Below, one piece after another: positions 1 to 64,000 of a stretch of 64,000 bases of DNA (its first letter is position 1; every line of letters begins with the position of its first letter). The position numbers were made by a program, and so were the translations under genes. Below the pieces are notes generated by a model. The model saw nothing but the letters and a program-made list of their open reading frames with translations. It was not told the origin of the DNA and did not search any database. This stretch comes from Hyphomicrobium sp. (GTDB lineage Bacteria; Pseudomonadota; Alphaproteobacteria; Rhizobiales; Hyphomicrobiaceae): contig JALHOF010000001.1 in NCBI GenBank assembly GCA_022843145.1, positions 248,001-312,000 of the forward strand, in the 5' to 3' direction.

Positions 1-895
1 CTTCTGCGCCCGAGATGATCTCGATGAGTTCTTTGGTGATCTGCGCCTGTCGCTGACGGTTGTACTTGATCGTCAGCTTGTTGATCATGTCGGCGGCGTT
101 GCGCGTGGCGTTGTCCATCGCGCTCATGCGCGCGCCCTGCTCGGATGCGGCGTTCTCGAGGAGGCCACGCAGCAACTGCGTCGAGATGTTCTGAGTGAGC
201 AGGAAGCTCAGCACTTCCTCCTCCGACGGTTCGTACTCGTAGACGGCAGTGGCGCCTTGCGTCGTCACCGCGCCGGACTTGCCCGAGACGGATGCGTCGG
301 CGATACGGGCGGGAATGAGCTGCAGTGCGGTCGGCTTTTGCGCAATCACCGACTTGAACTCGGCAAAGTACATCGTCGCGACGTCGAACTCGCCTTTTTC
401 AAACATCGCGAGCACCTTCGAGGAGACCTCCTCGGCATGGCCGGCGTTGACCTGTTTGATGCCGCGGAACTCGATGCGCTCGACGATCTGCCGGCCGAGA
501 TCGCGACGCAGGTTATCGGCGCCCTTGCGGCCGACGGTCAGGATCTTGACCGTCTTGCCCGCCGCCATCAGTTTGAGCGCGTCGGCGCGGGCGAGCTTGG
601 CGATGTTCGAATTGAAACCGCCGCACAGGCCACGCTCGGCGGTCATCACGATCAGCAAGTGCACCTGGTCCTTGCCGGTACCGACGAGCAGCGGCGACTG
701 ACCCTCGCGGGTCGGCACCTTGCTCGCAACGCTGGCCAGCACCTGATCCATGCGCTCGGCATACGGCCGAGCGGCGGTCGCGGCTTCCTGCGCACGGCGC
801 AGCTTGGCGGCCGCCACCATCTGCATCGCCTTGGTGATCTTCCGCGTCGCCTTGACCGAGGCAATGCGGTTCCGCATGTCCTTCAAACTCGCCAT
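1..895 (-). CDS. atpG: ATP synthase F1 subunit gamma (3' end cut by window edge)
   Basis: Central-stalk subunit of the F1Fo ATP synthase; it rotates inside the alpha3beta3 head and couples proton flow to ATP synthesis on the cytoplasmic face of the inner membrane. The frame starts at ATG 893-895 ([20 protein letters not shown]), the standard gamma N-terminus, and carries the conserved segment [11 protein letters not shown]. It stays open to position 1, where it reads LIEIISGAE, the usual end of the protein, so only a residue or two plus the stop are missing. It follows atpA by 29 bp in the canonical order atpH-atpA-atpG on the minus strand; atpD and atpC would be expected just outside the window. 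Confidence 0.96.
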
Positions 896-924
896 CGGGC
901 GCTCTCCTCAGATCGAGCCCCTGA

Positions 925-3149
<2,225 letters not shown>

Positions 3150-3631
3150 GCGCCGATCGTGGCGCCTTGGTTGCCTGGGTCATGCCCGTGAAGGGATCCG
3201 CCCGCATCGCCTAGCCCGCTTCGAGGGGCCCGCAACGGGTGGACAGCGTACCGTCAAAGCGAACAGCGGCGGGAACGCCCCGGCCTGCCACCCCCTTTAT
3301 GAAACCGAGTGGTCACTAGCATGTGTCTCCTGATCCTTCAACCGAGCCTGAGCAGGCCGGATTGCCGCATTCGGCACTGCAGCGTTAGTCTTTCGGACAA
3401 CTGGCCGAACAACTTGCAACTCGGTCGCCGACCGCTGAAGCGATCGCGGCCAGAAAACGGGCCATGCGCGAAGATGAATGGGAGCTGCAAGGCGCATTCA
3501 GAGAGCGTTCAACGCCGCGCCTGTATCTGGTCGGATAAGAGACACGCAAAGGATCCAATTGGGCCTTCGGGCGTTGTCTTGGGACCATGCCTCACCGGCA
3601 CCCAACTCCAACCAGGCCAGGGGGCCAAAAA
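3150..3631. other. 482-bp gap upstream of the atp operon
   Basis: No convincing gene. The divergent promoters of atpH (left) and the small secreted protein (right) must lie here, but I could not pick them out. A plus-strand frame at 3389-3538 (49 codons and a stop) reads like a charged helical protein end (EAIAARKRAMREDEWELQ) but has no start codon before an internal ATG at codon 27. It could be a gene remnant or chance. Confidence 0.5.
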
Positions 3632-3940
3632 ATGACCTTCTCACGCACGCTGACCAGCCTGTCCGTCGCCGCAGCCGTCGCGGCTGGCGCCCTGATTCCG
3701 CTCGCCTCGACCGCCGAGGCCGGCTCGCGACACTATCGCGGCCACGGCGCACACAACTTTTACGATGGCGGGCATGCCTACCGCCATGTCCGGCCCCGCC
3801 ATTACGGCTACAACAACGGTTATGGCTACGGCTACCGCAAGAAGCGCCGCAACCACGTCGGCCCCGCCATCGCTCTCGGCGTCGGCGCCCTGATGCTCGG
3901 GATTATCGCCTCCGAGCACCGTCGCGGCCGCCGCTACTAA
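3632..3940 (+). CDS. small secreted Gly/Tyr/His/Arg-rich protein
   Basis: A 102-residue protein with a clear Sec signal peptide (about residues 1-30, hydrophobic core SVAAAVAAGALIPLAS, cleavage likely after STAEA). The mature part is low-complexity, rich in His, Tyr, Gly and Arg, ending in a short hydrophobic helix (AIALGVGALMLGIIA) and a basic tail. ATG 3632 is chosen because AGGGGG lies about 7 bases upstream and the signal peptide begins there. Small secreted proteins of this style are common in Hyphomicrobiales and usually unannotated. Function unknown; the terminal hydrophobic stretch may hold it in a membrane. Confidence 0.75.
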   Translation: MTFSRTLTSLSVAAAVAAGALIPLASTAEAGSRHYRGHGAHNFYDGGHAYRHVRPRHYGYNNGYGYGYRKKRRNHVGPAIALGVGALMLGIIASEHRRGRRY

Positions 3941-3951
3941 AATTTTCTGTA

Positions 3952-3973
3952 GGTGGCGGAACCCTCCGCCACC
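3952..3973 (+). repeat. perfect 9-bp stem-loop after the small secreted protein gene
   Basis: GGTGGCGGA at 3952-3960 pairs perfectly with TCCGCCACC at 3965-3973 around a 4-base loop, 11 bases past the stop codon. There is no T-run, so it may protect the mRNA 3' end rather than terminate; a stronger terminator follows at 4027. Confidence 0.5.
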
Positions 3974-4026
3974 GAGACCGTTATGCCTGTATTCCTAGAG
4001 CGTGTGCTCTCCCCTCGCACACGACG

Positions 4027-4070
4027 AAAGGCCGGACCCCGCCCCCCCGCGGTCCGGCCTTTCACTTTTT
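4027..4070 (+). terminator. intrinsic terminator, probably bidirectional
   Basis: A 12-bp perfect stem (AAAGGCCGGACC at 4027-4038 with GGTCCGGCCTTT at 4051-4062) around a C-rich loop, followed by CACTTTTT. It closes the plus-strand small-protein gene. It also lies about 30 bp past the priA stop on the other strand, so it may serve both convergent genes. Confidence 0.8.
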
Positions 4071-4093
4071 CAGGCCTCGGCTCCCTCCAACCC

Positions 4094-6370
4094 TTACAGG
4101 AAGCTATAAGGGTCGATGTCGAGCGATATGCGGATGTCGTTGGGAAGTTTGGGCAATCCCGCATTCCAGGCGCGCAGGTAGGCCTGGATGTCGATTTCGC
4201 GCGGCGCCTTGACCAGGAGCCGCCAGCGGTGACGACCCCGGACAACCGCGATCGGTGCCTCGGCGGGACCCAGAACTTCGATTTTCTCTGACGACGGCGC
4301 GGCCCGGGCGATGTCGCGGGCGACGACAGCCGCGATTTCCTTGTCGCGCGCCGAGATGACGATTGCCGCCAGCCGGCCGTAGGGCGGCAGCAGGCCTCGC
4401 TGACGAGTCTCGATTTCGCGATTGAGGAACGCCTCGCGATCGCCTGAGATGATCGCCGCCATGACCGGATTCTCCGGCATGTGCGTCTGGATAAAGCCGC
4501 GACCGCGCGCGAAACTGCGCCCGGCCCGGCCCGTTACCTGGTGAAGGAGCTGGAACGTCCGCTCACCGGCGCGTGGATCGGCGCCCTGCGCCAGGCCTAG
4601 ATCACCGTCCACGATGCCGACCGTCGCGAGATCGGGAAAATGGTGTCCCTTGGCGACGATTTGCGTGCCGATGATGATCTGCGCCTCGCCGGTTTCGATG
4701 CGCTTGATGACCGCCCGCATCTCCTCCAGACCATGGATGAGATCGGACGACAGCAGTTCGACCTTGGCATCCGGCCAACGCTCGGCGACTTCCTCCGCGA
4801 CCCTCTCGATGCCGGGGCCGCAGGCGACGAGCGCGCCCGGCTCATGGCACTTCGGACACTTTTCCGGCATCGCCAGCGAAAATCCGCAGTGGTGACAATG
4901 CAGGCGATTGCGGAACCGATGCTCGACCAGCCAGGCCGTGCATTGCGGGCATTCGATGCGGTGGCCACAAGACCGGCACAGCGTCAGCGGTGCGTAGCCG
5001 CGCCGGTTGAGGAACAGAAGCGATTGTTGACCTTTGGCCATTGTCTCAGTCACCGCGTCGACGAGCGACGGCGCCAGCCAGCGACCCTTGTCGGGCTGCT
5101 CCTTGCGGAGGTCGATCGGCGTGATCTCCGGCAATTCCATGCCGTGAAAGCGGCCGGGCAGAACAAGGTGGCGGTAGCGGCCTGAGCGGGCGTTGACGTG
5201 GCTCTCGATCGACGGCGTGGCCGAGGCCAGCAGCACCGGAAACTTGCCGAGATTGCCGCGCACCACCGCCATGTCGCGGGCCTGATAATGCACACGGTCG
5301 TCCTGCTTGAACCCTGCGTCGTGCTCCTCGTCGACGACGATCAGCCCAAGGTCCTGGTAGGGCAGGAACAATGCAGACCGCGCGCCGACCACGACCCGCG
5401 CGTCACCCGTCGCGACCGCTTTCCAGATCCGCCCGCGCTCCGGCCCCGGCAGCGCCGAATGCCATTCCACCGGCTGGCAACCGAAGCGGCTCTCGAAGCG
5501 GCCGAGGAACTGCGAGGTCAGCGCGATTTCGGGCAGCATGATCAGCGCCTGATGGCCACGCTCCAACGCTCGCGCCACCGCCTCGTAATAAACTTCCGTC
5601 TTGCCCGAGCCGGTCACACCATCGAGCAGCGAGACGGAGTAGTTGTCCGCGTCCACCGCCGACATGAGCGCCGCGACGGCCTGTTGCTGGTCGCCGGAGA
5701 ACTCGACGGTCTGATGCCGCGGATTGGGCCGCGGACACTTTTTCTCCGGGATGGCAACCTCGACGAGGTTGCCGGCTGCGGCAAGGCCATCGATCACGCC
5801 TGTCGTGCATCCAGCCTCATGCGCCAAGGCCGATTTCGACCGAATGAGCCCGTCGGCGGCGATTTCGAGCGCACGCGTCCGGGCCGGTGACATGCGCGGC
5901 GGCGGCGCGGCTCCAGGCACGAGGGTGACGCCGAACCGCGGCTTCTGCGGCTCGAACACCGCCTGCGCGCTCATCATCATGCGCAGCACCATGCCGAGAG
6001 GCGCGAGCGTATATCGCGCAATCCACTCCGCGAACCGCAGCGCGATCAACGGCAGCGGCGGTGCGTCGAGGCGGCTATCGATCGTCTTCAACTTGAGGGG
6101 GCCCGACTTTTTGCGCTTGGGCGGCGGTGCCGCGTCATCCCCCTCGCCGGCGGCGGGCAGCTCGATCGCACGGTCCCACACGACGCCGATCCGCGTCTGC
6201 GGCCCGAATGGCACCAGCACAAACGCCCCCGGCTCCAGTGCCAACCCTGCTGGAACCGCGTAATCATAGGTCTGGTCGAGCGCAACCGGCAGCAGCACGG
6301 GCACGCGCCCGCCCGCCTCGCCCTGGGCGCCGTTGTCCATATGATCGAGAAGGCTATCCAAAGGGTCCAA
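4094..6370 (-). CDS. priA: primosomal protein N' (replication restart helicase PriA)
   Basis: Superfamily 2 DNA helicase that reloads the replisome at collapsed forks. The 758 residues show an N-terminal fork-binding domain, Walker A GVTGSGKTE at about 251-259, the DEEH box at about 347-350, a zinc-binding cluster of CxxC pairs (CRSCG, CPQC, CHHCG, CPKC) in the helicase lobe and the motif TQIVAKGHHFP. An insertion rich in Pro and Lys follows the first 80 residues. The first Met is used; a second at residue 11 is equally possible. It stands alone on the minus strand. Confidence 0.95.
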   Translation of the reverse strand: MDPLDSLLDHMDNGAQGEAGGRVPVLLPVALDQTYDYAVPAGLALEPGAFVLVPFGPQTRIGVVWDRAIELPAAGEGDDAAPPPKRKKSGPLKLKTIDSRLDAPPLPLIALRFAEWIARYTLAPLGMVLRMMMSAQAVFEPQKPRFGVTLVPGAAPPPRMSPARTRALEIAADGLIRSKSALAHEAGCTTGVIDGLAAAGNLVEVAIPEKKCPRPNPRHQTVEFSGDQQQAVAALMSAVDADNYSVSLLDGVTGSGKTEVYYEAVARALERGHQALIMLPEIALTSQFLGRFESRFGCQPVEWHSALPGPERGRIWKAVATGDARVVVGARSALFLPYQDLGLIVVDEEHDAGFKQDDRVHYQARDMAVVRGNLGKFPVLLASATPSIESHVNARSGRYRHLVLPGRFHGMELPEITPIDLRKEQPDKGRWLAPSLVDAVTETMAKGQQSLLFLNRRGYAPLTLCRSCGHRIECPQCTAWLVEHRFRNRLHCHHCGFSLAMPEKCPKCHEPGALVACGPGIERVAEEVAERWPDAKVELLSSDLIHGLEEMRAVIKRIETGEAQIIIGTQIVAKGHHFPDLATVGIVDGDLGLAQGADPRAGERTFQLLHQVTGRAGRSFARGRGFIQTHMPENPVMAAIISGDREAFLNREIETRQRGLLPPYGRLAAIVISARDKEIAAVVARDIARAAPSSEKIEVLGPAEAPIAVVRGRHRWRLLVKAPREIDIQAYLRAWNAGLPKLPNDIRISLDIDPYSFL

Positions 6371-6530
6371 CGCTGGATTAGAAGCTTGCAGCGACGAATC
6401 GCACTCTTAACCTAGTGATGCCGATGAGGCGAACAGAGGGCGGTCGTTGGCTTGGCGCACAGCCTCGGTCGACAGCATCAGGCGGGGGCGAACCGCACGC
6501 CGATGCGCGGAATGGAAGGACTGACACGGA

Positions 6531-7187
6531 ATGAAATTTTTCGTCGACACCGCCGAGTTGAACGACATTCGCGAGCTGGCCTCGACCGGGCTTCTCGACG
6601 GCGTCACCACCAATCCGTCATTGATCGCCAAGTCGGGCCGCGATTTCAAGGAGACCATCGCCGAGATCTGCAAGGTCGTCTCGGGTCCGGTCTCCGCCGA
6701 GGTCGCCGCGACCGATTATGACGGCATGATGCGTGAAGCCGAAGTTCTGCGAAAGATCGCCGCGCACGTCACAATCAAAGTTCCGATGACACTCGACGGC
6801 CTCAAGGCGTGCAAGGCGCTGACCGGCGACGGCACGATGGTCAACGTCACGCTTTGCTTCTCCGCCAATCAAGCGCTGCTGGCAGCGAAGGCCGGCGCGA
6901 CGTTCGTGTCGCCGTTCATTGGCCGCCTCGATGATATCGGCCTCGACGGGATGGAGTTGATCCGCGAGATCCGCGCCATCTACGACAACTACGACGACTT
7001 CCGCACCGACATCCTCGCGGCGTCGATCCGCACGGTCAATCACGTCAGGGACGCCGCTCTCATCGGCGCCGATGTCGCCACAGTGCCACCGGCGATCCTG
7101 AAGGCGCTGGTCAAGCATCCGCTCACCGACGCTGGTTTGACCCAATTCGTGGCCGACTGGAAAAAGACCGGTCAGTCGATACTCTAA
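6531..7187 (+). CDS. tal: small transaldolase (TalC/MipB subfamily)
   Basis: A 218-residue TIM-barrel Schiff-base enzyme of the pentose phosphate pathway. The start [24 protein letters not shown], and the lysine in TIKVPMT (K83) define the short transaldolase / fructose-6-phosphate aldolase group. Two positions separate the activities. E. coli FsaA has Gln59 and Tyr131; this protein has Glu57 (SAEVAAT) and Phe129 (SPFIGR) there, as in B. subtilis transaldolase. I therefore infer a true transaldolase, although automated naming often says fructose-6-phosphate aldolase. It is a single gene, with a TTAACC half-site (CtrA-like) in the upstream gap. Confidence 0.93.
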
Positions 7188-7190
7188 GTT

Positions 7191-7224
7191 CTTGCGCTCC
7201 GGATGCCCACGAACATCCGCGCCG
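7191..7224 (+). repeat. single copy of the dispersed hairpin repeat
   Basis: Immediately after tal, a stretch starting TTGCGCTCCGGATGCCCAC and ending ATCCGCGCC resembles the core of the tandem repeats at 18182 and 20723 (GGCGCTTC..TGCCCAC..GGCA..CCGCGCC). The inner GGAT/ATCC and outer GCGC parts can pair. Identity is partial; family membership is inferred from the shared TGCCCAC core and the flanking GCGC arms. Confidence 0.45.
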
Positions 7225-7413
7225 GCACTTCCGCCGGATCGTAAACACGAGCACAGTTCGCGTCGGTTCACTGTCCTGTGATGCCGCGCGGTGGAACATT
7301 CGACGACACATCACGTTTCAACTCCAATGGATCGCATCGCGCAGACAACGCGCGTGGGACCTGCGCCGGACTTGGCAGAGGTTCCGTCGGCGATCCCACT
7401 TCAGGAGGATGAC

Positions 7414-7920
7414 ATGATGCAAAAACACACAACGGCCCGATTACTCGGCCTGACGGCAACGATGGCGCTGATGATGGGCTTCTCCACCAATCTCGCCAGC
7501 GCCGCACCGATGGCTCCGGGAGCAGCCTTGCTTCCGGCCGCCGCAGCCGATCTCAACTCGCGCAGCGATCTTGTCCAACAGGTCCAGTTTGGTAGGCGCG
7601 GCATCCGTGGCGGACGAGGTTTCGCCGGTAATCGCGCCTTCCGCGGTAACCGTGGCGTCCGCGTCGGTCGCGGGTTTCGTGGCAACCGCTGGGCCGGACG
7701 TGGTCGCGGACGCGGTCTCGGGTGGGTCGGCCCTGCCATCGTCGGCAGCGCGATCATCGGCGGCGCTCTTGCGGGATCGCGCTACTCATACGGTAGCAGC
7801 AGCTACGGAAGTGCAGAGCAGCGCTGTGACGAGGCCTATCGCTCGTACCGGCACTCTGACGGCACTTACCAGCCCTATGGCGGCGGGCCGCGTGAACTTT
7901 GCCCCTATCTGCGGAACTGA
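7414..7920 (+). CDS. BA14K-like secreted protein
   Basis: A 168-residue exported protein. ATG 7414 is chosen because AGGAGGA lies 5 bases upstream (7403-7409) and the signal peptide follows directly (hydrophobic TATMALMMGFSTNLASAA). The middle is a Gly/Arg-rich low-complexity stretch with repeated RGNR/RGxRG units, then a glycine-rich hydrophobic segment (VGPAIVGSAIIGGALAG). The C-terminus (CDEAYRSYRHSDGTYQPY, then two residues on GG..CPY) matches the BA14K pattern of a YRSYDPxxGTY-like motif followed by a final Cys. BA14K was described as an immunoreactive Brucella surface protein; a cell-surface role is inferred only. Confidence 0.8.
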   Translation: MMQKHTTARLLGLTATMALMMGFSTNLASAAPMAPGAALLPAAAADLNSRSDLVQQVQFGRRGIRGGRGFAGNRAFRGNRGVRVGRGFRGNRWAGRGRGRGLGWVGPAIVGSAIIGGALAGSRYSYGSSSYGSAEQRCDEAYRSYRHSDGTYQPYGGGPRELCPYLRN

Positions 7921-7954
7921 CACGGCTTAACCCCGTGAAGGTTTAGGGGCAATC

Positions 7955-7992
7955 GGGCCGGAAGCGCACGCGCAAGCGGACGCTTTCGGCCC
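7955..7992 (+). terminator. terminator-like hairpin after the BA14K-like gene
   Basis: GGGCCGGAAGCG (7955-7966) pairs with CGCTTTCGGCCC (7981-7992) with one G-T wobble around a 14-base loop, 34 bases past the stop. It lacks a T-run, so termination is likely but not certain. Confidence 0.5.
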
Positions 7993-8040
7993 ATCCTCGT
8001 TCGAGCAGGCCGATCTCAGCAGCTCCCTGCCTAGTTTGTG

Positions 8041-8055
8041 TTAATCTTCCTTTAA
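8041..8055 (+). promoter_or_regulatory. full CtrA-type box upstream of xerC
   Basis: TTAA (8041-8044), seven bases, TTAA (8052-8055), followed by CCAT. This is the complete TTAA-N7-TTAA arrangement bound by the alphaproteobacterial cell-cycle regulator CtrA, placed 25 bp before the xerC start where it could control the promoter. Confidence 0.55.
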
Positions 8056-8080
8056 CCATCTGCCCGCAACGCTCGGCTGC

Positions 8081-9067
8081 ATGATGTCATCACGCGCGCC
8101 ACGCTCCGATACTGAAGACCGGCCATCGCCTGGCGAATTGCCGCTCGGCCGGGACCTCGACCGCGCCGTTTCCGATTGGCTCGCGCATCTCGCTCACGAT
8201 CGCGGACACGCCGGCCACACGCTCGAAGCCTACGCGCGCGACCTGCGCCAATTTCTGGGCTTTGTCGCATCCCATCTCGGTTACGCGCCATGCCTCGGCG
8301 ACCTCGCCCGGCTCAACGCCAAAACCGTGCGCGGGTTTCTCGCACAACGCCGCCGCACAGGCGTTCAGTCCCGCTCCCTCGCCCGTTCGCTGTCCGCATT
8401 GCGCACGTTCTTCCGTTGGCTTGAAACCGGCGATACGTTGAAGAACCGCGCGGTCTTGCAGGTCGCGCTCCCCAAAATCCCGCACTCCGTGCCGAAGCCT
8501 CTCAACGTCGACAAGGCGATGTCGGTCGTCTCGCCAGGCATGGACGCGGATCTCGATTGGGTCGCCGCCCGCGATACCGCTGTGCTGTTGCTGCTCTACG
8601 GCTGCGGGCTGCGCATTTCCGAAGCGCTCGGCATCTGCGTCCGCGACGCGCCGCTGCCGGGCCGAGACACACTCCGCATCGTCGGCAAGGGCGGCAAGGA
8701 GCGCATGGTTCCCGTGTTGCCGGTCACGCAATCCGCCGTCGCCCGCTATATCACGCTTTGTCCCTATCCGATGACACCCGACACGCCGCTCTTTCTCGGC
8801 GCGAAGGGCGGCCCGCTGTCGCCGCGCCTGATCCAGCTCGCGATGGAGAAGCTACGCTTGGAACTTTCCCTCCCCGCGACCGCAACGCCGCACGCCCTGC
8901 GCCACTCTTTCGCCACCCACCTGCTATCGGCGGGCGCCGATCTGCGGCAGATCCAGGAGCTGCTCGGCCACGCCTCGCTCTCGACGACCCAAGTTTATAC
9001 CGAGGTCGATCGCGACCGGCTGCTTGCCGTCTATGACAGCGCCCACCCGCGCGCGAAGCAGAGCTGA
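8081..9067 (+). CDS. xerC: tyrosine recombinase XerC
   Basis: Site-specific recombinase that, with XerD, resolves chromosome dimers at dif during division. The 328-residue protein has the N-terminal SAM-like core-binding domain (HTLEAYARDLRQFLGF) and the catalytic domain with Arg178 (GCGLRISEAL), the GKGGKER loop, His271/Arg274 (HALRHSFATH), His297 (LLGHASLS) and nucleophile Tyr306 (TQVYTEVD). All catalytic residues are present. Assignment to XerC rather than XerD rests on general resemblance; a phage integrase is unlikely in this conserved setting. ATG 8081 or the next ATG at 8084 may be used. A CtrA-type box lies just upstream. Confidence 0.9.
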   Translation: MMSSRAPRSDTEDRPSPGELPLGRDLDRAVSDWLAHLAHDRGHAGHTLEAYARDLRQFLGFVASHLGYAPCLGDLARLNAKTVRGFLAQRRRTGVQSRSLARSLSALRTFFRWLETGDTLKNRAVLQVALPKIPHSVPKPLNVDKAMSVVSPGMDADLDWVAARDTAVLLLLYGCGLRISEALGICVRDAPLPGRDTLRIVGKGGKERMVPVLPVTQSAVARYITLCPYPMTPDTPLFLGAKGGPLSPRLIQLAMEKLRLELSLPATATPHALRHSFATHLLSAGADLRQIQELLGHASLSTTQVYTEVDRDRLLAVYDSAHPRAKQS

Positions 9068-9164
9068 ACCATATTTATACCAAGTATCGCCGCGAGGATG
9101 CTCAAGCCCCTTTGGTTGGGCATACTGGACCGATCGCGCATCCTTCAGCCAAGCAGGTGCCGCC

Positions 9165-10196
9165 ATGTCTCACGGCTTCATATCCCTCATTCTGGCATCG
9201 CTCGTCGCATTTCCTGCGGCCGTGGGTGCCGCGCCGAAAGCCGAGCCCCAGACGCCCGAGCCGCACCGTGCATGCCGCGGGGTCGACATGCTCGATGAAT
9301 TGAAGTCGAGCGATCCCGCGCTGCATACGCGCATTATCGATCAGGCGGCGCAGGTCGAGAATAGCAACGCCATCCTGTGGCGGATCGAAAGACCCGGCGC
9401 GGCGCCGTCGCACCTGTTCGGCACCATGCACGTCTCCGACACCCGCATCACGACGTTGAGCGCGGCCGCGGCCAATGCGCTCCACGGCTCCAAGGCCGTG
9501 TTGCTCGAGGTCAAGGATCTCTCGCCCAAGGCCACTGCTGCGGCAGTCGCCAAGTCGGCCAATCTGATGATCTTCACCGATGGCCGGCGACTCGACAAAC
9601 TCCTGTCGCCGGAGGATTTCGCGACGGTGAAATCGCTGGTTTCGAAGTCGGGGATGCCCGGCGATCTGGCATCCGTCATCCGCCCCTGGCTCGTCTCCAC
9701 GCTGCTGGCGGTTTCCGATTGCGAGCGCAAGAACGCCGAGGCCGGCCATCCCGTGCTCGACAGCAAGATCGGCGCGGAGGCGCAAGCCCGCAAGATCCGC
9801 GTGATCGGCCTCGAAACCATCGAGAGCCAGCTCGCGGCGATGTCGGCGATCCCCGACACCGAGCAGGTCGAAATGCTGCGCGCGGGGCTCAAGTATGCGA
9901 CCCGCATCGACGACATGCTGGAGACGCTGACGCAAATGTATGTGAAGCGATCGATGGGCGCGGCGATGCCGTTCAACATCGCACTCGCCTCCACCGCCGG
10001 CGTCAAGCCGGATGCGTTCAAGGGCTTCCAGCACGAGCTGCTGACCAAGCGCAACCGCAAGATGCTCGATGGCGCGCGACCGCTCGTCGACAAGGGCGGG
10101 GCCTTCATCGCCGTCGGCGCGCTGCACCTCTCCGGCCCGGCAGGGCTCGTCAAGCTGTTCCGCGACGCCGGCTACACCGTGACGGCGGTCGACTAG
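9165..10196 (+). CDS. TraB/GumN family exported protein
   Basis: A 343-residue protein with a signal peptide (MSHGFISLILASLVAFPAAV). The TraB/PrgY/GumN fold is shown by the N-terminal SHLFGTMHVSD motif, a central conserved Glu segment (VLLEVKDLS) and the C-terminal GALHLSGPAGL motif. These GxxH-type motifs suggest a metal-dependent hydrolase, but no substrate is established for bacterial members. ATG 9165 starts the signal peptide; an upstream frame extension is rejected because it runs back into xerC. It is convergent with gshB, whose stop lies only 5 bp away. Confidence 0.85.
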   Translation: MSHGFISLILASLVAFPAAVGAAPKAEPQTPEPHRACRGVDMLDELKSSDPALHTRIIDQAAQVENSNAILWRIERPGAAPSHLFGTMHVSDTRITTLSAAAANALHGSKAVLLEVKDLSPKATAAAVAKSANLMIFTDGRRLDKLLSPEDFATVKSLVSKSGMPGDLASVIRPWLVSTLLAVSDCERKNAEAGHPVLDSKIGAEAQARKIRVIGLETIESQLAAMSAIPDTEQVEMLRAGLKYATRIDDMLETLTQMYVKRSMGAAMPFNIALASTAGVKPDAFKGFQHELLTKRNRKMLDGARPLVDKGGAFIAVGALHLSGPAGLVKLFRDAGYTVTAVD

Positions 10197-10200
10197 CGCG

Positions 10201-11148
10201 TCACGCACGCCCCGCCTTAACCCGCGCCTCGATCGCGTCCCAGATCATGGCGGCGATGTCGTTGCCGCCGAACGCCTTGACCTGGCGGATGCCGGTCGGC
10301 GACGTGACGTTGATCTCGGTGAGGTAATCGCCGATCACATCGATGCCGGTGAAAATCAGGCCGCGTCGTTTCAACTCCGGTCCGAGCCGCGCGCAGATTT
10401 CGCGCTCCCGCGCCGTCAGATCCGTCTTCGCCGCCGTGCCGCCGACGTGCAGGTTCGACCGCGTCTCGCCCTCCGCCGGCACGCGGTTGATCGCGCCCGC
10501 GACCTCGCCGTCGACCAGGATGATCCGTTTGTCGCCGCGCCGCACTTCCGCGCGATACTCCTGCACCATGAACGGCTCGCGGAACACGGTCTGAAACAGC
10601 TCGACCAACGCGCCAAGGTTGGTATCCTCCGGCCGGATGCGGAACACCGACGCGCCGCCGTTGCCGTAAAGCGGCTTCAGGATGATATCCTTATAGCGAG
10701 CGCGGAACTCGATCACGTCGGCCAGCGCCCGCGTCACCATCGTCGCCGGCATCAGATCGAGGAAGTCCAGCACCCAGATCTTCTCGGGCGCATTGCGAAC
10801 GTGCGCGGGGTCGTTGACGACGAGCGTTTTCGGGTGGATGCGCTCCAAGAGGTGTGTCGAAGTGATGTACGCCATGTCGAACGGCGGATCCTGACGCAGC
10901 AGCACCACGTCCTGTGTCGAAAGATCGATCGCCCGGGGGTTCGATACGCGATAGTGCGCGCCGATCTGGTCCTCGACCTCCAGCGTCTCGCCGCGCGCCA
11001 TGAGCTTCGCGCCGTCGAGGCACAGGCTCTGCGGCGTGTAATAGAACATCTCGTGCCCGCGGCTCTGGGCCTCGAGCAGCAGCGCGAACGTCGAATCGCC
11101 GCGAATGTCGATGCGGTCGACGGGGTCCATCTGACAGGCGATCTTCAA
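10201..11148 (-). CDS. gshB: glutathione synthetase
   Basis: ATP-grasp ligase joining gamma-glutamylcysteine and glycine to make glutathione. Diagnostic pieces are [19 protein letters not shown] at the N-terminus, [28 protein letters not shown], and the C-terminal [19 protein letters not shown]. The start is TTG at 11146-11148, preceded by AAGGAG with a 7-base spacer, giving 315 residues, the length of E. coli GshB. The longer ATG frame from 11220 adds 24 residues foreign to the family. It lies downstream of yraN on the same strand, a frequent proteobacterial pairing. Confidence 0.95.
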
Positions 11149-11280
11149 CCGGCTGCTCCTTGGTTTGCGCGGGCGTCCATCGCCGCTTGCATGCGCGTTA
11201 TCGCCCAGGGCAACGCGCACCCGGCAATGGATTATGGGGAGTGCTCACGGACTTTGCCAGCGCATCACGGAATTGACCCG

Positions 11281-11679
11281 TCAAAGCCCGTTCGCGATGT
11301 GGCGCGGCCATCGCCAAGGCACCACGAACACGACGTCATAGCCCTGCTCGTGCTGCTGATAGCGCGCATTCTGTCCGAGCCACAACTCGGCAGACCGCCG
11401 GACGCGGGCCCGCAGCGCCGGCGTGATCGCGGTCTCGCAGTCCTCGAACGTTTGCCGCGCCTTGACCTCGACGAACGCGATCCGCCCGCCGCGCACCGCC
11501 ACGATGTCGATCTCGCCGAGCTTGTTTTTGAGCCGCCGCGCGACGATCCGGTATCCCTTCGCGCGCAACATCAGCGCCGCCGCCATCTCCGCCCGATGCC
11601 CGCGATGATAGCGCCGCAGGCGGTCGGGGGAGGGGGCGTGCGGCTGCGTCGTGGCGGAAGCGGGCTCGCGTGCGGTCAT
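11281..11679 (-). CDS. YraN family (UPF0102) putative endonuclease-fold protein
   Basis: A 132-residue protein with the UPF0102 signature: RGHRAEMAAALMLRAKGYRI, then GEIDIVA and VEVKAR, which form a PD-(D/E)xK-like nuclease active site (Asp, then E-x-K). The family is near-universal but its role is unsettled. In many proteobacteria it sits after rsmI and before gshB. Here gshB follows, but rsmI is not upstream; instead there is a REP-like palindrome and an mrr gene, suggesting rearrangement at this junction. Confidence 0.88.
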   Translation of the reverse strand: MTAREPASATTQPHAPSPDRLRRYHRGHRAEMAAALMLRAKGYRIVARRLKNKLGEIDIVAVRGGRIAFVEVKARQTFEDCETAITPALRARVRRSAELWLGQNARYQQHEQGYDVVFVVPWRWPRHIANGL

Positions 11680-11735
11680 CCGCGGACTGTAGAACAGCGG
11701 ATGCGCGAGGGCGAGGGGCCATCATCGGCACATTT

Positions 11736-11884
11736 CCCTCTCCCCTCGGGGGAGAGGGACAGGGTGAGGGGGCTGGCTTCCAACGTTGAGCAATCGGCAG
11801 ACCCCCCTCACCCGCCGCGGAAGCCAGTAACTGCGCACATCTTCAACACCCCGGCCGCGCCGGCCTCTCCCCCGAGGGGAGAGG
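11736..11884. repeat. REP-like nested palindromic element
   Basis: A roughly 150-bp inverted structure between yraN and mrr. The outer arms are themselves palindromes: CCCTCTCCCC-type at 11736-11758 and its partner at 11864-11884. Inside them GGGTGAGGGGG (11762-11772) pairs with CCCCCTCACCC (11803-11813). This C/G-run design resembles dispersed intergenic palindromes of rhizobial genomes. No second copy was seen in the window. Confidence 0.7.
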
Positions 11885-11942
11885 CGGATCGTCGTCAGAG
11901 TCAGCAAGCAATCAACCGGACCTGGATATCAGCGCAATGGAT

Positions 11943-12803
11943 TTAGAGATCCTGGAAAAATGTGGCGTCCACGTCAACAACCTCCACGACCTTTAACTCC
12001 ACTCCAATACGGAGGTTCTTCAGAAGGTCACACAACGCATCTCCGTCGATCAAATCGATTGCTGGGGCCCCATCTCGGGTCGCCTCCCTTCTTGCGTCCG
12101 CAGTGAAGGTGCCTGTCGTGATAACAAGACCCTTATCCGCGCGACCCACCATCGCACCTCGAAAATCGCGAATTACCGATGCGCCAACGGAGCCACGAAA
12201 CCTCTTACTTTGAAAGAGTACATGGAAGGAAAGAAGATTGAGTCGCAGCACACCAGTCCCGTCGATTCCACCGTCTCCAGATCGACCTGTCACTTCAACT
12301 TTAATGAAGCCAGATTCTCGAAGGAGCCTTTGGCAGAGCCTCTCAAAGGCATCCGGACTGACTGCCAGAAGCGTCCCTAGCAATCGATCCTTCCAAGGTA
12401 TCTCGATTTCGCTTTGTGGCGCTTCAAGTTCTTCGACTTCATCTGCCTCAACTCTTTGAAGTTTACGTTTGCGATCCTGCTCGCGGACGAGGCGAGGAAT
12501 TTTCAATATCTCAGCGTCAGACATTGAAGCGCCGTCGGCGGTAAGTCGCCATACACCGCGTTCGCTATTCTCCAATGCCCCAGCCTTCTTCAGATATGTT
12601 CGCACCCATGCAAGTTCGTAGTCGAATTGCATTCGGGGGCCATTTCCATGCAAAACCGATCTCACCTCGTCTGATAGTTCCATGGCGGTGGCAACCGCAT
12701 CCTCCATCTCTTCGATGGTCATGGAACCGCCCCGTGACTTGAAGCAGTCGATGGCAGGCTTGAACAAACTATCGAATGAAGGCAGGTCAGATTTCGTAGC
12801 CAT
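11943..12803 (-). CDS. Mrr-type restriction endonuclease (type IV-like)
   Basis: A 286-residue protein with an N-terminal winged-helix Mrr_N-like region (about 10-90: MTIEEMEDAV, DYELAWVRTYLKKAGAL, GVWRLT) and a C-terminal Mrr nuclease domain (about 148-275). The catalytic pattern is GRSGDGGIDG at 173-182, with Asp181 as the metal ligand, then FQSKR, giving the Q-x-K pair at 198-200. Mrr enzymes cleave methylated foreign DNA. Base composition is clearly lower in GC than the neighbours, with more A/T-ending codons, indicating acquisition. Its start follows the HAD stop by 3 bp and its A/G-rich ribosome site (AAGGGGGG) overlaps the last HAD codons. Confidence 0.88.
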   Translation of the reverse strand: MATKSDLPSFDSLFKPAIDCFKSRGGSMTIEEMEDAVATAMELSDEVRSVLHGNGPRMQFDYELAWVRTYLKKAGALENSERGVWRLTADGASMSDAEILKIPRLVREQDRKRKLQRVEADEVEELEAPQSEIEIPWKDRLLGTLLAVSPDAFERLCQRLLRESGFIKVEVTGRSGDGGIDGTGVLRLNLLSFHVLFQSKRFRGSVGASVIRDFRGAMVGRADKGLVITTGTFTADARREATRDGAPAIDLIDGDALCDLLKNLRIGVELKVVEVVDVDATFFQDL

Positions 12804-12806
12804 CTC

Positions 12807-13781
12807 TCACACCCCCCTTGCCACCTTCCACATTTCCTCCTGCACGCGGATGTCGGCGAGCATGCGGTCGAGGAGGAGGCAGGTGCGCTTGAACAGGTCC
12901 GAGCCGCGGCGATAGTCGGCGGGAGCGAAAAAATCGCAGCGGCCGGCCTTGAACAGGTCGACGCATTTGGCGCGCGATTTCCCCGGCGTGTGGACGGCGA
13001 TGGCGTGGCCGCCGCTCTTGCGCATCAAGGCCATCGACGGCACGTCGGTGTCGCCGTCGCCGAAGTAGATCATGTTGGAGAAGGGGATCGGCCGCTCGGC
13101 CTCGGGCATGTGCGAGTTGATGCTTTCGCCCAGATCCTCGATGCCCTTGTTGATGCGGAACAGATACTGGGTCTTGCCGGTGTCGGTGATGACGCGCTTA
13201 GGAAACGGCAGGTCGTAAGCGTCGAACCAGTATTCGGATGCGAACACATTGGCGAAATGCGGATAGATCGACGTGCCCTCGACGATCTCCGTCAGCCCTG
13301 ACGATACGAGGTAATGCTTCAACGTAACGCCGTGGCTTTCGGCGCGGATCTTCACATACGCCTCGATCTCGCCGAACCATTCCGTGACGCCCTGGAACAG
13401 CTCGACGGCGCGGCCCTGCGCGACGAGATCGGCGCGGTCGATGCGGATGCCGCGCTCCTTCGCCTTTTTGTACATGAGGTGCATGTAGGTGATGAGCGGG
13501 TCGGCGCGCTCGGCCTTGGCGACGCGGCCGCACTCGGCCCAGAACTCTTTCGGGTCGATGCCGAGCTTGGGGAGGAAGCTGTATTCCTGCATCGGCTTCG
13601 GCGACAGCGTGCCGTCGAAATCATAGACCATTGCGATGGTCTTCTTGTCGAAGCCGGATTTGGCGGCCTTCGCGGGGGCGGCGGGCTTGCCCTTTGCCAC
13701 GCGCTTCGGCACCGATGCCGTGCCCGCGCCGTCGCGATCCGCTTGTCCGCTCCGATCCCGTCCCGTCACGCGCTCGACCAT
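12807..13781 (-). CDS. HAD-superfamily phosphatase (phosphoserine-phosphatase-like)
   Basis: A 324-residue haloacid dehalogenase-type hydrolase. Motif I is MVYDFDGTLSP (nucleophile Asp, acid Asp two on), motif II LVSSGL, and motif IV YFGDGDTDVPSM; a helical cap (roughly 75-170 of the frame) separates motifs I and II. The first 40 residues are Lys/Ala/Pro-rich and look disordered. ATG 13781 is preferred over a GTG 9 bases earlier because GGGAG precedes it by 8 bases. Substrate unknown. The mrr gene follows 3 bp downstream, so the two are probably co-translated; this gene has the normal high GC of the window. Confidence 0.85.
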   Translation of the reverse strand: MVERVTGRDRSGQADRDGAGTASVPKRVAKGKPAAPAKAAKSGFDKKTIAMVYDFDGTLSPKPMQEYSFLPKLGIDPKEFWAECGRVAKAERADPLITYMHLMYKKAKERGIRIDRADLVAQGRAVELFQGVTEWFGEIEAYVKIRAESHGVTLKHYLVSSGLTEIVEGTSIYPHFANVFASEYWFDAYDLPFPKRVITDTGKTQYLFRINKGIEDLGESINSHMPEAERPIPFSNMIYFGDGDTDVPSMALMRKSGGHAIAVHTPGKSRAKCVDLFKAGRCDFFAPADYRRGSDLFKRTCLLLDRMLADIRVQEEMWKVARGV

Positions 13782-14044
13782 GTCGCCCACTCCCAGATGC
13801 AGGCCCTCGCGGCCCGACTTGCAGGTGCACGATCAGCCGATTCGGGGGGCGGCAAGAAGACCGGGACCGGCGACACCCACCGATTTTACATCCTCGGCAC
13901 GGGCCGGGAGTCAATTTGGCGGCAATCCGGCCCGCCGCATCCGCGGGGCCCGATCTCCGCGAACCTGGCCGGACATGCGAACGGCCGGACGTTCCCGCCC
14001 GGCCGCTGTCGTCGTATCCCGTGTGCCGTTCAGCCCCCGGCCGG

Positions 14045-14824
14045 TCAGCCGCAACCGCAGTTGTCGGACCCGCAGCCGCCACCAGACTTGGCTTTGGCAG
14101 GCTGGGCGGCAGCTTGGTGGTCGTGGACGTGGCCATGCGTATGCCCGTGATCGTGACCATGTTCGTGGTCATGGCTGTGAGCACCGCCGCCACAACATCC
14201 GCCGCCGGCGGCATGGCTGTGCTCGTCGTTGTCGTGATGATGATGCCCGCCACCGCCGCAGCAGCCGCCACCGTGGTCGTGATCGTGCGCATCGGGATCC
14301 ACCAGCGCGATGGCCAGCCGCCGCTCCAGCGCCAGCGACACCTCGCGCGGCGCGTCGGCCGGCTCCATCGTCAGCGCCATCACCTCGGCCGCAAGGCGCA
14401 CGTCGTCGACGGCGCCCAGATAGTGGCGGCGCAGGCGGCCTTGGCGATCGAACAGCAGCACCGTCGGCGTGCCTTGCAGCTCATAAGCTGAGAATGTCGC
14501 CGGCATACCGCCGCCGTTCGGCTTGTCGTGAGCGATGGCGAACGGATAGCCGTGCTCCTCGATGAAGTCGGCGAGCAGCTCAGGCGTCTGCTTGTCGTGG
14601 TTCTCGAACACCGAATGCAGGCCGATCACCGCGACCTGATCATCGTTGAACCCCGAGGCGATGCGGGCGGCTTGCGGCAGTCCGTGCTTGATGGAGGCCG
14701 GGCACAGCATCTGAAACACGGCGATCAGTGTCACTTTGCCCCTGGTTTCGGCCAGAAGCTGCGAGCCTTCCGAGTTGAACCAGCGCGTGACGCTGAGCTC
14801 GGGCGGACTTTCGGGATTGAACAT
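14045..14824 (-). CDS. redoxin (AhpC/TlpA-like) with a His/Cys-rich metal-binding tail
   Basis: A 259-residue protein. Residues 1-175 are a thioredoxin fold of the peroxiredoxin/TlpA type (GKVTLIAVFQMLCPAS with Cys41, and the cis-Pro segment LQGTPTVLLFDRQGRLRRHY). There is no CxxC, so a one-Cys or non-redox function is possible. Residues 180-259 are extraordinary: about 20 His and 7 Cys, including two GGGCCGGG blocks and alternating H-D/H-G/H-E runs, ending SGGGCGSDNCGCG. Such tails bind Ni, Zn, Co or Cu in metal chaperones. No signal peptide, so probably cytoplasmic. Monocistronic. Confidence 0.82.
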   Translation of the reverse strand: MFNPESPPELSVTRWFNSEGSQLLAETRGKVTLIAVFQMLCPASIKHGLPQAARIASGFNDDQVAVIGLHSVFENHDKQTPELLADFIEEHGYPFAIAHDKPNGGGMPATFSAYELQGTPTVLLFDRQGRLRRHYLGAVDDVRLAAEVMALTMEPADAPREVSLALERRLAIALVDPDAHDHDHGGGCCGGGGHHHHDNDEHSHAAGGGCCGGGAHSHDHEHGHDHGHTHGHVHDHQAAAQPAKAKSGGGCGSDNCGCG

Positions 14825-14926
14825 GGGGGCGTGGTCCTTCGGCCGGTTCGATGGGGCGTCAAATACAGGTCATATCGTCGTTCTCGTCTCGCTTATAGCA
14901 CGAGCCTTGAAAGGTGCGCGGGCGTC

Positions 14927-16699
14927 CTAGTCGCAGCCGCGCGACGACGGGCGGACTTGTGTTTTCGTGAGGCTGCAGGCGAGGTTAGCGACGGGTGTGC
15001 AGGTCCTTGCCTGTGGATCGCCGGCGAGGACGGTAAACGTCAGCGGGCAGCCGCGCATGGTATTGAACGCGTCGATGCAGCCGAGCTGGACGGGGACCCG
15101 CCCCTGCGCCGCTTGGCTCGCAAGATAGCGATCCAACCACCGGCTCTCAACCACGTGCACCATGTCCGGCCCGGCAGGCATCGTGTCCGGGACATACGCG
15201 GCCTTCGGCTGACCGAGCACGAATGCCGCGGACGGCTCGCGGAACCCGAGGACAGCCACCGGCCCGGGCGCGCAGGTGGCCGAAGCCGCCGCCGCAATCA
15301 CCCGCGCCGGCCAGATAGCCTGGACGCCAGGGAACACGACACCGAGAAGTGTTATGGCGAACAGCGCCAGCGCGCCGATACCTGCCAGTGCCCACGCGGT
15401 CAAATCGCCGTCACGGCCAAACTTAGCGCTCCACGCAAACAGCGCCGCGACAGCCGCGATCAGAAGGATCGCAGTCAGCGACGGCCATTCCCGCGCGAAT
15501 CCGTAGACCGCGCCGAACAGCGCGAGCGCGAACACCGCAGCGACCGGCGGCCACGGGATCAGCGACCACTTAGGCGGCCCACCCTCGCCGCGCCGCTGCA
15601 TGACCAGCATCGCGACCGCCAGCGCGAACGCCGGATACATGACCTGCACCGTGTATGTGCCGGGCTTCGACGACAGCAACTCCAGATACACGAGATAGCC
15701 GATAACCCACGCCAACAGGAACCGCGGCAGGCGCTCGGCGCACGAGCTCCAGAGCGATTTCAACGCCGCTGGCAACAACGCCACGCCCGGCAAGAAGCCG
15801 AGCAGGGCCGCCGCTGTGAACGTCCCCGGAAACGCCCTGAGCTTCATGTCCTGCGCGCCGCCGAGCGCCGCCAGAAACGCGTGCCACCCCATGCCGCTGA
15901 ACGGCACGCCGTCCTGCATGACACGCACCACGAGCCACGGCATCGCCAGCACCAGCGCAATCGGCACGCAGACCAGTGGCCGCGTCCGCCGCAGCCAGGT
16001 GAGGTCACGGTCGAACGTGAAGAGTGCGAGCAGCGTCACGCCGACGAGGATCGGCGTGTGCAGCGCGTTGACCAGCATCCCGGTCCCCATCGCCGCCCAG
16101 AACAGCAGCGCTATTCGGAGATCGTCCTGGCGATCGGCCGGATCATAGAGCCGCATCAACGCCAGCATCGCCACGGTCGCGGGCAGCAGCGCCAAGCCAT
16201 CGGCGATGGCGAGTTGCGACACGAGTACGACCAGCGGCGCGACCGCGAACAGCCCGGCCGCAATCAGCGCCGTGGGACGACCGACGCGCGGCGCCGAGAG
16301 CCAGAACACCGCCAGGACCGCGAGCACGACCGCAACCAGTGACGGCCAGCGATAGACCGAGATGTCGCGCGCCCGCTCTGGCCCGGCTACCGCCGCCGTG
16401 ATCCCCTGCGCCCAAAACGTGCCGATGGGCCGGAACTGGTGGATGGTGTTGCCATAACGCGGATCCAACCAGGCGCCGCGCTCAACCATCTCACGCGTCG
16501 TATCGGCGAACACGATCTCGGTGCGGTCGACGGCCGGAAGCCGCACGACGCCCGGGAGGTAGACGAACAAGGTCAGTGCGAGCAGCGCGACGTACGGCGC
16601 AACGCGGCCCTGAGCGATCCGGGCGAAGGCGTCCAATAACGCGTCCCAGCCTCCGCGACGTCCCTCGTGCACCGCATCGCCCCCCACGGCAGGCTGCAT
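14927..16699 (-). CDS. PMT/ArnT-type membrane glycosyltransferase (GT39-like)
   Basis: A 590-residue polytopic inner-membrane protein. After a short cytoplasmic N-terminus, the first membrane segment ([14 protein letters not shown]) leads into a periplasmic loop with [18 protein letters not shown] and [18 protein letters not shown], the pattern of lipid-linked sugar transferases of the dolichyl-phosphate-mannose/ArnT type (an acidic pair after segment 1 and a Pro-rich loop). About ten more hydrophobic helices follow, then a C-terminal periplasmic domain. ATG 16699 is chosen for the GGAGG 7 bases upstream. Likely transfers a sugar from polyprenyl phosphate to an envelope acceptor; the acceptor is unknown. 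Confidence 0.85.
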
Positions 16700-16795
16700 C
16701 CCCAATCCTCCGTGCGCCTTTGGCCGAGCCCTAGATGCTTGACACATGCCGCACTATCGGGCGATTGCGCAAGCCGGGGCAACGGAGGGCGGAAC

Positions 16796-17389
16796 ATGAC
16801 CATACTGCGGGACCGGACGGCACGCGCCCGGCTGATCGAGATCGTCAAGGCACGTTCGTTCCAGGTCGGGCCGGAGATGAAGCTGGCGTCCGGCCGTACC
16901 TCCACCCACTATTTCAACATGAAGCCGACCATGCTCGACCCGGAGGGCGCGCACCTCATCGCAACGCTGATCATCGAACAGCTCGCGGTGGATCGCGTCG
17001 ACGCCGATCTCGTCGGCGGTCTCGAACTCGGCGCGGTGCCGATCGCCTCCGCCGTCTGCGCGGTCAGCCACATTGCCGGCCACCCGCTACGCGCGTTCCT
17101 CGTCCGCAAGCAAGCCAAGGAGCACGGCACCAAGAGCCTTGTCGAAGGATTGGGCCCCGGCGAGACGCTCGCGGGCAAGCGCGTCGTCATCGTCGAGGAC
17201 GTGACCACCACCGGCGGTTCGTCGATCAAGGCCGCAGCCGCCGTCCGCGCCGAGGGTGGCGAGGTGGTCCGCGTCATCACCATCGTCGACCGCCAGGAAG
17301 GCGCAGACGAGGCATTCAAATCGGCCGGGCTCGACCTGCGGCCGCTGTTGACCATGTCCGACTTTACCGGCGGCAAACCCTACGGCTGA
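16796..17389 (+). CDS. pyrE: orotate phosphoribosyltransferase
   Basis: Converts orotate and PRPP to OMP in pyrimidine synthesis. The 197-residue protein has the N-terminal [19 protein letters not shown], the [13 protein letters not shown] hood segment, KQAKEHGT with the catalytic-loop Lys, and the PRPP-binding motif [20 protein letters not shown] 16796 follows GGAGGGCGGAAC. It diverges from the glycosyltransferase gene (start 16699), leaving 96 bp for both promoters. Confidence 0.96.
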
Positions 17390-17414
17390 TCCCCGGCGGC
17401 TACAAACGCGGTCC

Positions 17415-17427
17415 GTGACATTGTCAC
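17415..17427. promoter_or_regulatory. GTGACA-T-TGTCAC palindrome upstream of the truncated haemoglobin gene
   Basis: A perfect 6-1-6 inverted repeat 64 bp before the haemoglobin start and 25 bp after the pyrE stop. It could be an operator for the haemoglobin gene or a short hairpin after pyrE; it does not match FNR or NsrR consensus sites closely. Confidence 0.3.
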
Positions 17428-17491
17428 TGACACGCTGGCATCCGGGTAATACGTCGCGACGAACACTGGACGAGCCGTTGGAGAACCCGTC

Positions 17492-17878
17492 GTGCAAGAT
17501 CAGACCACGCTCTACGATCTGCTCGGCGGCGTTGATGTCCTCCGCCGGTTGACACGGCGCATGTACGAGTTGATGGCGACCGATCCGCGTGCGGCAGCCG
17601 CCCGCGCCGTCCATCCGCCGGATCTGGCGGGCAGCGAGCAGAAATTCTTCGAATTCATGTCGGGATGGCTCGGCGGTCCGCCGCTGTTCGTGGAAAAGCA
17701 CGGTCCTCCCATGCTGCGCCGGCGGCATTTCGTGGCCCAGATCGGCGGCCCCGAGATCACAGCTTGGCTCTATTGCTTTGAGACGGCGATGGAAGAGACT
17801 GTGCAAGATCACCGCATGAGAGCGGCGCTGCGCGAGCCGATCCGCCGCCTCGCCCATCACATGCACAACAAGGACTAG
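17492..17878 (+). CDS. group II truncated haemoglobin
   Basis: A 128-residue haem protein of the 2-on-2 globin fold, binding O2 or NO in the cytoplasm. Family marks: LYDLLGG at the N-terminus, FMSGWLGGPPLFVEKHG, proximal His79 in MLRRRHF and Trp92 (ITAWLYCF) at position G8, which indicates group II (TrHbO/YjbI type). Residue Tyr25 is the likely B10 ligand-stabilising residue. The start is GTG with GGAG 8 bases upstream. Single gene. Confidence 0.93.
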   Translation: MQDQTTLYDLLGGVDVLRRLTRRMYELMATDPRAAAARAVHPPDLAGSEQKFFEFMSGWLGGPPLFVEKHGPPMLRRRHFVAQIGGPEITAWLYCFETAMEETVQDHRMRAALREPIRRLAHHMHNKD

Positions 17879-17937
17879 CCGCGTCGCCGCACCCGCCGGC
17901 CGCAGACTTCCCGCATCGTTCAGGTTCAACTATACTC

Positions 17938-17960
17938 GCGAATATTCGCATTTCCGAATA
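17938..17960. promoter_or_regulatory. overlapping palindromes, candidate ArsR-type operator
   Basis: GCGAATATTCGC (17938-17949) is a perfect 12-bp palindrome; TATTCG (17943-17948) and CGAATA (17955-17960) form a second inverted repeat. Both lie 18-40 bp before the DUF2892 start. ArsR-family repressors of sulfide-linked DUF2892 genes use AT-rich ATTCG..CGAAT palindromes, so an operator is plausible; no regulator gene is adjacent. Confidence 0.45.
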
Positions 17961-17977
17961 ACAGAGGAAGCACTCCC

Positions 17978-18178
17978 ATGAACATCGACCGCGCCGTGAT
18001 GGCGTTCGCAGGTCTCGTCATTCTGGTCAGCGTGGCCTTGGCGTTCTACGTCCACATCTACTGGCTCGCCGTGCCCGCCTTCGTCGGCTTCAACCTGCTG
18101 CAGGCTGCCTTCACTGGGTTCTGCCCGCTGGCCAAGATCCTTGGCGCCTTCGGCATGAAATCGGGCTGCGCGTTTTAA
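17978..18178 (+). CDS. DUF2892 (YgaP-like) inner-membrane protein
   Basis: A 66-residue protein with two membrane helices (residues about 7-26 and 29-48) and the DUF2892 signature: [12 protein letters not shown] at the N-terminus and [20 protein letters not shown] at the C-terminus, with two Cys. In other bacteria this domain is fused to or follows rhodaneses and SoxR/ArsR-controlled sulfide-handling genes. ATG follows AGAGGAAG by a few bases. No partner gene is adjacent here; the function is inferred only as a small membrane protein possibly linked to sulfur stress. Confidence 0.85.
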
Positions 18179-18181
18179 GTT

Positions 18182-18537
18182 GGCGCTTCGGTTGCCCACC
18201 AGCAACCGTGCCGGCCAGTGGCGGGACAACGATCACCTCGGACGCGGGAGACTGTCGCGGCGCTTCGGTTGCCCACCAGCAACCGCGCCGGCCAGTGGCG
18301 GGACAACGATCACCTCGGGCGCGGGAGACTGTCGCGGCGCTTCGGTTGCCCACGTCTTGGCGAAGCCAAAGCTCCGCTTGGACGCAAACGCGCCGGCCAG
18401 CGGCGAGATAACGCGCTCCTTCCCTTCTACTCCGGAGACCGTCAGGGCGCTTTAGGTGCCCACGTCTTGGCGGTGCCGAGCTGCGCTTGGAAACACCCGC
18501 TCCGGCCCTCGCGCTGGAGCGGAGTGGGCGCGCGCCT
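18182..18537 (+). repeat. 77-bp tandem repeat: two near-identical copies and two diverged copies
   Basis: Copies 18182-18258 and 18259-18335 are both 77 bp and differ at only two positions. A third copy begins at 18336 and a fourth near 18445; they keep the start (GGCGCTT..GTTGCCCAC or GGTGCCCAC) and parts of the rest, but carry an inserted CTTGGCGAAGCCAA-type hairpin. Each unit begins with GGCGCTTCGGTTGCCCAC and then CAGCAACCG(C/T)GCC, which can fold on itself (GGTTGC..GCAACC inside GGCGC..GCGCC). The array fills the whole 359-bp space between the DUF2892 gene and the M3 peptidase stop; no gene is seen in it. Confidence 0.85.
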
Positions 18538-20646
18538 CTAAGAACTCAACCCCCGCTTCTGCATCAGGCTGTCGACCTTCGGCGCGCGCCCGCGAAACGC
18601 CACATAGGCCGCGTGTGGGTCGCGGCTGTTGCCGCCCGAATAGATGTAATCCCGCAGCTTCCGCGCTGTCTTGGCGTCGAAGATGTCGCCGGCCTCTTCG
18701 AACGCCGCGAACGCATCGGCGTCCATGACCTCCGACCACAGGTAGCTGTAATAGCCCGCCGCGTAGCCCGACATGATGTGCATGAAGTGCGGAAGCCGGT
18801 GGCGCATGATGATCTCGGCCGGCATCCCGATCTTCGCGAGCGCCGCCCGTTCGAACGCGCCGATGTCGAGACCCTTGGTGTCTTCCAGCGCATAAAGCTG
18901 CATGTCGACCAGCGCCGACGCCGTATACTCGACGGTCGAGAATCCCTGGTTGAAGTTGCGCGCGGCTTTGAGACGTTCAAGCAGCGCGTCGGGGATCGGC
19001 TTGCCGGTGACGGCGTGCCGGGCGAAACGCTTCAACACCGCAGGCTGCGACAGCCAGTGCTCGTAAAGCTGCGACGGCAGCTCGACGAAATCGCGGCTGA
19101 CGGCCGTGCCCGCGATCGACGGATAAGTGACGTCCGACAAGAGACCATGCAAGCCGTGGCCGAACTCGTGGAACAGCGTGCGCGCATCGTCGAATGACAA
19201 CAGCGTCGGCTCGCCCGCCGCACCCTGCGCGATGTTGAGCACGTTGATTATGACGGGGCGCTGGCCGCCTTCGCTCGCGTTCGCGAGCTTGTGCTGTTCG
19301 CGGAACGAGCTCATCCACGCCCCCGACCGCTTCGAGGAGCGGGCGAAATAATCGCCTAGGAACAGCCCGACGTGCGCACCCGCCTTGTCGGTCACTTCCC
19401 AGGCGCGGACATCCGGGTGGTAGAGTTTGAGATCTGGTCGCGGCGTGAATCGAAGGCCGAACAGCCGCGTCGCGCAGTCGAATGCCGCAGCGATCATATT
19501 GTCGAGCTCGAAGTACGGCCGCACCTCGCCATCGTCGAGATCGAACCGCGCCCGCCGCACCTTCTCGGCGTAATGCCGCCAGTCCCAAGGTGCGATCTTG
19601 AAGTTGCCGCCCTCGCTGCGAGCCACCTTCTCGAGCGCTGTGCATTCCTCCGTGGCGCGCGCCACCGCCTTCGGCCACACCGCACCGAGCAGATCCTCGA
19701 CGGCCGCAGGCGTCTTGGCCATCGTGTCGGCGAGCGCATAGGCGGCGAACGTCGGATACCCCAGCAGCCGCGCGTGCTCGGTCCTCAACGCCACGATCTC
19801 GGCGACGATGCCGCGATTGTCGGTGTCGCCGGCATTCTCGCCGCGCGCCGCCCAAGCCTTGAACGCCACCTCGCGCAGATCGCGCCGCGACGAGAAGGTC
19901 AGGAATGCTTCCACGCTCGAACGATTGAGCGTGATCATGTGCTTGCCGACGAGCCCTTCGTCAGCAGCCGCCCGCGCCGCGGCGTCGAGCACCGACTGCG
20001 GCAGGCCGGCGAGATCGCGTTCACTGTCGAGGACGAGCCGCCACGACTGCTCGTCCTTCAGCACGTTCTGCATGAACTGCGTGACGAGTGAGGCCAGCCG
20101 CTGGTTGATCTCGCCGACGCGTTTCTGCGCCGTCTTGGGAAGCCGCGCGCCGGCTCGCACGAACCGCAGGTGCGTGCGCTCGAGAACGCGTAGCGCTTCG
20201 GCGTCGAGGCCGAGCACATCCCGCCGCTGATAGAGATCGTCGACGCGGCGGAACAGCTTGGGGTTCATCAGGATCGCCGTCTCATGCCGCGCGAACTCGG
20301 GCGCGAGATCGCGGGCAATCTCCTGCAGCGCGGGCGTCGTGTCGGCGGCTTCGAGATTGCCAAACACGCCCGCCACGCGGTCAAGCAGCCGGCCGCTCGT
20401 TTCCAGCGCGACGATGGTATTGCGGAACGTCGGCTTGGCCGTTGCGTTCGCGATCGCGTCGATCTCGGCACGATGCCGCGCAAGTGCCGATTTGATGGCC
20501 GGCTTGAAATGGCGCGCCGCGATCCGATCGAAGGGCGCGATGCCGAAGGGCCGGCGCCACGATCCGAGCAACGGATTGCTCTCGGTCCGCTTCGACTTGG
20601 CCGCTGTCGCAACCAGCTTCCGGGCAGCAGTTCCACGCGTCGCCAT
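18538..20646 (-). CDS. M3 family metallopeptidase (peptidyl-dipeptidase Dcp / oligopeptidase A type)
   Basis: A 702-residue zinc peptidase. The active-site motif is FHEFGHGLHGLLS (HExGH, two zinc His and the catalytic Glu) followed by the third ligand region VELPSQLYEHW. The N-terminal part (PFGIAPFDRIAARHFKPAI) is typical of Dcp/OpdA, which cleave dipeptides or short peptides in the cytoplasm or periplasm. ATG 20646 is supported by GAGGGA 6 bases upstream; the frame stays open to 21129, but that extension consists of translated repeats and is rejected. No signal peptide at the chosen start. Flanked on both sides by tandem repeats. Confidence 0.93.
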   Translation of the reverse strand: MATRGTAARKLVATAAKSKRTESNPLLGSWRRPFGIAPFDRIAARHFKPAIKSALARHRAEIDAIANATAKPTFRNTIVALETSGRLLDRVAGVFGNLEAADTTPALQEIARDLAPEFARHETAILMNPKLFRRVDDLYQRRDVLGLDAEALRVLERTHLRFVRAGARLPKTAQKRVGEINQRLASLVTQFMQNVLKDEQSWRLVLDSERDLAGLPQSVLDAAARAAADEGLVGKHMITLNRSSVEAFLTFSSRRDLREVAFKAWAARGENAGDTDNRGIVAEIVALRTEHARLLGYPTFAAYALADTMAKTPAAVEDLLGAVWPKAVARATEECTALEKVARSEGGNFKIAPWDWRHYAEKVRRARFDLDDGEVRPYFELDNMIAAAFDCATRLFGLRFTPRPDLKLYHPDVRAWEVTDKAGAHVGLFLGDYFARSSKRSGAWMSSFREQHKLANASEGGQRPVIINVLNIAQGAAGEPTLLSFDDARTLFHEFGHGLHGLLSDVTYPSIAGTAVSRDFVELPSQLYEHWLSQPAVLKRFARHAVTGKPIPDALLERLKAARNFNQGFSTVEYTASALVDMQLYALEDTKGLDIGAFERAALAKIGMPAEIIMRHRLPHFMHIMSGYAAGYYSYLWSEVMDADAFAAFEEAGDIFDAKTARKLRDYIYSGGNSRDPHAAYVAFRGRAPKVDSLMQKRGLSS

Positions 20647-20722
20647 GAATGTCCCTCGTCGTTGCCGCACGCTCCTGCATATCGGCACGCGATGCCGCGC
20701 GGCAAGAGGTGAAAGACTTCTT

Positions 20723-20846
20723 GCTTGGCGCTTCAGATGCCCACACGGCATCCGCGCCAACTTTGCTTGGCGCTTCAAGGCCCACGGGGCAGCCGCGCCG
20801 ACTTTGCTTGGCGCTTCAAGGCCCACAGGGCAGCCGCGCCGAAACC
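20723..20846 (+). repeat. three tandem copies of a ~41-bp hairpin repeat
   Basis: Units at 20723-20764, 20765-20805 and 20806-20846 start GCTTGGCGCTTCA, continue (A/G)xGCCCAC, and end GGCA(T/G)CCGCGCC. The core is self-complementary (GGCGC..GCGCC outside, TGCC..GGCA inside). It shares GGCGCTTC and GCCCAC with the 77-bp array at 18182 on the other side of the peptidase gene. The copies are contiguous, without spacers. Confidence 0.85.
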
Positions 20847-20860
20847 CGCGGCGACAATCC

Positions 20861-20905
20861 ATTGCATCGCTGGCCATTGCACCGCTGGCCATTGCACCGC
20901 TGGCC
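20861..20905 (+). repeat. three tandem copies of a 15-bp repeat
   Basis: ATTGCATCGCTGGCC (20861-20875) is followed by two identical copies of ATTGCACCGCTGGCC (20876-20890 and 20891-20905). Copy one differs at a single base. The array abuts the inverted hairpin repeat at 20906. Confidence 0.85.
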
Positions 20906-20936
20906 GCGCCGGATGCGAGTAGGCATCCGAAGGCGC
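20906..20936 (-). repeat. inverted copy of the hairpin repeat
   Basis: GCGCC-GGATGC-gagtag-GCATCC-gaa-GGCGC forms a two-part stem. Read on the minus strand it gives GCGCC..GGATGC..GCATCC..GGCGC and matches the reverse complement of the first unit at 20723 (GGCGC..GATGCC..GGCATC..GCGCC). The hairpin family therefore occurs in both orientations here. Confidence 0.6.
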
Positions 20937-20941
20937 AAACG

Positions 20942-20969
20942 AAAAAGAGCCGGCTTGGGGGAAGCCGGC
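20942..20969 (-). terminator. intrinsic terminator on the minus strand
   Basis: GCCGGCTT (20949-20956) and AAGCCGGC (20962-20969) form a perfect 8-bp stem; on the minus strand the stem is followed by TCTTTTTC. It is a good terminator for a transcript coming from the right, yet no minus-strand gene is recognised between it and about 21240, and it lies upstream of the peptidase gene. Confidence 0.65.
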
Positions 20970-20998
20970 CCTTCATTCGAAGGAGAAGGAGATTGGCA

Positions 20999-21115
20999 AT
21001 GCAGGTGCCAGAGTGCCCGATCCAGTTCGTCGACCCCGGGGGCTGGGGGGCTGAGAATTCCAAGGCCTCTGTCCGGGATCGGGCGTCTGAGGCAACGATC
21101 TCACTATCGCCGTGA
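20999..21115 (+). CDS. possible 38-residue small protein
   Basis: A short frame starting MQVPECPIQFVDPGG and ending EATISLSP. It is supported by a strong ribosome site (GGAGAAGGAG, 7 bases before the ATG), which is the main reason for listing it. It has one Cys, no membrane segment and no recognised family. It lies between the hairpin repeats and the DUF2794 gene on the same strand. The alternative is that the A/G-rich stretch is chance and the region is non-coding. Confidence 0.3.
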   Translation: MQVPECPIQFVDPGGWGAENSKASVRDRASEATISLSP

Positions 21116-21271
21116 TTCTGGGCGGCCATTCGACCGAGGCAAGGTGTGATTATGACGGATTGGAGGAATTCTCGCGGTCATGCGCCCTGCGTTCTGGCGA
21201 ACCTTGCCATTGGGGCTTGAAATGCCGGCGGTCTGGCGCGATCATGACGCGAACGTGACACGGAGGCGCGC

Positions 21272-21697
21272 TTGAGCGAAACCGAGCCGATACGTCCCCG
21301 CCCGCGGCAGGCGGGCAACGCTTCGAATCTCGTCACCTTCACGCGACCCGATCCAGGGCAAGGCTCCCATCCGGATTTGCGTCCAGGCCCGCAGCGGACA
21401 CGCGCCGTCACGGCTTTCGACCGGCAAGAATTGTCCACGATCCTCGCTGTCTACGGGCGCAAGGTGGCGGCGGGCGAATGGCGCGACTACGCGATAGATC
21501 TCGGCAGCGAGACGGCATCGTTCTCGGTCTACCGCAGGACCAGCGAGTGCCCGCTGTACCGGATCGAGAAGACCCCCAAGAACGCGCGCAAACAAGGCGC
21601 CTATAGCGTTGTTGCCGCATCGGGGCTGGTGCTCAAGCGCGGGCGCGAACTGGCGCGCGTTTTGGGCGTATTGGAGCCGGCGCGCCTCGTCGACTGA
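21272..21697 (+). CDS. DUF2794 domain protein
   Basis: A 141-residue protein, conserved across alphaproteobacteria but uncharacterised. The first 45 residues are Pro/Arg-rich and probably disordered; the domain (about 48-135) carries the hallmark pieces FDRQELSTILAVYGRKVAAG, EWRDYAIDL, FSVYRR, LYRIEKTPKNARKQGAYSVV and LKRGRELARVL. The start codon is TTG, with GGAGG 5 bases upstream. It is convergent with the GNAT gene (10-bp gap). No function is known; the domain is compact, basic and without membrane segments. Confidence 0.9.
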   Translation: MSETEPIRPRPRQAGNASNLVTFTRPDPGQGSHPDLRPGPQRTRAVTAFDRQELSTILAVYGRKVAAGEWRDYAIDLGSETASFSVYRRTSECPLYRIEKTPKNARKQGAYSVVAASGLVLKRGRELARVLGVLEPARLVD

Positions 21698-21707
21698 AAG
21701 ACCGAAA

Positions 21708-22256
21708 TCAGACGGCAGGCGGCGCCCCATCCCCCGGCCCGAGCGGCCGCTGCATCTGCACGCTGTCGAGCCAACGGCCGTGTTTGTAGCCGACCGACGG
21801 CAAACGTCCGACCAGCTCGAACCCCAGGGCTCGATGCAGTGCCATCGACGGCGCTTGCCGCGCGCTGTCGCCTATCACCGCGATCATCTGCCGGTAACCG
21901 AGAGCAGCGGTCTGCTCGACGAGCGCCGCAAGCAACGCCTTGCCGATGCCGCGCCCGTGGAAGCCCGCCGCGACGTAGATCGAATCCTCGACCGTGAAGC
22001 GGTAGGCCGGCCGGCTGCGAAACGCCTGCGCGTAGGCGTAGGCGGCGACGGCGCCGGCAACTTCCGCCACAAGATAGGGAAAGCCTGATTGCGTGATGGC
22101 TGTCCAGCGCCGCATCATCTCGCCGTCGCCGGGCGGCTCGAGCTCGAAGGTCGCCGTCCCGTTGAGAACTTCTGGCCGGTAAATGGCAGCAATCGCCGCC
22201 ACGTCGGCAGGCGTTGCGCTCCGGATCAATGGCGGCAAAGGAGGCGTCGGCGGCAT
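21708..22256 (-). CDS. GNAT N-acetyltransferase, phosphinothricin-acetyltransferase-like
   Basis: A 182-residue GNAT-fold enzyme. The N-terminus IRSATPADVAAIAAIYRPEV and NGTATFELEPP are typical of the PAT/bar-like subgroup; the acetyl-CoA pyrophosphate loop is GFHGRGIGKALLAAL (Q/R-x-x-G-x-G/A pattern), followed by SMALHRALGFELVG. Family members acetylate small amines such as methionine sulfoximine or phosphinothricin; the natural substrate here is unknown. Single gene between DUF2794 and the BI-1 gene. Confidence 0.9.
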   Translation of the reverse strand: MPPTPPLPPLIRSATPADVAAIAAIYRPEVLNGTATFELEPPGDGEMMRRWTAITQSGFPYLVAEVAGAVAAYAYAQAFRSRPAYRFTVEDSIYVAAGFHGRGIGKALLAALVEQTAALGYRQMIAVIGDSARQAPSMALHRALGFELVGRLPSVGYKHGRWLDSVQMQRPLGPGDGAPPAV

Positions 22257-22278
22257 CGTTCCAGTGTTCCCCGGCTAC

Positions 22279-22310
22279 AAAATGAAAGGGCCCCGCTTGC
22301 GCGAGGCCCT
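22279..22310 (-). terminator. intrinsic terminator of the BI-1 gene
   Basis: On the minus strand AGGGCCTCGCG..GCGGGGCCCT forms a stem (22287-22310) followed by TTCATTTT. It lies 31 bp past the BI-1 stop and just before the GNAT start on the same strand, separating the two transcripts. Confidence 0.75.
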
Positions 22311-22340
22311 CTCGATTATCGTCTCGCTCAAGGCGAGAGA

Positions 22341-23099
22341 TTACTCTCGATCGCCGAACAACTGCAGCATCGAGGTGAACATGTTGATGAAGTCGAGGTA
22401 CAGGTTGAGCGCACCCATAATCGCGCCCTTCGCCATCATCGTCGCGTCACCCGCGATCTCGTAATAGTTGTCCTTGATCTGCTGCGTGTCATAGGCGGTC
22501 AAGCCCGCGAAGATCAGCACGCCCAGGGCCGAGACGGCGAACTGGAGGGCCGACGACTGCAGCCAGATGTTGACCAGCGCGGCGATGATCAGGCCGATGA
22601 CGCCCATGATCAGGAAGGTGCCCCAGCCCGAGAGGTCCTTCTTGGTCGTGTAGCCGAACAGGCTCAGACCAGCAAAGGCAGCGGCCGTGACGAAGAAGAC
22701 GCGCGTGATCGACTGGCCGGTGAAGACCAGGAAGATCGTCGAGAGCGAAACGCCCATGACCGCCGCGAACAGCCAGAACGAAAGCTGGGCCGCCGGCACG
22801 CTCATCTTGTAGATGCGGAACGAGAGGAAGAAGACGAACGCCAGCGGCGCAAGCATGACGACCCATTTCAGCGGGGTCGCGTAGAGCATCTGGCCGAACG
22901 GCGAAAGGGCGACCTTGCCGCCCACGCGCTCGACGACAGCAGCCGAGCTGACGAGGTAGGCGACGATACCGGTCAGACCAACGCCGGCGGCCATATAGTT
23001 GTAGACGCCGAGCATGTAGGAGCGCAGGCCCTCATCGACCGCCGCGCCCGTGCGCGTCGCGGATCCTGCGACTGCGTACCTATTGTCGAACTGAGCCAT
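22341..23099 (-). CDS. Bax inhibitor-1 / YccA family membrane protein
   Basis: A 252-residue protein with seven membrane helices after a cytoplasmic N-terminus (DEGLRSYMLGVYNYMAAG). The BI-1 family marks are the YNYMAAG segment, GLSLFGYTTKKDLSGWGTFL and, near the end, YDTQQIKD followed by an aspartate-containing last helix (LYLDFINMFTSMLQLFG). Family members are pH-sensitive calcium-leak channels or interact with FtsH; the exact role here is inferred. ATG 23099 is chosen because GGGAA precedes it; a 359-residue frame extension lacks family similarity. Confidence 0.93.
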   Translation of the reverse strand: MAQFDNRYAVAGSATRTGAAVDEGLRSYMLGVYNYMAAGVGLTGIVAYLVSSAAVVERVGGKVALSPFGQMLYATPLKWVVMLAPLAFVFFLSFRIYKMSVPAAQLSFWLFAAVMGVSLSTIFLVFTGQSITRVFFVTAAAFAGLSLFGYTTKKDLSGWGTFLIMGVIGLIIAALVNIWLQSSALQFAVSALGVLIFAGLTAYDTQQIKDNYYEIAGDATMMAKGAIMGALNLYLDFINMFTSMLQLFGDRE

Positions 23100-23226
23100 G
23101 TTCAATTCCCTTTGTACGTGCTGCGAACCAGCACTGTGCTCGTGGAATATGACCTGCGTACCAGTCGTATTCAAGGCTGACGGGTAGAAAAAATTCCAAC
23201 CCGCCCGGTCATGTATGACGCATCCG

Positions 23227-23250
23227 CCACCGTCGAGCAGGCGACGGTGG
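23227..23250 (-). terminator. hairpin after ybbP-like gene
   Basis: CCACCGTCG (23227-23235) pairs perfectly with CGACGGTGG (23242-23250) around 6 bases, starting 7 bp past the ABC permease stop on the minus strand. No T-run, so termination or 3'-end protection. Confidence 0.5.
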
Positions 23251-23257
23251 GGCGCCG

Positions 23258-25867
23258 CTATTCCGACCGCAGGTAGGGAACCGGCCGGGCGCGCAGCACC
23301 TGCAGCGTTCCGAGCCCGCCGAACAGCACGACCAGCGACGTCGCCAACCCGAGCGCTAGCCCGACGGCCGCCCACGAGAACGAAAACTCCACGTCCATGA
23401 CGAAACGCAGCGTCGCCCACGCCGCCAATGCCCCCAGAATGACCGCGAAGAGGGCGGTGATCGCGGCAAGCGACAAATACTCGACGAGATGCACGCCGAC
23501 GATCCGCCGCCGCGTCGCGCCGAGCGTCTTGAGGATCACGGCTTCGAGAATGCGCCGCCGCTGCGCCGTCACAAGAGCACCAGCCAGAACCAGCGCGCCC
23601 GCGATCAACGTCACACTGCCCGCCACCCGGACCGCCGTCATCACCTTCACGAAAATTGCGTTGAACGCGTCGAGCGCATCTTTGACTCGGATCGCCGTGA
23701 CGGCCGGGAACGACTTGCCCAACTGGCGCCCGACGGCGGCTTCGTCGGCCAGTGACGTCCCCTTCGGCAGCATGATCGTCGCGAGAAGATTATGCGGCGC
23801 GGCCTTCAGCGTGTTGGGCGAGAACACCATGACGAAGTTGATCGCCAAGCTCTCCCAGTTGACCTCGCGCAGGTTCGAGACCCGCGCCGTGATATTGCGG
23901 CCGAGCACGTTGACCGTAACCTCGTCGCCGATGGCCAGGCCGAGCTTCCGCGCCAAATCCACTTCGAACGAAACCAGCGGCTCGCCAGCGTAGTCTGCCG
24001 CCCACCAAGACCCCGCGACGACCTTCGAACCCTCCGGCACCAAATCGGCGTAGCTCAATCCACGGTCGCCGTTCAGCACCCATGCCGCCTCGGGCGGGGC
24101 CTTGATCTCCTCCACAGGCACGCCCTTCAAGCGCACCATCCGCCCGCGCAGCATCGGCGCACTCGAGACCTCCGCCGCCGCCGACGCCGCGGTGACCGTC
24201 TTGACGATCGCCGGGTAATCCTCTTTCGGAATGTCGAGCACGAAGTAATTCGGCGACCGTTCCGGCAGCCGCGACGTCAACTCCTTGACCAGCGACGCAT
24301 CGGTCAAAGCCACGGCCACCAGCAGCGACAGGCCCGCGCCGAGTGACAGCACGACACTGCGCGCCAACCCGCCCGGTGCGCCGATGTTGCCGACCGCCAG
24401 CGCGATCTCGGGAATGCGCGATCTCGGCGCCCGGCGCGCGAGCCATGTGACGGCATGACCAAGCGCCAGGAAAACGCCGAACACCACGAACAGCCCGGCG
24501 CAGAACATCAGCGCGAGCTTCTGCGATTCAGACGTCATCACCGCCACCGCCACCAGGCCGAGCAGGACCATCGCCGTCGCCAGGATGACGCGGGGCCGCG
24601 GCCAAGCGCTTTCCGACGTCACCTCGTCGCGGAACAGGACGGCGGCGGACACACGCTCGGCGCGGCCGAGCGGCCACAATGCAAACAGCAGCGCGACGAG
24701 CAGGCCATAGAGCGCGGCGATCGCCAGGCTGCGGCCCGAGACTTCAAGCTCGACGCGGATCGGCAGAGCGCCGCCATAAAGCGCCTGCAGCACGCCCGGG
24801 ATCATGTAGCCGAGCGCCAAACCGATCACGACGCCGATCGCCGCGACGGCGAGAATCTGGATGAGAAAGATCTGGAACACAGTACCGCTCGGCGCACCGA
24901 CACTCTTCATCGTCGCGATCACCTTGCGCCGCTTGTCGACGAACGTGTTAACCGCGTTCGCGACGCCAACGCCGCCGACGAGGAGGGCGGTCAAACCAAT
25001 AAGCGTCAAGAACTGCCGCAACCGTTCAAGCGTGCGCGACACCTGCGGCGACGGATCGCGACGGTCGGTGACCGTAAATCCGGCTTCGGGCAAGTCGGCC
25101 TTGACCTTGTCGCGGAAGCCCACGAGCGACGCCGTGTTCGTCGAGCCGGAATTCGAGTTCGCATCCGGTCCGGCGGAACCGTTCAAGTCGACGGCGTACC
25201 GCCAGCGGATCAGCGTGCCGGGCTGCACGAGCCCGGTCTGCTCCAGCGTGTCGAGCGACACCATCACGCGCGGTCCATAGGTCAGCCGGTCGACGAGCTG
25301 ATCCGGCTCCTTGGTCAGCGTGGCGCGGATCTCCACCTGCGTTTTGCCCAGCGTCATGCGGTCGCCGACCTTGAGCCCCAGCCGCTCGAGCAAAATCGGC
25401 TCGACGGCGGCACCCGGGCCAGATCGGATCGCTGCCGCGACAGTCGTCGGCTGCTCGAAGGCAAGGGCGCCGACCAGCGGATACGCCGCATCGACCGCCT
25501 TCACTTCCGCCAGCGACTGATCCTCGCCGTCGAGGCGGCGGGCCATCGTCCTGACGGTCGCCGTCTCGCTCGACCGCCCCTGGGCCGCCAGCCACGCGCG
25601 CTCCTTCGGCTCGGCACGCGCGTGCATCCGCGCCAGCGTGACATCGCCGCCGATGATCTCGCGGCCCTGCCGCTCCAGTCCAGACCGCAACGCATCCGAC
25701 AGCGCGCCAACGGCGGTGATGACCATCACGCCCAGGGCAACACACGCGATGAACACGTAGAAGCCGCCCAAGCCGCCGCGCAGCTCACGCAGCGCGAGCC
25801 GCAAGACGGCTGGCATCGCCATGCCTGGACGGCTCTGTGCGACAGCGCCTGCATCTGTGGTGGTCAT
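23258..25867 (-). CDS. ABC transporter permease, FtsX/YbbP type
   Basis: An 869-residue inner-membrane permease. It has an N-terminal helix (GGFYVFIACVALGVMVITAV), a large periplasmic domain, then several FtsX-like four-helix bundles (LRQFLTLIGLTALLVGGVGVANAV; LIQILAVAAIGVVIGLALGY; the C-terminal VTLIAGALVLAGALVTAQRRR). The arrangement matches E. coli YbbP. Its ATG overlaps the stop of the ATPase gene (ATGA, 25864-25867), so the two are translationally coupled. The ybbAP pair is divergent from tesA, as in E. coli. Proposed role: moving a lipid or envelope-associated substrate, not established. Confidence 0.9.
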   Translation of the reverse strand: MTTTDAGAVAQSRPGMAMPAVLRLALRELRGGLGGFYVFIACVALGVMVITAVGALSDALRSGLERQGREIIGGDVTLARMHARAEPKERAWLAAQGRSSETATVRTMARRLDGEDQSLAEVKAVDAAYPLVGALAFEQPTTVAAAIRSGPGAAVEPILLERLGLKVGDRMTLGKTQVEIRATLTKEPDQLVDRLTYGPRVMVSLDTLEQTGLVQPGTLIRWRYAVDLNGSAGPDANSNSGSTNTASLVGFRDKVKADLPEAGFTVTDRRDPSPQVSRTLERLRQFLTLIGLTALLVGGVGVANAVNTFVDKRRKVIATMKSVGAPSGTVFQIFLIQILAVAAIGVVIGLALGYMIPGVLQALYGGALPIRVELEVSGRSLAIAALYGLLVALLFALWPLGRAERVSAAVLFRDEVTSESAWPRPRVILATAMVLLGLVAVAVMTSESQKLALMFCAGLFVVFGVFLALGHAVTWLARRAPRSRIPEIALAVGNIGAPGGLARSVVLSLGAGLSLLVAVALTDASLVKELTSRLPERSPNYFVLDIPKEDYPAIVKTVTAASAAAEVSSAPMLRGRMVRLKGVPVEEIKAPPEAAWVLNGDRGLSYADLVPEGSKVVAGSWWAADYAGEPLVSFEVDLARKLGLAIGDEVTVNVLGRNITARVSNLREVNWESLAINFVMVFSPNTLKAAPHNLLATIMLPKGTSLADEAAVGRQLGKSFPAVTAIRVKDALDAFNAIFVKVMTAVRVAGSVTLIAGALVLAGALVTAQRRRILEAVILKTLGATRRRIVGVHLVEYLSLAAITALFAVILGALAAWATLRFVMDVEFSFSWAAVGLALGLATSLVVLFGGLGTLQVLRARPVPYLRSE

Positions 25868-26595
25868 GCCGCGATTGCCCCGCTCTCGGAAACGATCCGG
25901 CCGTCGGCCATGCGGATCGTCCGCTGGCATTCGGCTGCCAGTCGCTCGTCATGGGTGACAAGAACGAGCGTCGAATGCCGCCGCCGCTGCAATCCGAACA
26001 ACAGATCGACGACCGCGCGCCCGGTCTTGCCGTCGAGATTGCCAGTCGGTTCGTCGGCGAGAATGAGCTTCGGCCGCGCCGAAAGCGCCCGCGCGAGCGC
26101 CACCCGCTGCTGCTCGCCGCCCGACAGTTGCGCTGGAAAATGGTCCGTGCGGCTCGCGAGCCCGACCTCGCCGAGCAAAGTCCGCGCGGTGTCGAACGCG
26201 GCAGGATCACCCGCGAACTCGAGCGGCAGCGCGACGTTCTCGACCGCGGTCATCGTCGGCACGAGATGGAACGATTGGAAGACGATCCCGATCTCGGACC
26301 CACGCACCCGCGTCACGTCGTCTTCGCTCATCGACGCGAGATCATGACCCGCGACGCGCACCATGCCGCTCGTCGCACGTTCGAGGCCGGCGAGAACCAT
26401 GAGCAGCGACGTCTTGCCCGAACCCGAGGGACCGACGATCGCCACCGATTGGCCGGCCGGCACCTTCAAGCTCACGCCCCGCAGAATATCGACAGGCCCG
26501 GCACGGCTCGTCAAAGTGAGGTGGATGTGTTCGAGATCGATAATGGGCGGCGGCGAGGGAGCGTGCACGTGATGAATATCCTTGAGCGGCAGCAT
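25864..26595 (-). CDS. ABC transporter ATP-binding protein, YbbA type
   Basis: A 243-residue ATPase of the MacB/LolD/YbbA group. Walker A GPSGSGKTS, Q-loop FQSFHLVP, signature LSGGEQQRVALARA, Walker B LILADEPTGNLD and the switch His in LVTHD are all intact. It partners the FtsX-type permease encoded 4 bp overlapping downstream. Upstream, divergent tesA leaves 153 bp containing a 12-bp direct repeat. Cytoplasmic, driving the permease by ATP hydrolysis. Confidence 0.94.
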   Translation of the reverse strand: MLPLKDIHHVHAPSPPPIIDLEHIHLTLTSRAGPVDILRGVSLKVPAGQSVAIVGPSGSGKTSLLMVLAGLERATSGMVRVAGHDLASMSEDDVTRVRGSEIGIVFQSFHLVPTMTAVENVALPLEFAGDPAAFDTARTLLGEVGLASRTDHFPAQLSGGEQQRVALARALSARPKLILADEPTGNLDGKTGRAVVDLLFGLQRRRHSTLVLVTHDERLAAECQRTIRMADGRIVSESGAIAA

Positions 26596-26748
26596 ATGCG
26601 TCGAGTTGGACGGGTTGGGATTGCCTCACGCGCACCCTACTTCTAAGCCAGAAGACGCCGTTACGTCAGAAAGCGCTGGCCTCGAACGATCAAAAGCCTT
26701 CGCCAGATCTTGACCACGCCCGTTCTTGACCACGCATGAGGCACAATC

Positions 26749-27489
26749 ATGGAATCGCCGTACTCGAGGCTCCGGGCCGGCCCCCCGAGGAAGCGCGCCC
26801 TAGCGCAAATGGGGGCATGGCTGGCGATCGTCAACCTTGCATTGGGACTAGCGATGACGCCTGCACGTGCCGCCGGACCCGATCAGCGCCCGCTCGAACT
26901 CGTTGCTTTCGGTGACAGCTTGAGCGCGGGCTACATGCTCGCGCCCGCCGAGGCCTTCCCGGCGCAACTGGAAAAAGCGCTGCGGACGCGCGGTCATGCC
27001 GTCAGGGTTGCGAACGCCGGCGTATCCGGCGATACGACGAGCGGCGGCGTGGCGCGGATCGATTGGGCGGTGCCCGACACAACCGACGGCGTCATCCTCG
27101 AACTCGGTGCAAATGACGCGCTGCGCGGAATCGATCCGGCCACGGCACGCGCAAATCTGGAACGCATTCTCACTGAACTCGGCCGCCGCGGCATTCCCGT
27201 ATTGATCGCGGGCATGCAAGCACCGCGCAACTGGGGCGACGATTATGCGCGGACCTTCGACGCCATGTATCTCGAGCTGGCCGGAAAGCATGGCGCGCTC
27301 CTCTATCCGTTCTTTCTCGACGGCGTCGTGCTCGATCCGGCGCTCAATCTCGGCGATGGCATGCACCCCAACGCCAAAGGTGTCGCGCGCATTGTCGAAC
27401 GCATTTTGCCCTCCGTCGAACAACTGATCAAACGCGCGCAGGTCCGCGCCGAGGCGCGTGCCAAGCCGCAGAGCGCTGGCCGCGGCTGA
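26749..27489 (+). CDS. arylesterase / lysophospholipase, TesA-like SGNH hydrolase
   Basis: A 246-residue periplasmic SGNH hydrolase. A signal peptide (about 1-41, hydrophobic GAWLAIVNLALGLAMTPARA) precedes block I GDSLSAGY (nucleophile Ser), block II Gly (NAGVSGDTTSGG), block III GANDALRG (Asn) and block V DGMHPNAKG (Asp and His). These enzymes hydrolyse acyl-thioesters, lysophospholipids and aryl esters. The gene diverges from ybbA-ybbP, the same layout as in E. coli, suggesting a shared role in handling lipids in the envelope. thpR follows 53 bp downstream. Confidence 0.92.
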   Translation: MESPYSRLRAGPPRKRALAQMGAWLAIVNLALGLAMTPARAAGPDQRPLELVAFGDSLSAGYMLAPAEAFPAQLEKALRTRGHAVRVANAGVSGDTTSGGVARIDWAVPDTTDGVILELGANDALRGIDPATARANLERILTELGRRGIPVLIAGMQAPRNWGDDYARTFDAMYLELAGKHGALLYPFFLDGVVLDPALNLGDGMHPNAKGVARIVERILPSVEQLIKRAQVRAEARAKPQSAGRG

Positions 27490-27542
27490 TCGAAATTTCT
27501 GGTACGCAGAGACTGGCACGCAGAGAGGAGCACTCCGAAGCC

Positions 27543-28130
27543 ATGCCGCGCCTGTTCGTTGGTCTAGAAATCCCCGAGGACATTCGCCAGCGCCTTGCGC
27601 GGCTGACCGCACCGCTGCCTGGCGCGAAGTGGGTCGACAACCGCAATTACCATGTGACGTTGCGGTTCGCCGGTGACATCGACAATCTGACCGCGCGCGA
27701 GTTCGTCGATCAGCTCGCCCGTATCGATATCCGCTGCTTCTCCATGCGACTGAAAGGTCTGGGCAGCTTCGGCGGCGCCGATCCTCGCGCCATCTGGGCC
27801 GGCGTCGAGGCCGGCACCGAACTCGACGAATTGGCGCGTGCGACCGAGCGAGCCGCGCGGCTCGCTGGACTGAAACCGGAAAATCGGGCCTTCGTGCCGC
27901 ACGTGACGCTGGCGCGGCTCAAGCACTCCCGCGACGACGCGGTCGCTCGCCTGCTCGGCCGGCATGCAACCTTCCGCAGCGCCGACATCTTCGTCGGGCG
28001 CTTCGTCCTGTATTCGTCGAAGCCGGGTGTCGGCGGCGGACCGTATGTCATCGAGGACACGTTCCCGCTCGCCGGCGGACACTATGGCGACGCCTATCCG
28101 GATGGAACGGATCAGGATTCGCGTTGGTAG
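27543..28130 (+). CDS. thpR: RNA 2',3'-cyclic phosphodiesterase
   Basis: A 195-residue 2H phosphoesterase (formerly LigT) acting on RNA cyclic phosphate ends. Both HxTx motifs are present: NYHVTLRF (about 35-42) and FVPHVTLARL (about 119-128), with the N-terminus RLFVGLEIPEDIRQRL typical of the family. It lies 53 bp after tesA on the same strand and is convergent with the first DUF2865 gene (12-bp gap). The last 15 residues (YGDAYPDGTDQDSRW) are an uncharged-to-acidic tail not needed for the fold. Confidence 0.93.
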   Translation: MPRLFVGLEIPEDIRQRLARLTAPLPGAKWVDNRNYHVTLRFAGDIDNLTAREFVDQLARIDIRCFSMRLKGLGSFGGADPRAIWAGVEAGTELDELARATERAARLAGLKPENRAFVPHVTLARLKHSRDDAVARLLGRHATFRSADIFVGRFVLYSSKPGVGGGPYVIEDTFPLAGGHYGDAYPDGTDQDSRW

Positions 28131-28142
28131 CGAGGCTGCTCG

Positions 28143-29210
28143 TCAGCGCTTCGGCGCATCGCCCGGCCACGTATATTTCGCACTCGACGGAGAGAACCAC
28201 GTGGTCCCGCCACTCTGCGACGGCGTCGCCCGGGCGACCGCATGTTGCCGGCGGGCTGCCATGCCGCGATCGGCACCGCGAGGCGCAGCGCCCTGGCGGT
28301 TGCGGTCTGCGCGGGCTGACAGCTTGCGCTGATCGGCGTCAGAGACGACGGTCGCGTCCGCATCTGCCGCCGGTGCGGTTTGGGGATCGTGCGAGGCCTG
28401 GCCTGTCTCCGCACGATCCGGCGGCGCTGCGCTGTCGGAAGTCGGCGCGAGCTTCGAAGCCACCGTTGCGGACGCGACGCCTGCAATCCGATCTCCGGCC
28501 TTGCCCGGCTTCGGCTTTGCAGCGCCATTAGGCTTGTCGGCGGCGGCAATTCGCGCAACCTCAGCCGCTTCCGCAGCCAGACGCTTGCTCTCCGCCTCGG
28601 CCGCAGCACGGGCCGCGTCAGCGGCGTACTGCTGATGTCGCTGCTGCTCGGCAGCCGACCACGGCATGGGACGACAGGTGCAACCGTCGGTCAGGGACTT
28701 GCGATACTTGAATGCCGCCGGCATCCGCACGTAACTGCGCCCCGCGAGGTCGATCATGGTCGAAACATTGTCGCTGCCCGACGGCAGATAGAAGAGCCGC
28801 GCCTCCTCGCCGCAACTGGCACGGCATTGTGCGGCATCCCGCATGAACCGCTGTCGCGAGACCGCATTCCCGATCGGGAAATAATAACCATCGCAGGTGC
28901 GGACGCAGAGCGTGCGATACTTGCCGCCACTCGACTGCGGCTGCTCGCCATCCTCGCTCGCTTCGCTCCGCGTATCCTCGGTAGCGGCGGGCGAATAGCG
29001 GCGAATCTCGCGGCTCCACGGCAGATCGGGCCGGGAAGAACCGGAATAGGCCGGTGCGCCTGGCCTGCTCATGGCCCGGTCCGGCGGTGCGGAGGATTGG
29101 CCAAAGCCGAACAGACTTTGCAGGAACGATTGGGCGGATGCCGGGACCGGCAAGCCGATGACAGCAGCAATCAATGCGGCACGCAGCGCGGCTGACGACA
29201 GAAAACGCAT
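28143..29210 (-). CDS. DUF2865 secreted protein (copy 1)
   Basis: A 355-residue exported protein: signal peptide (MRFLSSAALRAALIAAVIGL, cleavage after ASA), then the DUF2865 domain (about 95-190) with its Cys pattern: TLCVRTCDGYYFPIG, AAQCRASC, FYLPSGS, MIDLAGRSYVRMPAAFKYR and GCTCRPMPWS. The C-terminal half is Ala/Lys/Glu-rich and low-complexity with a probable coiled coil (AADAARAAAEAESKRLAAEA). Function unknown; conserved Cys in an exported domain suggest disulfides. A paralogue follows upstream on the same strand. ATG 29210 is chosen because it starts the signal peptide. Confidence 0.85.
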   Translation of the reverse strand: MRFLSSAALRAALIAAVIGLPVPASAQSFLQSLFGFGQSSAPPDRAMSRPGAPAYSGSSRPDLPWSREIRRYSPAATEDTRSEASEDGEQPQSSGGKYRTLCVRTCDGYYFPIGNAVSRQRFMRDAAQCRASCGEEARLFYLPSGSDNVSTMIDLAGRSYVRMPAAFKYRKSLTDGCTCRPMPWSAAEQQRHQQYAADAARAAAEAESKRLAAEAAEVARIAAADKPNGAAKPKPGKAGDRIAGVASATVASKLAPTSDSAAPPDRAETGQASHDPQTAPAADADATVVSDADQRKLSARADRNRQGAAPRGADRGMAARRQHAVARATPSQSGGTTWFSPSSAKYTWPGDAPKR

Positions 29211-29458
29211 GTTACTGAACCCGTGCCGCCGAACCGGCCAACTCGTTACAAATAGGTCAACGGCCACCGCTGAGCGGCACCCAAGACGTCACAATGACCG
29301 ACGTCTGCAAATAATTCTTGAACGGCGGACGATGTCCTCGCCGATGAAGCGCGATCACGTAGGTCGCCAGGGTAAGTCGACACTTGGGCGTCAAGAACTC
29401 GGTGGGATGTCGCCAGCGATCGTGACCGTCACACACGGACACTCGATGATAAGCAAAT

Positions 29459-30643
29459 TCAAAGCGGCTCGTATGCGCTGATCCGCCAGTCGTTGCCGTC
29501 GTAGCGCCGGGTCGATGCCGCAGACTTCACGACGCTGTCGAGCGGCAGAACGACGGAAGACAATTTGTTTGGCTTGCCAGTCGCTGTGGTTTCGCTGGGG
29601 CCAAACAGAACGAGCAACGCCGCGTCTTCGGCCTTCGCCCGCGCCGCTTTAGCCTTGGCCAAGGCCGCCGCTTTGGATTTGCGTTGACCGGATGCCTTGC
29701 GCGAGGATTTCAGGCGCGATGGCGCGACAGTCTCGGGTTCGACCTGCTCGGCTGCCGCCACCTGGTCACCAGCAGGTCCAACGGGCAATTGCCCCCCCGC
29801 CGATCCCGTAACGATGGCGGACTGCGGCGCGCGAGCCGCCACTGCAACAGGTAACGAGCGGAATGCGGCCGACCTGATTACAGCCAAACGGCCTTGCACG
29901 ACCTGACGACCGTTCCGCAGCCGGGATTGGATTTCGAACAACCGGTGCCGGGCCTGCGCGATGCTCTGCCATGCGTGCGGGCGGCATGTGCACGCGTCAT
30001 CATAAGACGTGCGAAACTTGAAGGCCGTCGCAAGCGAGGCATACGGCTTACCCTCAAGATCGACGAGGCCTTCGATGTCACTCGAGGGGTTCTTCTGGAC
30101 GTAGAGCTTGGCCGGACTTCCGCAACTCTTGCGGCAGCGTAGCGCGTCGAGCGCCAGACGATCCTGCGAGGTGGCGAAACTGATGGGCGTGATTGCACCA
30201 TCGCACATCCGGACGCAAACCGTGCGGTAGGTCTTGAGCTTGGCGGAATACCAGTCGGCGTAGGAGCCGGTCGGCGTCAAATCGTCGTCGTCCGTCACGA
30301 TGGCCGCCGGCTCGCGTGACGCGCGCTCCAACGCGGCGACGGCGTCGGCATGACGCGTCGGATCCTCGTCCACGGTCCCGGCGTTGATGACACGGATGAC
30401 GGGTCCGGATCGAGCTTTGCGTTCGACGTCACGACCTTCGGGAGTGCGGTGGGCCTGCGCAATCTCGGCCGGCTCGGCCTCTTCGAAAAGCGAGTTGCCG
30501 GGTATCACGTCCAAAACGACAGCGGCGGCGAGGACAGCAAAGATCGCGACGACCGATATGGCGCTGACCTGCACAAGGCGCTCGACAAACAAGCCGAGAC
30601 CCCTCTCACCATCCGGTCGACCAACGCTACCCCAACCGAACAT
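29459..30643 (-). CDS. DUF2865 membrane-anchored protein (copy 2)
   Basis: A 394-residue paralogue of the neighbouring gene. It has an N-terminal membrane anchor (about 25-48: VSAISVVAIFAVLAAAVVL) rather than a cleavable signal, an acidic linker, then the DUF2865 Cys pattern: TVCVRMCDGAITPISFAT, ALRCRKSC, LYVQKNPSS, LVDLEGKPYASLATAFKF and ACTCRPHAWQS. The C-terminal third is Lys/Ala-rich (KASGQRKSKAAALAKAKAAR). The two copies are 248 bp apart in the same direction. A tandem duplication with changed anchoring is likely; the function is unknown. Confidence 0.82.
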   Translation of the reverse strand: MFGWGSVGRPDGERGLGLFVERLVQVSAISVVAIFAVLAAAVVLDVIPGNSLFEEAEPAEIAQAHRTPEGRDVERKARSGPVIRVINAGTVDEDPTRHADAVAALERASREPAAIVTDDDDLTPTGSYADWYSAKLKTYRTVCVRMCDGAITPISFATSQDRLALDALRCRKSCGSPAKLYVQKNPSSDIEGLVDLEGKPYASLATAFKFRTSYDDACTCRPHAWQSIAQARHRLFEIQSRLRNGRQVVQGRLAVIRSAAFRSLPVAVAARAPQSAIVTGSAGGQLPVGPAGDQVAAAEQVEPETVAPSRLKSSRKASGQRKSKAAALAKAKAARAKAEDAALLVLFGPSETTATGKPNKLSSVVLPLDSVVKSAASTRRYDGNDWRISAYEPL

Positions 30644-30884
30644 CGCAAATCACTTTCAACGCCATACTGATAATGCCGTGAACGGACATTAACACTTCGT
30701 CAGCCGCTCGCACAATTCACGATTTTTGCAGTTCTCTTGCGCGCGAAACGCGTGAACACGGCGCTCGCGTGATAACCGATCCGTGCGCGGACTGCAGGAA
30801 CTTCCGCGCCCATCGTTAACGCGAGGTTTGAACCGCCGGTGTGGCTGAACTCGCCTCCGCGCAGTTAGGCAACGCCCAATCGTA

Positions 30885-32885
30885 TCAGGAGTTCCGCGCT
30901 CTTTGGACCATCGCTGCCAGAACCGCAAGCGTCAGCGCGAGCCCCACCGTCGCAGGGCCAGCCGGGAGCCCAGTCACACGCGAAAATCCGGCGAATAACG
31001 AAGGGAACATCAGCATGACGCCGGCGATCAGGAAAACGCCGGTCTCAAGTCCGTTGGAGCGCTTGAACAGCCAGCCCTGCAGTGCGACGCCCAGGATCGC
31101 GATGCCGGCAGCCGACTGGGCCGCCAGGAGCGCGACGTCGATCCAGGATCCGCCCTTCGGCAAGTGCAACAGCAGCCCGACACCGCTCGGCTCGAGCACG
31201 AACGCGAACGGCACCAGAAACGCAGGCATCGTATACTTCCACGACTGCAGCGTGGTTTTATAGGGATCACCCCCGGTGATCGCGGCGGCGGCAAACGGCG
31301 ACAGCGCGGTCGGCGGCGAGACCTCGGATAACACCGCATAGTAGAAGATGAACATATGTGCCGCAAAATCAGGCACACCGAGTTTGATCAGGGCCGGCGC
31401 GGCGATCACCGCGCACATGATGTAGGACGCGGTCACCGGCACCGCCAATCCGACCACCCAGACGATCGCCGCCGTGTAGATCGCCGTCAGCAGCAAGCTT
31501 CCGGCGGCATACCCGATGATGATATCGGCGAAACGCTGAGCGAGCCCGGTCAACGTAGTCACGCCGACGATGATGCCGGCCGTCGCGCAGGTCGTGGCGA
31601 CATTGAGTACGCCTGTCGTGCCTTCGGCCAGCGCCTTGACCAGCTTCGGCGGCACGAGCGCCGTGTCCGACCGGATAAAGCTCACGACGATGGCGAGGAT
31701 CGTCGCCCAGAACACCGAGAGCACCGGCGAAAATCCCGCCAGCATGAACACGATGATCGAAATCAGCGATCCAAAGTGGAACCAGTAGCCGCGCGCCAGC
31801 TCCCATACCGTGCCGCGCGTCGGCAGCCGGTCAGCGCCGCCGCCGTGCTTCGCCGCATCCAATTCGACCATCACGAAGATCGACAGGTAGTAGAGCAGCG
31901 TCGGGATCACGGCCATCAGGATCACGTCGAAATACGAGATCTTGAGAAACTCCGCGATCAGGAAGGCCGCGGCGCCCAGGACCGGCGGTGAAATGATCGC
32001 ACCAAGACCCGCTGCGGCGAGCAAGCCTCCCGCCGCGTTCTTCTCGTAACCAGCCTTCGACAACAGCGGATAGGCGACGGTGCCGATCGTCACCGTCGTC
32101 GCGACACCGGACCCCGACGGCCCTCCCATCAGGAACGACGACAGCACGACGGCGCGCCCGGCGGAGTTCCGCCTGCCGCCCATCGCGGCGAAGGAGAAAT
32201 CGATGAAGAATTTTCCGGCGCCGGAGTGCATGAGAACGGCGCCGAAGATCGTGAACAGAATGATGAGGCTCGACGAAACATCGACCGTGGTGCCGAAGAT
32301 GCCTTCAAGCGTCATGTAGAGATGAGCGACGAGATCGTCCGGCCGATATCCGCGATGCGTCCATGGCGCCGGGAGATGCTGCCCGAACAGCGCGTAGAGC
32401 AGGAACGCCGATGCCACCACCGGCATGATGAGGCCGGTCGTGCGGCGCGTCGCTTCGAGCAGCAGCGCGACGAGAACAAGGCCGACCCAGTAGTCGGCTT
32501 GATTGGGTGTTACGGCGCGTTCGCCGAGATCCTCGCCCTGCGACACGATGTAGACCGTAACGCCGACGGCCGCGAAGGCGAGCAGCCAATCCCACCAACG
32601 CACCTGGTCCCGAAAGCGGCGCGCCATCGGGAACATCAGGAACGCGAGGAACAGAATCGCGCCGACGTGGACAGGGCGCAGGATCTGCGCCGAAACGATT
32701 TCGTAAGCCGCGTAGAGATGGAACAAGGTCACAACGACGGCCGTCGCGGTGATGAAGGTCGCGAGGAGGCCGCGCACGCGGTTGGTTGCGCCCTCCTCGG
32801 CTTCGATCAGCTTTTCGACCTCGGCGCCCACTTTCGCGTCGAGACCCGCCGCACCAGCGCGGGCTTTGTCGTCGCTCGCGTCCAT
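30885..32885 (-). CDS. TAXI-type TRAP transporter fused permease (4TM/12TM)
   Basis: A 666-residue inner-membrane protein combining the small (DctQ-like) and large (DctM-like) subunits of a TRAP transporter, as is usual in the TAXI class. Seen features: the N-terminal cytoplasmic acidic segment, about 18 hydrophobic helices, FLMGGPSGSGVATTVTIGTVAYPL and AGLGAIISPPVLGAAAFLIAEFL in the large-subunit half, and SEVSPPTALSPFAAAAITG near the end. ATG 32885 has AGGGA 9 bases upstream; a TTG two codons earlier is less likely. It follows the matching binding-protein gene by 135 bp. Substrate probably an organic acid, not determinable. Confidence 0.92.
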   Translation of the reverse strand: MDASDDKARAGAAGLDAKVGAEVEKLIEAEEGATNRVRGLLATFITATAVVVTLFHLYAAYEIVSAQILRPVHVGAILFLAFLMFPMARRFRDQVRWWDWLLAFAAVGVTVYIVSQGEDLGERAVTPNQADYWVGLVLVALLLEATRRTTGLIMPVVASAFLLYALFGQHLPAPWTHRGYRPDDLVAHLYMTLEGIFGTTVDVSSSLIILFTIFGAVLMHSGAGKFFIDFSFAAMGGRRNSAGRAVVLSSFLMGGPSGSGVATTVTIGTVAYPLLSKAGYEKNAAGGLLAAAGLGAIISPPVLGAAAFLIAEFLKISYFDVILMAVIPTLLYYLSIFVMVELDAAKHGGGADRLPTRGTVWELARGYWFHFGSLISIIVFMLAGFSPVLSVFWATILAIVVSFIRSDTALVPPKLVKALAEGTTGVLNVATTCATAGIIVGVTTLTGLAQRFADIIIGYAAGSLLLTAIYTAAIVWVVGLAVPVTASYIMCAVIAAPALIKLGVPDFAAHMFIFYYAVLSEVSPPTALSPFAAAAITGGDPYKTTLQSWKYTMPAFLVPFAFVLEPSGVGLLLHLPKGGSWIDVALLAAQSAAGIAILGVALQGWLFKRSNGLETGVFLIAGVMLMFPSLFAGFSRVTGLPAGPATVGLALTLAVLAAMVQRARNS

Positions 32886-33020
32886 GGGCAACTATCCCTG
32901 CGCTGTCGAAGACGCCATGGCGGGCACCGCCGAATTTCGGCTGTCCCCGCCACGCCGCCGCTCTCTATGACGGTGTCTCTTGTGAAGGCGCAGCCGCGTC
33001 ATCAGGCGTGGCTCGCAGAG

Positions 33021-33983
33021 CTATTCGACCTTGATGCCCTTCTCGGCGAGATACTTGAGCGTACCCTTGTGGAACGGAATGCCGGACCGCTTCACAGACT
33101 GCAGCTCAGCCTTGATGTTCTTGCCCTCGGCGTGGACTTGACCGAGATCGGCGTTCTTCTCGAACACCAGCTTCGCGAGCTTGTAGGCAAGGTCTTCCGG
33201 CATGTTGTCGTTGACCGCGAGGATGTTCCACACCGTCAAATTCTTGGCATCGGCGGTCATGCCCTTGTAGGTCGCCTGCGGAATGGTCGCCGCGGCGTAA
33301 AGCGGGCCATACTTGGCGTTCATCTTGTCGCCGTACTTGTCGACGTCGATGAACTTGATCATCGTATTCGGTGTCGCGGCGAGATCGGTGATTGCGGCGG
33401 TCGGCAAGCCGCCGACCCAGAAGAACGCGTCGATCTTGCGATCCTTCATCGCATTCACGCTTTCGGCCGCGCCGAGCTTTTCCTTGACGATGTCCTTCTC
33501 GGCGTCGAGACCCGCGGCCTCGAGCACGCGCACCGCGAACACCTCGGTCGCGCTGCCAGCGGAACCGACAGAAACGCGCTTGCCTTTCAGGTCCTCGATC
33601 TTGCCGATGCCGGTCCCATCGACGGTGACAGCGTGTAGATTGTTGGGATAGAGCACGGCCAACGCCTTCACCGGAAGCGGTCCGGCGAACTTGCCTTGAC
33701 CCTTGATCGCGTCCCACGCGGCGTCGACCTGGGTAAAGCCGATATCGGCCTTGCCGGCGGCGACGAGCTTGAGATTGTCGACGGATGCGCCCGTCACCTG
33801 AGCCGTGGCCTGCGTATTCGGAATTTCCTTACCGATCAGACTCGCAAGTCCGCCGCCGAGCGGATAGTAGACGCCGCCGGTTCCACCTGTGCCGATCACC
33901 AGCTGTTTGGCGTCCTGAGCCAAGGCGGCCGTCGCGAAGGCAGCGCAGGCCGTAGCCGCGGCGATTGTCCGAACAAGATTCAA
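33021..33983 (-). CDS. TAXI family TRAP transporter solute-binding subunit
   Basis: A 320-residue periplasmic binding protein: signal peptide (NLVRTIAAATACAAFATAAL, cleavage after ALA), then the TAXI hallmarks LVIGTGGTGGVYYPLGGGLAS, the TAQVTGASVDNLKLV segment, and KGKRVSVGSAGSATEVFA. The start is TTG at 33981-33983, with GGGAGG 5 bases before it; the ATG-initiated 479-residue frame overruns the divergent region and has no signal peptide. Together with the fused permease downstream it forms a complete sodium-driven uptake system. TAXI proteins often bind glutamate/2-oxoglutarate-like acids, but the specificity here is unknown. Confidence 0.93.
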   Translation of the reverse strand: MNLVRTIAAATACAAFATAALAQDAKQLVIGTGGTGGVYYPLGGGLASLIGKEIPNTQATAQVTGASVDNLKLVAAGKADIGFTQVDAAWDAIKGQGKFAGPLPVKALAVLYPNNLHAVTVDGTGIGKIEDLKGKRVSVGSAGSATEVFAVRVLEAAGLDAEKDIVKEKLGAAESVNAMKDRKIDAFFWVGGLPTAAITDLAATPNTMIKFIDVDKYGDKMNAKYGPLYAAATIPQATYKGMTADAKNLTVWNILAVNDNMPEDLAYKLAKLVFEKNADLGQVHAEGKNIKAELQSVKRSGIPFHKGTLKYLAEKGIKVE

Positions 33984-34126
33984 GCGAACCTCCCAAGTCA
34001 GTTTGTGAACTTTCGCGCCTTCGTGGCGCGCTCGTCGGAGTATTAAAGCAAAGGCGCGCCGGAATCCCAAGGGTTTCTGGGATCCGTGATCCTGCGGCCA
34101 GTCGGTTTCATTCGCGACCGCCGGGC

Positions 34127-35101
34127 CTAAATCTCGATCACGACTTTCCCCGTTGCCTCGCGCCGGTCGAGCACACGGATCGCCTCGGCGATGTCGGCCA
34201 GCGGATATGTGGCGTGGATATGCGGCGCGAGCTTCCCGGCGGCCACCCAATCCAGCACCTGCGCCATGTTCGCGCGATGACCGTTCGGGTCGCGCTTGAC
34301 GCTCTCGCCCCAGAACACGCCGACCGCCTCGCATCCCTTGAGCAGAAGGAGATTGAGCGGAATGCGCGGAATATCTCCGGCCGCGAAACCGACGACGAGA
34401 AATCGCCCGCCCCAGGCCATCGCGCGCAACGCCGGCTCGCTGTATGGCCCGCCGACGCAATCGTAGACCACATCCACCCCGCGCCCGCCTGTTTCCGCGC
34501 GCAAGGCGTCCTTGAGGTCGGCTGTGCCGTAGTCGATGACGGCATCCGCGCCGTGGTGACGGCAGACAGCGAGCTTGTCGGCCGAGGATGCAGCCGCGAT
34601 GACACGCGCGCCCATCAGCTTGCCGAGTTCGACGGCCGCCAGGCCCGCCCCGCCCGACGCGCCGAGCACGGCCAGTGTCTCTCCGGCGCGCAGTCTGCCG
34701 CGCGAGGCGAGGCCGTGGATCGCCGTGCCGTAGGTGATGCTGACGCCAGCGGCCAGAACGTCCGAGACGCCTTGGGGGATCGGGACCAGATCCGCCGCGC
34801 GCACGACCACCCGCTCCCGCGCCCCGCCCCAGCCGAGGTAGGCCTGCACCCGTTCGCCGATGCGCAAACCTTCGACACCCGCACCGAGATGCTCAACGAC
34901 ACCCGCGATCTCCCCCGCCGGCGAGAACGGCAGCGGCGGCTTATGCTGGTACTTTCCGCGCGTCACGAGCGTGTCGAAAAAGTTGAGCGCCGCCGCGTGC
35001 ACCCGGACGATCGCCTCGCCCGGCCCCGCCACCGGATCGGCGATATCCTCAACGACGATCCCATCCGGACCATCGAGGGTCTTGCACAGCGCCGCCTTCA
35101 T
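34127..35101 (-). CDS. NAD(P)H:quinone oxidoreductase-type medium-chain dehydrogenase
   Basis: A 324-residue zinc-independent MDR protein. N-terminal GroES-like domain (MKAALCKTLDGPDGIVVEDI; AALNFFDTLVTRGKYQ; PFSPAGEIAGVVEHLGAGV) and a Rossmann NADPH domain with VLGASGGAGLAAVELGK and VYDCVGG, ending AIRVLDRREATGKVVIEI. The zinc-ligand Cys/His of alcohol dehydrogenases are absent, as expected for quinone oxidoreductases (Qor, crotonyl-CoA-like). ATG 35101 is well supported by AGGAGGTGTCAC. Divergent from the SpoU methyltransferase. Confidence 0.93.
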   Translation of the reverse strand: MKAALCKTLDGPDGIVVEDIADPVAGPGEAIVRVHAAALNFFDTLVTRGKYQHKPPLPFSPAGEIAGVVEHLGAGVEGLRIGERVQAYLGWGGARERVVVRAADLVPIPQGVSDVLAAGVSITYGTAIHGLASRGRLRAGETLAVLGASGGAGLAAVELGKLMGARVIAAASSADKLAVCRHHGADAVIDYGTADLKDALRAETGGRGVDVVYDCVGGPYSEPALRAMAWGGRFLVVGFAAGDIPRIPLNLLLLKGCEAVGVFWGESVKRDPNGHRANMAQVLDWVAAGKLAPHIHATYPLADIAEAIRVLDRREATGKVVIEI

Positions 35102-35214
35102 GTGACACCTCCTGAACGCTGCGGCCTCGTCTGCACGCACCGCGCCCGTCATCTAGCGGCGTTGCCGACAGAAGCCAACCCATTCGACCGAGCTTGCGAA
35201 CCCCCGGCCCCCTC

Positions 35215-35787
35215 ATGACGCGACCCGCCTCCACCGAATGGCCACCTCTGCCGCGCGGCTACTTCGCGATCGGCGCCGAGCGCATGTCGAAGGCGCTGAA
35301 CCTCGGCAACCTGATGCGCTCGGCGCACGGCTTCGGCGCGAGCTTCACGTTCACCGTCGGCGCCAGCTATCAGGCGATGGAGGCGCGCGCCGACACGTCG
35401 AAGGGACAATGGCATTTGCCGCACTACAATTGGGGCAAGACGCCGGACTTGATCTTGCCGCACGGGTGCAAGCTCGTCGGTGTGGAACTGATCGACGACG
35501 CAATCGACCTGCCGAGCTTCCGCCATCCGCTGCGTGCGGCTTATGTGCTTGGGCCGGAACAAGGCTCGTTGTCGGAGCCGCTGCTGGCGCGCTGCGATTA
35601 TGTGGTCAAGATCCCGACGCGCTTCTGCATCAACGTTGCCATGGCCGGAGCAATCGTGATGTATGACCGCGTGCGCAGCCTCGCCCGATTCCCGGAGCGG
35701 CCGATCGGCGAGGGTGGACCATTGCAGGGCCTTGAACCGCATGTCCGCGGTGGGCGCATCGTGCGCAACCCGGAGCCGCAGGATTGA
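35215..35787 (+). CDS. SpoU (TrmH) family RNA 2'-O-methyltransferase
   Basis: A 190-residue SPOUT methyltransferase with a trefoil knot. Motif 1 is NLGNLMRSAHGFGA, motif 2 YVLGPEQGSLSE, and motif 3 IPTRFCINVAMAGAIVMYDR, which binds S-adenosylmethionine. Close relatives annotate as RNA methyltransferases with an unassigned target (tRNA or rRNA); TrmL and TrmH are alternatives. ATG 35215 is used; a TTG 7 codons upstream is less likely as it overlaps the promoter space. The stop lies 35 bp before the IalB-like gene. Confidence 0.9.
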   Translation: MTRPASTEWPPLPRGYFAIGAERMSKALNLGNLMRSAHGFGASFTFTVGASYQAMEARADTSKGQWHLPHYNWGKTPDLILPHGCKLVGVELIDDAIDLPSFRHPLRAAYVLGPEQGSLSEPLLARCDYVVKIPTRFCINVAMAGAIVMYDRVRSLARFPERPIGEGGPLQGLEPHVRGGRIVRNPEPQD

Positions 35788-35822
35788 TCGAAGCAGAGAC
35801 GACCGTTGAGACGGAGCGACTG

Positions 35823-36392
35823 ATGCGCGAATTGCGACAAGACATCAAATCGTCAAGGCGCGCGGCTGCACCGATGCCGAAGGCCAATGCGATCAGCGCG
35901 GCGATGACCGTAGCGATCACGGGGATCGTCCTCGGCTCACCGGCGCTGGCGCAGACCGCAAATCAGATCGAAAAGCACGGCGACTGGACGATGTACACCG
36001 CCGACGCGGGCGGCTCGCGCCTGTGCTTCGTCACGTCCCAACCCACCGATTCAAAACCCGACGGCGCGCGCCGCGACCCGATCCACTTCTACGTCTCGGC
36101 CTGGCCCAAGGAAGGGGTGAAAACCGAAGTCAGCATCAAGCTCGGCTACCCCGTCAAGAAGGGCAGCGCACCGACGGTGTCGATTGGCCCGCAAGCGTTC
36201 AAGCTGTTCACCAAGGACGACAAAGCGTTCGTCGCCGACCCGACGGCCGAGCTCAAACTCATCGAGGCGATGAAGAAGGGCGGCAAGGTGCTCGTCGAGG
36301 CCGTCTCAGAGCGCGGCACCGCGACGTCTGACATCTATTCGCTCGGCGGCTTTGACAAGGCACTGCAGGCGTTGTCGACCAAGTGCACATGA
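35823..36392 (+). CDS. invasion-associated locus B (IalB) family periplasmic protein
   Basis: A 189-residue protein: an exported start (hydrophobic AISAAMTVAITGIVLGSPAL, cleavage near ALA-Q) followed by an IalB-like domain, seen as HGDWTMYTADAGGSRLCFVTS, HFYVSAWPKEGVKTEVSIKLGYP, and a C-terminal DIYSLGGFDKALQAL with a single final Cys pairing with the first. IalB was named in Bartonella, but the fold is widespread in free-living Hyphomicrobiales and does not imply invasion. ATG 35823 follows GGAG by 6-7 bases; an inner ATG at 35874 is also possible. Convergent with smr. Confidence 0.88.
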   Translation: MRELRQDIKSSRRAAAPMPKANAISAAMTVAITGIVLGSPALAQTANQIEKHGDWTMYTADAGGSRLCFVTSQPTDSKPDGARRDPIHFYVSAWPKEGVKTEVSIKLGYPVKKGSAPTVSIGPQAFKLFTKDDKAFVADPTAELKLIEAMKKGGKVLVEAVSERGTATSDIYSLGGFDKALQALSTKCT

Positions 36393-36404
36393 TGTCCGCC
36401 GCGA

Positions 36405-37079
36405 TCACGCGCGCTCGTCGAGCTTGCTCGCACTCCGCAAGTGAACGTAGATCGCGCCCTCGCCACCGTGACGAACCGACGAGTCGGTGAAGCTGACGAC
36501 GATCCGTCTCAACTCCGGCTCGGCCAGCCAACGCGGTACGTTGCGCTTCAAGACGCCGCGCTCGTGGCCGCCGACCCAGCTCTCGCTGTCCTCGCGCCGC
36601 GCGCCACTGCTGCCGCCCTTGCCGGTGATGACGAGCACCGTGCGCAACCCGTTGCCATGACACGATAGAAGAAAGCGGCGCAGCGCCGCGTGCGCCTCGA
36701 TCTGCTTCATGCCATGAAGATCGAGCCGTGCCTCGATGTCGGCGCGTCCAGACTTGAGCCGGCGGGCCCGCTTCGTATCAAACGCTTGAAGCTCTGGCGC
36801 CGCCTTGGCGCGTGGCGCAAGCTCGGGACGCGCGGGCTTTGGGATATCGGCGCTTGACGCGGGATGGCCGGCGCCATGCCGTCGGCTATGCGATGACGGC
36901 TTCGGCGCGAACATCGCATCCGGCGGCTCGTCGCCGATCGCAGCGTGCACGCGCGGCTTCGATTTCTTAAACGGAACGAGCGAGCGCGCGGTGTGCTCCC
37001 AGACCGCGGAATCATCGTCAGACATCAGGTCCCGGCGTTTGCCGCCACCCTTGCCGCGATTGGCCCCCGACGCGCTCAT
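36405..37079 (-). CDS. Smr domain protein
   Basis: A 224-residue protein with a long disordered basic N-terminus (1-115) and a C-terminal Smr domain: RLDLHGMKQIEAHAALRRF, VLVITGKGG, LNVP-like KRNVPRWLAEPELR and HGGEGAIYVHL. Smr domains nick or bind DNA/RNA; in MutS2 they cleave at stalled ribosomes or recombination intermediates. Stand-alone short Smr proteins of alphaproteobacteria have no assigned role. Its ATG overlaps the mltA stop (ATGA at 37076-37079), so it is the last gene of the tim44-mltA-smr operon. Confidence 0.92.
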   Translation of the reverse strand: MSASGANRGKGGGKRRDLMSDDDSAVWEHTARSLVPFKKSKPRVHAAIGDEPPDAMFAPKPSSHSRRHGAGHPASSADIPKPARPELAPRAKAAPELQAFDTKRARRLKSGRADIEARLDLHGMKQIEAHAALRRFLLSCHGNGLRTVLVITGKGGSSGARREDSESWVGGHERGVLKRNVPRWLAEPELRRIVVSFTDSSVRHGGEGAIYVHLRSASKLDERA

Positions 37080-38419
37080 TGCCGCGCCGACCGCGGGGCG
37101 TTTGGTTGCCGGCCCGCCGCCGGCTCGTTGTCGGGCGCGAGTCCAGGCCGCGACTTCGGCAGCAGTACGACGAAGTTGGCGGGATGCTTGGTGACGCCCG
37201 CGAGCCGGCCCGCAGCCTCCCCTGATCCGAAATAGATGTCGCCACGCTCCGGGCCACGGATTGCCGATCCGACGTCCTGCGCAATCATCAGCCTGTGGAA
37301 ACCGCCGCCGCGCGTCGCGTGCGTCAGCTTTGGCGCTGTCACCCAGACCGGAAGCCCGAGCGCGTGAAAGCTCGTGTCGACCGCGAGACTGCGGCCTTCC
37401 GACAACGGGATCGACATCGCGCCAAGCGGGCCCGACGCCTGTTCGCCAGCAAGCTCACGGAAAAAAACATACGACTTGTTGTGCCACATCGCAGCGCGGC
37501 CGCGCACCGGATCGGCCTTCAACCACGTTTCGAGCGATTGCAACGAAACCTGCTCGGCGGCGAACTGTCCGCTGTCGATGAGATGTCGTCCGACCGACGT
37601 GTACGGATGCCCATTCTTTCCGTCGTAGGTGACGCGCACCATCGAGCCATCCGGCAGCACGATCCGGCCGGAGCCCTGCACCTGCATGAAAAACACGTCG
37701 ACGGGATCCGCGAGGTAGAGGAGTTCGAGACCCTTGCCCGCGAGCGCACCCTCGTCGATGTCCTGCCGTGTGGGATATGGCGTGCGGCGGCCGTCCGGCG
37801 TTTCGCGCACGTGCGTGAGCGCATGTGCCTTGGCGCCGCGTTGCGTTTCGTCGACGAGGTTCACGAGATCCGCCGGCCGCCGGAAAATCGGTGTTGTGAA
37901 GCGCCCGCCTCGGGTGCGCGACCCCTTGAGCACGGGCTCATAATAACCCGTGACCATGCCTTCACCAGCCGAGTGCACGACCCTGTGCGGAACGAAATGC
38001 GCCTCGAAGAACGCCTTTGCCGCTGCCTTCGTCGTCCCAGCCGGCAACGTCAACGCCGCCTGGCATACGGAGAGAAGCGCATCAGCGGTCGCGACATTCG
38101 AAACAGTTTGAGCGCCTGCGCCAGACCTGGATCTCGATGCCGCCGAAACCAGCCTGCGGCACGATTTGACGAAGCTCGCGAAAGCCGCGCCGTGGTCGTC
38201 TTCTGCCCAGCCGGCGATGACCTCGAAGGACACGGACACATAGCTGGCTGGGGCTGGCGTCATGGCGGCTCGACGGTGCGCTGGTTTCTGAGACTGTGCC
38301 GAGGCGGGCAGGGCGGCGGACGCCAGCAGCAACGCCGCGCCGATGACACTCGAAAGACCAAGCCGGAGGACCTCCGGTCGCGCGGCTGAGGGATCTTTAT
38401 CGGTGCGCACGGAGTCCAC
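37076..38419 (-). CDS. mltA: membrane-bound lytic murein transglycosylase A
   Basis: A 447-residue envelope enzyme that cleaves the glycan strand of peptidoglycan to 1,6-anhydromuropeptides. The MltA double-psi barrel is seen in GMVTGYYEPVLKGSRTR and MQVQGSGRIVLPDGS, followed by the 3D (DPBB) domain RLMIAQDVGSAIRGPERGD, then YFGSG, containing the catalytic Asp. A hydrophobic N-terminal segment (VIGAALLLASAALPASA) acts as a signal peptide; no lipobox is evident. The start is a GTG with no clear ribosome site, so a few residues are uncertain. Middle gene of tim44-mltA-smr. Confidence 0.92.
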   Translation of the reverse strand: MDSVRTDKDPSAARPEVLRLGLSSVIGAALLLASAALPASAQSQKPAHRRAAMTPAPASYVSVSFEVIAGWAEDDHGAAFASFVKSCRRLVSAASRSRSGAGAQTVSNVATADALLSVCQAALTLPAGTTKAAAKAFFEAHFVPHRVVHSAGEGMVTGYYEPVLKGSRTRGGRFTTPIFRRPADLVNLVDETQRGAKAHALTHVRETPDGRRTPYPTRQDIDEGALAGKGLELLYLADPVDVFFMQVQGSGRIVLPDGSMVRVTYDGKNGHPYTSVGRHLIDSGQFAAEQVSLQSLETWLKADPVRGRAAMWHNKSYVFFRELAGEQASGPLGAMSIPLSEGRSLAVDTSFHALGLPVWVTAPKLTHATRGGGFHRLMIAQDVGSAIRGPERGDIYFGSGEAAGRLAGVTKHPANFVVLLPKSRPGLAPDNEPAAGRQPNAPRSARQ

Positions 38420-38497
38420 CCGTTCGTGTTCAACCGCCGCGCCCGACCATCGACGCGGCGTCGGGCTCGACGCCGCGCGCAGGCCGCACCTATCGCG

Positions 38498-39259
38498 CTA
38501 GTTCGAGGCTTGGGTCGCGATAAGTCGCCAGTTCGGGTCCTGCCGGGCACGGCTCGTGGAAACGTCGCGGCTGAAGGTCCAGATGTCGGTCACTTCCTTG
38601 ATCTTCTGGGGGTCGCCCGAGATCACCGCTCCGCCACGATCGCGCGTGGCCGAGATGAGCTGGCTGACAAAGCGCACGGTGACGCTCGCGATGCCGCCCT
38701 TCACCTCAGCTTCGAGGATGTCGGCCTTGTTGATGCCGACGAAGCTCTGATCGATGATCTCGCCGCGCGCTTCGCGATCCGTAATGGCGCTCGAGAAGCC
38801 GTCGAACACATCGCGATTGAGCAGGCCTTTCAACGCCTTGCGGTTGCCCTCCGCGAAGGCGGTGACGATCATTTCATAGGCCGCCTTGGCGCCACCGACG
38901 AAATGCTCCGGATTGAAACTCGGATCGAGCTTCAGAATATCCAGCAGTCCCTTGGCGATCAGCGGGTCGGTGGCGAACGTGCGAATGCGCTCCTCCGCTT
39001 CGGCCACCGTGGCGCCGGACTGGGCGGCCGCAGCAACGCCGGCCTGCTCTTCACGCTCCCGCCGCGGCAGCGTGACCACCTTGTCGGAACCTGCGGCGGC
39101 TCCACCGGCTCGCGCCTGCCGCTGCTGCTCGGCACGGGCTCGCTCGACCCGCTGCGCGTCGTCGTCCGTCCGCCGGCCGAGCACACTCCTCAGTTTCAGC
39201 ACGAGGACCACCGCGACAATCAACGATATAAGTGTGAGGAGATCGATCTTTCCGTCCAT
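38498..39259 (-). CDS. Tim44/TimA family membrane-anchored protein
   Basis: A 253-residue protein with an N-terminal membrane helix (about 7-26: TLISLIVAVVLVLKLR), a charged Arg/Glu/Gln-rich linker and a C-terminal Tim44-like domain (about 115-250: KGGIASVTVRFVSQLIS, VTDIWTFSRDVSTSRARQ, PNWRLIATQ). In mitochondria Tim44 tethers the import motor; the alphaproteobacterial TimA is its relative and is an inner-membrane protein of unsettled role. First gene of tim44-mltA-smr, divergent from fxsA-secB. SecB next door fits an export-related neighbourhood. Confidence 0.9.
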   Translation of the reverse strand: MDGKIDLLTLISLIVAVVLVLKLRSVLGRRTDDDAQRVERARAEQQRQARAGGAAAGSDKVVTLPRREREEQAGVAAAAQSGATVAEAEERIRTFATDPLIAKGLLDILKLDPSFNPEHFVGGAKAAYEMIVTAFAEGNRKALKGLLNRDVFDGFSSAITDREARGEIIDQSFVGINKADILEAEVKGGIASVTVRFVSQLISATRDRGGAVISGDPQKIKEVTDIWTFSRDVSTSRARQDPNWRLIATQASN

Positions 39260-39607
39260 CTGGGCTGCTTTCCGGGCCTCGGGCCCAAACGAGTGGCTCT
39301 CGAGACCTGATGTTGGTTCACGACCGATTGATTTCCAGCACCGCACTCGAAAACGGATGCCGAAACGACCTTCGGAACGTATGTCGGTTGGTATTGCGCT
39401 GAACTTAGGGCACAAATAGCGGAAAGCCAACCCGATTGCCACACGCGCGGCGCCGAGCGTATCGATCCCGCTGACGCTGGTTTGCATCTCGCGAGTGCGC
39501 CGAAAGGCTTGCGCGATCAACGGCATCGAGCGCGATGCGATCGGGCAGACTTGCCCCGCCTGCGACAGCATCACTTTGAAAATCATGACTCGGGCCTCGC
39601 CAACACC
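39260..39607. other. 348-bp divergent spacer between tim44 and fxsA
   Basis: No gene or clear palindrome was seen. It must hold the promoters of tim44-mltA-smr (left) and fxsA-secB (right). Frames reaching into it from both genes are extensions without family similarity. Confidence 0.5.
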
Positions 39608-40165
39608 ATGCAATCACCCTTCCGACTGATCGTAGCCCTGGTGCTCCTGGCGTTACCGCTGCTGGAGCTCGCGCTGCTGATCAAGGCGGGGCAGGCGTTT
39701 GGCCTCTGGCCGGTCGTGCTTACCATCCTTGGCACTGGTTTCCTCGGCGCGCGCATCATCCAAACGCAAGGCATCGCTACGTTCCGGCGGATTTCCGAAG
39801 CCCTCGAAAACGGCCGAGAACCGCATCGCGAACTGGCGGACGGGGCTTTGCGGCTGTTGGCCGGTGGTTTGCTGGTCCTTCCGGGACCGCTGACGGACAC
39901 GGCAGGCGCGCTCCTCATGATTCCGCCGCTGCGGTCGGTCGTCGCCAACGCGATCTTCTCCCGTGCCACGACGTTCCGCGGTTCCGTGCGCCAGCGCCAT
40001 GGTCAGACCGGAGATCCAGGTCAAGGGTCCGCGCCACGCCACGCCGACCGCCCCGACCGCGCTTCGGCGAGCGACAGCCAAGTCATAGAAGGCGAGTTCG
40101 AGCGCATTGAGGAGCGCACGGTCGACCCATCCCGGTATCCCCCGCGAAAGCCTCGGGACGAGTGA
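39608..40165 (+). CDS. fxsA: FxsA family membrane protein
   Basis: A 185-residue inner-membrane protein. The N-terminal 125 residues hold the FxsA domain: membrane helices LIVALVLLALPLLELALLI and GLWPVVLTILGTGFLGARI, then GIATFRRISEALENGREP, LLAGGLLVLPGPLTDTAGALLMIPP. The tail (126-185) is hydrophilic. FxsA was found as an E. coli suppressor of F-exclusion of phage T7; its cellular role is unknown. It is followed by secB after 84 bp on the same strand, a layout common in Hyphomicrobiales. Confidence 0.93.
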   Translation: MQSPFRLIVALVLLALPLLELALLIKAGQAFGLWPVVLTILGTGFLGARIIQTQGIATFRRISEALENGREPHRELADGALRLLAGGLLVLPGPLTDTAGALLMIPPLRSVVANAIFSRATTFRGSVRQRHGQTGDPGQGSAPRHADRPDRASASDSQVIEGEFERIEERTVDPSRYPPRKPRDE

Positions 40166-40249
40166 GCGGAAACATCGCCAATTGCGGACCAAGCGGTCGC
40201 ATGATAGCCAGCCGCCCATCGGACTCAACACGATCGGGGCGCTAAACGC

Positions 40250-40780
40250 ATGGCAGAGCAGTCGAACGGCAAGGGAAAATCGAGCGCGCCGGCCGTTGGC
40301 GCGACAGGGGCAGCGCCATCCGCAGGCGGGCAGCCGGGAATCCAGGCCCAGGTCATCGGTCAGTACATCAAGGATCTGTCGTTCGAGAACCCGAATGTCG
40401 GCAAGCTGCTCGGTCCGCAAGGCGAGAGCCCGAATATTCAGGTGGCCGTCAACGTCGATGCCAAGAAGGTCGGCGACGATGTGTTTGAAAGCGCCATCAC
40501 CTTCAAGGCGACCGCCGCCAACAAGGACATGACGTTCTACGATCTCGAGGTGGAGTACGCTGGCCTGTTCCGGCTGCAGAACATCCCTGAGACCGCGCTC
40601 GAGCCGTTCCTACTGATCAACTGTCCGACGCTGATCTTCCCGTTCCTGCGCCGGCTGATCGCCGACCTGACCCGCGAGGGTGGTTTCCCGCCGCTGCTGA
40701 TGGACCCGATCGACTTCGCTCAACTCTACATGCGCCGTCAGCAGGAAATGGCCGCGGCGGCCGGTGCGGCAAAGTCTTGA
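40250..40780 (+). CDS. secB: protein-export chaperone SecB
   Basis: A 176-residue cytoplasmic chaperone that holds preproteins unfolded for SecA. The SecB core starts at about residue 32 (IQAQVIGQYIKDLSFENPN) and includes QVAVNVDAKKVGDDVFE, EVEYAGLFRL, NCPTLIFPFLRRLIADLT and GGFPPLLMDPIDFAQLY. The N-terminal 30 residues are a Gly/Ala/Ser-rich extension. Convergent with dnaQ, 28 bp apart. Usually essential in fast-growing alphaproteobacteria and well conserved. Confidence 0.97.
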   Translation: MAEQSNGKGKSSAPAVGATGAAPSAGGQPGIQAQVIGQYIKDLSFENPNVGKLLGPQGESPNIQVAVNVDAKKVGDDVFESAITFKATAANKDMTFYDLEVEYAGLFRLQNIPETALEPFLLINCPTLIFPFLRRLIADLTREGGFPPLLMDPIDFAQLYMRRQQEMAAAAGAAKS

Positions 40781-40808
40781 TCGGCACACGCGGCGACGCG
40801 GCGCATGT

Positions 40809-41525
40809 TCACGACGAAGGTGGGACGCGCAGCCAAAGCGACTTGGGGCCAAGCGTCTCGACGAACTTCTGGTGCGCGGCTTCATCCTCCACCGTGAGCC
40901 GCTGAGGCAACGGGCGCGGCCGGGCGAGCGCAACCGCAGCGTTTCGCCGGCCGCTCGCCGAATTATCACCACGGCCAGCCGCGTCTTTGCTTCCGAGCGA
41001 CAATGCGGATTGACGCTCTCCAAGAAGCTCGACGTAGACAGTGGCCAGCAGTTCGCTATCGACCAACGCGCCATGCTTGATGCGCTTCGAGTTGTCGATG
41101 CCGTAGCGTTTACAGAGCGCATCGAGTGTGTTGGGTCCGGCAGGATGCCGCCGCCGCGCAAGCTGCAATGTGTCGACGACACGATGCATCCCGATCGGCC
41201 CCAACCCGAGCCGCACGAGTTCGGCATTGAGAAACCCGATGTCGAACGACGCATTGTGGATGACAAGGGTATCCTCGGCGATGAAGTCGAGGAATTGCTT
41301 TGCGACGGACTTGAACAGCGGCTTGTCCTTGAGGAACTCGGTCGATAAGCCGTGCACGGCCTGCGCCTCGGCCGGTACATCGCGTTCCGGGTTGATGAAG
41401 CAGTGATATTCGCGCCCAGACGGGATCCGGTTCACGATTTCGATGCATCCGATCTCGATGAGCCGGTCTCCGCGACGCGGATCGAGACCCGTGGTCTCGG
41501 TATCGAGGACGATTTCACGAAGCAT
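40809..41525 (-). CDS. dnaQ: DNA polymerase III subunit epsilon (proofreading exonuclease)
   Basis: A 238-residue DEDDh 3'-5' exonuclease. ExoI LREIVLDTETTGLDP (Asp7/Glu9 pair), ExoII VIHNASFDIGFLNAEL (Asp), and ExoIII HGALVDSELLATVYVEL with the His and Asp, are all present. The C-terminal tail binding the alpha subunit is Pro/Arg-rich. ATG 41525 gives the standard start; a longer frame is a non-family extension. It is the last gene of ppsR-maf-aroE-coaE-dnaQ; 55 bp separate it from coaE. Confidence 0.96.
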   Translation of the reverse strand: MLREIVLDTETTGLDPRRGDRLIEIGCIEIVNRIPSGREYHCFINPERDVPAEAQAVHGLSTEFLKDKPLFKSVAKQFLDFIAEDTLVIHNASFDIGFLNAELVRLGLGPIGMHRVVDTLQLARRRHPAGPNTLDALCKRYGIDNSKRIKHGALVDSELLATVYVELLGERQSALSLGSKDAAGRGDNSASGRRNAAVALARPRPLPQRLTVEDEAAHQKFVETLGPKSLWLRVPPSS

Positions 41526-41580
41526 CGCGGCAAATCCCTTTATTGCGGACGCCTGGCGCCGGTGCGCTTCAAGCACCGCG

Positions 41581-42207
41581 TCAGTCTAACGGGCTTGCCC
41601 AGTACCGTTGATAAGCCGAGCCGTCCCGTCCGGTGAGCGTGCGCACGAGTGTATCGACCTGCGCCTCTGTCTCGGAGAAGGACCCGTTCGTATCCACAAT
41701 GAAATCGGCTCTCCGGCGCTTTTCCGCGTCCGGCAACTGCCGCGCAACAATCTGGTCGAAACGATCTGCCGACATGCCAAGCCGCTCCAGTACGCGGCGG
41801 CGCTGCGCCTCGGCACTTGCACTCACGACGACGATCGTATCGACAAGCTTGTCGCCGCCAGTTTCAAACAACAATGGGATCTCGAGCACCGCCAGCTGCG
41901 CGCCGCGCGCCGCCTGCTCGTCGAGGAAGGCCCGTTCGGCGGCCCGCACCAGCGGATGTACGATCGATTCGAGACGGCGAAAGCCGTCGCGATCTGTTGC
42001 GAGAAGTGCCGCCAACTTCGGCCGGTCGACGACGCCGCCGTTGGACGCGCCGGGAAAAGCAGCTTCGATCGGCGCGACGGCTTGGCCGCGATAAAGGTCA
42101 TGCACGACGGCGTCGGCATCGAGAACTCCGATGCCTAAAGCGCGAAACCGAGCAGCCACGGTCGATTTGCCCATCCCGATCGACCCTGTGAGACCGACGA
42201 TCAGCAT
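41581..42207 (-). CDS. coaE: dephospho-CoA kinase
   Basis: Last step of coenzyme A synthesis. A 208-residue P-loop kinase with GLTGSIGMGKST (5-16), DADAVVHDLYRG, the lid region and VVVVSASAEAQRRRVLER, LPDAEKRRRADFIVDTNGS typical of CoaE. Its ATG shares one base with the aroE stop (TGATG), so translation is coupled. The ORF extends upstream, but those 25 residues lie inside aroE and are not used. Confidence 0.96.
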   Translation of the reverse strand: MLIVGLTGSIGMGKSTVAARFRALGIGVLDADAVVHDLYRGQAVAPIEAAFPGASNGGVVDRPKLAALLATDRDGFRRLESIVHPLVRAAERAFLDEQAARGAQLAVLEIPLLFETGGDKLVDTIVVVSASAEAQRRRVLERLGMSADRFDQIVARQLPDAEKRRRADFIVDTNGSFSETEAQVDTLVRTLTGRDGSAYQRYWASPLD

Positions 42208-43040
42208 CAGGCCGTGCTCACGATGTCCGCGACGATCACCGCGCGCAGCTCGTCCGTCACTTCGGGCCGCACCCCAAACCATCTCTCAAAGCCGGGCACG
42301 GCCTGATGCAGCAGCATGCCGAGGCCATCGACCGTTGTCAGTCCAGCCTTCCTGGCTGCAGCCAGAAAAGCCGTTTCGAGCGGAACGTAGACGATGTCGC
42401 AGACGATGGTCCTCTGGTCGAACTCGCCGAACTCGATCCCCGGATTGCCGGCGCCCTTCATGCCGAGCGTCGTCGTGTTGACGATGGCGGACGCGCTGGC
42501 CGCCTTCGCGGTTCGGTCTTCCCAACGCTTCGCCACGACGCGCGGTCCGAAATGCCTTGCCAGCGCCTCGGCGCGATCGAACGAGCGATTGAAGACGCGC
42601 ACCTGTTCGACGCCGGCTGCCAGAAATCCATGCACGATCGCGCGCGCCGCGCCGCCCGCGCCAAGGATCGCAACAGGCGCATCGCGCGCTGTCCAATCCG
42701 GCGCCGACCGGCTGAGATGCGTCATGAATCCAAACGCGTCGGTGTTCGAACAACAAAGCCGGCCGTCGTCGAGCCATACCGTGTTGGCGGCGCCGATGGC
42801 CACAGCGGCCGCATCCCGTTCCGACGCCACGGCAAAGGCAGTTTCCTTATGCGGCACGGTGACATTGCAGCCGACGAGCCCGCGCAGCGCGAGGCTTTTG
42901 AGGAACTGCTCGGCCGACTCGGGCCGAACCGCCTCTTTCGTGTACACTCCGTCGATGCCGTATCTGTTCAGCCAGTAGCCGTGAATGAGCGGCGAGCGCG
43001 AATGCTCGATCGGCCATCCGATGACGCACGCCCGCTTCAT
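42207..43040 (-). CDS. aroE: shikimate dehydrogenase
   Basis: NADPH-dependent reduction of 3-dehydroshikimate in aromatic synthesis. The 277 residues show the substrate site SRSPLIH (14-20), catalytic Lys65 in NVTVPHKE, Asp101 in SNTDAFGF, the NADPH loop GAGGAARA (127-134), VFNRSFDRAEALA, and the C-terminal GLGMLLHQAVPGFERWFG. All catalytic residues are intact. It overlaps maf by 4 bases (ATGA) and coaE by 1. Confidence 0.97.
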   Translation of the reverse strand: MKRACVIGWPIEHSRSPLIHGYWLNRYGIDGVYTKEAVRPESAEQFLKSLALRGLVGCNVTVPHKETAFAVASERDAAAVAIGAANTVWLDDGRLCCSNTDAFGFMTHLSRSAPDWTARDAPVAILGAGGAARAIVHGFLAAGVEQVRVFNRSFDRAEALARHFGPRVVAKRWEDRTAKAASASAIVNTTTLGMKGAGNPGIEFGEFDQRTIVCDIVYVPLETAFLAAARKAGLTTVDGLGMLLHQAVPGFERWFGVRPEVTDELRAVIVADIVSTA

Positions 43041-43639
43041 GTCGATAGAACACCGCGACGTCGAAGCTCTTCGACCAGCGCGAGAAGCGGCATCCCGAGG
43101 ATCGTGAAGTAATCGCCCTCGATGCGCTCGAAGAGCTGCACGCCACGGCCTTCGATCTCATAGGCGCCGACGACGCCGAGTACGCGCGGGCCAACTGACG
43201 CGAGATAGGCGTCAAGAAATTCTTCGGAGAATGGCCGCATTACAAGCCGCGCCGATTGCACATGCCGCCACACCACGCGCCCGTTTTCGGCGAGCACGAC
43301 GGCGGAATGAAGCGCGTGTTCGCGTCCTTTCAAGCGCAGCAGACTTTTGCGCGCCGCTTCGAGGTCGGCGGGCTTCTCAAAGACTTCGCTGCCAAGCGCG
43401 AGGATCTGGTCACCGCCAATGACAAGGGCGTCGGACTGCGTCCGGCTGACAGCTTCGGCCTTAACGCCCGCCAGATGCTGCGCGAGGGTGACCGCATCGA
43501 TCAATTCGGCTTTCGACATCATCGTGGCACGGGCGGCGCGTTCGTCGACGCCCGACGCCACGGCATCGAAGCTAAGTCCTGCCGCCGTCAACATTTCGCG
43601 CCGAGCCCGGCTTTCAGAAGCAAGGATCAAGCGCATCAT
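43037..43639 (-). CDS. Maf family nucleotide pyrophosphatase
   Basis: A 200-residue Maf protein that hydrolyses modified or canonical (d)NTPs (often dTTP/UTP or m7GTP) and affects septation. The phosphate-binding loop LILASESRARREMLTAAGL (S-x-S-x-x-R), the Lys-rich KAEAVSR, GGDQILAL with the catalytic Asp, and YEIEGRGVQLFERIEGDYF are typical. The start ATG overlaps the ppsR stop by one base (TGATG) with GGAG 5 bases upstream; a neighbouring ATG three bases on is possible. Second gene of the operon running leftward from the putative origin. Confidence 0.95.
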   Translation of the reverse strand: MMRLILASESRARREMLTAAGLSFDAVASGVDERAARATMMSKAELIDAVTLAQHLAGVKAEAVSRTQSDALVIGGDQILALGSEVFEKPADLEAARKSLLRLKGREHALHSAVVLAENGRVVWRHVQSARLVMRPFSEEFLDAYLASVGPRVLGVVGAYEIEGRGVQLFERIEGDYFTILGMPLLALVEELRRRGVLST

Positions 43640-44496
43640 CAATACTCCGCGCCGTCCGACGCATCCGCGACACCCGAGTTGCGGTCGTTCAGCAACTTGA
43701 TGATCATGGCAGACGATTCCTCGATGGACTTTCGCGTGACGTCGATGACGGGCCATCCGTACTTGCCGCAGATCTTACGGCAATGAGCGATCTCGGCGGC
43801 AATCAAATCGCGATCGACATAGGTGTCCATGTCGCGGTCCGACATCAGCATGGCCCGGTTGCGGCGCACTTCGGAAATGCGCTCGACGCTCGCCACGAGG
43901 CAGACCACGAACGCCGTATGCGGCTGCGTCAGCGACGCCGGCAACGGGATCGACGGCACGATCGGCAGATTGGTCGTCTTGTATCCGCGCTGCGCGAGAT
44001 AGATCCCGGTCGGCGTTTTCGACGTGCGCGAGATCCCGAGCAGGATGATATCCGCGGTGTTGAGGTCTTCCGGAAGCTGGCCGTCGTCGTGCGTCAGCGT
44101 GAAATTCAGTGCATCGATCCGCTTGAAATAATCGGCATCGAGGACATGCTGGCCAGCCACCGTGGGCGTCTGCGGCGCACCGAGGTAGCTTTCGAAAACC
44201 TGCATGATGGGCGACAGCGCGGCAAGGCACGGGACCTTGAGCTCGCGGCATCGGCGCTCGATCTCCGTCGCCAGAGCCGGATTAACGACTGTATAGAGCA
44301 CGATCCCCGGCGCTTGCTCGATCTCCTGCAGCACACGCGTCAGTTGCCGGCTGGTCCGCACCAAGGGATGCATATGCTCGATGGGCCGGACTTGCGCGTA
44401 TTGCACGGCCGCAGCCTTGGCGATGGCGTTCAGCGTTTCGCCGGTCGAGTCCGAAATCAGATGCAGGTGGTAGTAGCTGGTGGGGGGCGTGGCCAT
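43639..44496 (-). CDS. pyruvate phosphate dikinase / PEP synthase regulatory protein (DUF299)
   Basis: A 285-residue bifunctional kinase/pyrophosphorylase that switches PPDK or PEP synthase off and on by phosphorylation on Thr/His. The P-loop-like GISRTSKTPTGIYLAQRGYK, HLISDSTGETLNAIAKAA at the N-terminus, and TNLPIVPSIPLPASL are family marks. This gene is the RP001-type neighbour that flanks the origin in Rickettsia and Caulobacter, with hemE on the other side, and here too it is the first gene leftward of the gene-free gap. First gene of the ppsR-maf-aroE-coaE-dnaQ operon. Confidence 0.95.
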   Translation of the reverse strand: MATPPTSYYHLHLISDSTGETLNAIAKAAAVQYAQVRPIEHMHPLVRTSRQLTRVLQEIEQAPGIVLYTVVNPALATEIERRCRELKVPCLAALSPIMQVFESYLGAPQTPTVAGQHVLDADYFKRIDALNFTLTHDDGQLPEDLNTADIILLGISRTSKTPTGIYLAQRGYKTTNLPIVPSIPLPASLTQPHTAFVVCLVASVERISEVRRNRAMLMSDRDMDTYVDRDLIAAEIAHCRKICGKYGWPVIDVTRKSIEESSAMIIKLLNDRNSGVADASDGAEY

Positions 44497-44511
44497 GTGC
44501 AGAACTGCCGC

Positions 44512-44563
44512 GGTTATCCAAGGTTATACAGCGGCGGATGCAACCAGCGGCGGTGATCCACCC
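44512..44563 (+). promoter_or_regulatory. DnaA-box-like sites in the putative origin
   Basis: GGTTATCCA and GGTTATACA are near-identical direct repeats one helical turn (11 bp) apart at 44512 and 44523; TTATCCAAG and TTATACAGC differ from TTATCCACA by 2 and 3 bases. A third site, TGATCCACC at 44554-44562, is one base from the TGATCCACA used by Caulobacter DnaA. They also lie in the ppsR promoter space, so a regulatory role there is possible. Confidence 0.55.
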
Positions 44564-44876
44564 CGGCTGCACGGCCATACACCGTGATACCCACATTTGA
44601 CGGGAAACGGATGGATTATTTGCGATCCTCGACACCCTGTGGAGTGCGATCTCATCCGACGGTTTTCCCCCCGCAACCCACAGGCAGGCACTGATGAGCG
44701 CAACCCTCGGGCTTGGCCTAACCGACTGAGGAGAAACATTTCTGCGGCGTCTGGTAGCGAAGCCAGCGTACACACGCTAAACCTGGACCCGATCTCGCGG
44801 CATGAGAACAACCTGGGGACGATGTTGGGTTCGCCCGGTATCCCCGAAGTTCGACCTCCTAAGAGATAATAAAAAT

Positions 44877-44897
44877 AAGCCTAGAAGGCTTTTCTAG
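44877..44897 (+). promoter_or_regulatory. two mutually exclusive hairpins before hemE
   Basis: AAGCCT (44877-44882) can pair with AGGCTT (44886-44891), or CTAGAA (44881-44886) with TTCTAG (44892-44897). The two hairpins share bases and cannot coexist. They end 15 bp before the hemE start, next to its ribosome site GAGG. Either a leader switch for hemE or part of the origin's unwinding element. Confidence 0.35.
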
Positions 44898-44912
44898 ATT
44901 GGAAAGAGGACC

Positions 44913-45989
44913 ATGCCCCCGTCCACGACCGCAGCGAATTCGAAGGCAGCTCACCGCCGTTTCCTCGCCCCCTTCCGTGGCGAAGCACTCGCAATCCCGC
45001 CGATGTGGCTGATGCGGCAGGCCGGCCGCTATCTACCGGAATACCGTGAAACGCGCGCCAAAGCCGGCGGATTTCTCAAGCTGTGCTACACGCCGGAACT
45101 GGCCGCCGAAGTGACGCTGCAACCGATCCGCCGCTATGGCTTCGACGCCGCGATCCTGTTCTCCGACATCCTCGTCGTCCCGGATGCGCTCGGCCAAAAG
45201 CTCACGTTCGCCGAGGGGGAGGGGCCCCGGCTCGAAGCAATCAGATCGGTTGCAGACCTCGGCCGACTCAGCCCAGAGAAGACCGGTGAGAAGTTCGGGA
45301 AGGTGTTCGAGACGGTTGCACGGCTCCGCCAGGATCTCCCGGACGAGACGGCGTTGATTGGATTTTGCGGGGCGCCCTGGACGGTGGCGACCTACATGGT
45401 CCAGGGCGAAGGATCGACCGACCAGGCCGAGGCGCGGCTGTGGGCATATCGAGATCCGGACGGCTTCGCATCGTTGATCGACACGCTCGTCGATACGTCG
45501 ATTGTCTACCTCGACGGCCAAGTCAAAGCCGGCGCGGATTGCCTTCAAATCTTCGATACGTGGGCTGGAAGCCTGCCGGATACCGAGTTCGATCGGTGGG
45601 TGGTCGAGCCGACCAAGCGCATCGTCGAAGCGCTCAAGGAACGCCATCCCACCGTGCCGATCATCGGCTTTCCACGCGGTGCGGGTGCGTCGAGCCTCTG
45701 GTATGTGTCCGAGACGGGCGTCGACGGTATCGGCTGCGATACCGCCATGCCGCCCTACATGATGGGCGAGGCGTTCGAAGAGGAAGAAGTCGTTGTCCAG
45801 GGCAACCTCGATCCCTTGCTGCTCGTGACCGGCGGTGACGCCATGGACGAGCGCGTCGACGAAATTCTCGAGTTGATGGACGGCAAAAGGTTCATCTTCA
45901 ATCTCGGGCACGGCATCGTGCCGCAGACTCCGCCCGAAAACGTGGCGCGCCTCGTCGAGCGTGTGCGGCGGCAGGGAGACGCGGCGTGA
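44913..45989 (+). CDS. hemE: uroporphyrinogen decarboxylase
   Basis: Decarboxylates uroporphyrinogen III to coproporphyrinogen III in haem synthesis. The 358-residue protein has the signature PPMWLMRQAGRYLPEYRE, AAILFSDILVVPDALGQ with the catalytic Asp, GFCGAPWTVATYM and the C-terminal FNLGHGIVPQTPPENVARLVE. ATG follows GGAAAGAGGACC. hemJ starts inside its stop (GTGA overlap). It marks the right edge of the candidate origin. Confidence 0.97.
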   Translation: MPPSTTAANSKAAHRRFLAPFRGEALAIPPMWLMRQAGRYLPEYRETRAKAGGFLKLCYTPELAAEVTLQPIRRYGFDAAILFSDILVVPDALGQKLTFAEGEGPRLEAIRSVADLGRLSPEKTGEKFGKVFETVARLRQDLPDETALIGFCGAPWTVATYMVQGEGSTDQAEARLWAYRDPDGFASLIDTLVDTSIVYLDGQVKAGADCLQIFDTWAGSLPDTEFDRWVVEPTKRIVEALKERHPTVPIIGFPRGAGASSLWYVSETGVDGIGCDTAMPPYMMGEAFEEEEVVVQGNLDPLLLVTGGDAMDERVDEILELMDGKRFIFNLGHGIVPQTPPENVARLVERVRRQGDAA

Positions 45990-46522
45990 GCGCCGACGTT
46001 TCCCGTTCGGCACCGGCTAATCCCGCCAAGCGCGCGGCGATCGCTATCGTGGTCACCGTCGCGCTGACGGCGGCGGCGATGTACGTGATGGGCGATGCGG
46101 CCTATCTGTGGGTCAAGGCGGTGCACGTCATGGCGATCATCGCCTGGATGGCGGCGATGCTCTATCTGCCGCGGCTGTTCATCTATCACGCCGAGGTCGA
46201 TCCGAAATCGGACACCAGCCAGACCTTCAAGGTGATGGAAAAGCGCCTGTTGAGGATCATCATGAACCCGGCCATGGTGATCGCCTGGGTGCTCGGATTG
46301 TGGCTGGCGTGGACGGCAGGCTTCCTGCTGTCCGGCTGGTTTCTCGCCAAACTCGCGCTGGTGACAGCGCTGTCTGCGATGCACGGTTATCTGTCGGCGG
46401 CGGTGCGGCGGTTCGCAGAGGACCGCAACACCGTCCCGGCGCGGACGTGGCGCATCTTGAACGAAGTGCCGGCGCTGCTGATGGTCGGGATCGTCATTCT
46501 GGTGATCGTAAAGCCGTTTTGA
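45986..46522 (+). CDS. hemJ: protoporphyrinogen IX oxidase HemJ
   Basis: A 178-residue inner-membrane protein of the UPF0093/HemJ family, with about four helices (YLWVKAVHVMAIIAWMAAMLYLPRLFIYH is the hallmark helix with the haem His). HemJ replaces HemG/HemY in most alphaproteobacteria for the last step before haem. It begins GTG inside the hemE stop (GTGA, 45986-45989), so it is translated with hemE, forming a haem operon. The Lys-rich ends HAEVDPKSDTSQTFKVMEKR and RRFAEDRNTVPARTWRILNE fit the family. Confidence 0.92.
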   Translation: MSADVSRSAPANPAKRAAIAIVVTVALTAAAMYVMGDAAYLWVKAVHVMAIIAWMAAMLYLPRLFIYHAEVDPKSDTSQTFKVMEKRLLRIIMNPAMVIAWVLGLWLAWTAGFLLSGWFLAKLALVTALSAMHGYLSAAVRRFAEDRNTVPARTWRILNEVPALLMVGIVILVIVKPF

Positions 46523-46546
46523 CGCGTCGGGTGCGCCGCGAAACGC

Positions 46547-46575
46547 TTTCAATCCCCTGAGTCGTCTGCTATAAA
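46547..46575 (+). promoter_or_regulatory. possible sigma-70 promoter of rho
   Basis: TTTCAA (46547-46552) and TATAAA (46570-46575) are separated by 17 bp, 190 bp before the rho start. This would leave a leader of roughly 180 bases, fitting the known autoregulation of rho in other bacteria. The -35 match is weak. Confidence 0.35.
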
Positions 46576-46764
46576 CCTTGCATTCCGAAACGACTCGTGG
46601 CCTCTCCGGCCAGAGACACGGACGTCAGCGGCCGATCCCCTCGGTCCGACGGCTCGAGACGCGCGTCATCCGACAGCGCTCCTCGCCACCCTTAAAATCC
46701 GCCCGGCATCGACGTCCCATCCTACTTCCCATCCCCATATGCCGTGGACTATTGGAGTCCTTCC

Positions 46765-48030
46765 ATGAAGGAAATGAAGCTCGAAGAGCTTAAGCAGAAA
46801 TCACCGACCGAGCTCTTGAGCTTTGCCGAGGAAGCTGGCGTGGAAAACGCCAGCACCATGCGCAAACAGGAGTTGATGTTCGCGACCTTGAAGCAGCTTG
46901 CGGCCAAGGAAATCGACATCATCGGTACCGGCGTCGTGGAAGTGCTGCAGGACGGCTTCGGCTTCCTGCGCTCGCCCGACGCGAACTACTTGCCCGGCCC
47001 CGACGACATTTATGTTTCGCCGTCGCAAATCCGCCGCTTCGCGCTGCGCACGGGAGATACCGTCGACGGCCAGATCCGCGGCCCGAAGGACGGCGAGCGC
47101 TACTTCGCGCTGCTCAAGGTCAGCCGCATCAATTTTGAAGATCCGGAAGCGACCAAGCACAAGATCCACTTCGACAACCTGACGCCGCTCTACCCGACCA
47201 AGTGGCTGAAGATGGAAGTCGAGGATCCGACCATCAAGGATATCTCGCCGCGTGTCATCGACGTCGTCGTCCCGCTCGGCAAGGGCCAGCGTGGCCTCAT
47301 CGTCGCGCCGCCGCGCACCGGCAAGACGGTGCTGCTGCAGAACATTGCGCACTCAATCTCGACCAATCATCCCGAGTGCTTCCTGATCGTGCTGCTGATC
47401 GACGAGCGGCCCGAGGAAGTCACCGACATGCAGCGCTCCGTGAAGGGCGAGGTCATCGCATCGACCTTCGATGAGCCGCCCTCACGCCACGTCCAAGTCT
47501 CTGAGATGGTTATCGAAAAAGCGAAGCGTCTGGTCGAGCACAAGCGCGACGTGGTGATCCTGCTCGACAGCATCACGCGCCTCGGCCGCGCCTACAATAC
47601 GGTCGTGCCGTCCTCCGGCAAGGTACTGACCGGCGGCGTCGACAGCAACGCTCTGCAGCGTCCGAAGCGCTTCTTCGGCGCCGCGCGCAATATCGAGGAA
47701 GGTGGCTCGTTGACGATCATCGCGACGGCGCTGGTCGACACCGGCTCGCGCATGGATGAAGTCATCTTCGAAGAATTCAAGGGCACCGGTAACTCGGAAA
47801 TAATTCTCGACCGTAAGGTCTCCGATAAGCGTGTGTTCCCGGCCATAGACGTCGCGCGCTCCGGCACCCGCAAGGAAGATCTGCTGGTTCCGAAGGATCA
47901 GCTCAAAAAGGTGTACGTGCTGCGCCGGATTCTGAACCCGATGGGCACGATGGACGCGATCGAGTTCCTGATCGACAAGCTGAAGTCGACCAAGACCAAC
48001 GGCGAGTTCTTCCAGAGCATGAACACGTGA
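46765..48030 (+). CDS. rho: transcription termination factor Rho
   Basis: A hexameric RNA helicase that ends transcription. ATG 46765 gives 421 residues starting [20 protein letters not shown], the rhizobial start; a GTG seven codons earlier is rejected because GGAG lies 8 bases before the ATG. Seen domains: the N-terminal helix bundle, the cold-shock RNA-binding domain ([20 protein letters not shown]), Walker [12 protein letters not shown], Walker [11 protein letters not shown] and the Q-/R-loop region. Its own promoter and a leader of about 240 bp precede it. Convergent with the sterol-desaturase-like gene. Confidence 0.97.
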
Positions 48031-48043
48031 CGAGCACGGCGCT

Positions 48044-48060
48044 CGGCGGCTATTCCGCCG
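48044..48060. terminator. hairpin between convergent rho and desaturase genes
   Basis: CGGCGG (48044-48049) pairs with CCGCCG (48055-48060) around 5 bases, 14 bp after the rho stop and overlapping the last codons of the convergent gene. No T-run, so a weak candidate. Confidence 0.35.
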
Positions 48061-48982
48061 GGTGCATCGTGTCCGGCGCCGGGCTTGCGGGGACGCTCTT
48101 CTGCGAGCCGGGATTTTTCAATCCCACGCCCGGCGTGTAGACGAACGGGAACATGAGCTGCTCCCAATACGATTTCGGGAAGTCCGGCACGTCATCGACG
48201 CCGAGGTCATTTGCCTTGATCGGGCGCGGCGGCTCGGGATGGAACGTCCCGAGCATGCGGTCCCAAAGGGTCGTGAACAGCCCGAAATTGCAGTCTCCCT
48301 CCTTGCCCCAATTGACGTGGTGCAAGTGATGGATGCGGCCGATCGACATGACGTTGCGGAACGGGCCGAGTTCATATTCGACGTTCGAGTGCTGGACAAT
48401 CAGTTGGATCGAGACGGCAAAGCCGAGCATCAGCGCGACATCGACCGGCATGCCTGCGAGGGCAAGCGGAAGCGTTCCGACGACCATGTCGAGCGTCTGA
48501 TGTAATGGATGCCGGACGAGGCCATTGAAACCGTACATCCTGGGCACGCCATGATGCACGGCATGCAGCCGCCACAGCACCGGATAGATGTGGCTCCAGT
48601 AGTGGACCAGCGTGAATGCGAGGTCGGCCACGACGATCGCGAGCACCACCTGAATGATCAGGGGCCAGTCATGCGGCCAAATTCCGGCCCAAGGCGTCAG
48701 CCATGCGATCAACGGCAACAGCATCACGCCGTTGAGGCTCGACATCTCATAGACGAGCGCATGGACGGCATTCGCCTTCTCGTCCCCGTGGGAGTGGTTC
48801 CATTCGTCATGCACCGGCGAGATTCGCTCTGCCAGAAAGGCCAGCGCGAGCGCGGCGAGTAGCACAGCACCGAGCCATCCGTAGTGATGACCCTTGGCCA
48901 CCACGAAGAATGCCGCCGCATTCATTCCGATGACCATCACCGGGGCGTACGCATAACGAAACGCAACTTTTAACGCAGACAT
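48050..48982 (-). CDS. sterol desaturase / fatty acid hydroxylase family membrane protein
   Basis: A 310-residue di-iron membrane oxygenase. The His boxes are HDEWNHSHGD, HYWSHIYPVLWRLHAVHH and RIHHLHHVNWGK, eight or more His that bind iron, among about five hydrophobic helices. Family members hydroxylate or desaturate sterols, carotenoids or fatty acids; bacteria use them on lipids or ornithine lipids. Two ATGs lie together; the second (48982) has AGGAG 6 bases upstream. Its position between rho and mnmE, opposite to both, interrupts an otherwise conserved run of genes. Confidence 0.9.
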   Translation of the reverse strand: MSALKVAFRYAYAPVMVIGMNAAAFFVVAKGHHYGWLGAVLLAALALAFLAERISPVHDEWNHSHGDEKANAVHALVYEMSSLNGVMLLPLIAWLTPWAGIWPHDWPLIIQVVLAIVVADLAFTLVHYWSHIYPVLWRLHAVHHGVPRMYGFNGLVRHPLHQTLDMVVGTLPLALAGMPVDVALMLGFAVSIQLIVQHSNVEYELGPFRNVMSIGRIHHLHHVNWGKEGDCNFGLFTTLWDRMLGTFHPEPPRPIKANDLGVDDVPDFPKSYWEQLMFPFVYTPGVGLKNPGSQKSVPASPAPDTMHPAE

Positions 48983-49272
48983 CATCAGCTCCTGAGAGGA
49001 CGCCGGACACAAACATAGTTCAGGTCTGTGTGCCAAGTCTCTGGGCATTCATCTAGTACAGGATGGTAAACACCTTATCTCTTTGAACCAGGGCAATAAA
49101 CGACCTGTGTCAATTCTTGGCACCCGGTTGGATGAGCGTGAGTTCGGTCGGTGCGTGACCAAGGCATGTTGCGCGATCCCGGACTGCATGGTGTGGATAC
49201 GCTTGCCTATCGAAATGGTTTCCATTTCCAACGCCAAACCACGAGCGCACCACCATCGGGGACCCGACCAAC

Positions 49273-50637
49273 GTGTCCGAAGCTGCTGTCAACGCAACGA
49301 TTTTTGCCGTATCGAGCGCGCCTGGCAGAGCCGGCGTCGCGGTTATTCGCGTCTCAGGACCGGCAGCGGGGACTGCACTTGATTTGACGGCGACGCCGCG
49401 GCCAAAGCCGCGGTTTGCCGCGTTTCGGAAGGTGCGGCACCCGAAGACGGGCGATCTGATCGACGAGGCGCTGGTCCTCTATTTTGCAGCGCCCAGGACC
49501 GAGACCGGCGAGGACATGGCCGAATTTCATGTCCACGGCGGCCGGGCGGTCGTCAGTGCAATGCTAGCTGCCCTCGCGCAAGTCCCTGGATGCCGGATGG
49601 CGGAGGCGGGCGAATTTGCGCGCCGCGCATTCGAGAACGGCAAAATCGATCTGACCGCGGCCGAGGGATTGGCCGACCTCGTCGACGCCGAGACCGAAGG
49701 CCAGCGTCGGCAGGCGGTGCGGCAGGCAGGCGGCGCGCTCGCCCGGCTTTATGATGGTTGGCGGCAACGGATCGTTGCTTCGCTAGCGTTCGTCGAGGCC
49801 AGTCTCGATTTCTCCGATGAGGCCGACGTCAGCCTGAATGCCCTCGAAGCAGCTCGCCCGGCCGTGACGGCCCTCAAAGGTGAGATTTCAAGGCATCTGA
49901 GCGACGGCCGGCGTGGCGAGATTTTGCGAGACGGCTATCAGGTCGTGCTGGCTGGTCCACCGAATGCGGGTAAGTCGAGCCTCTTGAATGCACTTATCCG
50001 GCGTGACGTGGCAATCGTCTCGCCTGAGCCGGGAACGACGCGTGATGTCATCGAAGTGCGGATGGATTTGGGGGGATTTCCGGTTGTGTTGGCCGATACG
50101 GCTGGTCTGCGGGAAGCCGAAGGCGAGATCGAGCGGGAAGGCATTCGCCGGACACTGGATCGCGCCCTACATGCGGATCTGGTGGTTTGGCTCGTCGATG
50201 GGGCCGCATCGCACGGGAGCGGCGACCACGTGCCCTCATTCAAGGATGACCGTGGAAATGAGGTCGCCCGGATCATCGTGTTGACCAAGGGCGACTTGGC
50301 AAAAACTCGATTCCTGGGGCGCAGCGTGGAGCGAGATCTTGTCATATCAGCCAAGACCGGACAGGGACTCGATCGTCTCGCGGCGGCCATTGCGGACCGG
50401 GCCGCGGGCAGCATCGGCTCGACCGAAGATCCAGCAATCACGAAAGCGCGGCATCGCGAGCAACTGGAGATCTGCCGTGATGCCCTGCATGACTTCATGA
50501 CCGGGACGCCGGATCAGCCGGAACTGCGGGCCGAAGACTTGCGGCGGGCCGCGACGGCTCTCGGGCGGATAACCGGCCGCGTCGACATCGAAGACGTTCT
50601 CGATCAGATTTTCGGCCGGTTCTGTATCGGAAAATAG
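49273..50637 (+). CDS. mnmE: tRNA modification GTPase MnmE
   Basis: With MnmG it installs 5-carboxymethylaminomethyl or 5-aminomethyl groups on U34 of tRNAs. The 454 residues hold the N-terminal formyl-THF-binding domain (TIFAVSSAPGRAGVAVIRVSG), helical domains, the G domain (GPPNAGKSS at 228-236, DTAG, TKGD) and the essential C-terminal FCIGK. The start is GTG with a poor ribosome site. It precedes mnmG on the same strand, separated by 179 bp that hold a parS site. Confidence 0.96.
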   Translation: MSEAAVNATIFAVSSAPGRAGVAVIRVSGPAAGTALDLTATPRPKPRFAAFRKVRHPKTGDLIDEALVLYFAAPRTETGEDMAEFHVHGGRAVVSAMLAALAQVPGCRMAEAGEFARRAFENGKIDLTAAEGLADLVDAETEGQRRQAVRQAGGALARLYDGWRQRIVASLAFVEASLDFSDEADVSLNALEAARPAVTALKGEISRHLSDGRRGEILRDGYQVVLAGPPNAGKSSLLNALIRRDVAIVSPEPGTTRDVIEVRMDLGGFPVVLADTAGLREAEGEIEREGIRRTLDRALHADLVVWLVDGAASHGSGDHVPSFKDDRGNEVARIIVLTKGDLAKTRFLGRSVERDLVISAKTGQGLDRLAAAIADRAAGSIGSTEDPAITKARHREQLEICRDALHDFMTGTPDQPELRAEDLRRAATALGRITGRVDIEDVLDQIFGRFCIGK

Positions 50638-50678
50638 CTACCGAAATGGCTTTTTGGCCGGCACATCATTGACGGGGT

Positions 50679-50694
50679 TGTTTCACGTGAAACC
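50679..50694. promoter_or_regulatory. parS centromere site 1 (mnmE-mnmG intergenic)
   Basis: TGTTTCACGTGAAACC contains the perfect 14-bp palindrome GTTTCACGTGAAAC and matches the parS consensus TGTTTCACGTGAAACA in 15 of 16 bases. It is a ParB-binding and CTP-dependent loading site, 6 kb from the putative origin and 2.8 kb from parA. Confidence 0.92.
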
Positions 50695-50816
50695 GCGATT
50701 CGGCGCAATTCGAGGGCTTCGTCTCGTGCTGGCCATCGCAGCGAGGTTCGCCTAGATTGCCGCCAAATCAGCAACCAGGGACGTCATGGCGTCCCCCATT
50801 CGGATCGACCATCGAC

Positions 50817-52775
50817 ATGGTGGCGCGGACAAACTTTGACGTCATCGTCGTGGGCGGCGGTCATGCCGGCTGCGAGGCAGCGGCTGCAGCGGCCCGCATG
50901 GGCGCGCGCACCGCACTTGTGACCCACAGCTGGGCGACGGTCGGCGCACTCTCTTGCAATCCCGCGATCGGCGGCCTCGGCAAGGGGCACCTGGTCCGCG
51001 AAGTCGATGCGCTGGATGGCCTGATAGGCCGCGTGGCAGACGAAGCTGGCATTCAGTTTCGCGTCCTCAATCGCTCCAAAGGGCCTGCCGTTCAGGGACC
51101 TCGCGCCCAGGTCGATCGAAAAGTCTATCGGGAGGCGATGCAGGCCGCTCTTGCGGCGACGGCCAATCTCACGATCGTCGAGGGTTCGGTTGAAGATCTG
51201 ACTATCGCCGGGGATTCCGAAGGTGGCGGGGAAGAAAATTCTAATCAGCGAGTTCGAGGTGTGGTCCTTGCGGATGGCCGAACCTTGAAAGCAGGCGCCG
51301 TGGTGCTGACCACCGGCACCTTTCTTAATGGCCTCATCCATATGGGTGGGGAGCGCGTTCCGGCCGGCCGACTTGGCGAGGCTCCGGCGGTGGCGTTGTC
51401 GACGCGTCTCTATGGCCTTGGGCTCCGGATGGGCCGGCTGAAAACCGGCACGCCCGCGCGGCTGGATGGACGGACGATCGATTGGGCTTCCCTCGAGATG
51501 CAGCCGGGAGATGAGCATCCCGTGCCGTTCTCCTTCCTGACGGAGGTGATATCCGCGCCCCAGGTTTCGTGCGGCGTTACGGCGACGACGGCGGCGACAC
51601 ACGACATCATCCGCGCAAATCTCTCGCGCTCGCCCATGTACTCCGGGCAGATTTCAAGCACGGGACCGAGGTACTGCCCGTCGATCGAGGACAAGGTTGT
51701 GCGGTTCGCTGACCGGTCGTCACACCTCGTGTACCTCGAACCGGAGGGCCGCGCAGACCACACGATCTACCCGAACGGCGTGTCGACCTCACTTCCCGCC
51801 GAGATCCAACTCGCCTTCCTCAGAACGATGCCAGGTCTCGGCAACGTGGAAATCCTGCGGCCGGGCTACGCGATCGAATACGACTACGTCGACCCGCGTG
51901 AATTGACCGCCGCGCTGGCCGTGAAGCGGATGCCGGGGCTGTACCTGGCCGGCCAGATCAACGGGACGACGGGGTATGAGGAAGCGGCGGGGCAGGGGAT
52001 CATTGCGGGTATCAACGCGGCGCTGAGTGCCGGGTGGGACGGTCTTGGTCAAGCGCGGGAATTGATCGTGTCGCGCGCCGACGCTTATCTCGGCGTCATG
52101 ATCGACGACCTCGTGAGCCGGGGCGTCAGTGAGCCATACCGCATGTTTACGTCGCGTGCCGAGTACCGCCTCAAGCTGCGTGCGGACAACGCCGATCAGC
52201 GCCTGACCCCGATCGGGATTGAAGCCGGATGCGTCGGTAGCACGCGCATCAAGGCGTTTGCCAGGAGGGCCCAAGCGCTCGAAGCCGGTCGTGCGCTCCT
52301 GGCTTCTTCGTCGCTGACGCCATCGGAGGCCGCAAGGCACGGAATCGAAATCAACCGCGATGGGCGGCGGCGCAGTGCTTTCGAGCTGCTCTCGTTCCCG
52401 AACATGACGATTGGTCGGCTTGCCGCCGTCTGGCCCGAGTTGGCAGCACTGGATCCCGGCATTGCCGCTCAGCTCGAAATCGATGGCCGCTATGCGGAAT
52501 ATGTGCGCCGTCAGGATTGCGACGTCGAGGCGCTTCGCCGCGATGAAGCCGTGCGGCTGCCGGAAGCATTCGACTACGGTTCGATATCCGGACTTTCTGC
52601 TGAGCTGAAGCAAAAGTTGATCCGCAACCGCCCGTCGACGATTGCTCAGGCCGCGCGCATTGAGGGGATAACGCCTTCGGCGCTGCTGCTGCTGGTCGCA
52701 ACCGCGAAGTCGCTGCAGCGGCGCAAGATCGCGCCCGAAGTATCGGGTGAAGGCCAAGCGCGGGATCGTGCATGA
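50817..52775 (+). CDS. mnmG: tRNA uridine-5-carboxymethylaminomethyl modification enzyme MnmG
   Basis: FAD enzyme partner of MnmE. ATG 50817 gives 652 residues beginning [21 protein letters not shown], with the FAD motif GGGHAG at 13-18 and [20 protein letters not shown], the [19 protein letters not shown] block, [19 protein letters not shown] and the C-terminal YAEYVRRQ region typical of GidA. A 15-residue Glu/Gly/Asn insertion ([13 protein letters not shown]) follows the [10 protein letters not shown] strand. The stop overlaps the rsmG start (ATGA). Confidence 0.97.
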
Positions 52776-53473
52776 AGCCGGTGCAGAGGGGCGGCGCAAC
52801 GCCAGCCGGGACGGCCGCTGCCAAGTCCGAGCCAGAGTCCGCCGACGCGGTCTCGCGGGTTGCCGCTGTTTCACGTGAAACGCGCGAAAAGTTAGAGGCT
52901 TACGTCACGCTCTTGAAGTTGTGGCAGAAGACGATCAACCTGGTCGCGCCGGCCACCCTTGCCCACGTTTGGAGCCGGCACGTCGCGGATTCCGCGCAAC
53001 TGTTCGCGTTCGCTCCTGAAAGTGCCAAGAGCTGGGTCGATCTCGGTTCCGGCGGCGGGTTCCCAGGGCTCGTTCTCGGGATCATGCTGGCCGAGCGGCC
53101 TGGAGCGCGGATGACGCTGATCGAAAGCGACAGCCGGAAGGCCGCATTTCTGCGCGAAGTGGCGCGTAACGTCTCGGCACCTGTGGACATCCTGTGCACG
53201 CGAATCGAGAACGCGGCGACTCAGTTTAGCGTTGCAAGCGTCGATGTGGTGACAGCACGCGCGTTAGCTCCGCTTCCACGGTTGTTTGGTTTGTGCCGCC
53301 CGCTGTTCGGTCCGACGACCATCGCACTCTTTTTGAAGGGCCGCGATGCCGAAGCCGAACTCGCTGAGGCGCAAGCCCAATGGTCACCGACGTGGCCGTT
53401 TTCCGCGGAGCTGGTGCCGAGCCGTACCGACAGCGAAGGGCGTATCGTCATCGTGCGCCCTCGCGAGGTTTAG
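52772..53473 (+). CDS. rsmG: 16S rRNA (guanine527-N7)-methyltransferase RsmG
   Basis: A 233-residue SAM-dependent methyltransferase (GidB) modifying G527 of 16S rRNA. Motif I is [17 protein letters not shown], followed by [18 protein letters not shown] and [13 protein letters not shown]. The first 28 residues are an Ala/Pro-rich extension. Residues 32-36 VSRET are encoded by a parS site. It starts in the mnmG stop and is 15 bp before parA, forming mnmE-mnmG-rsmG-parA-parB. Confidence 0.96.
52867..52882. promoter_or_regulatory. parS centromere site 2 (inside the rsmG coding sequence)
   Basis: TGTTTCACGTGAAACG contains the same perfect 14-bp palindrome as site 1, in frame in rsmG where it encodes VSRET. 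It is 0.6 kb from parA and 8 kb from the putative origin. Coding-sequence parS sites are known in other bacteria; the VSRET amino-acid motif is common in RsmG. Confidence 0.9.
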
Positions 53474-53488
53474 CCGGAGGTTAAGTCC

Positions 53489-54319
53489 GTGTCAGCAGCA
53501 GCAGGCTCCCCGGGGCTCCGGGTCATCGGGATCGCAAATCAGAAGGGCGGCGTCGGTAAAACGACGACGGCCATCAATCTCGGCACCGCGCTCGCCGCCG
53601 TCGGAGAACGCGTACTGGTGGTCGATCTCGATCCGCAGGGAAACGCTTCGACCGGGCTCGGCATTGCAGCCGACGTCAGGACGCGGACGTCCTATGACGT
53701 GCTCGTGGGTTCGGTGTCGTTGCTCGAAGCCGCCTTTCCGACCGCCGTCCCCGGGCTTCATGTCGTCGCCGCCAATTCCGATCTGGTTGGCCTGGAAAGC
53801 GAAGTAATGGCCGACCCGGGCCGGCCGTTCCGGCTGCGCGATGCGGTTGCGGCGCTCGTCGCACATCAACGCACGCGGCCGGCCGATCAGGCATTCTCTT
53901 ATGTGCTGATCGACTGCCCGCCGTCGCTCAATCTCTTGACGCTCAATGCGATGTCGGCGGCCCACGCCGTACTGGTTCCCGTGCAGTGCGAGTTCTTCGC
54001 GCTCGAGGGAATTTCGCAGCTCAAGGAATCGATCGATCAGATCCGGGCCACGCTCAATCCGACGCTGGAGATACAGGGCGTCGTGCTGACGATGCACGAT
54101 GCGCGCACGACGCTGTCACGGGAAGTGGCGGCGAACGTCCGCGAGTTCTTCGGGCCCAAGGTCTACGAGACGGTCATCCCGCGGAACACGCGAGTTGCCG
54201 AGGCGCCGTCGCACGGAAAACCGATCCTATTGTACGACTACGACTGTGCGGGCAGCCAAGCGTACATCCGCTTGGCGACTGAGATTATCGAACGCGAGCG
54301 GCACATCAAGGCGGCCTAG
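53489..54319 (+). CDS. parA: chromosome partitioning ATPase ParA
   Basis: A 276-residue deviant Walker ATPase that moves ParB-parS complexes along the nucleoid. The motif KGGVGKTTT (19-27) with the signature Lys, the VVDLDPQGNAS Walker A', DCPPSLNLLTLNAM and the C-terminal YIRLATEIIERE are present. Start is GTG with GGAGG 8 bases upstream. Directly upstream of parB (61 bp), downstream of rsmG; with two parS sites in the 4 kb preceding, the partition system is complete. Confidence 0.97.
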   Translation: MSAAAGSPGLRVIGIANQKGGVGKTTTAINLGTALAAVGERVLVVDLDPQGNASTGLGIAADVRTRTSYDVLVGSVSLLEAAFPTAVPGLHVVAANSDLVGLESEVMADPGRPFRLRDAVAALVAHQRTRPADQAFSYVLIDCPPSLNLLTLNAMSAAHAVLVPVQCEFFALEGISQLKESIDQIRATLNPTLEIQGVVLTMHDARTTLSREVAANVREFFGPKVYETVIPRNTRVAEAPSHGKPILLYDYDCAGSQAYIRLATEIIERERHIKAA

Positions 54320-54380
54320 GGCGCAGGCCCTGGATCGCGGCAAGACGTCAAGACGGCACGAGAGAGGAAGAAGACCCGTG

Positions 54381-55265
54381 ATGAATTCACCGTTGCCCAA
54401 GAGCAGACTGGGTCGTGGGCTGGCATCGCTGATCGGTGAGCCGGTATCCGCCCAGCCTCGGCTGCCGGCCGAGGGCGAGCAGCGGGTGGTTCCGGTCGAG
54501 TTGCTGCGCGGTGGCAAATTCAATCCGCGAAAGGACTTCCGCGAGGAGGAACTGGCGGAGCTCGCGGATTCAATCCGCACCAAGGGACTGGTTCAGCCGA
54601 TCGTGGTGCGGCCGGACACGGCGACGGGTGGTTATGAGATCGTTGCTGGCGAGCGCCGCTGGCGGGCCTCGCAGAAGGCAGGTTTGCATTCGGTCCCGGT
54701 GATCGTGCGCGATCTTTCCGACAAGGAAGTGCTCGAACTCGCCATCATCGAGAACGTCCAGCGCGCCGATTTGAACGCCATCGAAGAGGCCGCCGGCTAT
54801 CGCGATCTGATCGAGCGGTTCGAATACAGCCAGGAACAGGTGTCCGAGATTATCGGCAAGAGCCGTAGCCACGTCGCCAATACGCTCCGCTTGTTGAAGC
54901 TGCCCGAGAGCGTGCAGGCGATGGTGCAGGATGGGAAGCTGACGGCCGGGCACGCGCGAGCCCTGATTGGACAGGCGGATGCCGAAGCGTTGGCGCAGCG
55001 CGTTATCGACGGCGATCTCAATGTGCGCGAGGTCGAGGCTCTGGTGCAGGGCGGCGGTATTGGCGATGCCGGACCGTCGGGGCGAAAGCCGCGCGACAAG
55101 GATCCCGACACCCGCGCCTTCGAGAAGGAGCTGACCGATATTCTGGGTCTCAAGGTCGAGATCAAGCGCGGCTCGGGCGAGAGCGGGCACCTCGTCATCA
55201 AGTATGGCAACTTCGATCAGCTCGACTATATCCGGCTCAGGCTTGGCGGCGGTACGGATGGCTGA
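54381..55265 (+). CDS. parB: chromosome partitioning protein ParB
   Basis: A 294-residue CTP-dependent DNA clamp that loads at parS. Seen parts: the N-terminal ParA-activating basic segment (KSRLGRGLASLIGEP), the CTP-binding motifs C1-C3 including GERRWRAS and ENVQRADLNAIEEA, the HTH (SQEQVSEIIGKSRSHVANTLRLL) that recognises parS, and the C-terminal dimerisation domain ending YGNFDQLDYIRLRLGG. ATG 54381 is chosen; GTG three bases earlier is possible. The two parS palindromes in this window are its expected targets. Confidence 0.97.
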   Translation: MNSPLPKSRLGRGLASLIGEPVSAQPRLPAEGEQRVVPVELLRGGKFNPRKDFREEELAELADSIRTKGLVQPIVVRPDTATGGYEIVAGERRWRASQKAGLHSVPVIVRDLSDKEVLELAIIENVQRADLNAIEEAAGYRDLIERFEYSQEQVSEIIGKSRSHVANTLRLLKLPESVQAMVQDGKLTAGHARALIGQADAEALAQRVIDGDLNVREVEALVQGGGIGDAGPSGRKPRDKDPDTRAFEKELTDILGLKVEIKRGSGESGHLVIKYGNFDQLDYIRLRLGGGTDG

Positions 55266-55322
55266 GCCTCCGCGGTCGCCGGTCGACCAAGATGTTTCGT
55301 GTGCGTTGGCCCTCTGACGAGT

Positions 55323-55355
55323 GGGTCCGGGTCCCCCGCCCGGGCCCTTTTCGTT
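55323..55355 (+). terminator. intrinsic terminator after parB
   Basis: GGGTCCGGG (55323-55331) pairs with CCCGGGCCC (55339-55347), with one mismatched pair (T opposite G), then TTTTCGTTT. It closes the mnmE-to-parB transcription unit 58 bp past the parB stop. Confidence 0.8.
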
Positions 55356-55491
55356 TGGCGGAAATCATCCGCCGCGAGACCGCTTGACGGGAGCGCATGT
55401 CTATCGGACACCAAACGGGCGCCTATTTTGCGCCTAGCGAATTGCGCTGCGTCCTGGTTCGTCCTCAGCCGCACGCCAGGAGACCTGTGCC

Positions 55492-55815
55492 ATGACCGAC
55501 GACGTGCTGCAGCGCCTGGCGCAGCTCATTCAGTCGCGCCGTAACGACAGCGCCGACAAGTCCTACACCCGCCAATTGCTCGACGGCGGCCCCGAGCGCT
55601 GCGCAAAGAAGCTCGGCGAGGAAGCCGTCGAAGCGGTCATCGCCGGCGTGAGCCAGGATGCCACGGCCTTGACCGCCGAGGCCGCAGATCTGCTCTATCA
55701 TCTACTCGTCCTGCTGGAAGTCCGGGACGTGACGCTCGACGCAGTGCTTGAAGTTCTCGACGGCCGGATGGGAACATCCGGCATCGCGGAGAAGGCGGCG
55801 CGCAAGGGCCAGTGA
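55492..55815 (+). CDS. hisE: phosphoribosyl-ATP pyrophosphatase
   Basis: Second step of histidine synthesis. A 107-residue all-helical MazG-like enzyme with the HisE pattern: [24 protein letters not shown] (metal-binding Glu in KLGEEAVEA), [17 protein letters not shown]. coaA starts within its stop (GTGA). In rhizobia hisE-coaA usually closes the hisB-hisH-hisA-hisF operon; here the pair stands alone after parB, so the his operon has been split. Confidence 0.95.
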
Positions 55816-56807
55816 TCGACATGCTCGACAAGCAGACGCCGCGCCTTCATCTCACCGAGCAGCAGGTCGGGTTGCAGTTCTCGCCCTATCGCGTTTTCAC
55901 GCGGGCCGAGTGGGCGCGGCTCCGCGCGGATACACCGATGACGCTGGTCCCGCGCGAGCTCGAGCAATTGTCCGGTATCCTCGACGAGCTTTCGGTCGAC
56001 GAGGTCGTCCAGATCTATCTCCCGATGTCGCGGTTGTTGAACCTCTATGTTGCGGCCTCTCAGGAACTCGATCTCGTCACGTCGAAGTTTCTGTCCCGGA
56101 AAGAGCACAAGGTCCCCTTCATCATCGGCGTCGCCGGATCGGTGGCCGTGGGCAAGAGCACCACGGCCCGCGTGTTGCGCGCGCTTCTGGCGCGATGGCC
56201 GGACCATCCCCGTGTCGACCTCATCACCACCGATGGGTTCCTGCGTCCCAACGCCGAGCTGGAACGGCTCGGGCTGATGCAGAGGAAGGGGTTTCCGGAA
56301 AGCTTCGATACCGCGCGGCTCCTGAATTTTCTGGCAAACGTCAAGTCTGGCGTCGAGAAGGTGGACGCGCCGATCTATTCGCATTTCCACTACGATATCC
56401 TGCCCGGACAGACGCTCACCATCGAGCGGCCAGACATTCTGATCGTCGAAGGTTTGAACGTCCTCCAGCCCGCGCGGCTGCCCAAGGACGGTGAAGGCAT
56501 TCCGTTCGTCTCCGATTTCTTCGATTTCTCGATCTACATCGACGCCGATCCGGCGCTCATCGAGCAATGGTATGTGGCGCGGTTCATGCGGCTCCGGCAA
56601 ACCGCGTTTCGTGATCCAGCGGCCTACTTCCACCGCTACGCGCACCTCAGCCACGACAATGCCGTCGCGCGGGCGACGGAGATCTGGCGATCGATCAACC
56701 TGCCGAACCTCGAGGAGAATATCCTCCCCACTAGGCAGCGCGCGCGTTTGATCCTGACGAAGGCCGCAAGTCATCAGATCGAGCAGGTTTCTCTTCGCCG
56801 TCTCTGA
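55812..56807 (+). CDS. coaA: pantothenate kinase (CoaA type I)
   Basis: First step of coenzyme A synthesis. A 331-residue P-loop kinase: [12 protein letters not shown] (106-117), [18 protein letters not shown], and YDILPG with the ATP-binding and feedback-inhibition regions of type I (prokaryotic) CoaA. The GTG start overlaps the hisE stop (GTGA); the ATG three codons later is an alternative. CoaE lies 14 kb away across the putative origin. Confidence 0.96.
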
Positions 56808-56822
56808 TCCTCGCCGGACACG

Positions 56823-56849
56823 AAAAAGGGGCCGCTTGGGGAGCGGCCC
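56823..56849 (-). terminator. intrinsic terminator of the unknown gene
   Basis: GGGCCGCT (56829-56836) pairs with AGCGGCCC (56842-56849); read on the minus strand the stem is followed by CCTTTTTCG. It lies 65 bp past the stop of the 200-residue unknown protein and just past coaA on the other strand. Confidence 0.75.
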
Positions 56850-56913
56850 ACGAGTCGCAAGTCGAGGAGTTTGTGCTCAGGCGGAGGCCAGAAATCCCTG
56901 CCGGGAAACCCTG

Positions 56914-57516
56914 TCAGTGCAGGGTCGTACGCGCCACGACGCGGCCGGGAATGAAAGCCATCGCCATCTCGTTGATCGCAAGATGCTGGCGCAGAGCCAT
57001 GTCGACATGAGGGAGCCGGCTCAGGCTCCTGGTCATGGCGGCCTGGGTGGCCATTGCGGTCGAGATGACGTCGAGCCCCATTCCGCACCAGATGGCGAAA
57101 AGGTCGATTGGCGAGGGGTAGTGCCCCGAGGCAGCTGGCGCTGCGGGGGCCGTCTCCGCCGGCGCGATGGCGGCGGCGGTCGACTGCGGGAGAGCACTCA
57201 GTGCATCGCTTGAACGCGGAATTTCTGCAGCGAGGCAACGGTGCGTCGAAACGGAGGACGGAACGAGAGCAACCGTCACGTCGCCGGCGGCGGGCGAGGC
57301 GGGGCCCGACATCAGTTCGGAGCTGAATTGGTGGAACTTGTCACGCAGGCGGCGAATAGCCGACGGATCCGTTACGCCAAGCGCTTTGATTGCGGTCGTC
57401 GGTTTCAGATCGGGCTTTGCCGCGATCATGGCAGCTATATCGGATAGAAACTTCTGATCGTCTATTCCGCTGCCTTTCGGACGGCCGCGGCGAGGTGCGT
57501 GCAACGACATCAGCAT
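56914..57516 (-). CDS. unrecognised 200-residue protein with AT-hook-like N-terminus
   Basis: Not recognised. Residues 8-17 (PRRGRPKGSG) match an AT-hook, which binds the minor groove of AT-rich DNA. Residues 18-64 read like a small helix-turn-helix (FLSDIAAMIAAKPDLKPTTA, ALGVTDPSAIRRLRDKFH). A Pro/Ala/Ser-rich linker (about 70-130) joins a C-terminal helical domain (about 133-195: PSPIDLFAIWCGMGLDVIST, ATQAAMTRSLSRLPHVDMAL, INEMAMAF). It has its own terminator. ATG 57516 is used; ATG 57510 has AAGG closer to the usual spacing. A DNA-binding regulator is inferred. Confidence 0.65.
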   Translation of the reverse strand: MLMSLHAPRRGRPKGSGIDDQKFLSDIAAMIAAKPDLKPTTAIKALGVTDPSAIRRLRDKFHQFSSELMSGPASPAAGDVTVALVPSSVSTHRCLAAEIPRSSDALSALPQSTAAAIAPAETAPAAPAASGHYPSPIDLFAIWCGMGLDVISTAMATQAAMTRSLSRLPHVDMALRQHLAINEMAMAFIPGRVVARTTLH

Positions 57517-57771
57517 AGCCTTGATGTGAACCGATTCGATGAACCCAAGTGTGTTGGAGTTCGTTTCACCATTCTACGGAAATTAAATGAACAGACCGGG
57601 AAAATCGAGCGGACGCAGCTACATCTGTTGCCCAATTACATTCAAATCTTGTATCTGCGGCCGGAAATTACCGGACAAATCGCAGGGTTGTAGCGGGCGA
57701 AGAGCCGATCGATCGCTACAACAATGTTTCGATCGCTATTTCGAATAGAAGCGAAATAGACGGGAAATGGA
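57517..57771. other. A/T-richer spacer between the unknown gene and adenosine kinase
   Basis: 255 bp, clearly lower in GC than its surroundings. It holds CTATTTCG (57736-57743) and CGAAATAG (57752-57759), an 8-bp inverted repeat just downstream of the kinase stop on the minus strand, and a near-palindrome CCGGAAATTACCGG at 57661-57674. A 64-residue plus-strand frame (57499-57693) shows no family features. The promoter of the unknown gene must lie here. Confidence 0.5.
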
Positions 57772-58767
57772 CTATTTCATCAGGCCTTTTTCACGGGCAA
57801 GTTTGTCGAGGCGGACTTCCGGCCGCGCGCCAATATGGCCGATGATTTCCGCCGCCGCGATACTGCCGAGGCGACCTGCGACCTCCATCGGCATGCCCTG
57901 AGTCACGCCATAGAGAAATCCGGCGGCATAGAGATCGCCTGCGCCGGTGGTGTCGACGACTTTGGCGACCGGATCGACGGGTACGTTGATCGATTTCCCG
58001 TCGGCCAGGATCAGCGATCCCTTCGCGCTGCGGGTCAGGGCGGCCAGGGATGTGTCCGCGGCCGTTCGTGCGGCGGCCTCGTCGAACGGAAGCTGGTAGA
58101 GCGAAGTGATCTCGTCCTCGTTCGCGAACAGGATGTCGACGTCGGAGCGGATGAGGTCGAGGAACTCGTCGCGGTGGCGGTCGACGCAGAACCCGTCCGA
58201 GAGCGTCAGGGCGACGCGGCGGCCGGCCTTCTTGGCGATGCTGGCGGCTTGGCGGAAGGCCGCCTTGGCCTCCGGCCGGTCGAACAGATAACCCTCAAGG
58301 TAGACGATTGCCGACTGTGCGATCATGTCGGCGCGGACTTCGCCCTGATCGAGCTCCGTCGAGATGCCGAGAAAGGTGTTCATCGTCCGCTCGCCGTCCG
58401 GCGTGACCAGGATCATCGAGCGCGACGTCGGCGCCCGTCCGGCAACCGGTTCGGAATCGAAGACAACGCCCGCGGCCTTGATGTCGTGCCGGAAGATTCG
58501 GCCGAAGTCGTCGCTGGCGATACGGCCGATGAACGCGGCGCGGGCGCCAAACGATGCGAGTCCAACCATCGTGTTGGCGGCGGAACCGCCGGAGATTTCG
58601 ACGGCGGGGCCCATCGCGGCATAAAGCGCGGCGGACGTGTCGGCGTCGACGAGGCGCATATGGCCTTTAGGTGCGCCGTGACGTTCGAGGAAGGCGTCGT
58701 CGCAGCGTCCGATAATGTCGACGATGGCATTGCCGATCGCGACGACATCATAGCGGATTTCGGTCAT
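57772..58767 (-). CDS. PfkB-family sugar/adenosine kinase
   Basis: A 331-residue ribokinase-fold kinase. The PfkB signatures are the N-terminal GGSAANTMVGLASFGARAAF and the C-terminal VDTTGAGDLYAAGFLYG with the catalytic Asp and anion hole. N-terminus DVVAIGNAIVDIIGRCDDAF matches proteins annotated as adenosine kinase in alphaproteobacteria. Phosphorylates a nucleoside or sugar; adenosine salvage is the likely role but the substrate is not proven by sequence. Single gene; its ATG is at 58767. Confidence 0.88.
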   Translation of the reverse strand: MTEIRYDVVAIGNAIVDIIGRCDDAFLERHGAPKGHMRLVDADTSAALYAAMGPAVEISGGSAANTMVGLASFGARAAFIGRIASDDFGRIFRHDIKAAGVVFDSEPVAGRAPTSRSMILVTPDGERTMNTFLGISTELDQGEVRADMIAQSAIVYLEGYLFDRPEAKAAFRQAASIAKKAGRRVALTLSDGFCVDRHRDEFLDLIRSDVDILFANEDEITSLYQLPFDEAAARTAADTSLAALTRSAKGSLILADGKSINVPVDPVAKVVDTTGAGDLYAAGFLYGVTQGMPMEVAGRLGSIAAAEIIGHIGARPEVRLDKLAREKGLMK

Positions 58768-58875
58768 GGGATGTTCTCGGGCTGTTGGGGAGGACGTTGG
58801 GCGGGCACTATAGGGGTGCGCCGTAGGCCCGCAAGCGCGCGGTGGGCGGAAGCTCCCGGTCTAAAGGACGCGGCG

Positions 58876-59928
58876 CTACGAGCGGCGGGTGGCAGCGGAG
58901 GTGGGTCCAGCGCTCGCCAGACGGGCGAGATCGAGCAACAGCCGCTCGGTCAACGCCGTCTCGAGGCTCGGCGACAGGCGCGCCGCCTTCGCGGCGGTGG
59001 CGATGCCGGAGAGCGCGCGGGTGAGACGGTCCAGCGTCCAGATCCGGCATTGTGTGCCAAAGGCTTGTTTCGACTTGAAGTGAAGAGGCGGGCGCAGAAG
59101 TTTCACGGCGTCGTCGAGGGATCGCCCCTGATCGAGGATGGCGCGCACGCGATGCAGGCGCTGGAAGTGGCGTTGCAGAGCGATGATCACGGCCTGCGGG
59201 CTTTCACCGGAGGACACCCAACGGTCGCACTCGATCACGGCGGACGTGCCATGACCCATGGCCGCGGCCGTGGGGATCCTGTCGAGCGCCATTTCAGCGA
59301 CATCGCCGACCACCGTCTCGACGTCTTCGATGTCGATGAGCTGCTTTCCAGCGGCGAAAAGCGCTAGCTTCTCGACTTCATTGCGGGAGAGCGCGCGGTC
59401 GGCGCCGAGCCGCGAGACTAGGAGATCGCGCGCATCGGCCGCGATTTCGAGTTTGTGCGCCCTCAGCACTTGCCGGACGAGGTCGTCGAGATCGGCCGCT
59501 TCGTCGGCGTAACAAGCGATAGCGGCGGCCTCCGCCGACTTCTCGAACAGTGCACGCAGGGCCTCGTCGGGCTTGAGGTTGCCGCCCTCGACGATCAGCG
59601 TCGCAGCCAGTCCGCCGCCAAGCACGAGAGGCTTCAGCATCGCCGCGTTCAACCGGCGGCCGGCAATCGCGCGGATCACCTTGCGTCCGCCGAACATCGG
59701 CATGGTGCCGAGTTCGATCGCCAACCGGTCGCTGTCGGTTTCGAGGTCGGTGTCGTCGAACCGCAAGATCTCGCCGGCAGGCGTCTCGCGCGCGGCGATT
59801 GCTTTGGCCAGAAGCTGAGCGCGTTCGGAGACGAGACCGGCGTCGGAGCCGAAGAACAGGAAGGCATTGATGCGCGGGTCGGGCGACTTGAGGAAGCTTT
59901 GGGCCTGATGCGCTTTGACGGCAACCAT
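58876..59928 (-). CDS. holA: DNA polymerase III subunit delta
   Basis: A 350-residue clamp-loader subunit that opens the beta sliding clamp. The fold shows the N-terminal AAA-like domain with NAFLFFGSDAGLVSERAQLL, GGRKVIRAIAGRRL and the three-domain HolA pattern (LVSRLGADRALSRNEVEKLALFA; AVIIALQRHFQRLHRVRAIL). Delta lacks a functional Walker A, as expected. It is the last gene of leuS-lptE-holA and convergent in sense with parB's operon across the adenosine kinase gene. The gap to lptE is 63 bp. Confidence 0.94.
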   Translation of the reverse strand: MVAVKAHQAQSFLKSPDPRINAFLFFGSDAGLVSERAQLLAKAIAARETPAGEILRFDDTDLETDSDRLAIELGTMPMFGGRKVIRAIAGRRLNAAMLKPLVLGGGLAATLIVEGGNLKPDEALRALFEKSAEAAAIACYADEAADLDDLVRQVLRAHKLEIAADARDLLVSRLGADRALSRNEVEKLALFAAGKQLIDIEDVETVVGDVAEMALDRIPTAAAMGHGTSAVIECDRWVSSGESPQAVIIALQRHFQRLHRVRAILDQGRSLDDAVKLLRPPLHFKSKQAFGTQCRIWTLDRLTRALSGIATAAKAARLSPSLETALTERLLLDLARLASAGPTSAATRRS

Positions 59929-59991
59929 GGTTGGACCGTGGAATTGGCGGTTAGCGACCGGCGGGTCGACTGCGGCCTTGAAACGTCAGGA

Positions 59992-60561
59992 TCAAGCGGA
60001 TGTGGCGAGGAAGGCCGCGAGCCGCGACTTGACCTCTTGCCCGACCGTCAGAGCGGCGCGGTTCTCGGCCTCTTCTCGCGCGCGGACATTGGCGAAAATC
60101 GAGCGGAAACGCTCGAAACCGGCACGGCCGTAGCTCTTGCCGGTGAGAACGACCGATTTATCGGCGCTGCGGATCAGACGGAAATTGACGTCGACATTGT
60201 AGACGCTGCCGATCGCATCGCCGTTGGTCGACACCAGCGTCGCTGACACGGATTCGGTCATGATCATCTCGAGGCGATACTGCGGTAACGCAGGTGCCTT
60301 GCCGCCGGTGGTCTGGAACATCAATTCGTTGCGGATGCGCTGGCCGACGCGGCCGGGGACCGGCGCGACTTCGACGTTGGCCAGTTTGTCCGTGAGGTCG
60401 TTGCCACCGAATTGCGAGGAACCGTACATCGGTCGGAAACCGGTTCCACCGCAGGCGGCCAGTCCTGGAGCGACGATGGCCGCGGTCACCAGCGCACGCA
60501 GCATCGACCTGCGGGTCAGTCCGCCTTCGTCACTGCTGTCACGCCACCTAGACGACGACAT
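59992..60561 (-). CDS. lptE: LPS-assembly lipoprotein LptE
   Basis: A 189-residue outer-membrane lipoprotein that plugs LptD and helps insert LPS. The signal sequence ([20 protein letters not shown]) ends in the lipobox LAAC with acylated Cys37; the twin Arg hints at a long or Tat-like signal. The domain [30 protein letters not shown] is typical of alphaproteobacterial LptE. It overlaps the leuS 3' end by 14 bases and precedes holA, the conserved leuS-lptE-holA order. Confidence 0.93.
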
Positions 60562-63166
60562 TCACGATCCTCTGCGGTACGACGATCACTTTTCTGACCG
60601 GCCGTCCTTCGAGCGCACGCACCACGGATTCGAGCCGCAATGCCGCCGCTTCGACTTCAGACTGCGACGCGGCGCGCGCGATCTTCAGCTCGTCCCGCCG
60701 CTTACCATTGACCTGTACGGCAATGACAATCTCATCGTCAACGAGCAACGCCGGATCCGCTGCCGGCCAGGGCGCATTGGCGAGGAGGGTGTTGTAACCA
60801 AGCCGCGCCCAGCATTCTTCAGCTAAATGCGGCATCATCGGGCCGATCATCTGAACGAGAATTTCGGCCGCCTCGCGCATCGCCCAATCCATGCCGTCTG
60901 AAGACTTGGACGTTGCTGCCTGAAGCGCATTGGTCAGCTCGTAAAGCTGTGCAACGGCGACGTTGAATCTCAAACCTTCGATATTTCGGCCGACGGCATC
61001 CAGCGCCTTGTGGGCGGAACGCCGCAGGTCCAGTGCGTCCGGACCGAACTGCGCCGGGCGGGTGTCGATCTTTCCCGGCACGCGGCCGCCAATGTCGTCA
61101 ACCAGACGCCACACGCGCTGGATGTAGCGGCCGGCGCCTTGCACGCCGGCCTCGGTCCAGATCACGTCGCGTTCCGGCGGGCTGTCCGACAACATGAACC
61201 AGCGCGCGCAGTCGGCACCCCAATGCGCGATGATGTCGTCCGGATCGACCAGATTCTTCTTCGATTTCGACATCTTCTCGATCGAACCGATGGTGGCCGG
61301 TTTTCCCGTGGCAATCTCGGTCGCGCGGCGCGTATCGCCTTCGCCGTCGAAGCGGATCTCGGTCGGCAGAAGCCACGCGCCTCCGGACGATTTATAAGTT
61401 TCGTGGGTCACCATGCCTTGCGTGAACAGCGCGCCGAACGGCTCGCGCAGATTCGAAGATCCATGTCCGGCATCACTCATGGCGCGATAGAAGAAGCGTG
61501 AATACAGGAGGTGCAAAATGGCGTGCTCGATACCGCCGATGTATTGGTCGACCGGCAGCCAATACGCTGCGGCCTTCGCATCGATCGGGGTCTTGGCATC
61601 GGGTGACGTGAAGCGCGCGTAGTACCAGGACGAATCGACGAACGTATCCATCGTGTCGGTTTCGCGCACGGCCTTCGTACCGCATGATGGGCAATCGACA
61701 TGCTTCCAGGTCGGATGCCTGTCGAGCGGATTGCCGGGTTTGTCGAAGGTGGCATCCTCGGGCAATTTGACCGGCAAGTCCTTGCCGGGCACGGGTACCA
61801 CGCCGCAGGTCTTGCAGTGCACGACCGGGATCGGACACCCCCAGTAGCGCTGACGGGAGATGCCCCAGTCGCGCAGCCGGTAGTTGACGCGCCGTTCACC
61901 GACGGGCTCCTTGCCGAGCATTTCAGTTTCGAGCCGCGTGGCGACCTTTTCGAACGCCGCCTTGGGAGTCAGGCCGTCGAGGTCGTATGAGTTGATCATC
62001 GTGCCGTCGCCGTCGACGGCCTTGTCCTTGATCGCGAACGTCGCGGGATCGGCGCCAGCCGGCAGGATCACAGGCTGGAACGTGATGTCGTACTTGTGGG
62101 CGAAATCCAGGTCGCGCTGATCGCCCGACGGGCATCCGAAGATTGCGCCTGTGCCGTAGTCCATGAGCACGAAATTGGCGACCCAGATCGGAATCATCCA
62201 CTCCTTGTCGAGCGGATGATGTGCGCGCAGACCCGTGTCATAGCCGCGTTTCTCGGCGGTTTCGAGGTCGGCGACGGAGGTTCCGAGGCGCCGGCACTCC
62301 TCGCAGAATGCGGCGAGATCCTTGTCCTTCTCGGCGCGCGCCTTGGCCAATGGATGGTCGGGCGAAATGGCGAGGAACGCCGCGCCATAGAGCGTATCCG
62401 GGCGCGTCGTGTAGATCTCGAGGTCCTTGAAGCCCTTCGGCGCCCCTTTGCTTTCGAGCTTCCAGCGGACCTGCATGCCTTCTGAGCGGCCGATCCAGTT
62501 GGCCTGCATCAACCGCACCTTCTCGGGCCATTTGTCGAGGGTCGAGAGGGCCGACAACAGCTCGTCGGAGTATTGCGTGATCTTGAAGAACCACTGCGTC
62601 AGCTCGCGCGTCTCGACGTCGGCGCCCGAGCGCCAGCCCTTGCCGTCGATCACCTGCTCGTTGGCGAGCACGGTGTTGTCGACGGGGTCCCAGTTGACCT
62701 TCGAGGATTTGCGGTAGGCGAGGCCTTTGGCGTAGAGGTCCAGGAAGATCTGCTGCTGGTGGGCGTAGTATTCGGGCGAGCACGTCGCGATTTCACGGCT
62801 CCAGTCGAGCGACAGGCCCATCGACTTGAGCTGGCCCTTCATCGTCTCGATGTTGGCGTAGGTCCATTTCGCCGGATGTGTCTTCCTTTCGATTGCCGCA
62901 TTCTCTGCCGGCATGCCGAAGGCATCCCACCCCATGGGATGAAGCACGTTGAAGCCCTTGGCGCGCTTATATCGGGCGAACACGTCGCCCATGGCGTAGT
63001 TTCGGACGTGGCCCATGTGGATGCGCCCCGATGGATAGGGGAACATCTCGAGCACGTAGCATTTTGGTTTCTGGGCGTCGTTCTCGGCCCGGAAGATGTC
63101 GCCCGCTTCCCACGCCTTTTGCCAGTGCTTCTCGCGTGCGGGGGCATTGTAGCGTTCGGATGCCAT
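60548..63166 (-). CDS. leuS: leucyl-tRNA synthetase
   Basis: An 872-residue class I aminoacyl-tRNA synthetase. ATG 63166 starts [19 protein letters not shown]; the longer 906-residue frame adds an unrelated 34 residues. The HIGH motif is [19 protein letters not shown], the editing domain contains the [19 protein letters not shown] block, and KMSKSKKN lies near residue 610. The zinc-type inserts ([26 protein letters not shown]) are present. First gene of leuS-lptE-holA. Confidence 0.98.
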
Positions 63167-63305
63167 GGGGCTCGTCTTGATGTCGTGGTGGGGAATGTTG
63201 GTGAGCAAAGCTGCCGGTACAGAGCCCGAAAGGCTTCCGGGGGTCAAGGCGGCGGAGCGGGTTGTCACGGGTAAAAAATAGTCTTATTGACCTATGACAG
63301 TCTGG

Positions 63306-63407
63306 TCATGGGTCGCCACCGCCCATGAGGACAACGTCATGTGCAAAAAATGCACTATTTTACGCATGAGCAGGCGATCATGTGTAACTTGACGACATGA
63401 GTCGTCA
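63306..63407. promoter_or_regulatory. cluster of palindromes upstream of the fic gene
   Basis: Three inverted repeats in 100 bp: TCATGGG..CCCATGA (63306-63312 with 63322-63328), GTGCA-aaaaa-TGCAC (63341-63355), and TGACGAC-atga-GTCGTCA (63390-63407). The last overlaps a possible TTGACG..TATCCG promoter (63389-63418, 18-bp spacer). They suggest a repressor-controlled promoter for the fic gene, as in toxin-type operons, or hairpins in its leader. Confidence 0.4.
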
Positions 63408-63445
63408 CATCATATCCGTTTTCTCTTGAAAATTACCCACGAGCC

Positions 63446-64000
63446 ATGGCCAAACCTACCCCGCCCCAAGCTCCGAAGCCGCGCAAGGCGATCCCTGACC
63501 CGGCGCGGCCCTACAACGCGCTGCCGGCGCTGCCGCCCGCGGTCGACCTCGAAACCAAGGCCGTGCTCAAGCGCTGCGTGGCCGCCAGGACAGAATTGGC
63601 CGAGTTGCGCGTCTCCGGTCAGCTCATTCCCGACCAATCGGTGCTGATCAACGCGATCCCGATGCTCGAAGCGCGCGCCAGCTCAGAGATCGAGAACATC
63701 GTCACCACCAACGACTCGCTCTTTCGCGAGGCGAGTCTCGGCCACGACAGTCCCACCACCGATCCGGCCGCAAAAGAGGCGCTGCGCTACCGGACAGCAC
63801 TGCACCAGGGCTTTCAAACGCTCACGGAGCGCCCGATCACAAGCCGCCTCGCGGTCGAGACCTGTCGCACCATCACCGGCACCGCGCTCGATGTCCGCGC
63901 AACGCCCGGAACCACATTGCGCAACGGCGTTACCGGCGAGGTGGTCTACACCCCGCCCGAGGGCGCCGACGTGATCCGCGACATGCTCGGTAACTGGGAG
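63446..64000 (+). CDS. Fic family protein (5' part; runs off the window)
   Basis: The first 185 residues of a Fic/Doc-type adenylyltransferase; the catalytic HPFxxGNGR motif would lie beyond the window. The N-terminal region matches Fic_N: PYNALPALPPAVDLETKAVLK, LINAIPMLEARASSEIENIV, and YTPPEGADVIRDMLGNWE at the right edge. SSEIEN in that segment fits the inhibitory helix pattern S/T-x-x-x-E-N, so the enzyme probably has a built-in antitoxin-like helix (class II). It AMPylates a target protein, unknown here. ATG 63446 begins the family match. Confidence 0.9.
   Translation, partial: MAKPTPPQAPKPRKAIPDPARPYNALPALPPAVDLETKAVLKRCVAARTELAELRVSGQLIPDQSVLINAIPMLEARASSEIENIVTTNDSLFREASLGHDSPTTDPAAKEALRYRTALHQGFQTLTERPITSRLAVETCRTITGTALDVRATPGTTLRNGVTGEVVYTPPEGADVIRDMLGNWE

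What the first reader, a model, noticed from the sequence alone, without database searches (positions are those of the whole stretch)
44497..44912. Candidate chromosomal origin between the ppsR-type gene and hemE
The gap has the gene neighbourhood of known alphaproteobacterial origins (hemE on one side, the RP001/DUF299 gene on the other). Gene orientation diverges from it, DnaA-box-like sites are phased by 11 bp, an AT-rich patch abuts hemE, and two parS sites and parAB lie 6-10 kb away. It lacks any TTAA-N7-TTAA box, so CtrA control as in Caulobacter may be absent or different, which would be worth knowing.
Basis: partly seen in the sequence, partly recalled or inferred. Interest (0 to 1): 0.72.

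Follow-up and report, generated by a model that had tools for sequence, protein, structure and literature searches.

The report
Chromosome replication origin beside hemE
The gap is very probably the ordinary chromosome replication origin of a Hyphomicrobium relative, at the place already known from Caulobacter and Sinorhizobium; [quoted passage not shown]

Summary
The 416-bp gap lies between a ppsR/DUF299 gene and hemE in a Hyphomicrobium relative (3.93 Mb, 28 contigs). It holds the least stable DNA of the 64-kb window and four weak DnaA-like sites (two mismatches each, about 0.5 expected). It lies within 300 bp of the cumulative GC-skew minimum of a 363-kb contig stretch. The genome's only two parS cores are 6 and 8 kb away. 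Two of three single-contig family members switch skew at the same locus. Across 40 family gaps, DnaA-type core motifs and the AT-rich block are conserved. I conclude it is oriC: a new member of a known kind, not a discovery.

The missing CtrA box is confirmed and general: 0 of 40 family origins have TTAA-N7-TTAA. In Hyphomicrobiales this is not new (S. meliloti, Brucella). CtrA itself is present (91% identical to Caulobacter).

Following that up gave something I did not find described. A CtrA box lies 820 bp upstream of dnaA, overlapping a promoter-like element. It is conserved across the family: 49 of 66 with at most one mismatch at the same place (2 expected), 23 perfect. Other families of the order mostly lack it (2 of 25). 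CtrA may therefore act through dnaA transcription rather than at oriC. This is untested.

The parts
44497..44912 (.). putative oriC, intergenic between ppsR and hemE
43639..44496 (-). ppsR / DUF299 (COG1806, RP001-type) gene, left origin flank
   Evidence: PRK05339, 4.8e-93
44913..45989 (+). hemE, uroporphyrinogen decarboxylase, right origin flank
   Evidence: TIGR01464, 1e-121
44496..44504 (-). degenerate DnaA box (TTCTGCACA) overlapping the ppsR start; relatives carry TGTGGATCA/TGTGGATAA here
44514..44533 (+). two weak DnaA-like sites 11 bp apart (TTATCCAAG, TTATACAGC), seen within the genus
44554..44562 (+). DnaA-like site TGATCCACC (Caulobacter G-box type, one mismatch to TGATCCACA)
44575..44598 (+). 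most conserved inner block, family consensus TtgtCCACnGngATACCCACAtT: two DnaA-type sites 12 bp apart; the stretch 44582-44598 occurs once in the genome with no mismatch
44839..44856 (+). two abutting weak DnaA-like sites next to the AT-rich block (family consensus AATnCCCGcaATCCaC)
   Evidence: assignment is inference
44858..44899 (+). AT-rich unwinding-element candidate (CCTAAGAGATAATAAAAATAAG...), least stable stretch of the window
50679..50694 (.). parS site 1 (TGTTTCACGTGAAACC)
52867..52882 (.). parS site 2 (TGTTTCACGTGAAACG)
53489..54319 (+). parA
   Evidence: ParA/MinD-type ATPase, below the equivalog cut-off; by position next to parB
54099..55265 (+). parB (as listed from the first ATG; the true start is probably downstream of the parA stop)
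   Evidence: TIGR00180 1.6e-57

Best explanation
The gap 44497-44912 is the chromosomal origin oriC. DnaA is inferred to load on a set of weak, helically spaced sites, of which the inner block 44575-44598 and the pair abutting the AT-rich stretch are the best conserved, and to open the duplex at 44858-44899 beside hemE. The two new origins are then segregated by ParAB through the two parS sites 6 and 8 kb away. CtrA does not bind this origin directly. If CtrA controls initiation, the best candidate route is a conserved CtrA box at the dnaA promoter (own genome C5:247978-247994, outside the window). Location, skew, conservation and motif counts are shown; DnaA binding, opening and CtrA action are inferred.
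For: Gene pair as in Caulobacter (PMC1914354). Skew minimum of 363 kb at 45212. The same locus is the skew switch in two single-contig relatives. parS and parAB adjacent, and the only parS in the genome. Lowest duplex stability of the window. Weak DnaA-like sites enriched. In 40 family gaps, the core T[GT][AGT]TCCAC occurs 1.12 times per gap against 0.07 in shuffles, and CCTAAnAR 1.10 against 0.11. Gap length is conserved at 387-516 bp.
Against: No DnaA box with fewer than two mismatches in this species, and 44514-44533 is a genus-level feature. The skew trough is flat over 5.5 kb, so skew alone cannot choose the gap. G018 shows a step in skew but no sign change. No marker-frequency, footprint or autonomous-replication data. 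The genome is in 28 contigs, so a whole-chromosome skew could not be drawn for it.
Confidence: 0.93

Rival explanations
1. The origin lies elsewhere in the neighbourhood or next to dnaA, and the gap is only a conserved divergent promoter region.
For: The dnaA upstream region (1.2 kb) has a good DnaA box (TTATCCACC, C5:248095) and a CtrA box. The skew trough extends to 49.5 kb.
Against: No skew minimum at dnaA: the C5 minimum is at 88.7 kb and dnaA at 247 kb. Relatives switch skew at ppsR, 216-407 kb from dnaA. The AT-rich minimum and DnaA-type cores are in the gap.
Confidence: 0.05
2. CtrA controls this origin directly through a divergent, non-consensus site that a consensus scan misses.
For: Wolbachia and Ehrlichia authors considered diverged CtrA sites (PMC1914354). 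CtrA sites next to the origin are known in Hyphomonas (PMC7200025).
Against: CtrA here is 91% identical to Caulobacter's and canonical boxes exist elsewhere in this genome, so specificity is probably unchanged. Sites with at most one mismatch occur in 1 of 40 gaps against 3 expected, and TTAAC halves are rarer than by chance.
Confidence: 0.1
3. The CtrA-like box upstream of dnaA is only a conserved sigma-70 minus-10 element (TAGTTA/TAGTAA) that happens to look like half a CtrA box.
For: It lies about 17 bp downstream of a conserved CTTG and its right half coincides with a plausible minus-10.
Against: The left half GTTAA is conserved as well, the spacing is exactly 7, and 23 of 66 have all eight bases within 32 bp of CTTG against 0.15 in shuffles.
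Confidence: 0.3

Closest known systems
Caulobacter crescentus Cori (hemE - COG1806/CC0001)
   Same: Same flanking genes, AT-rich stretch, weak DnaA-type sites including one close to TGATCCACA.
   Different: Cori carries five CtrA sites (PMC1914354); this gap has none.
Sinorhizobium meliloti chromosomal oriC
   Same: Chromosomal origin without CtrA motifs and not bound by CtrA (PMC4433202). That it lies next to hemE is my recollection of Sibley 2006.
   Different: The held S. meliloti CtrA paper does not mention dnaA in its main text, and Brilli 2010 reports no CtrA sites upstream of dnaA in Rhizobia (PMC2877005). The Hyphomicrobiaceae have one.
Rickettsia origin between hemE and RP001
   Same: Same gene pair (PMC1914354).
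   Different: Described by those authors with CtrA, DnaA and IHF sites; no IHF consensus match was found here.
Hyphomonas neptunium origin
   Same: Stalked budding alphaproteobacterium with CtrA pathway.
   Different: CtrA binds next to its origin by ChIP-seq (PMC7200025).

Membership tests
alphaproteobacterial hemE-type oriC | intergenic gap flanked by hemE and COG1806/DUF299 | tested here: met
   same pair in 14 named relatives and across the family loci
alphaproteobacterial hemE-type oriC | GC-skew switch at the gap | tested here: met
   partial contig for the own genome
alphaproteobacterial hemE-type oriC | DnaA boxes enriched | tested here: met
   only weak sites (two mismatches), enriched over shuffles; conserved cores in relatives
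alphaproteobacterial hemE-type oriC | AT-rich unwinding element | tested here: met
alphaproteobacterial hemE-type oriC | IHF site (present in published cases; not treated here as a strict requirement) | tested here: inconclusive
   no match to WATCAANNNNTTR in the gap, but IHF sites are degenerate and only the consensus was scanned
Caulobacter-type CtrA-controlled origin | TTAA-N7-TTAA boxes in the origin | tested here: not met
   0 of 40 family gaps
DnaA box / DnaA-trio basal unwinding system | DnaA box, short spacer, at least three NAN trinucleotides | tested here: inconclusive
   weak boxes abut ATAATAAAAATAA, but strand and frame were not scored against the published program (PMC8287927)
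replication origin | replication starts here in vivo | not testable with these tools
   needs marker-frequency sequencing or an oriC plasmid

The most novel reading that the evidence does not exclude
In the Hyphomicrobiaceae, direct CtrA control of the origin is replaced by CtrA control of the initiator: a CtrA box overlapping the spacer and minus-10 of a promoter about 0.8 kb upstream of dnaA, next to a DnaA box, lets phosphorylated CtrA shut off dnaA transcription in non-replicating swarmer cells.
Probability: 0.45. Interest if true: 0.62.

Novelty: new member of a known kind. Interest (0 to 1): 0.42.

Why it matters
As an origin it is expected: the location was predictable from Caulobacter. 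The useful part is the contrast that follows from it. S. meliloti needs CtrA to couple replication to division although CtrA does not touch its origin, and its authors call the route indirect and unknown (PMC4433202). Hyphomicrobiaceae, a family that includes budding bacteria with a non-replicating swarmer stage, show a conserved CtrA box at the dnaA promoter and none at oriC, which makes one concrete route testable with a single ChIP-seq or promoter fusion.

Tried and rejected
Sigma-70 and terminator scan of the dnaA upstream region: no promoter by E. coli consensus, but an rpsT terminator-like hairpin. Rfam scan of the window and of C5:240001-260000: only 5S rRNA outside the window, so no known sRNA explains the dnaA leader. 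IHF consensus in the gap: none. CcrM GANTC sites in the gaps: no enrichment and none in the window gap. A DnaA-trio reading of the AT block was considered and left open. Rival origin at dnaA rejected on skew.

Full report
What was claimed and what is there. The 416-bp gap 44497-44912 lies between a ppsR/DUF299 gene (PRK05339, 4.8e-93) and hemE (TIGR01464, 1e-121). The window is C1:248001-312000 of a 3.93-Mb, 28-contig genome. Its nearest hemE relatives carry Hyphomicrobium names. The left arm reads ppsR, maf, aroE, coaE... timA, mltA-like, all leftward. The right arm begins hemE, then rho, mnmE, mnmG, rsmG, parA, parB.

Is it the origin? Cumulative GC skew over C1:92001-455378 falls to a minimum at window 45212 and rises after it. 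The trough is flat from about 44.0 to 49.5 kb, so the skew places the origin to a few kb and the gap is chosen within it by the other features. Sampled 20-kb stretches of three single-contig family genomes were taken as a test. In G061 and G041 the skew changes from about zero or negative to clearly positive in the 20-kb bin of ppsR. In G018 it rises from +0.03 to +0.11 without a change of sign. The only two parS cores of the genome are at 50680-50693 and 52868-52881.

Anatomy. No site with at most one mismatch to TTATCCACA is in the gap, but four with two mismatches are, against 0.45 expected from the window, and 0 of 500 shuffles reach four. The least stable 40 bp of the whole window are 44860-44899. 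An alignment of the gap in family members shows what is kept: a DnaA box over the ppsR start (strong in relatives, degenerate here), the block TtgtCCACnGngATACCCACAtT (window 44575-44598), CTaGTGGc, and AATnCCCGcaATCCaC followed by CCTAAgAg and an A-rich run. Over 40 distinct gaps the core T[GT][AGT]TCCAC occurs 1.12 times per gap against 0.07 in shuffles, and CCTAAnAR 1.10 against 0.11. The exact block 44582-44598 occurs once in the genome; the next matches have three mismatches.

Rival place. dnaA lies on contig C5, minus strand, start codon at 247158. The cumulative skew of C5 has no minimum there. In G061 and G041 dnaA is 216 and about 407 kb from ppsR, and the skew switch is at ppsR.

CtrA. 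The gap has no TTAA at all, and none of 40 family gaps has TTAA-N7-TTAA. One has a site with a single mismatch, against three expected, and TTAAC halves are rarer than in shuffles. Full CtrA boxes with a terminal C occur 21 times (both strands, palindromes counted twice) against 6 for the reversed control. Several sit 12-110 bp upstream of ORFs, for example that of a XerC-like recombinase in this window (the gene names there are my reading of the translations, not a family search). Absence of CtrA from the origin is not new in this order: S. meliloti's origin has no CtrA motif and is not bound (PMC4433202), and Brucella CtrA does not bind its origin (PMC2877005).

Where CtrA may act instead. 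One of the boxes, GTTAAAGAGTAGTTAAC (dnaA strand), is at C5:247978-247994, 820 bp upstream of the dnaA start codon, 379 bp after rpsT, and about 100 bp downstream of a DnaA box TTATCCACC. In family members the same place has a conserved CTTG followed by a GTTAA-N6-GTTAA-like sequence. Of 66 upstream regions, 23 have a perfect TTAA-N7-TTAA within 32 bp downstream of CTTG (0.15 in shuffles) and 49 have one with at most one mismatch (2.0 in shuffles). The shuffles keep base composition only, and related genomes are not independent, so these numbers overstate the significance; the fixed position across several genera is the stronger argument. In 25 dnaA loci of other families of the order only two, both of one family, have a full site (0.8 expected). 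The right half coincides with a plausible minus-10 about 17 bp from CTTG, which suggests repression, but this is inference. Brilli 2010 noted that CtrA sites are absent upstream of dnaA in Rhizobia (PMC2877005); a site 0.8 kb away could be missed if only a short promoter stretch is scanned. For Caulobacter a modelling paper states that CtrA activates dnaA (PMC8865702), so a CtrA-dnaA link as such is not new, and its sign there is the opposite of what the anatomy suggests here. I found no description of the conserved box in Hyphomicrobiaceae in the held library, which lacks most subscription papers.

Verdict. The finding is a correct identification of an expected origin: new member of a known kind.

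Noticed in passing
own genome C5:247978-247994 (locus L202 7978-7994); family loci L211-L240, L241-L280: CtrA box conserved about 0.8 kb upstream of dnaA in Hyphomicrobiaceae, downstream of a conserved CTTG, with a DnaA box about 100 bp further upstream.
   Followed up: yes
window 8040-8056 (C1:256040-256056): Perfect palindromic CtrA box GTTAATCTTCCTTTAAC about 40 bp upstream of an ORF encoding a XerC-like tyrosine recombinase; possible CtrA control of chromosome-dimer resolution.
   Followed up: partly
C5:118815-118841: Two overlapping CtrA boxes about 0.4 kb upstream of an outer-membrane efflux-like gene.
   Followed up: no
G041, G044, G059, G141, G191 contig 1: dnaA starts within about 120 bases of the record start in these single- or few-contig genomes, so the records look rotated to dnaA, although in G041 the skew switch lies at hemE-ppsR, hundreds of kb away.
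   Followed up: partly
L038-L066, L073-L077 (Bradyrhizobium, Pseudolabrys and others): No ppsR match by tblastn within the fetched flank of hemE in these Hyphomicrobiales; the origin flank gene is moved or diverged there.
   Followed up: no
window 44724-44734 and relatives: Many relatives have TTGACTC (a GANTC CcrM site) at this aligned place in the gap; the window and its two genus members lack it.
   Followed up: partly
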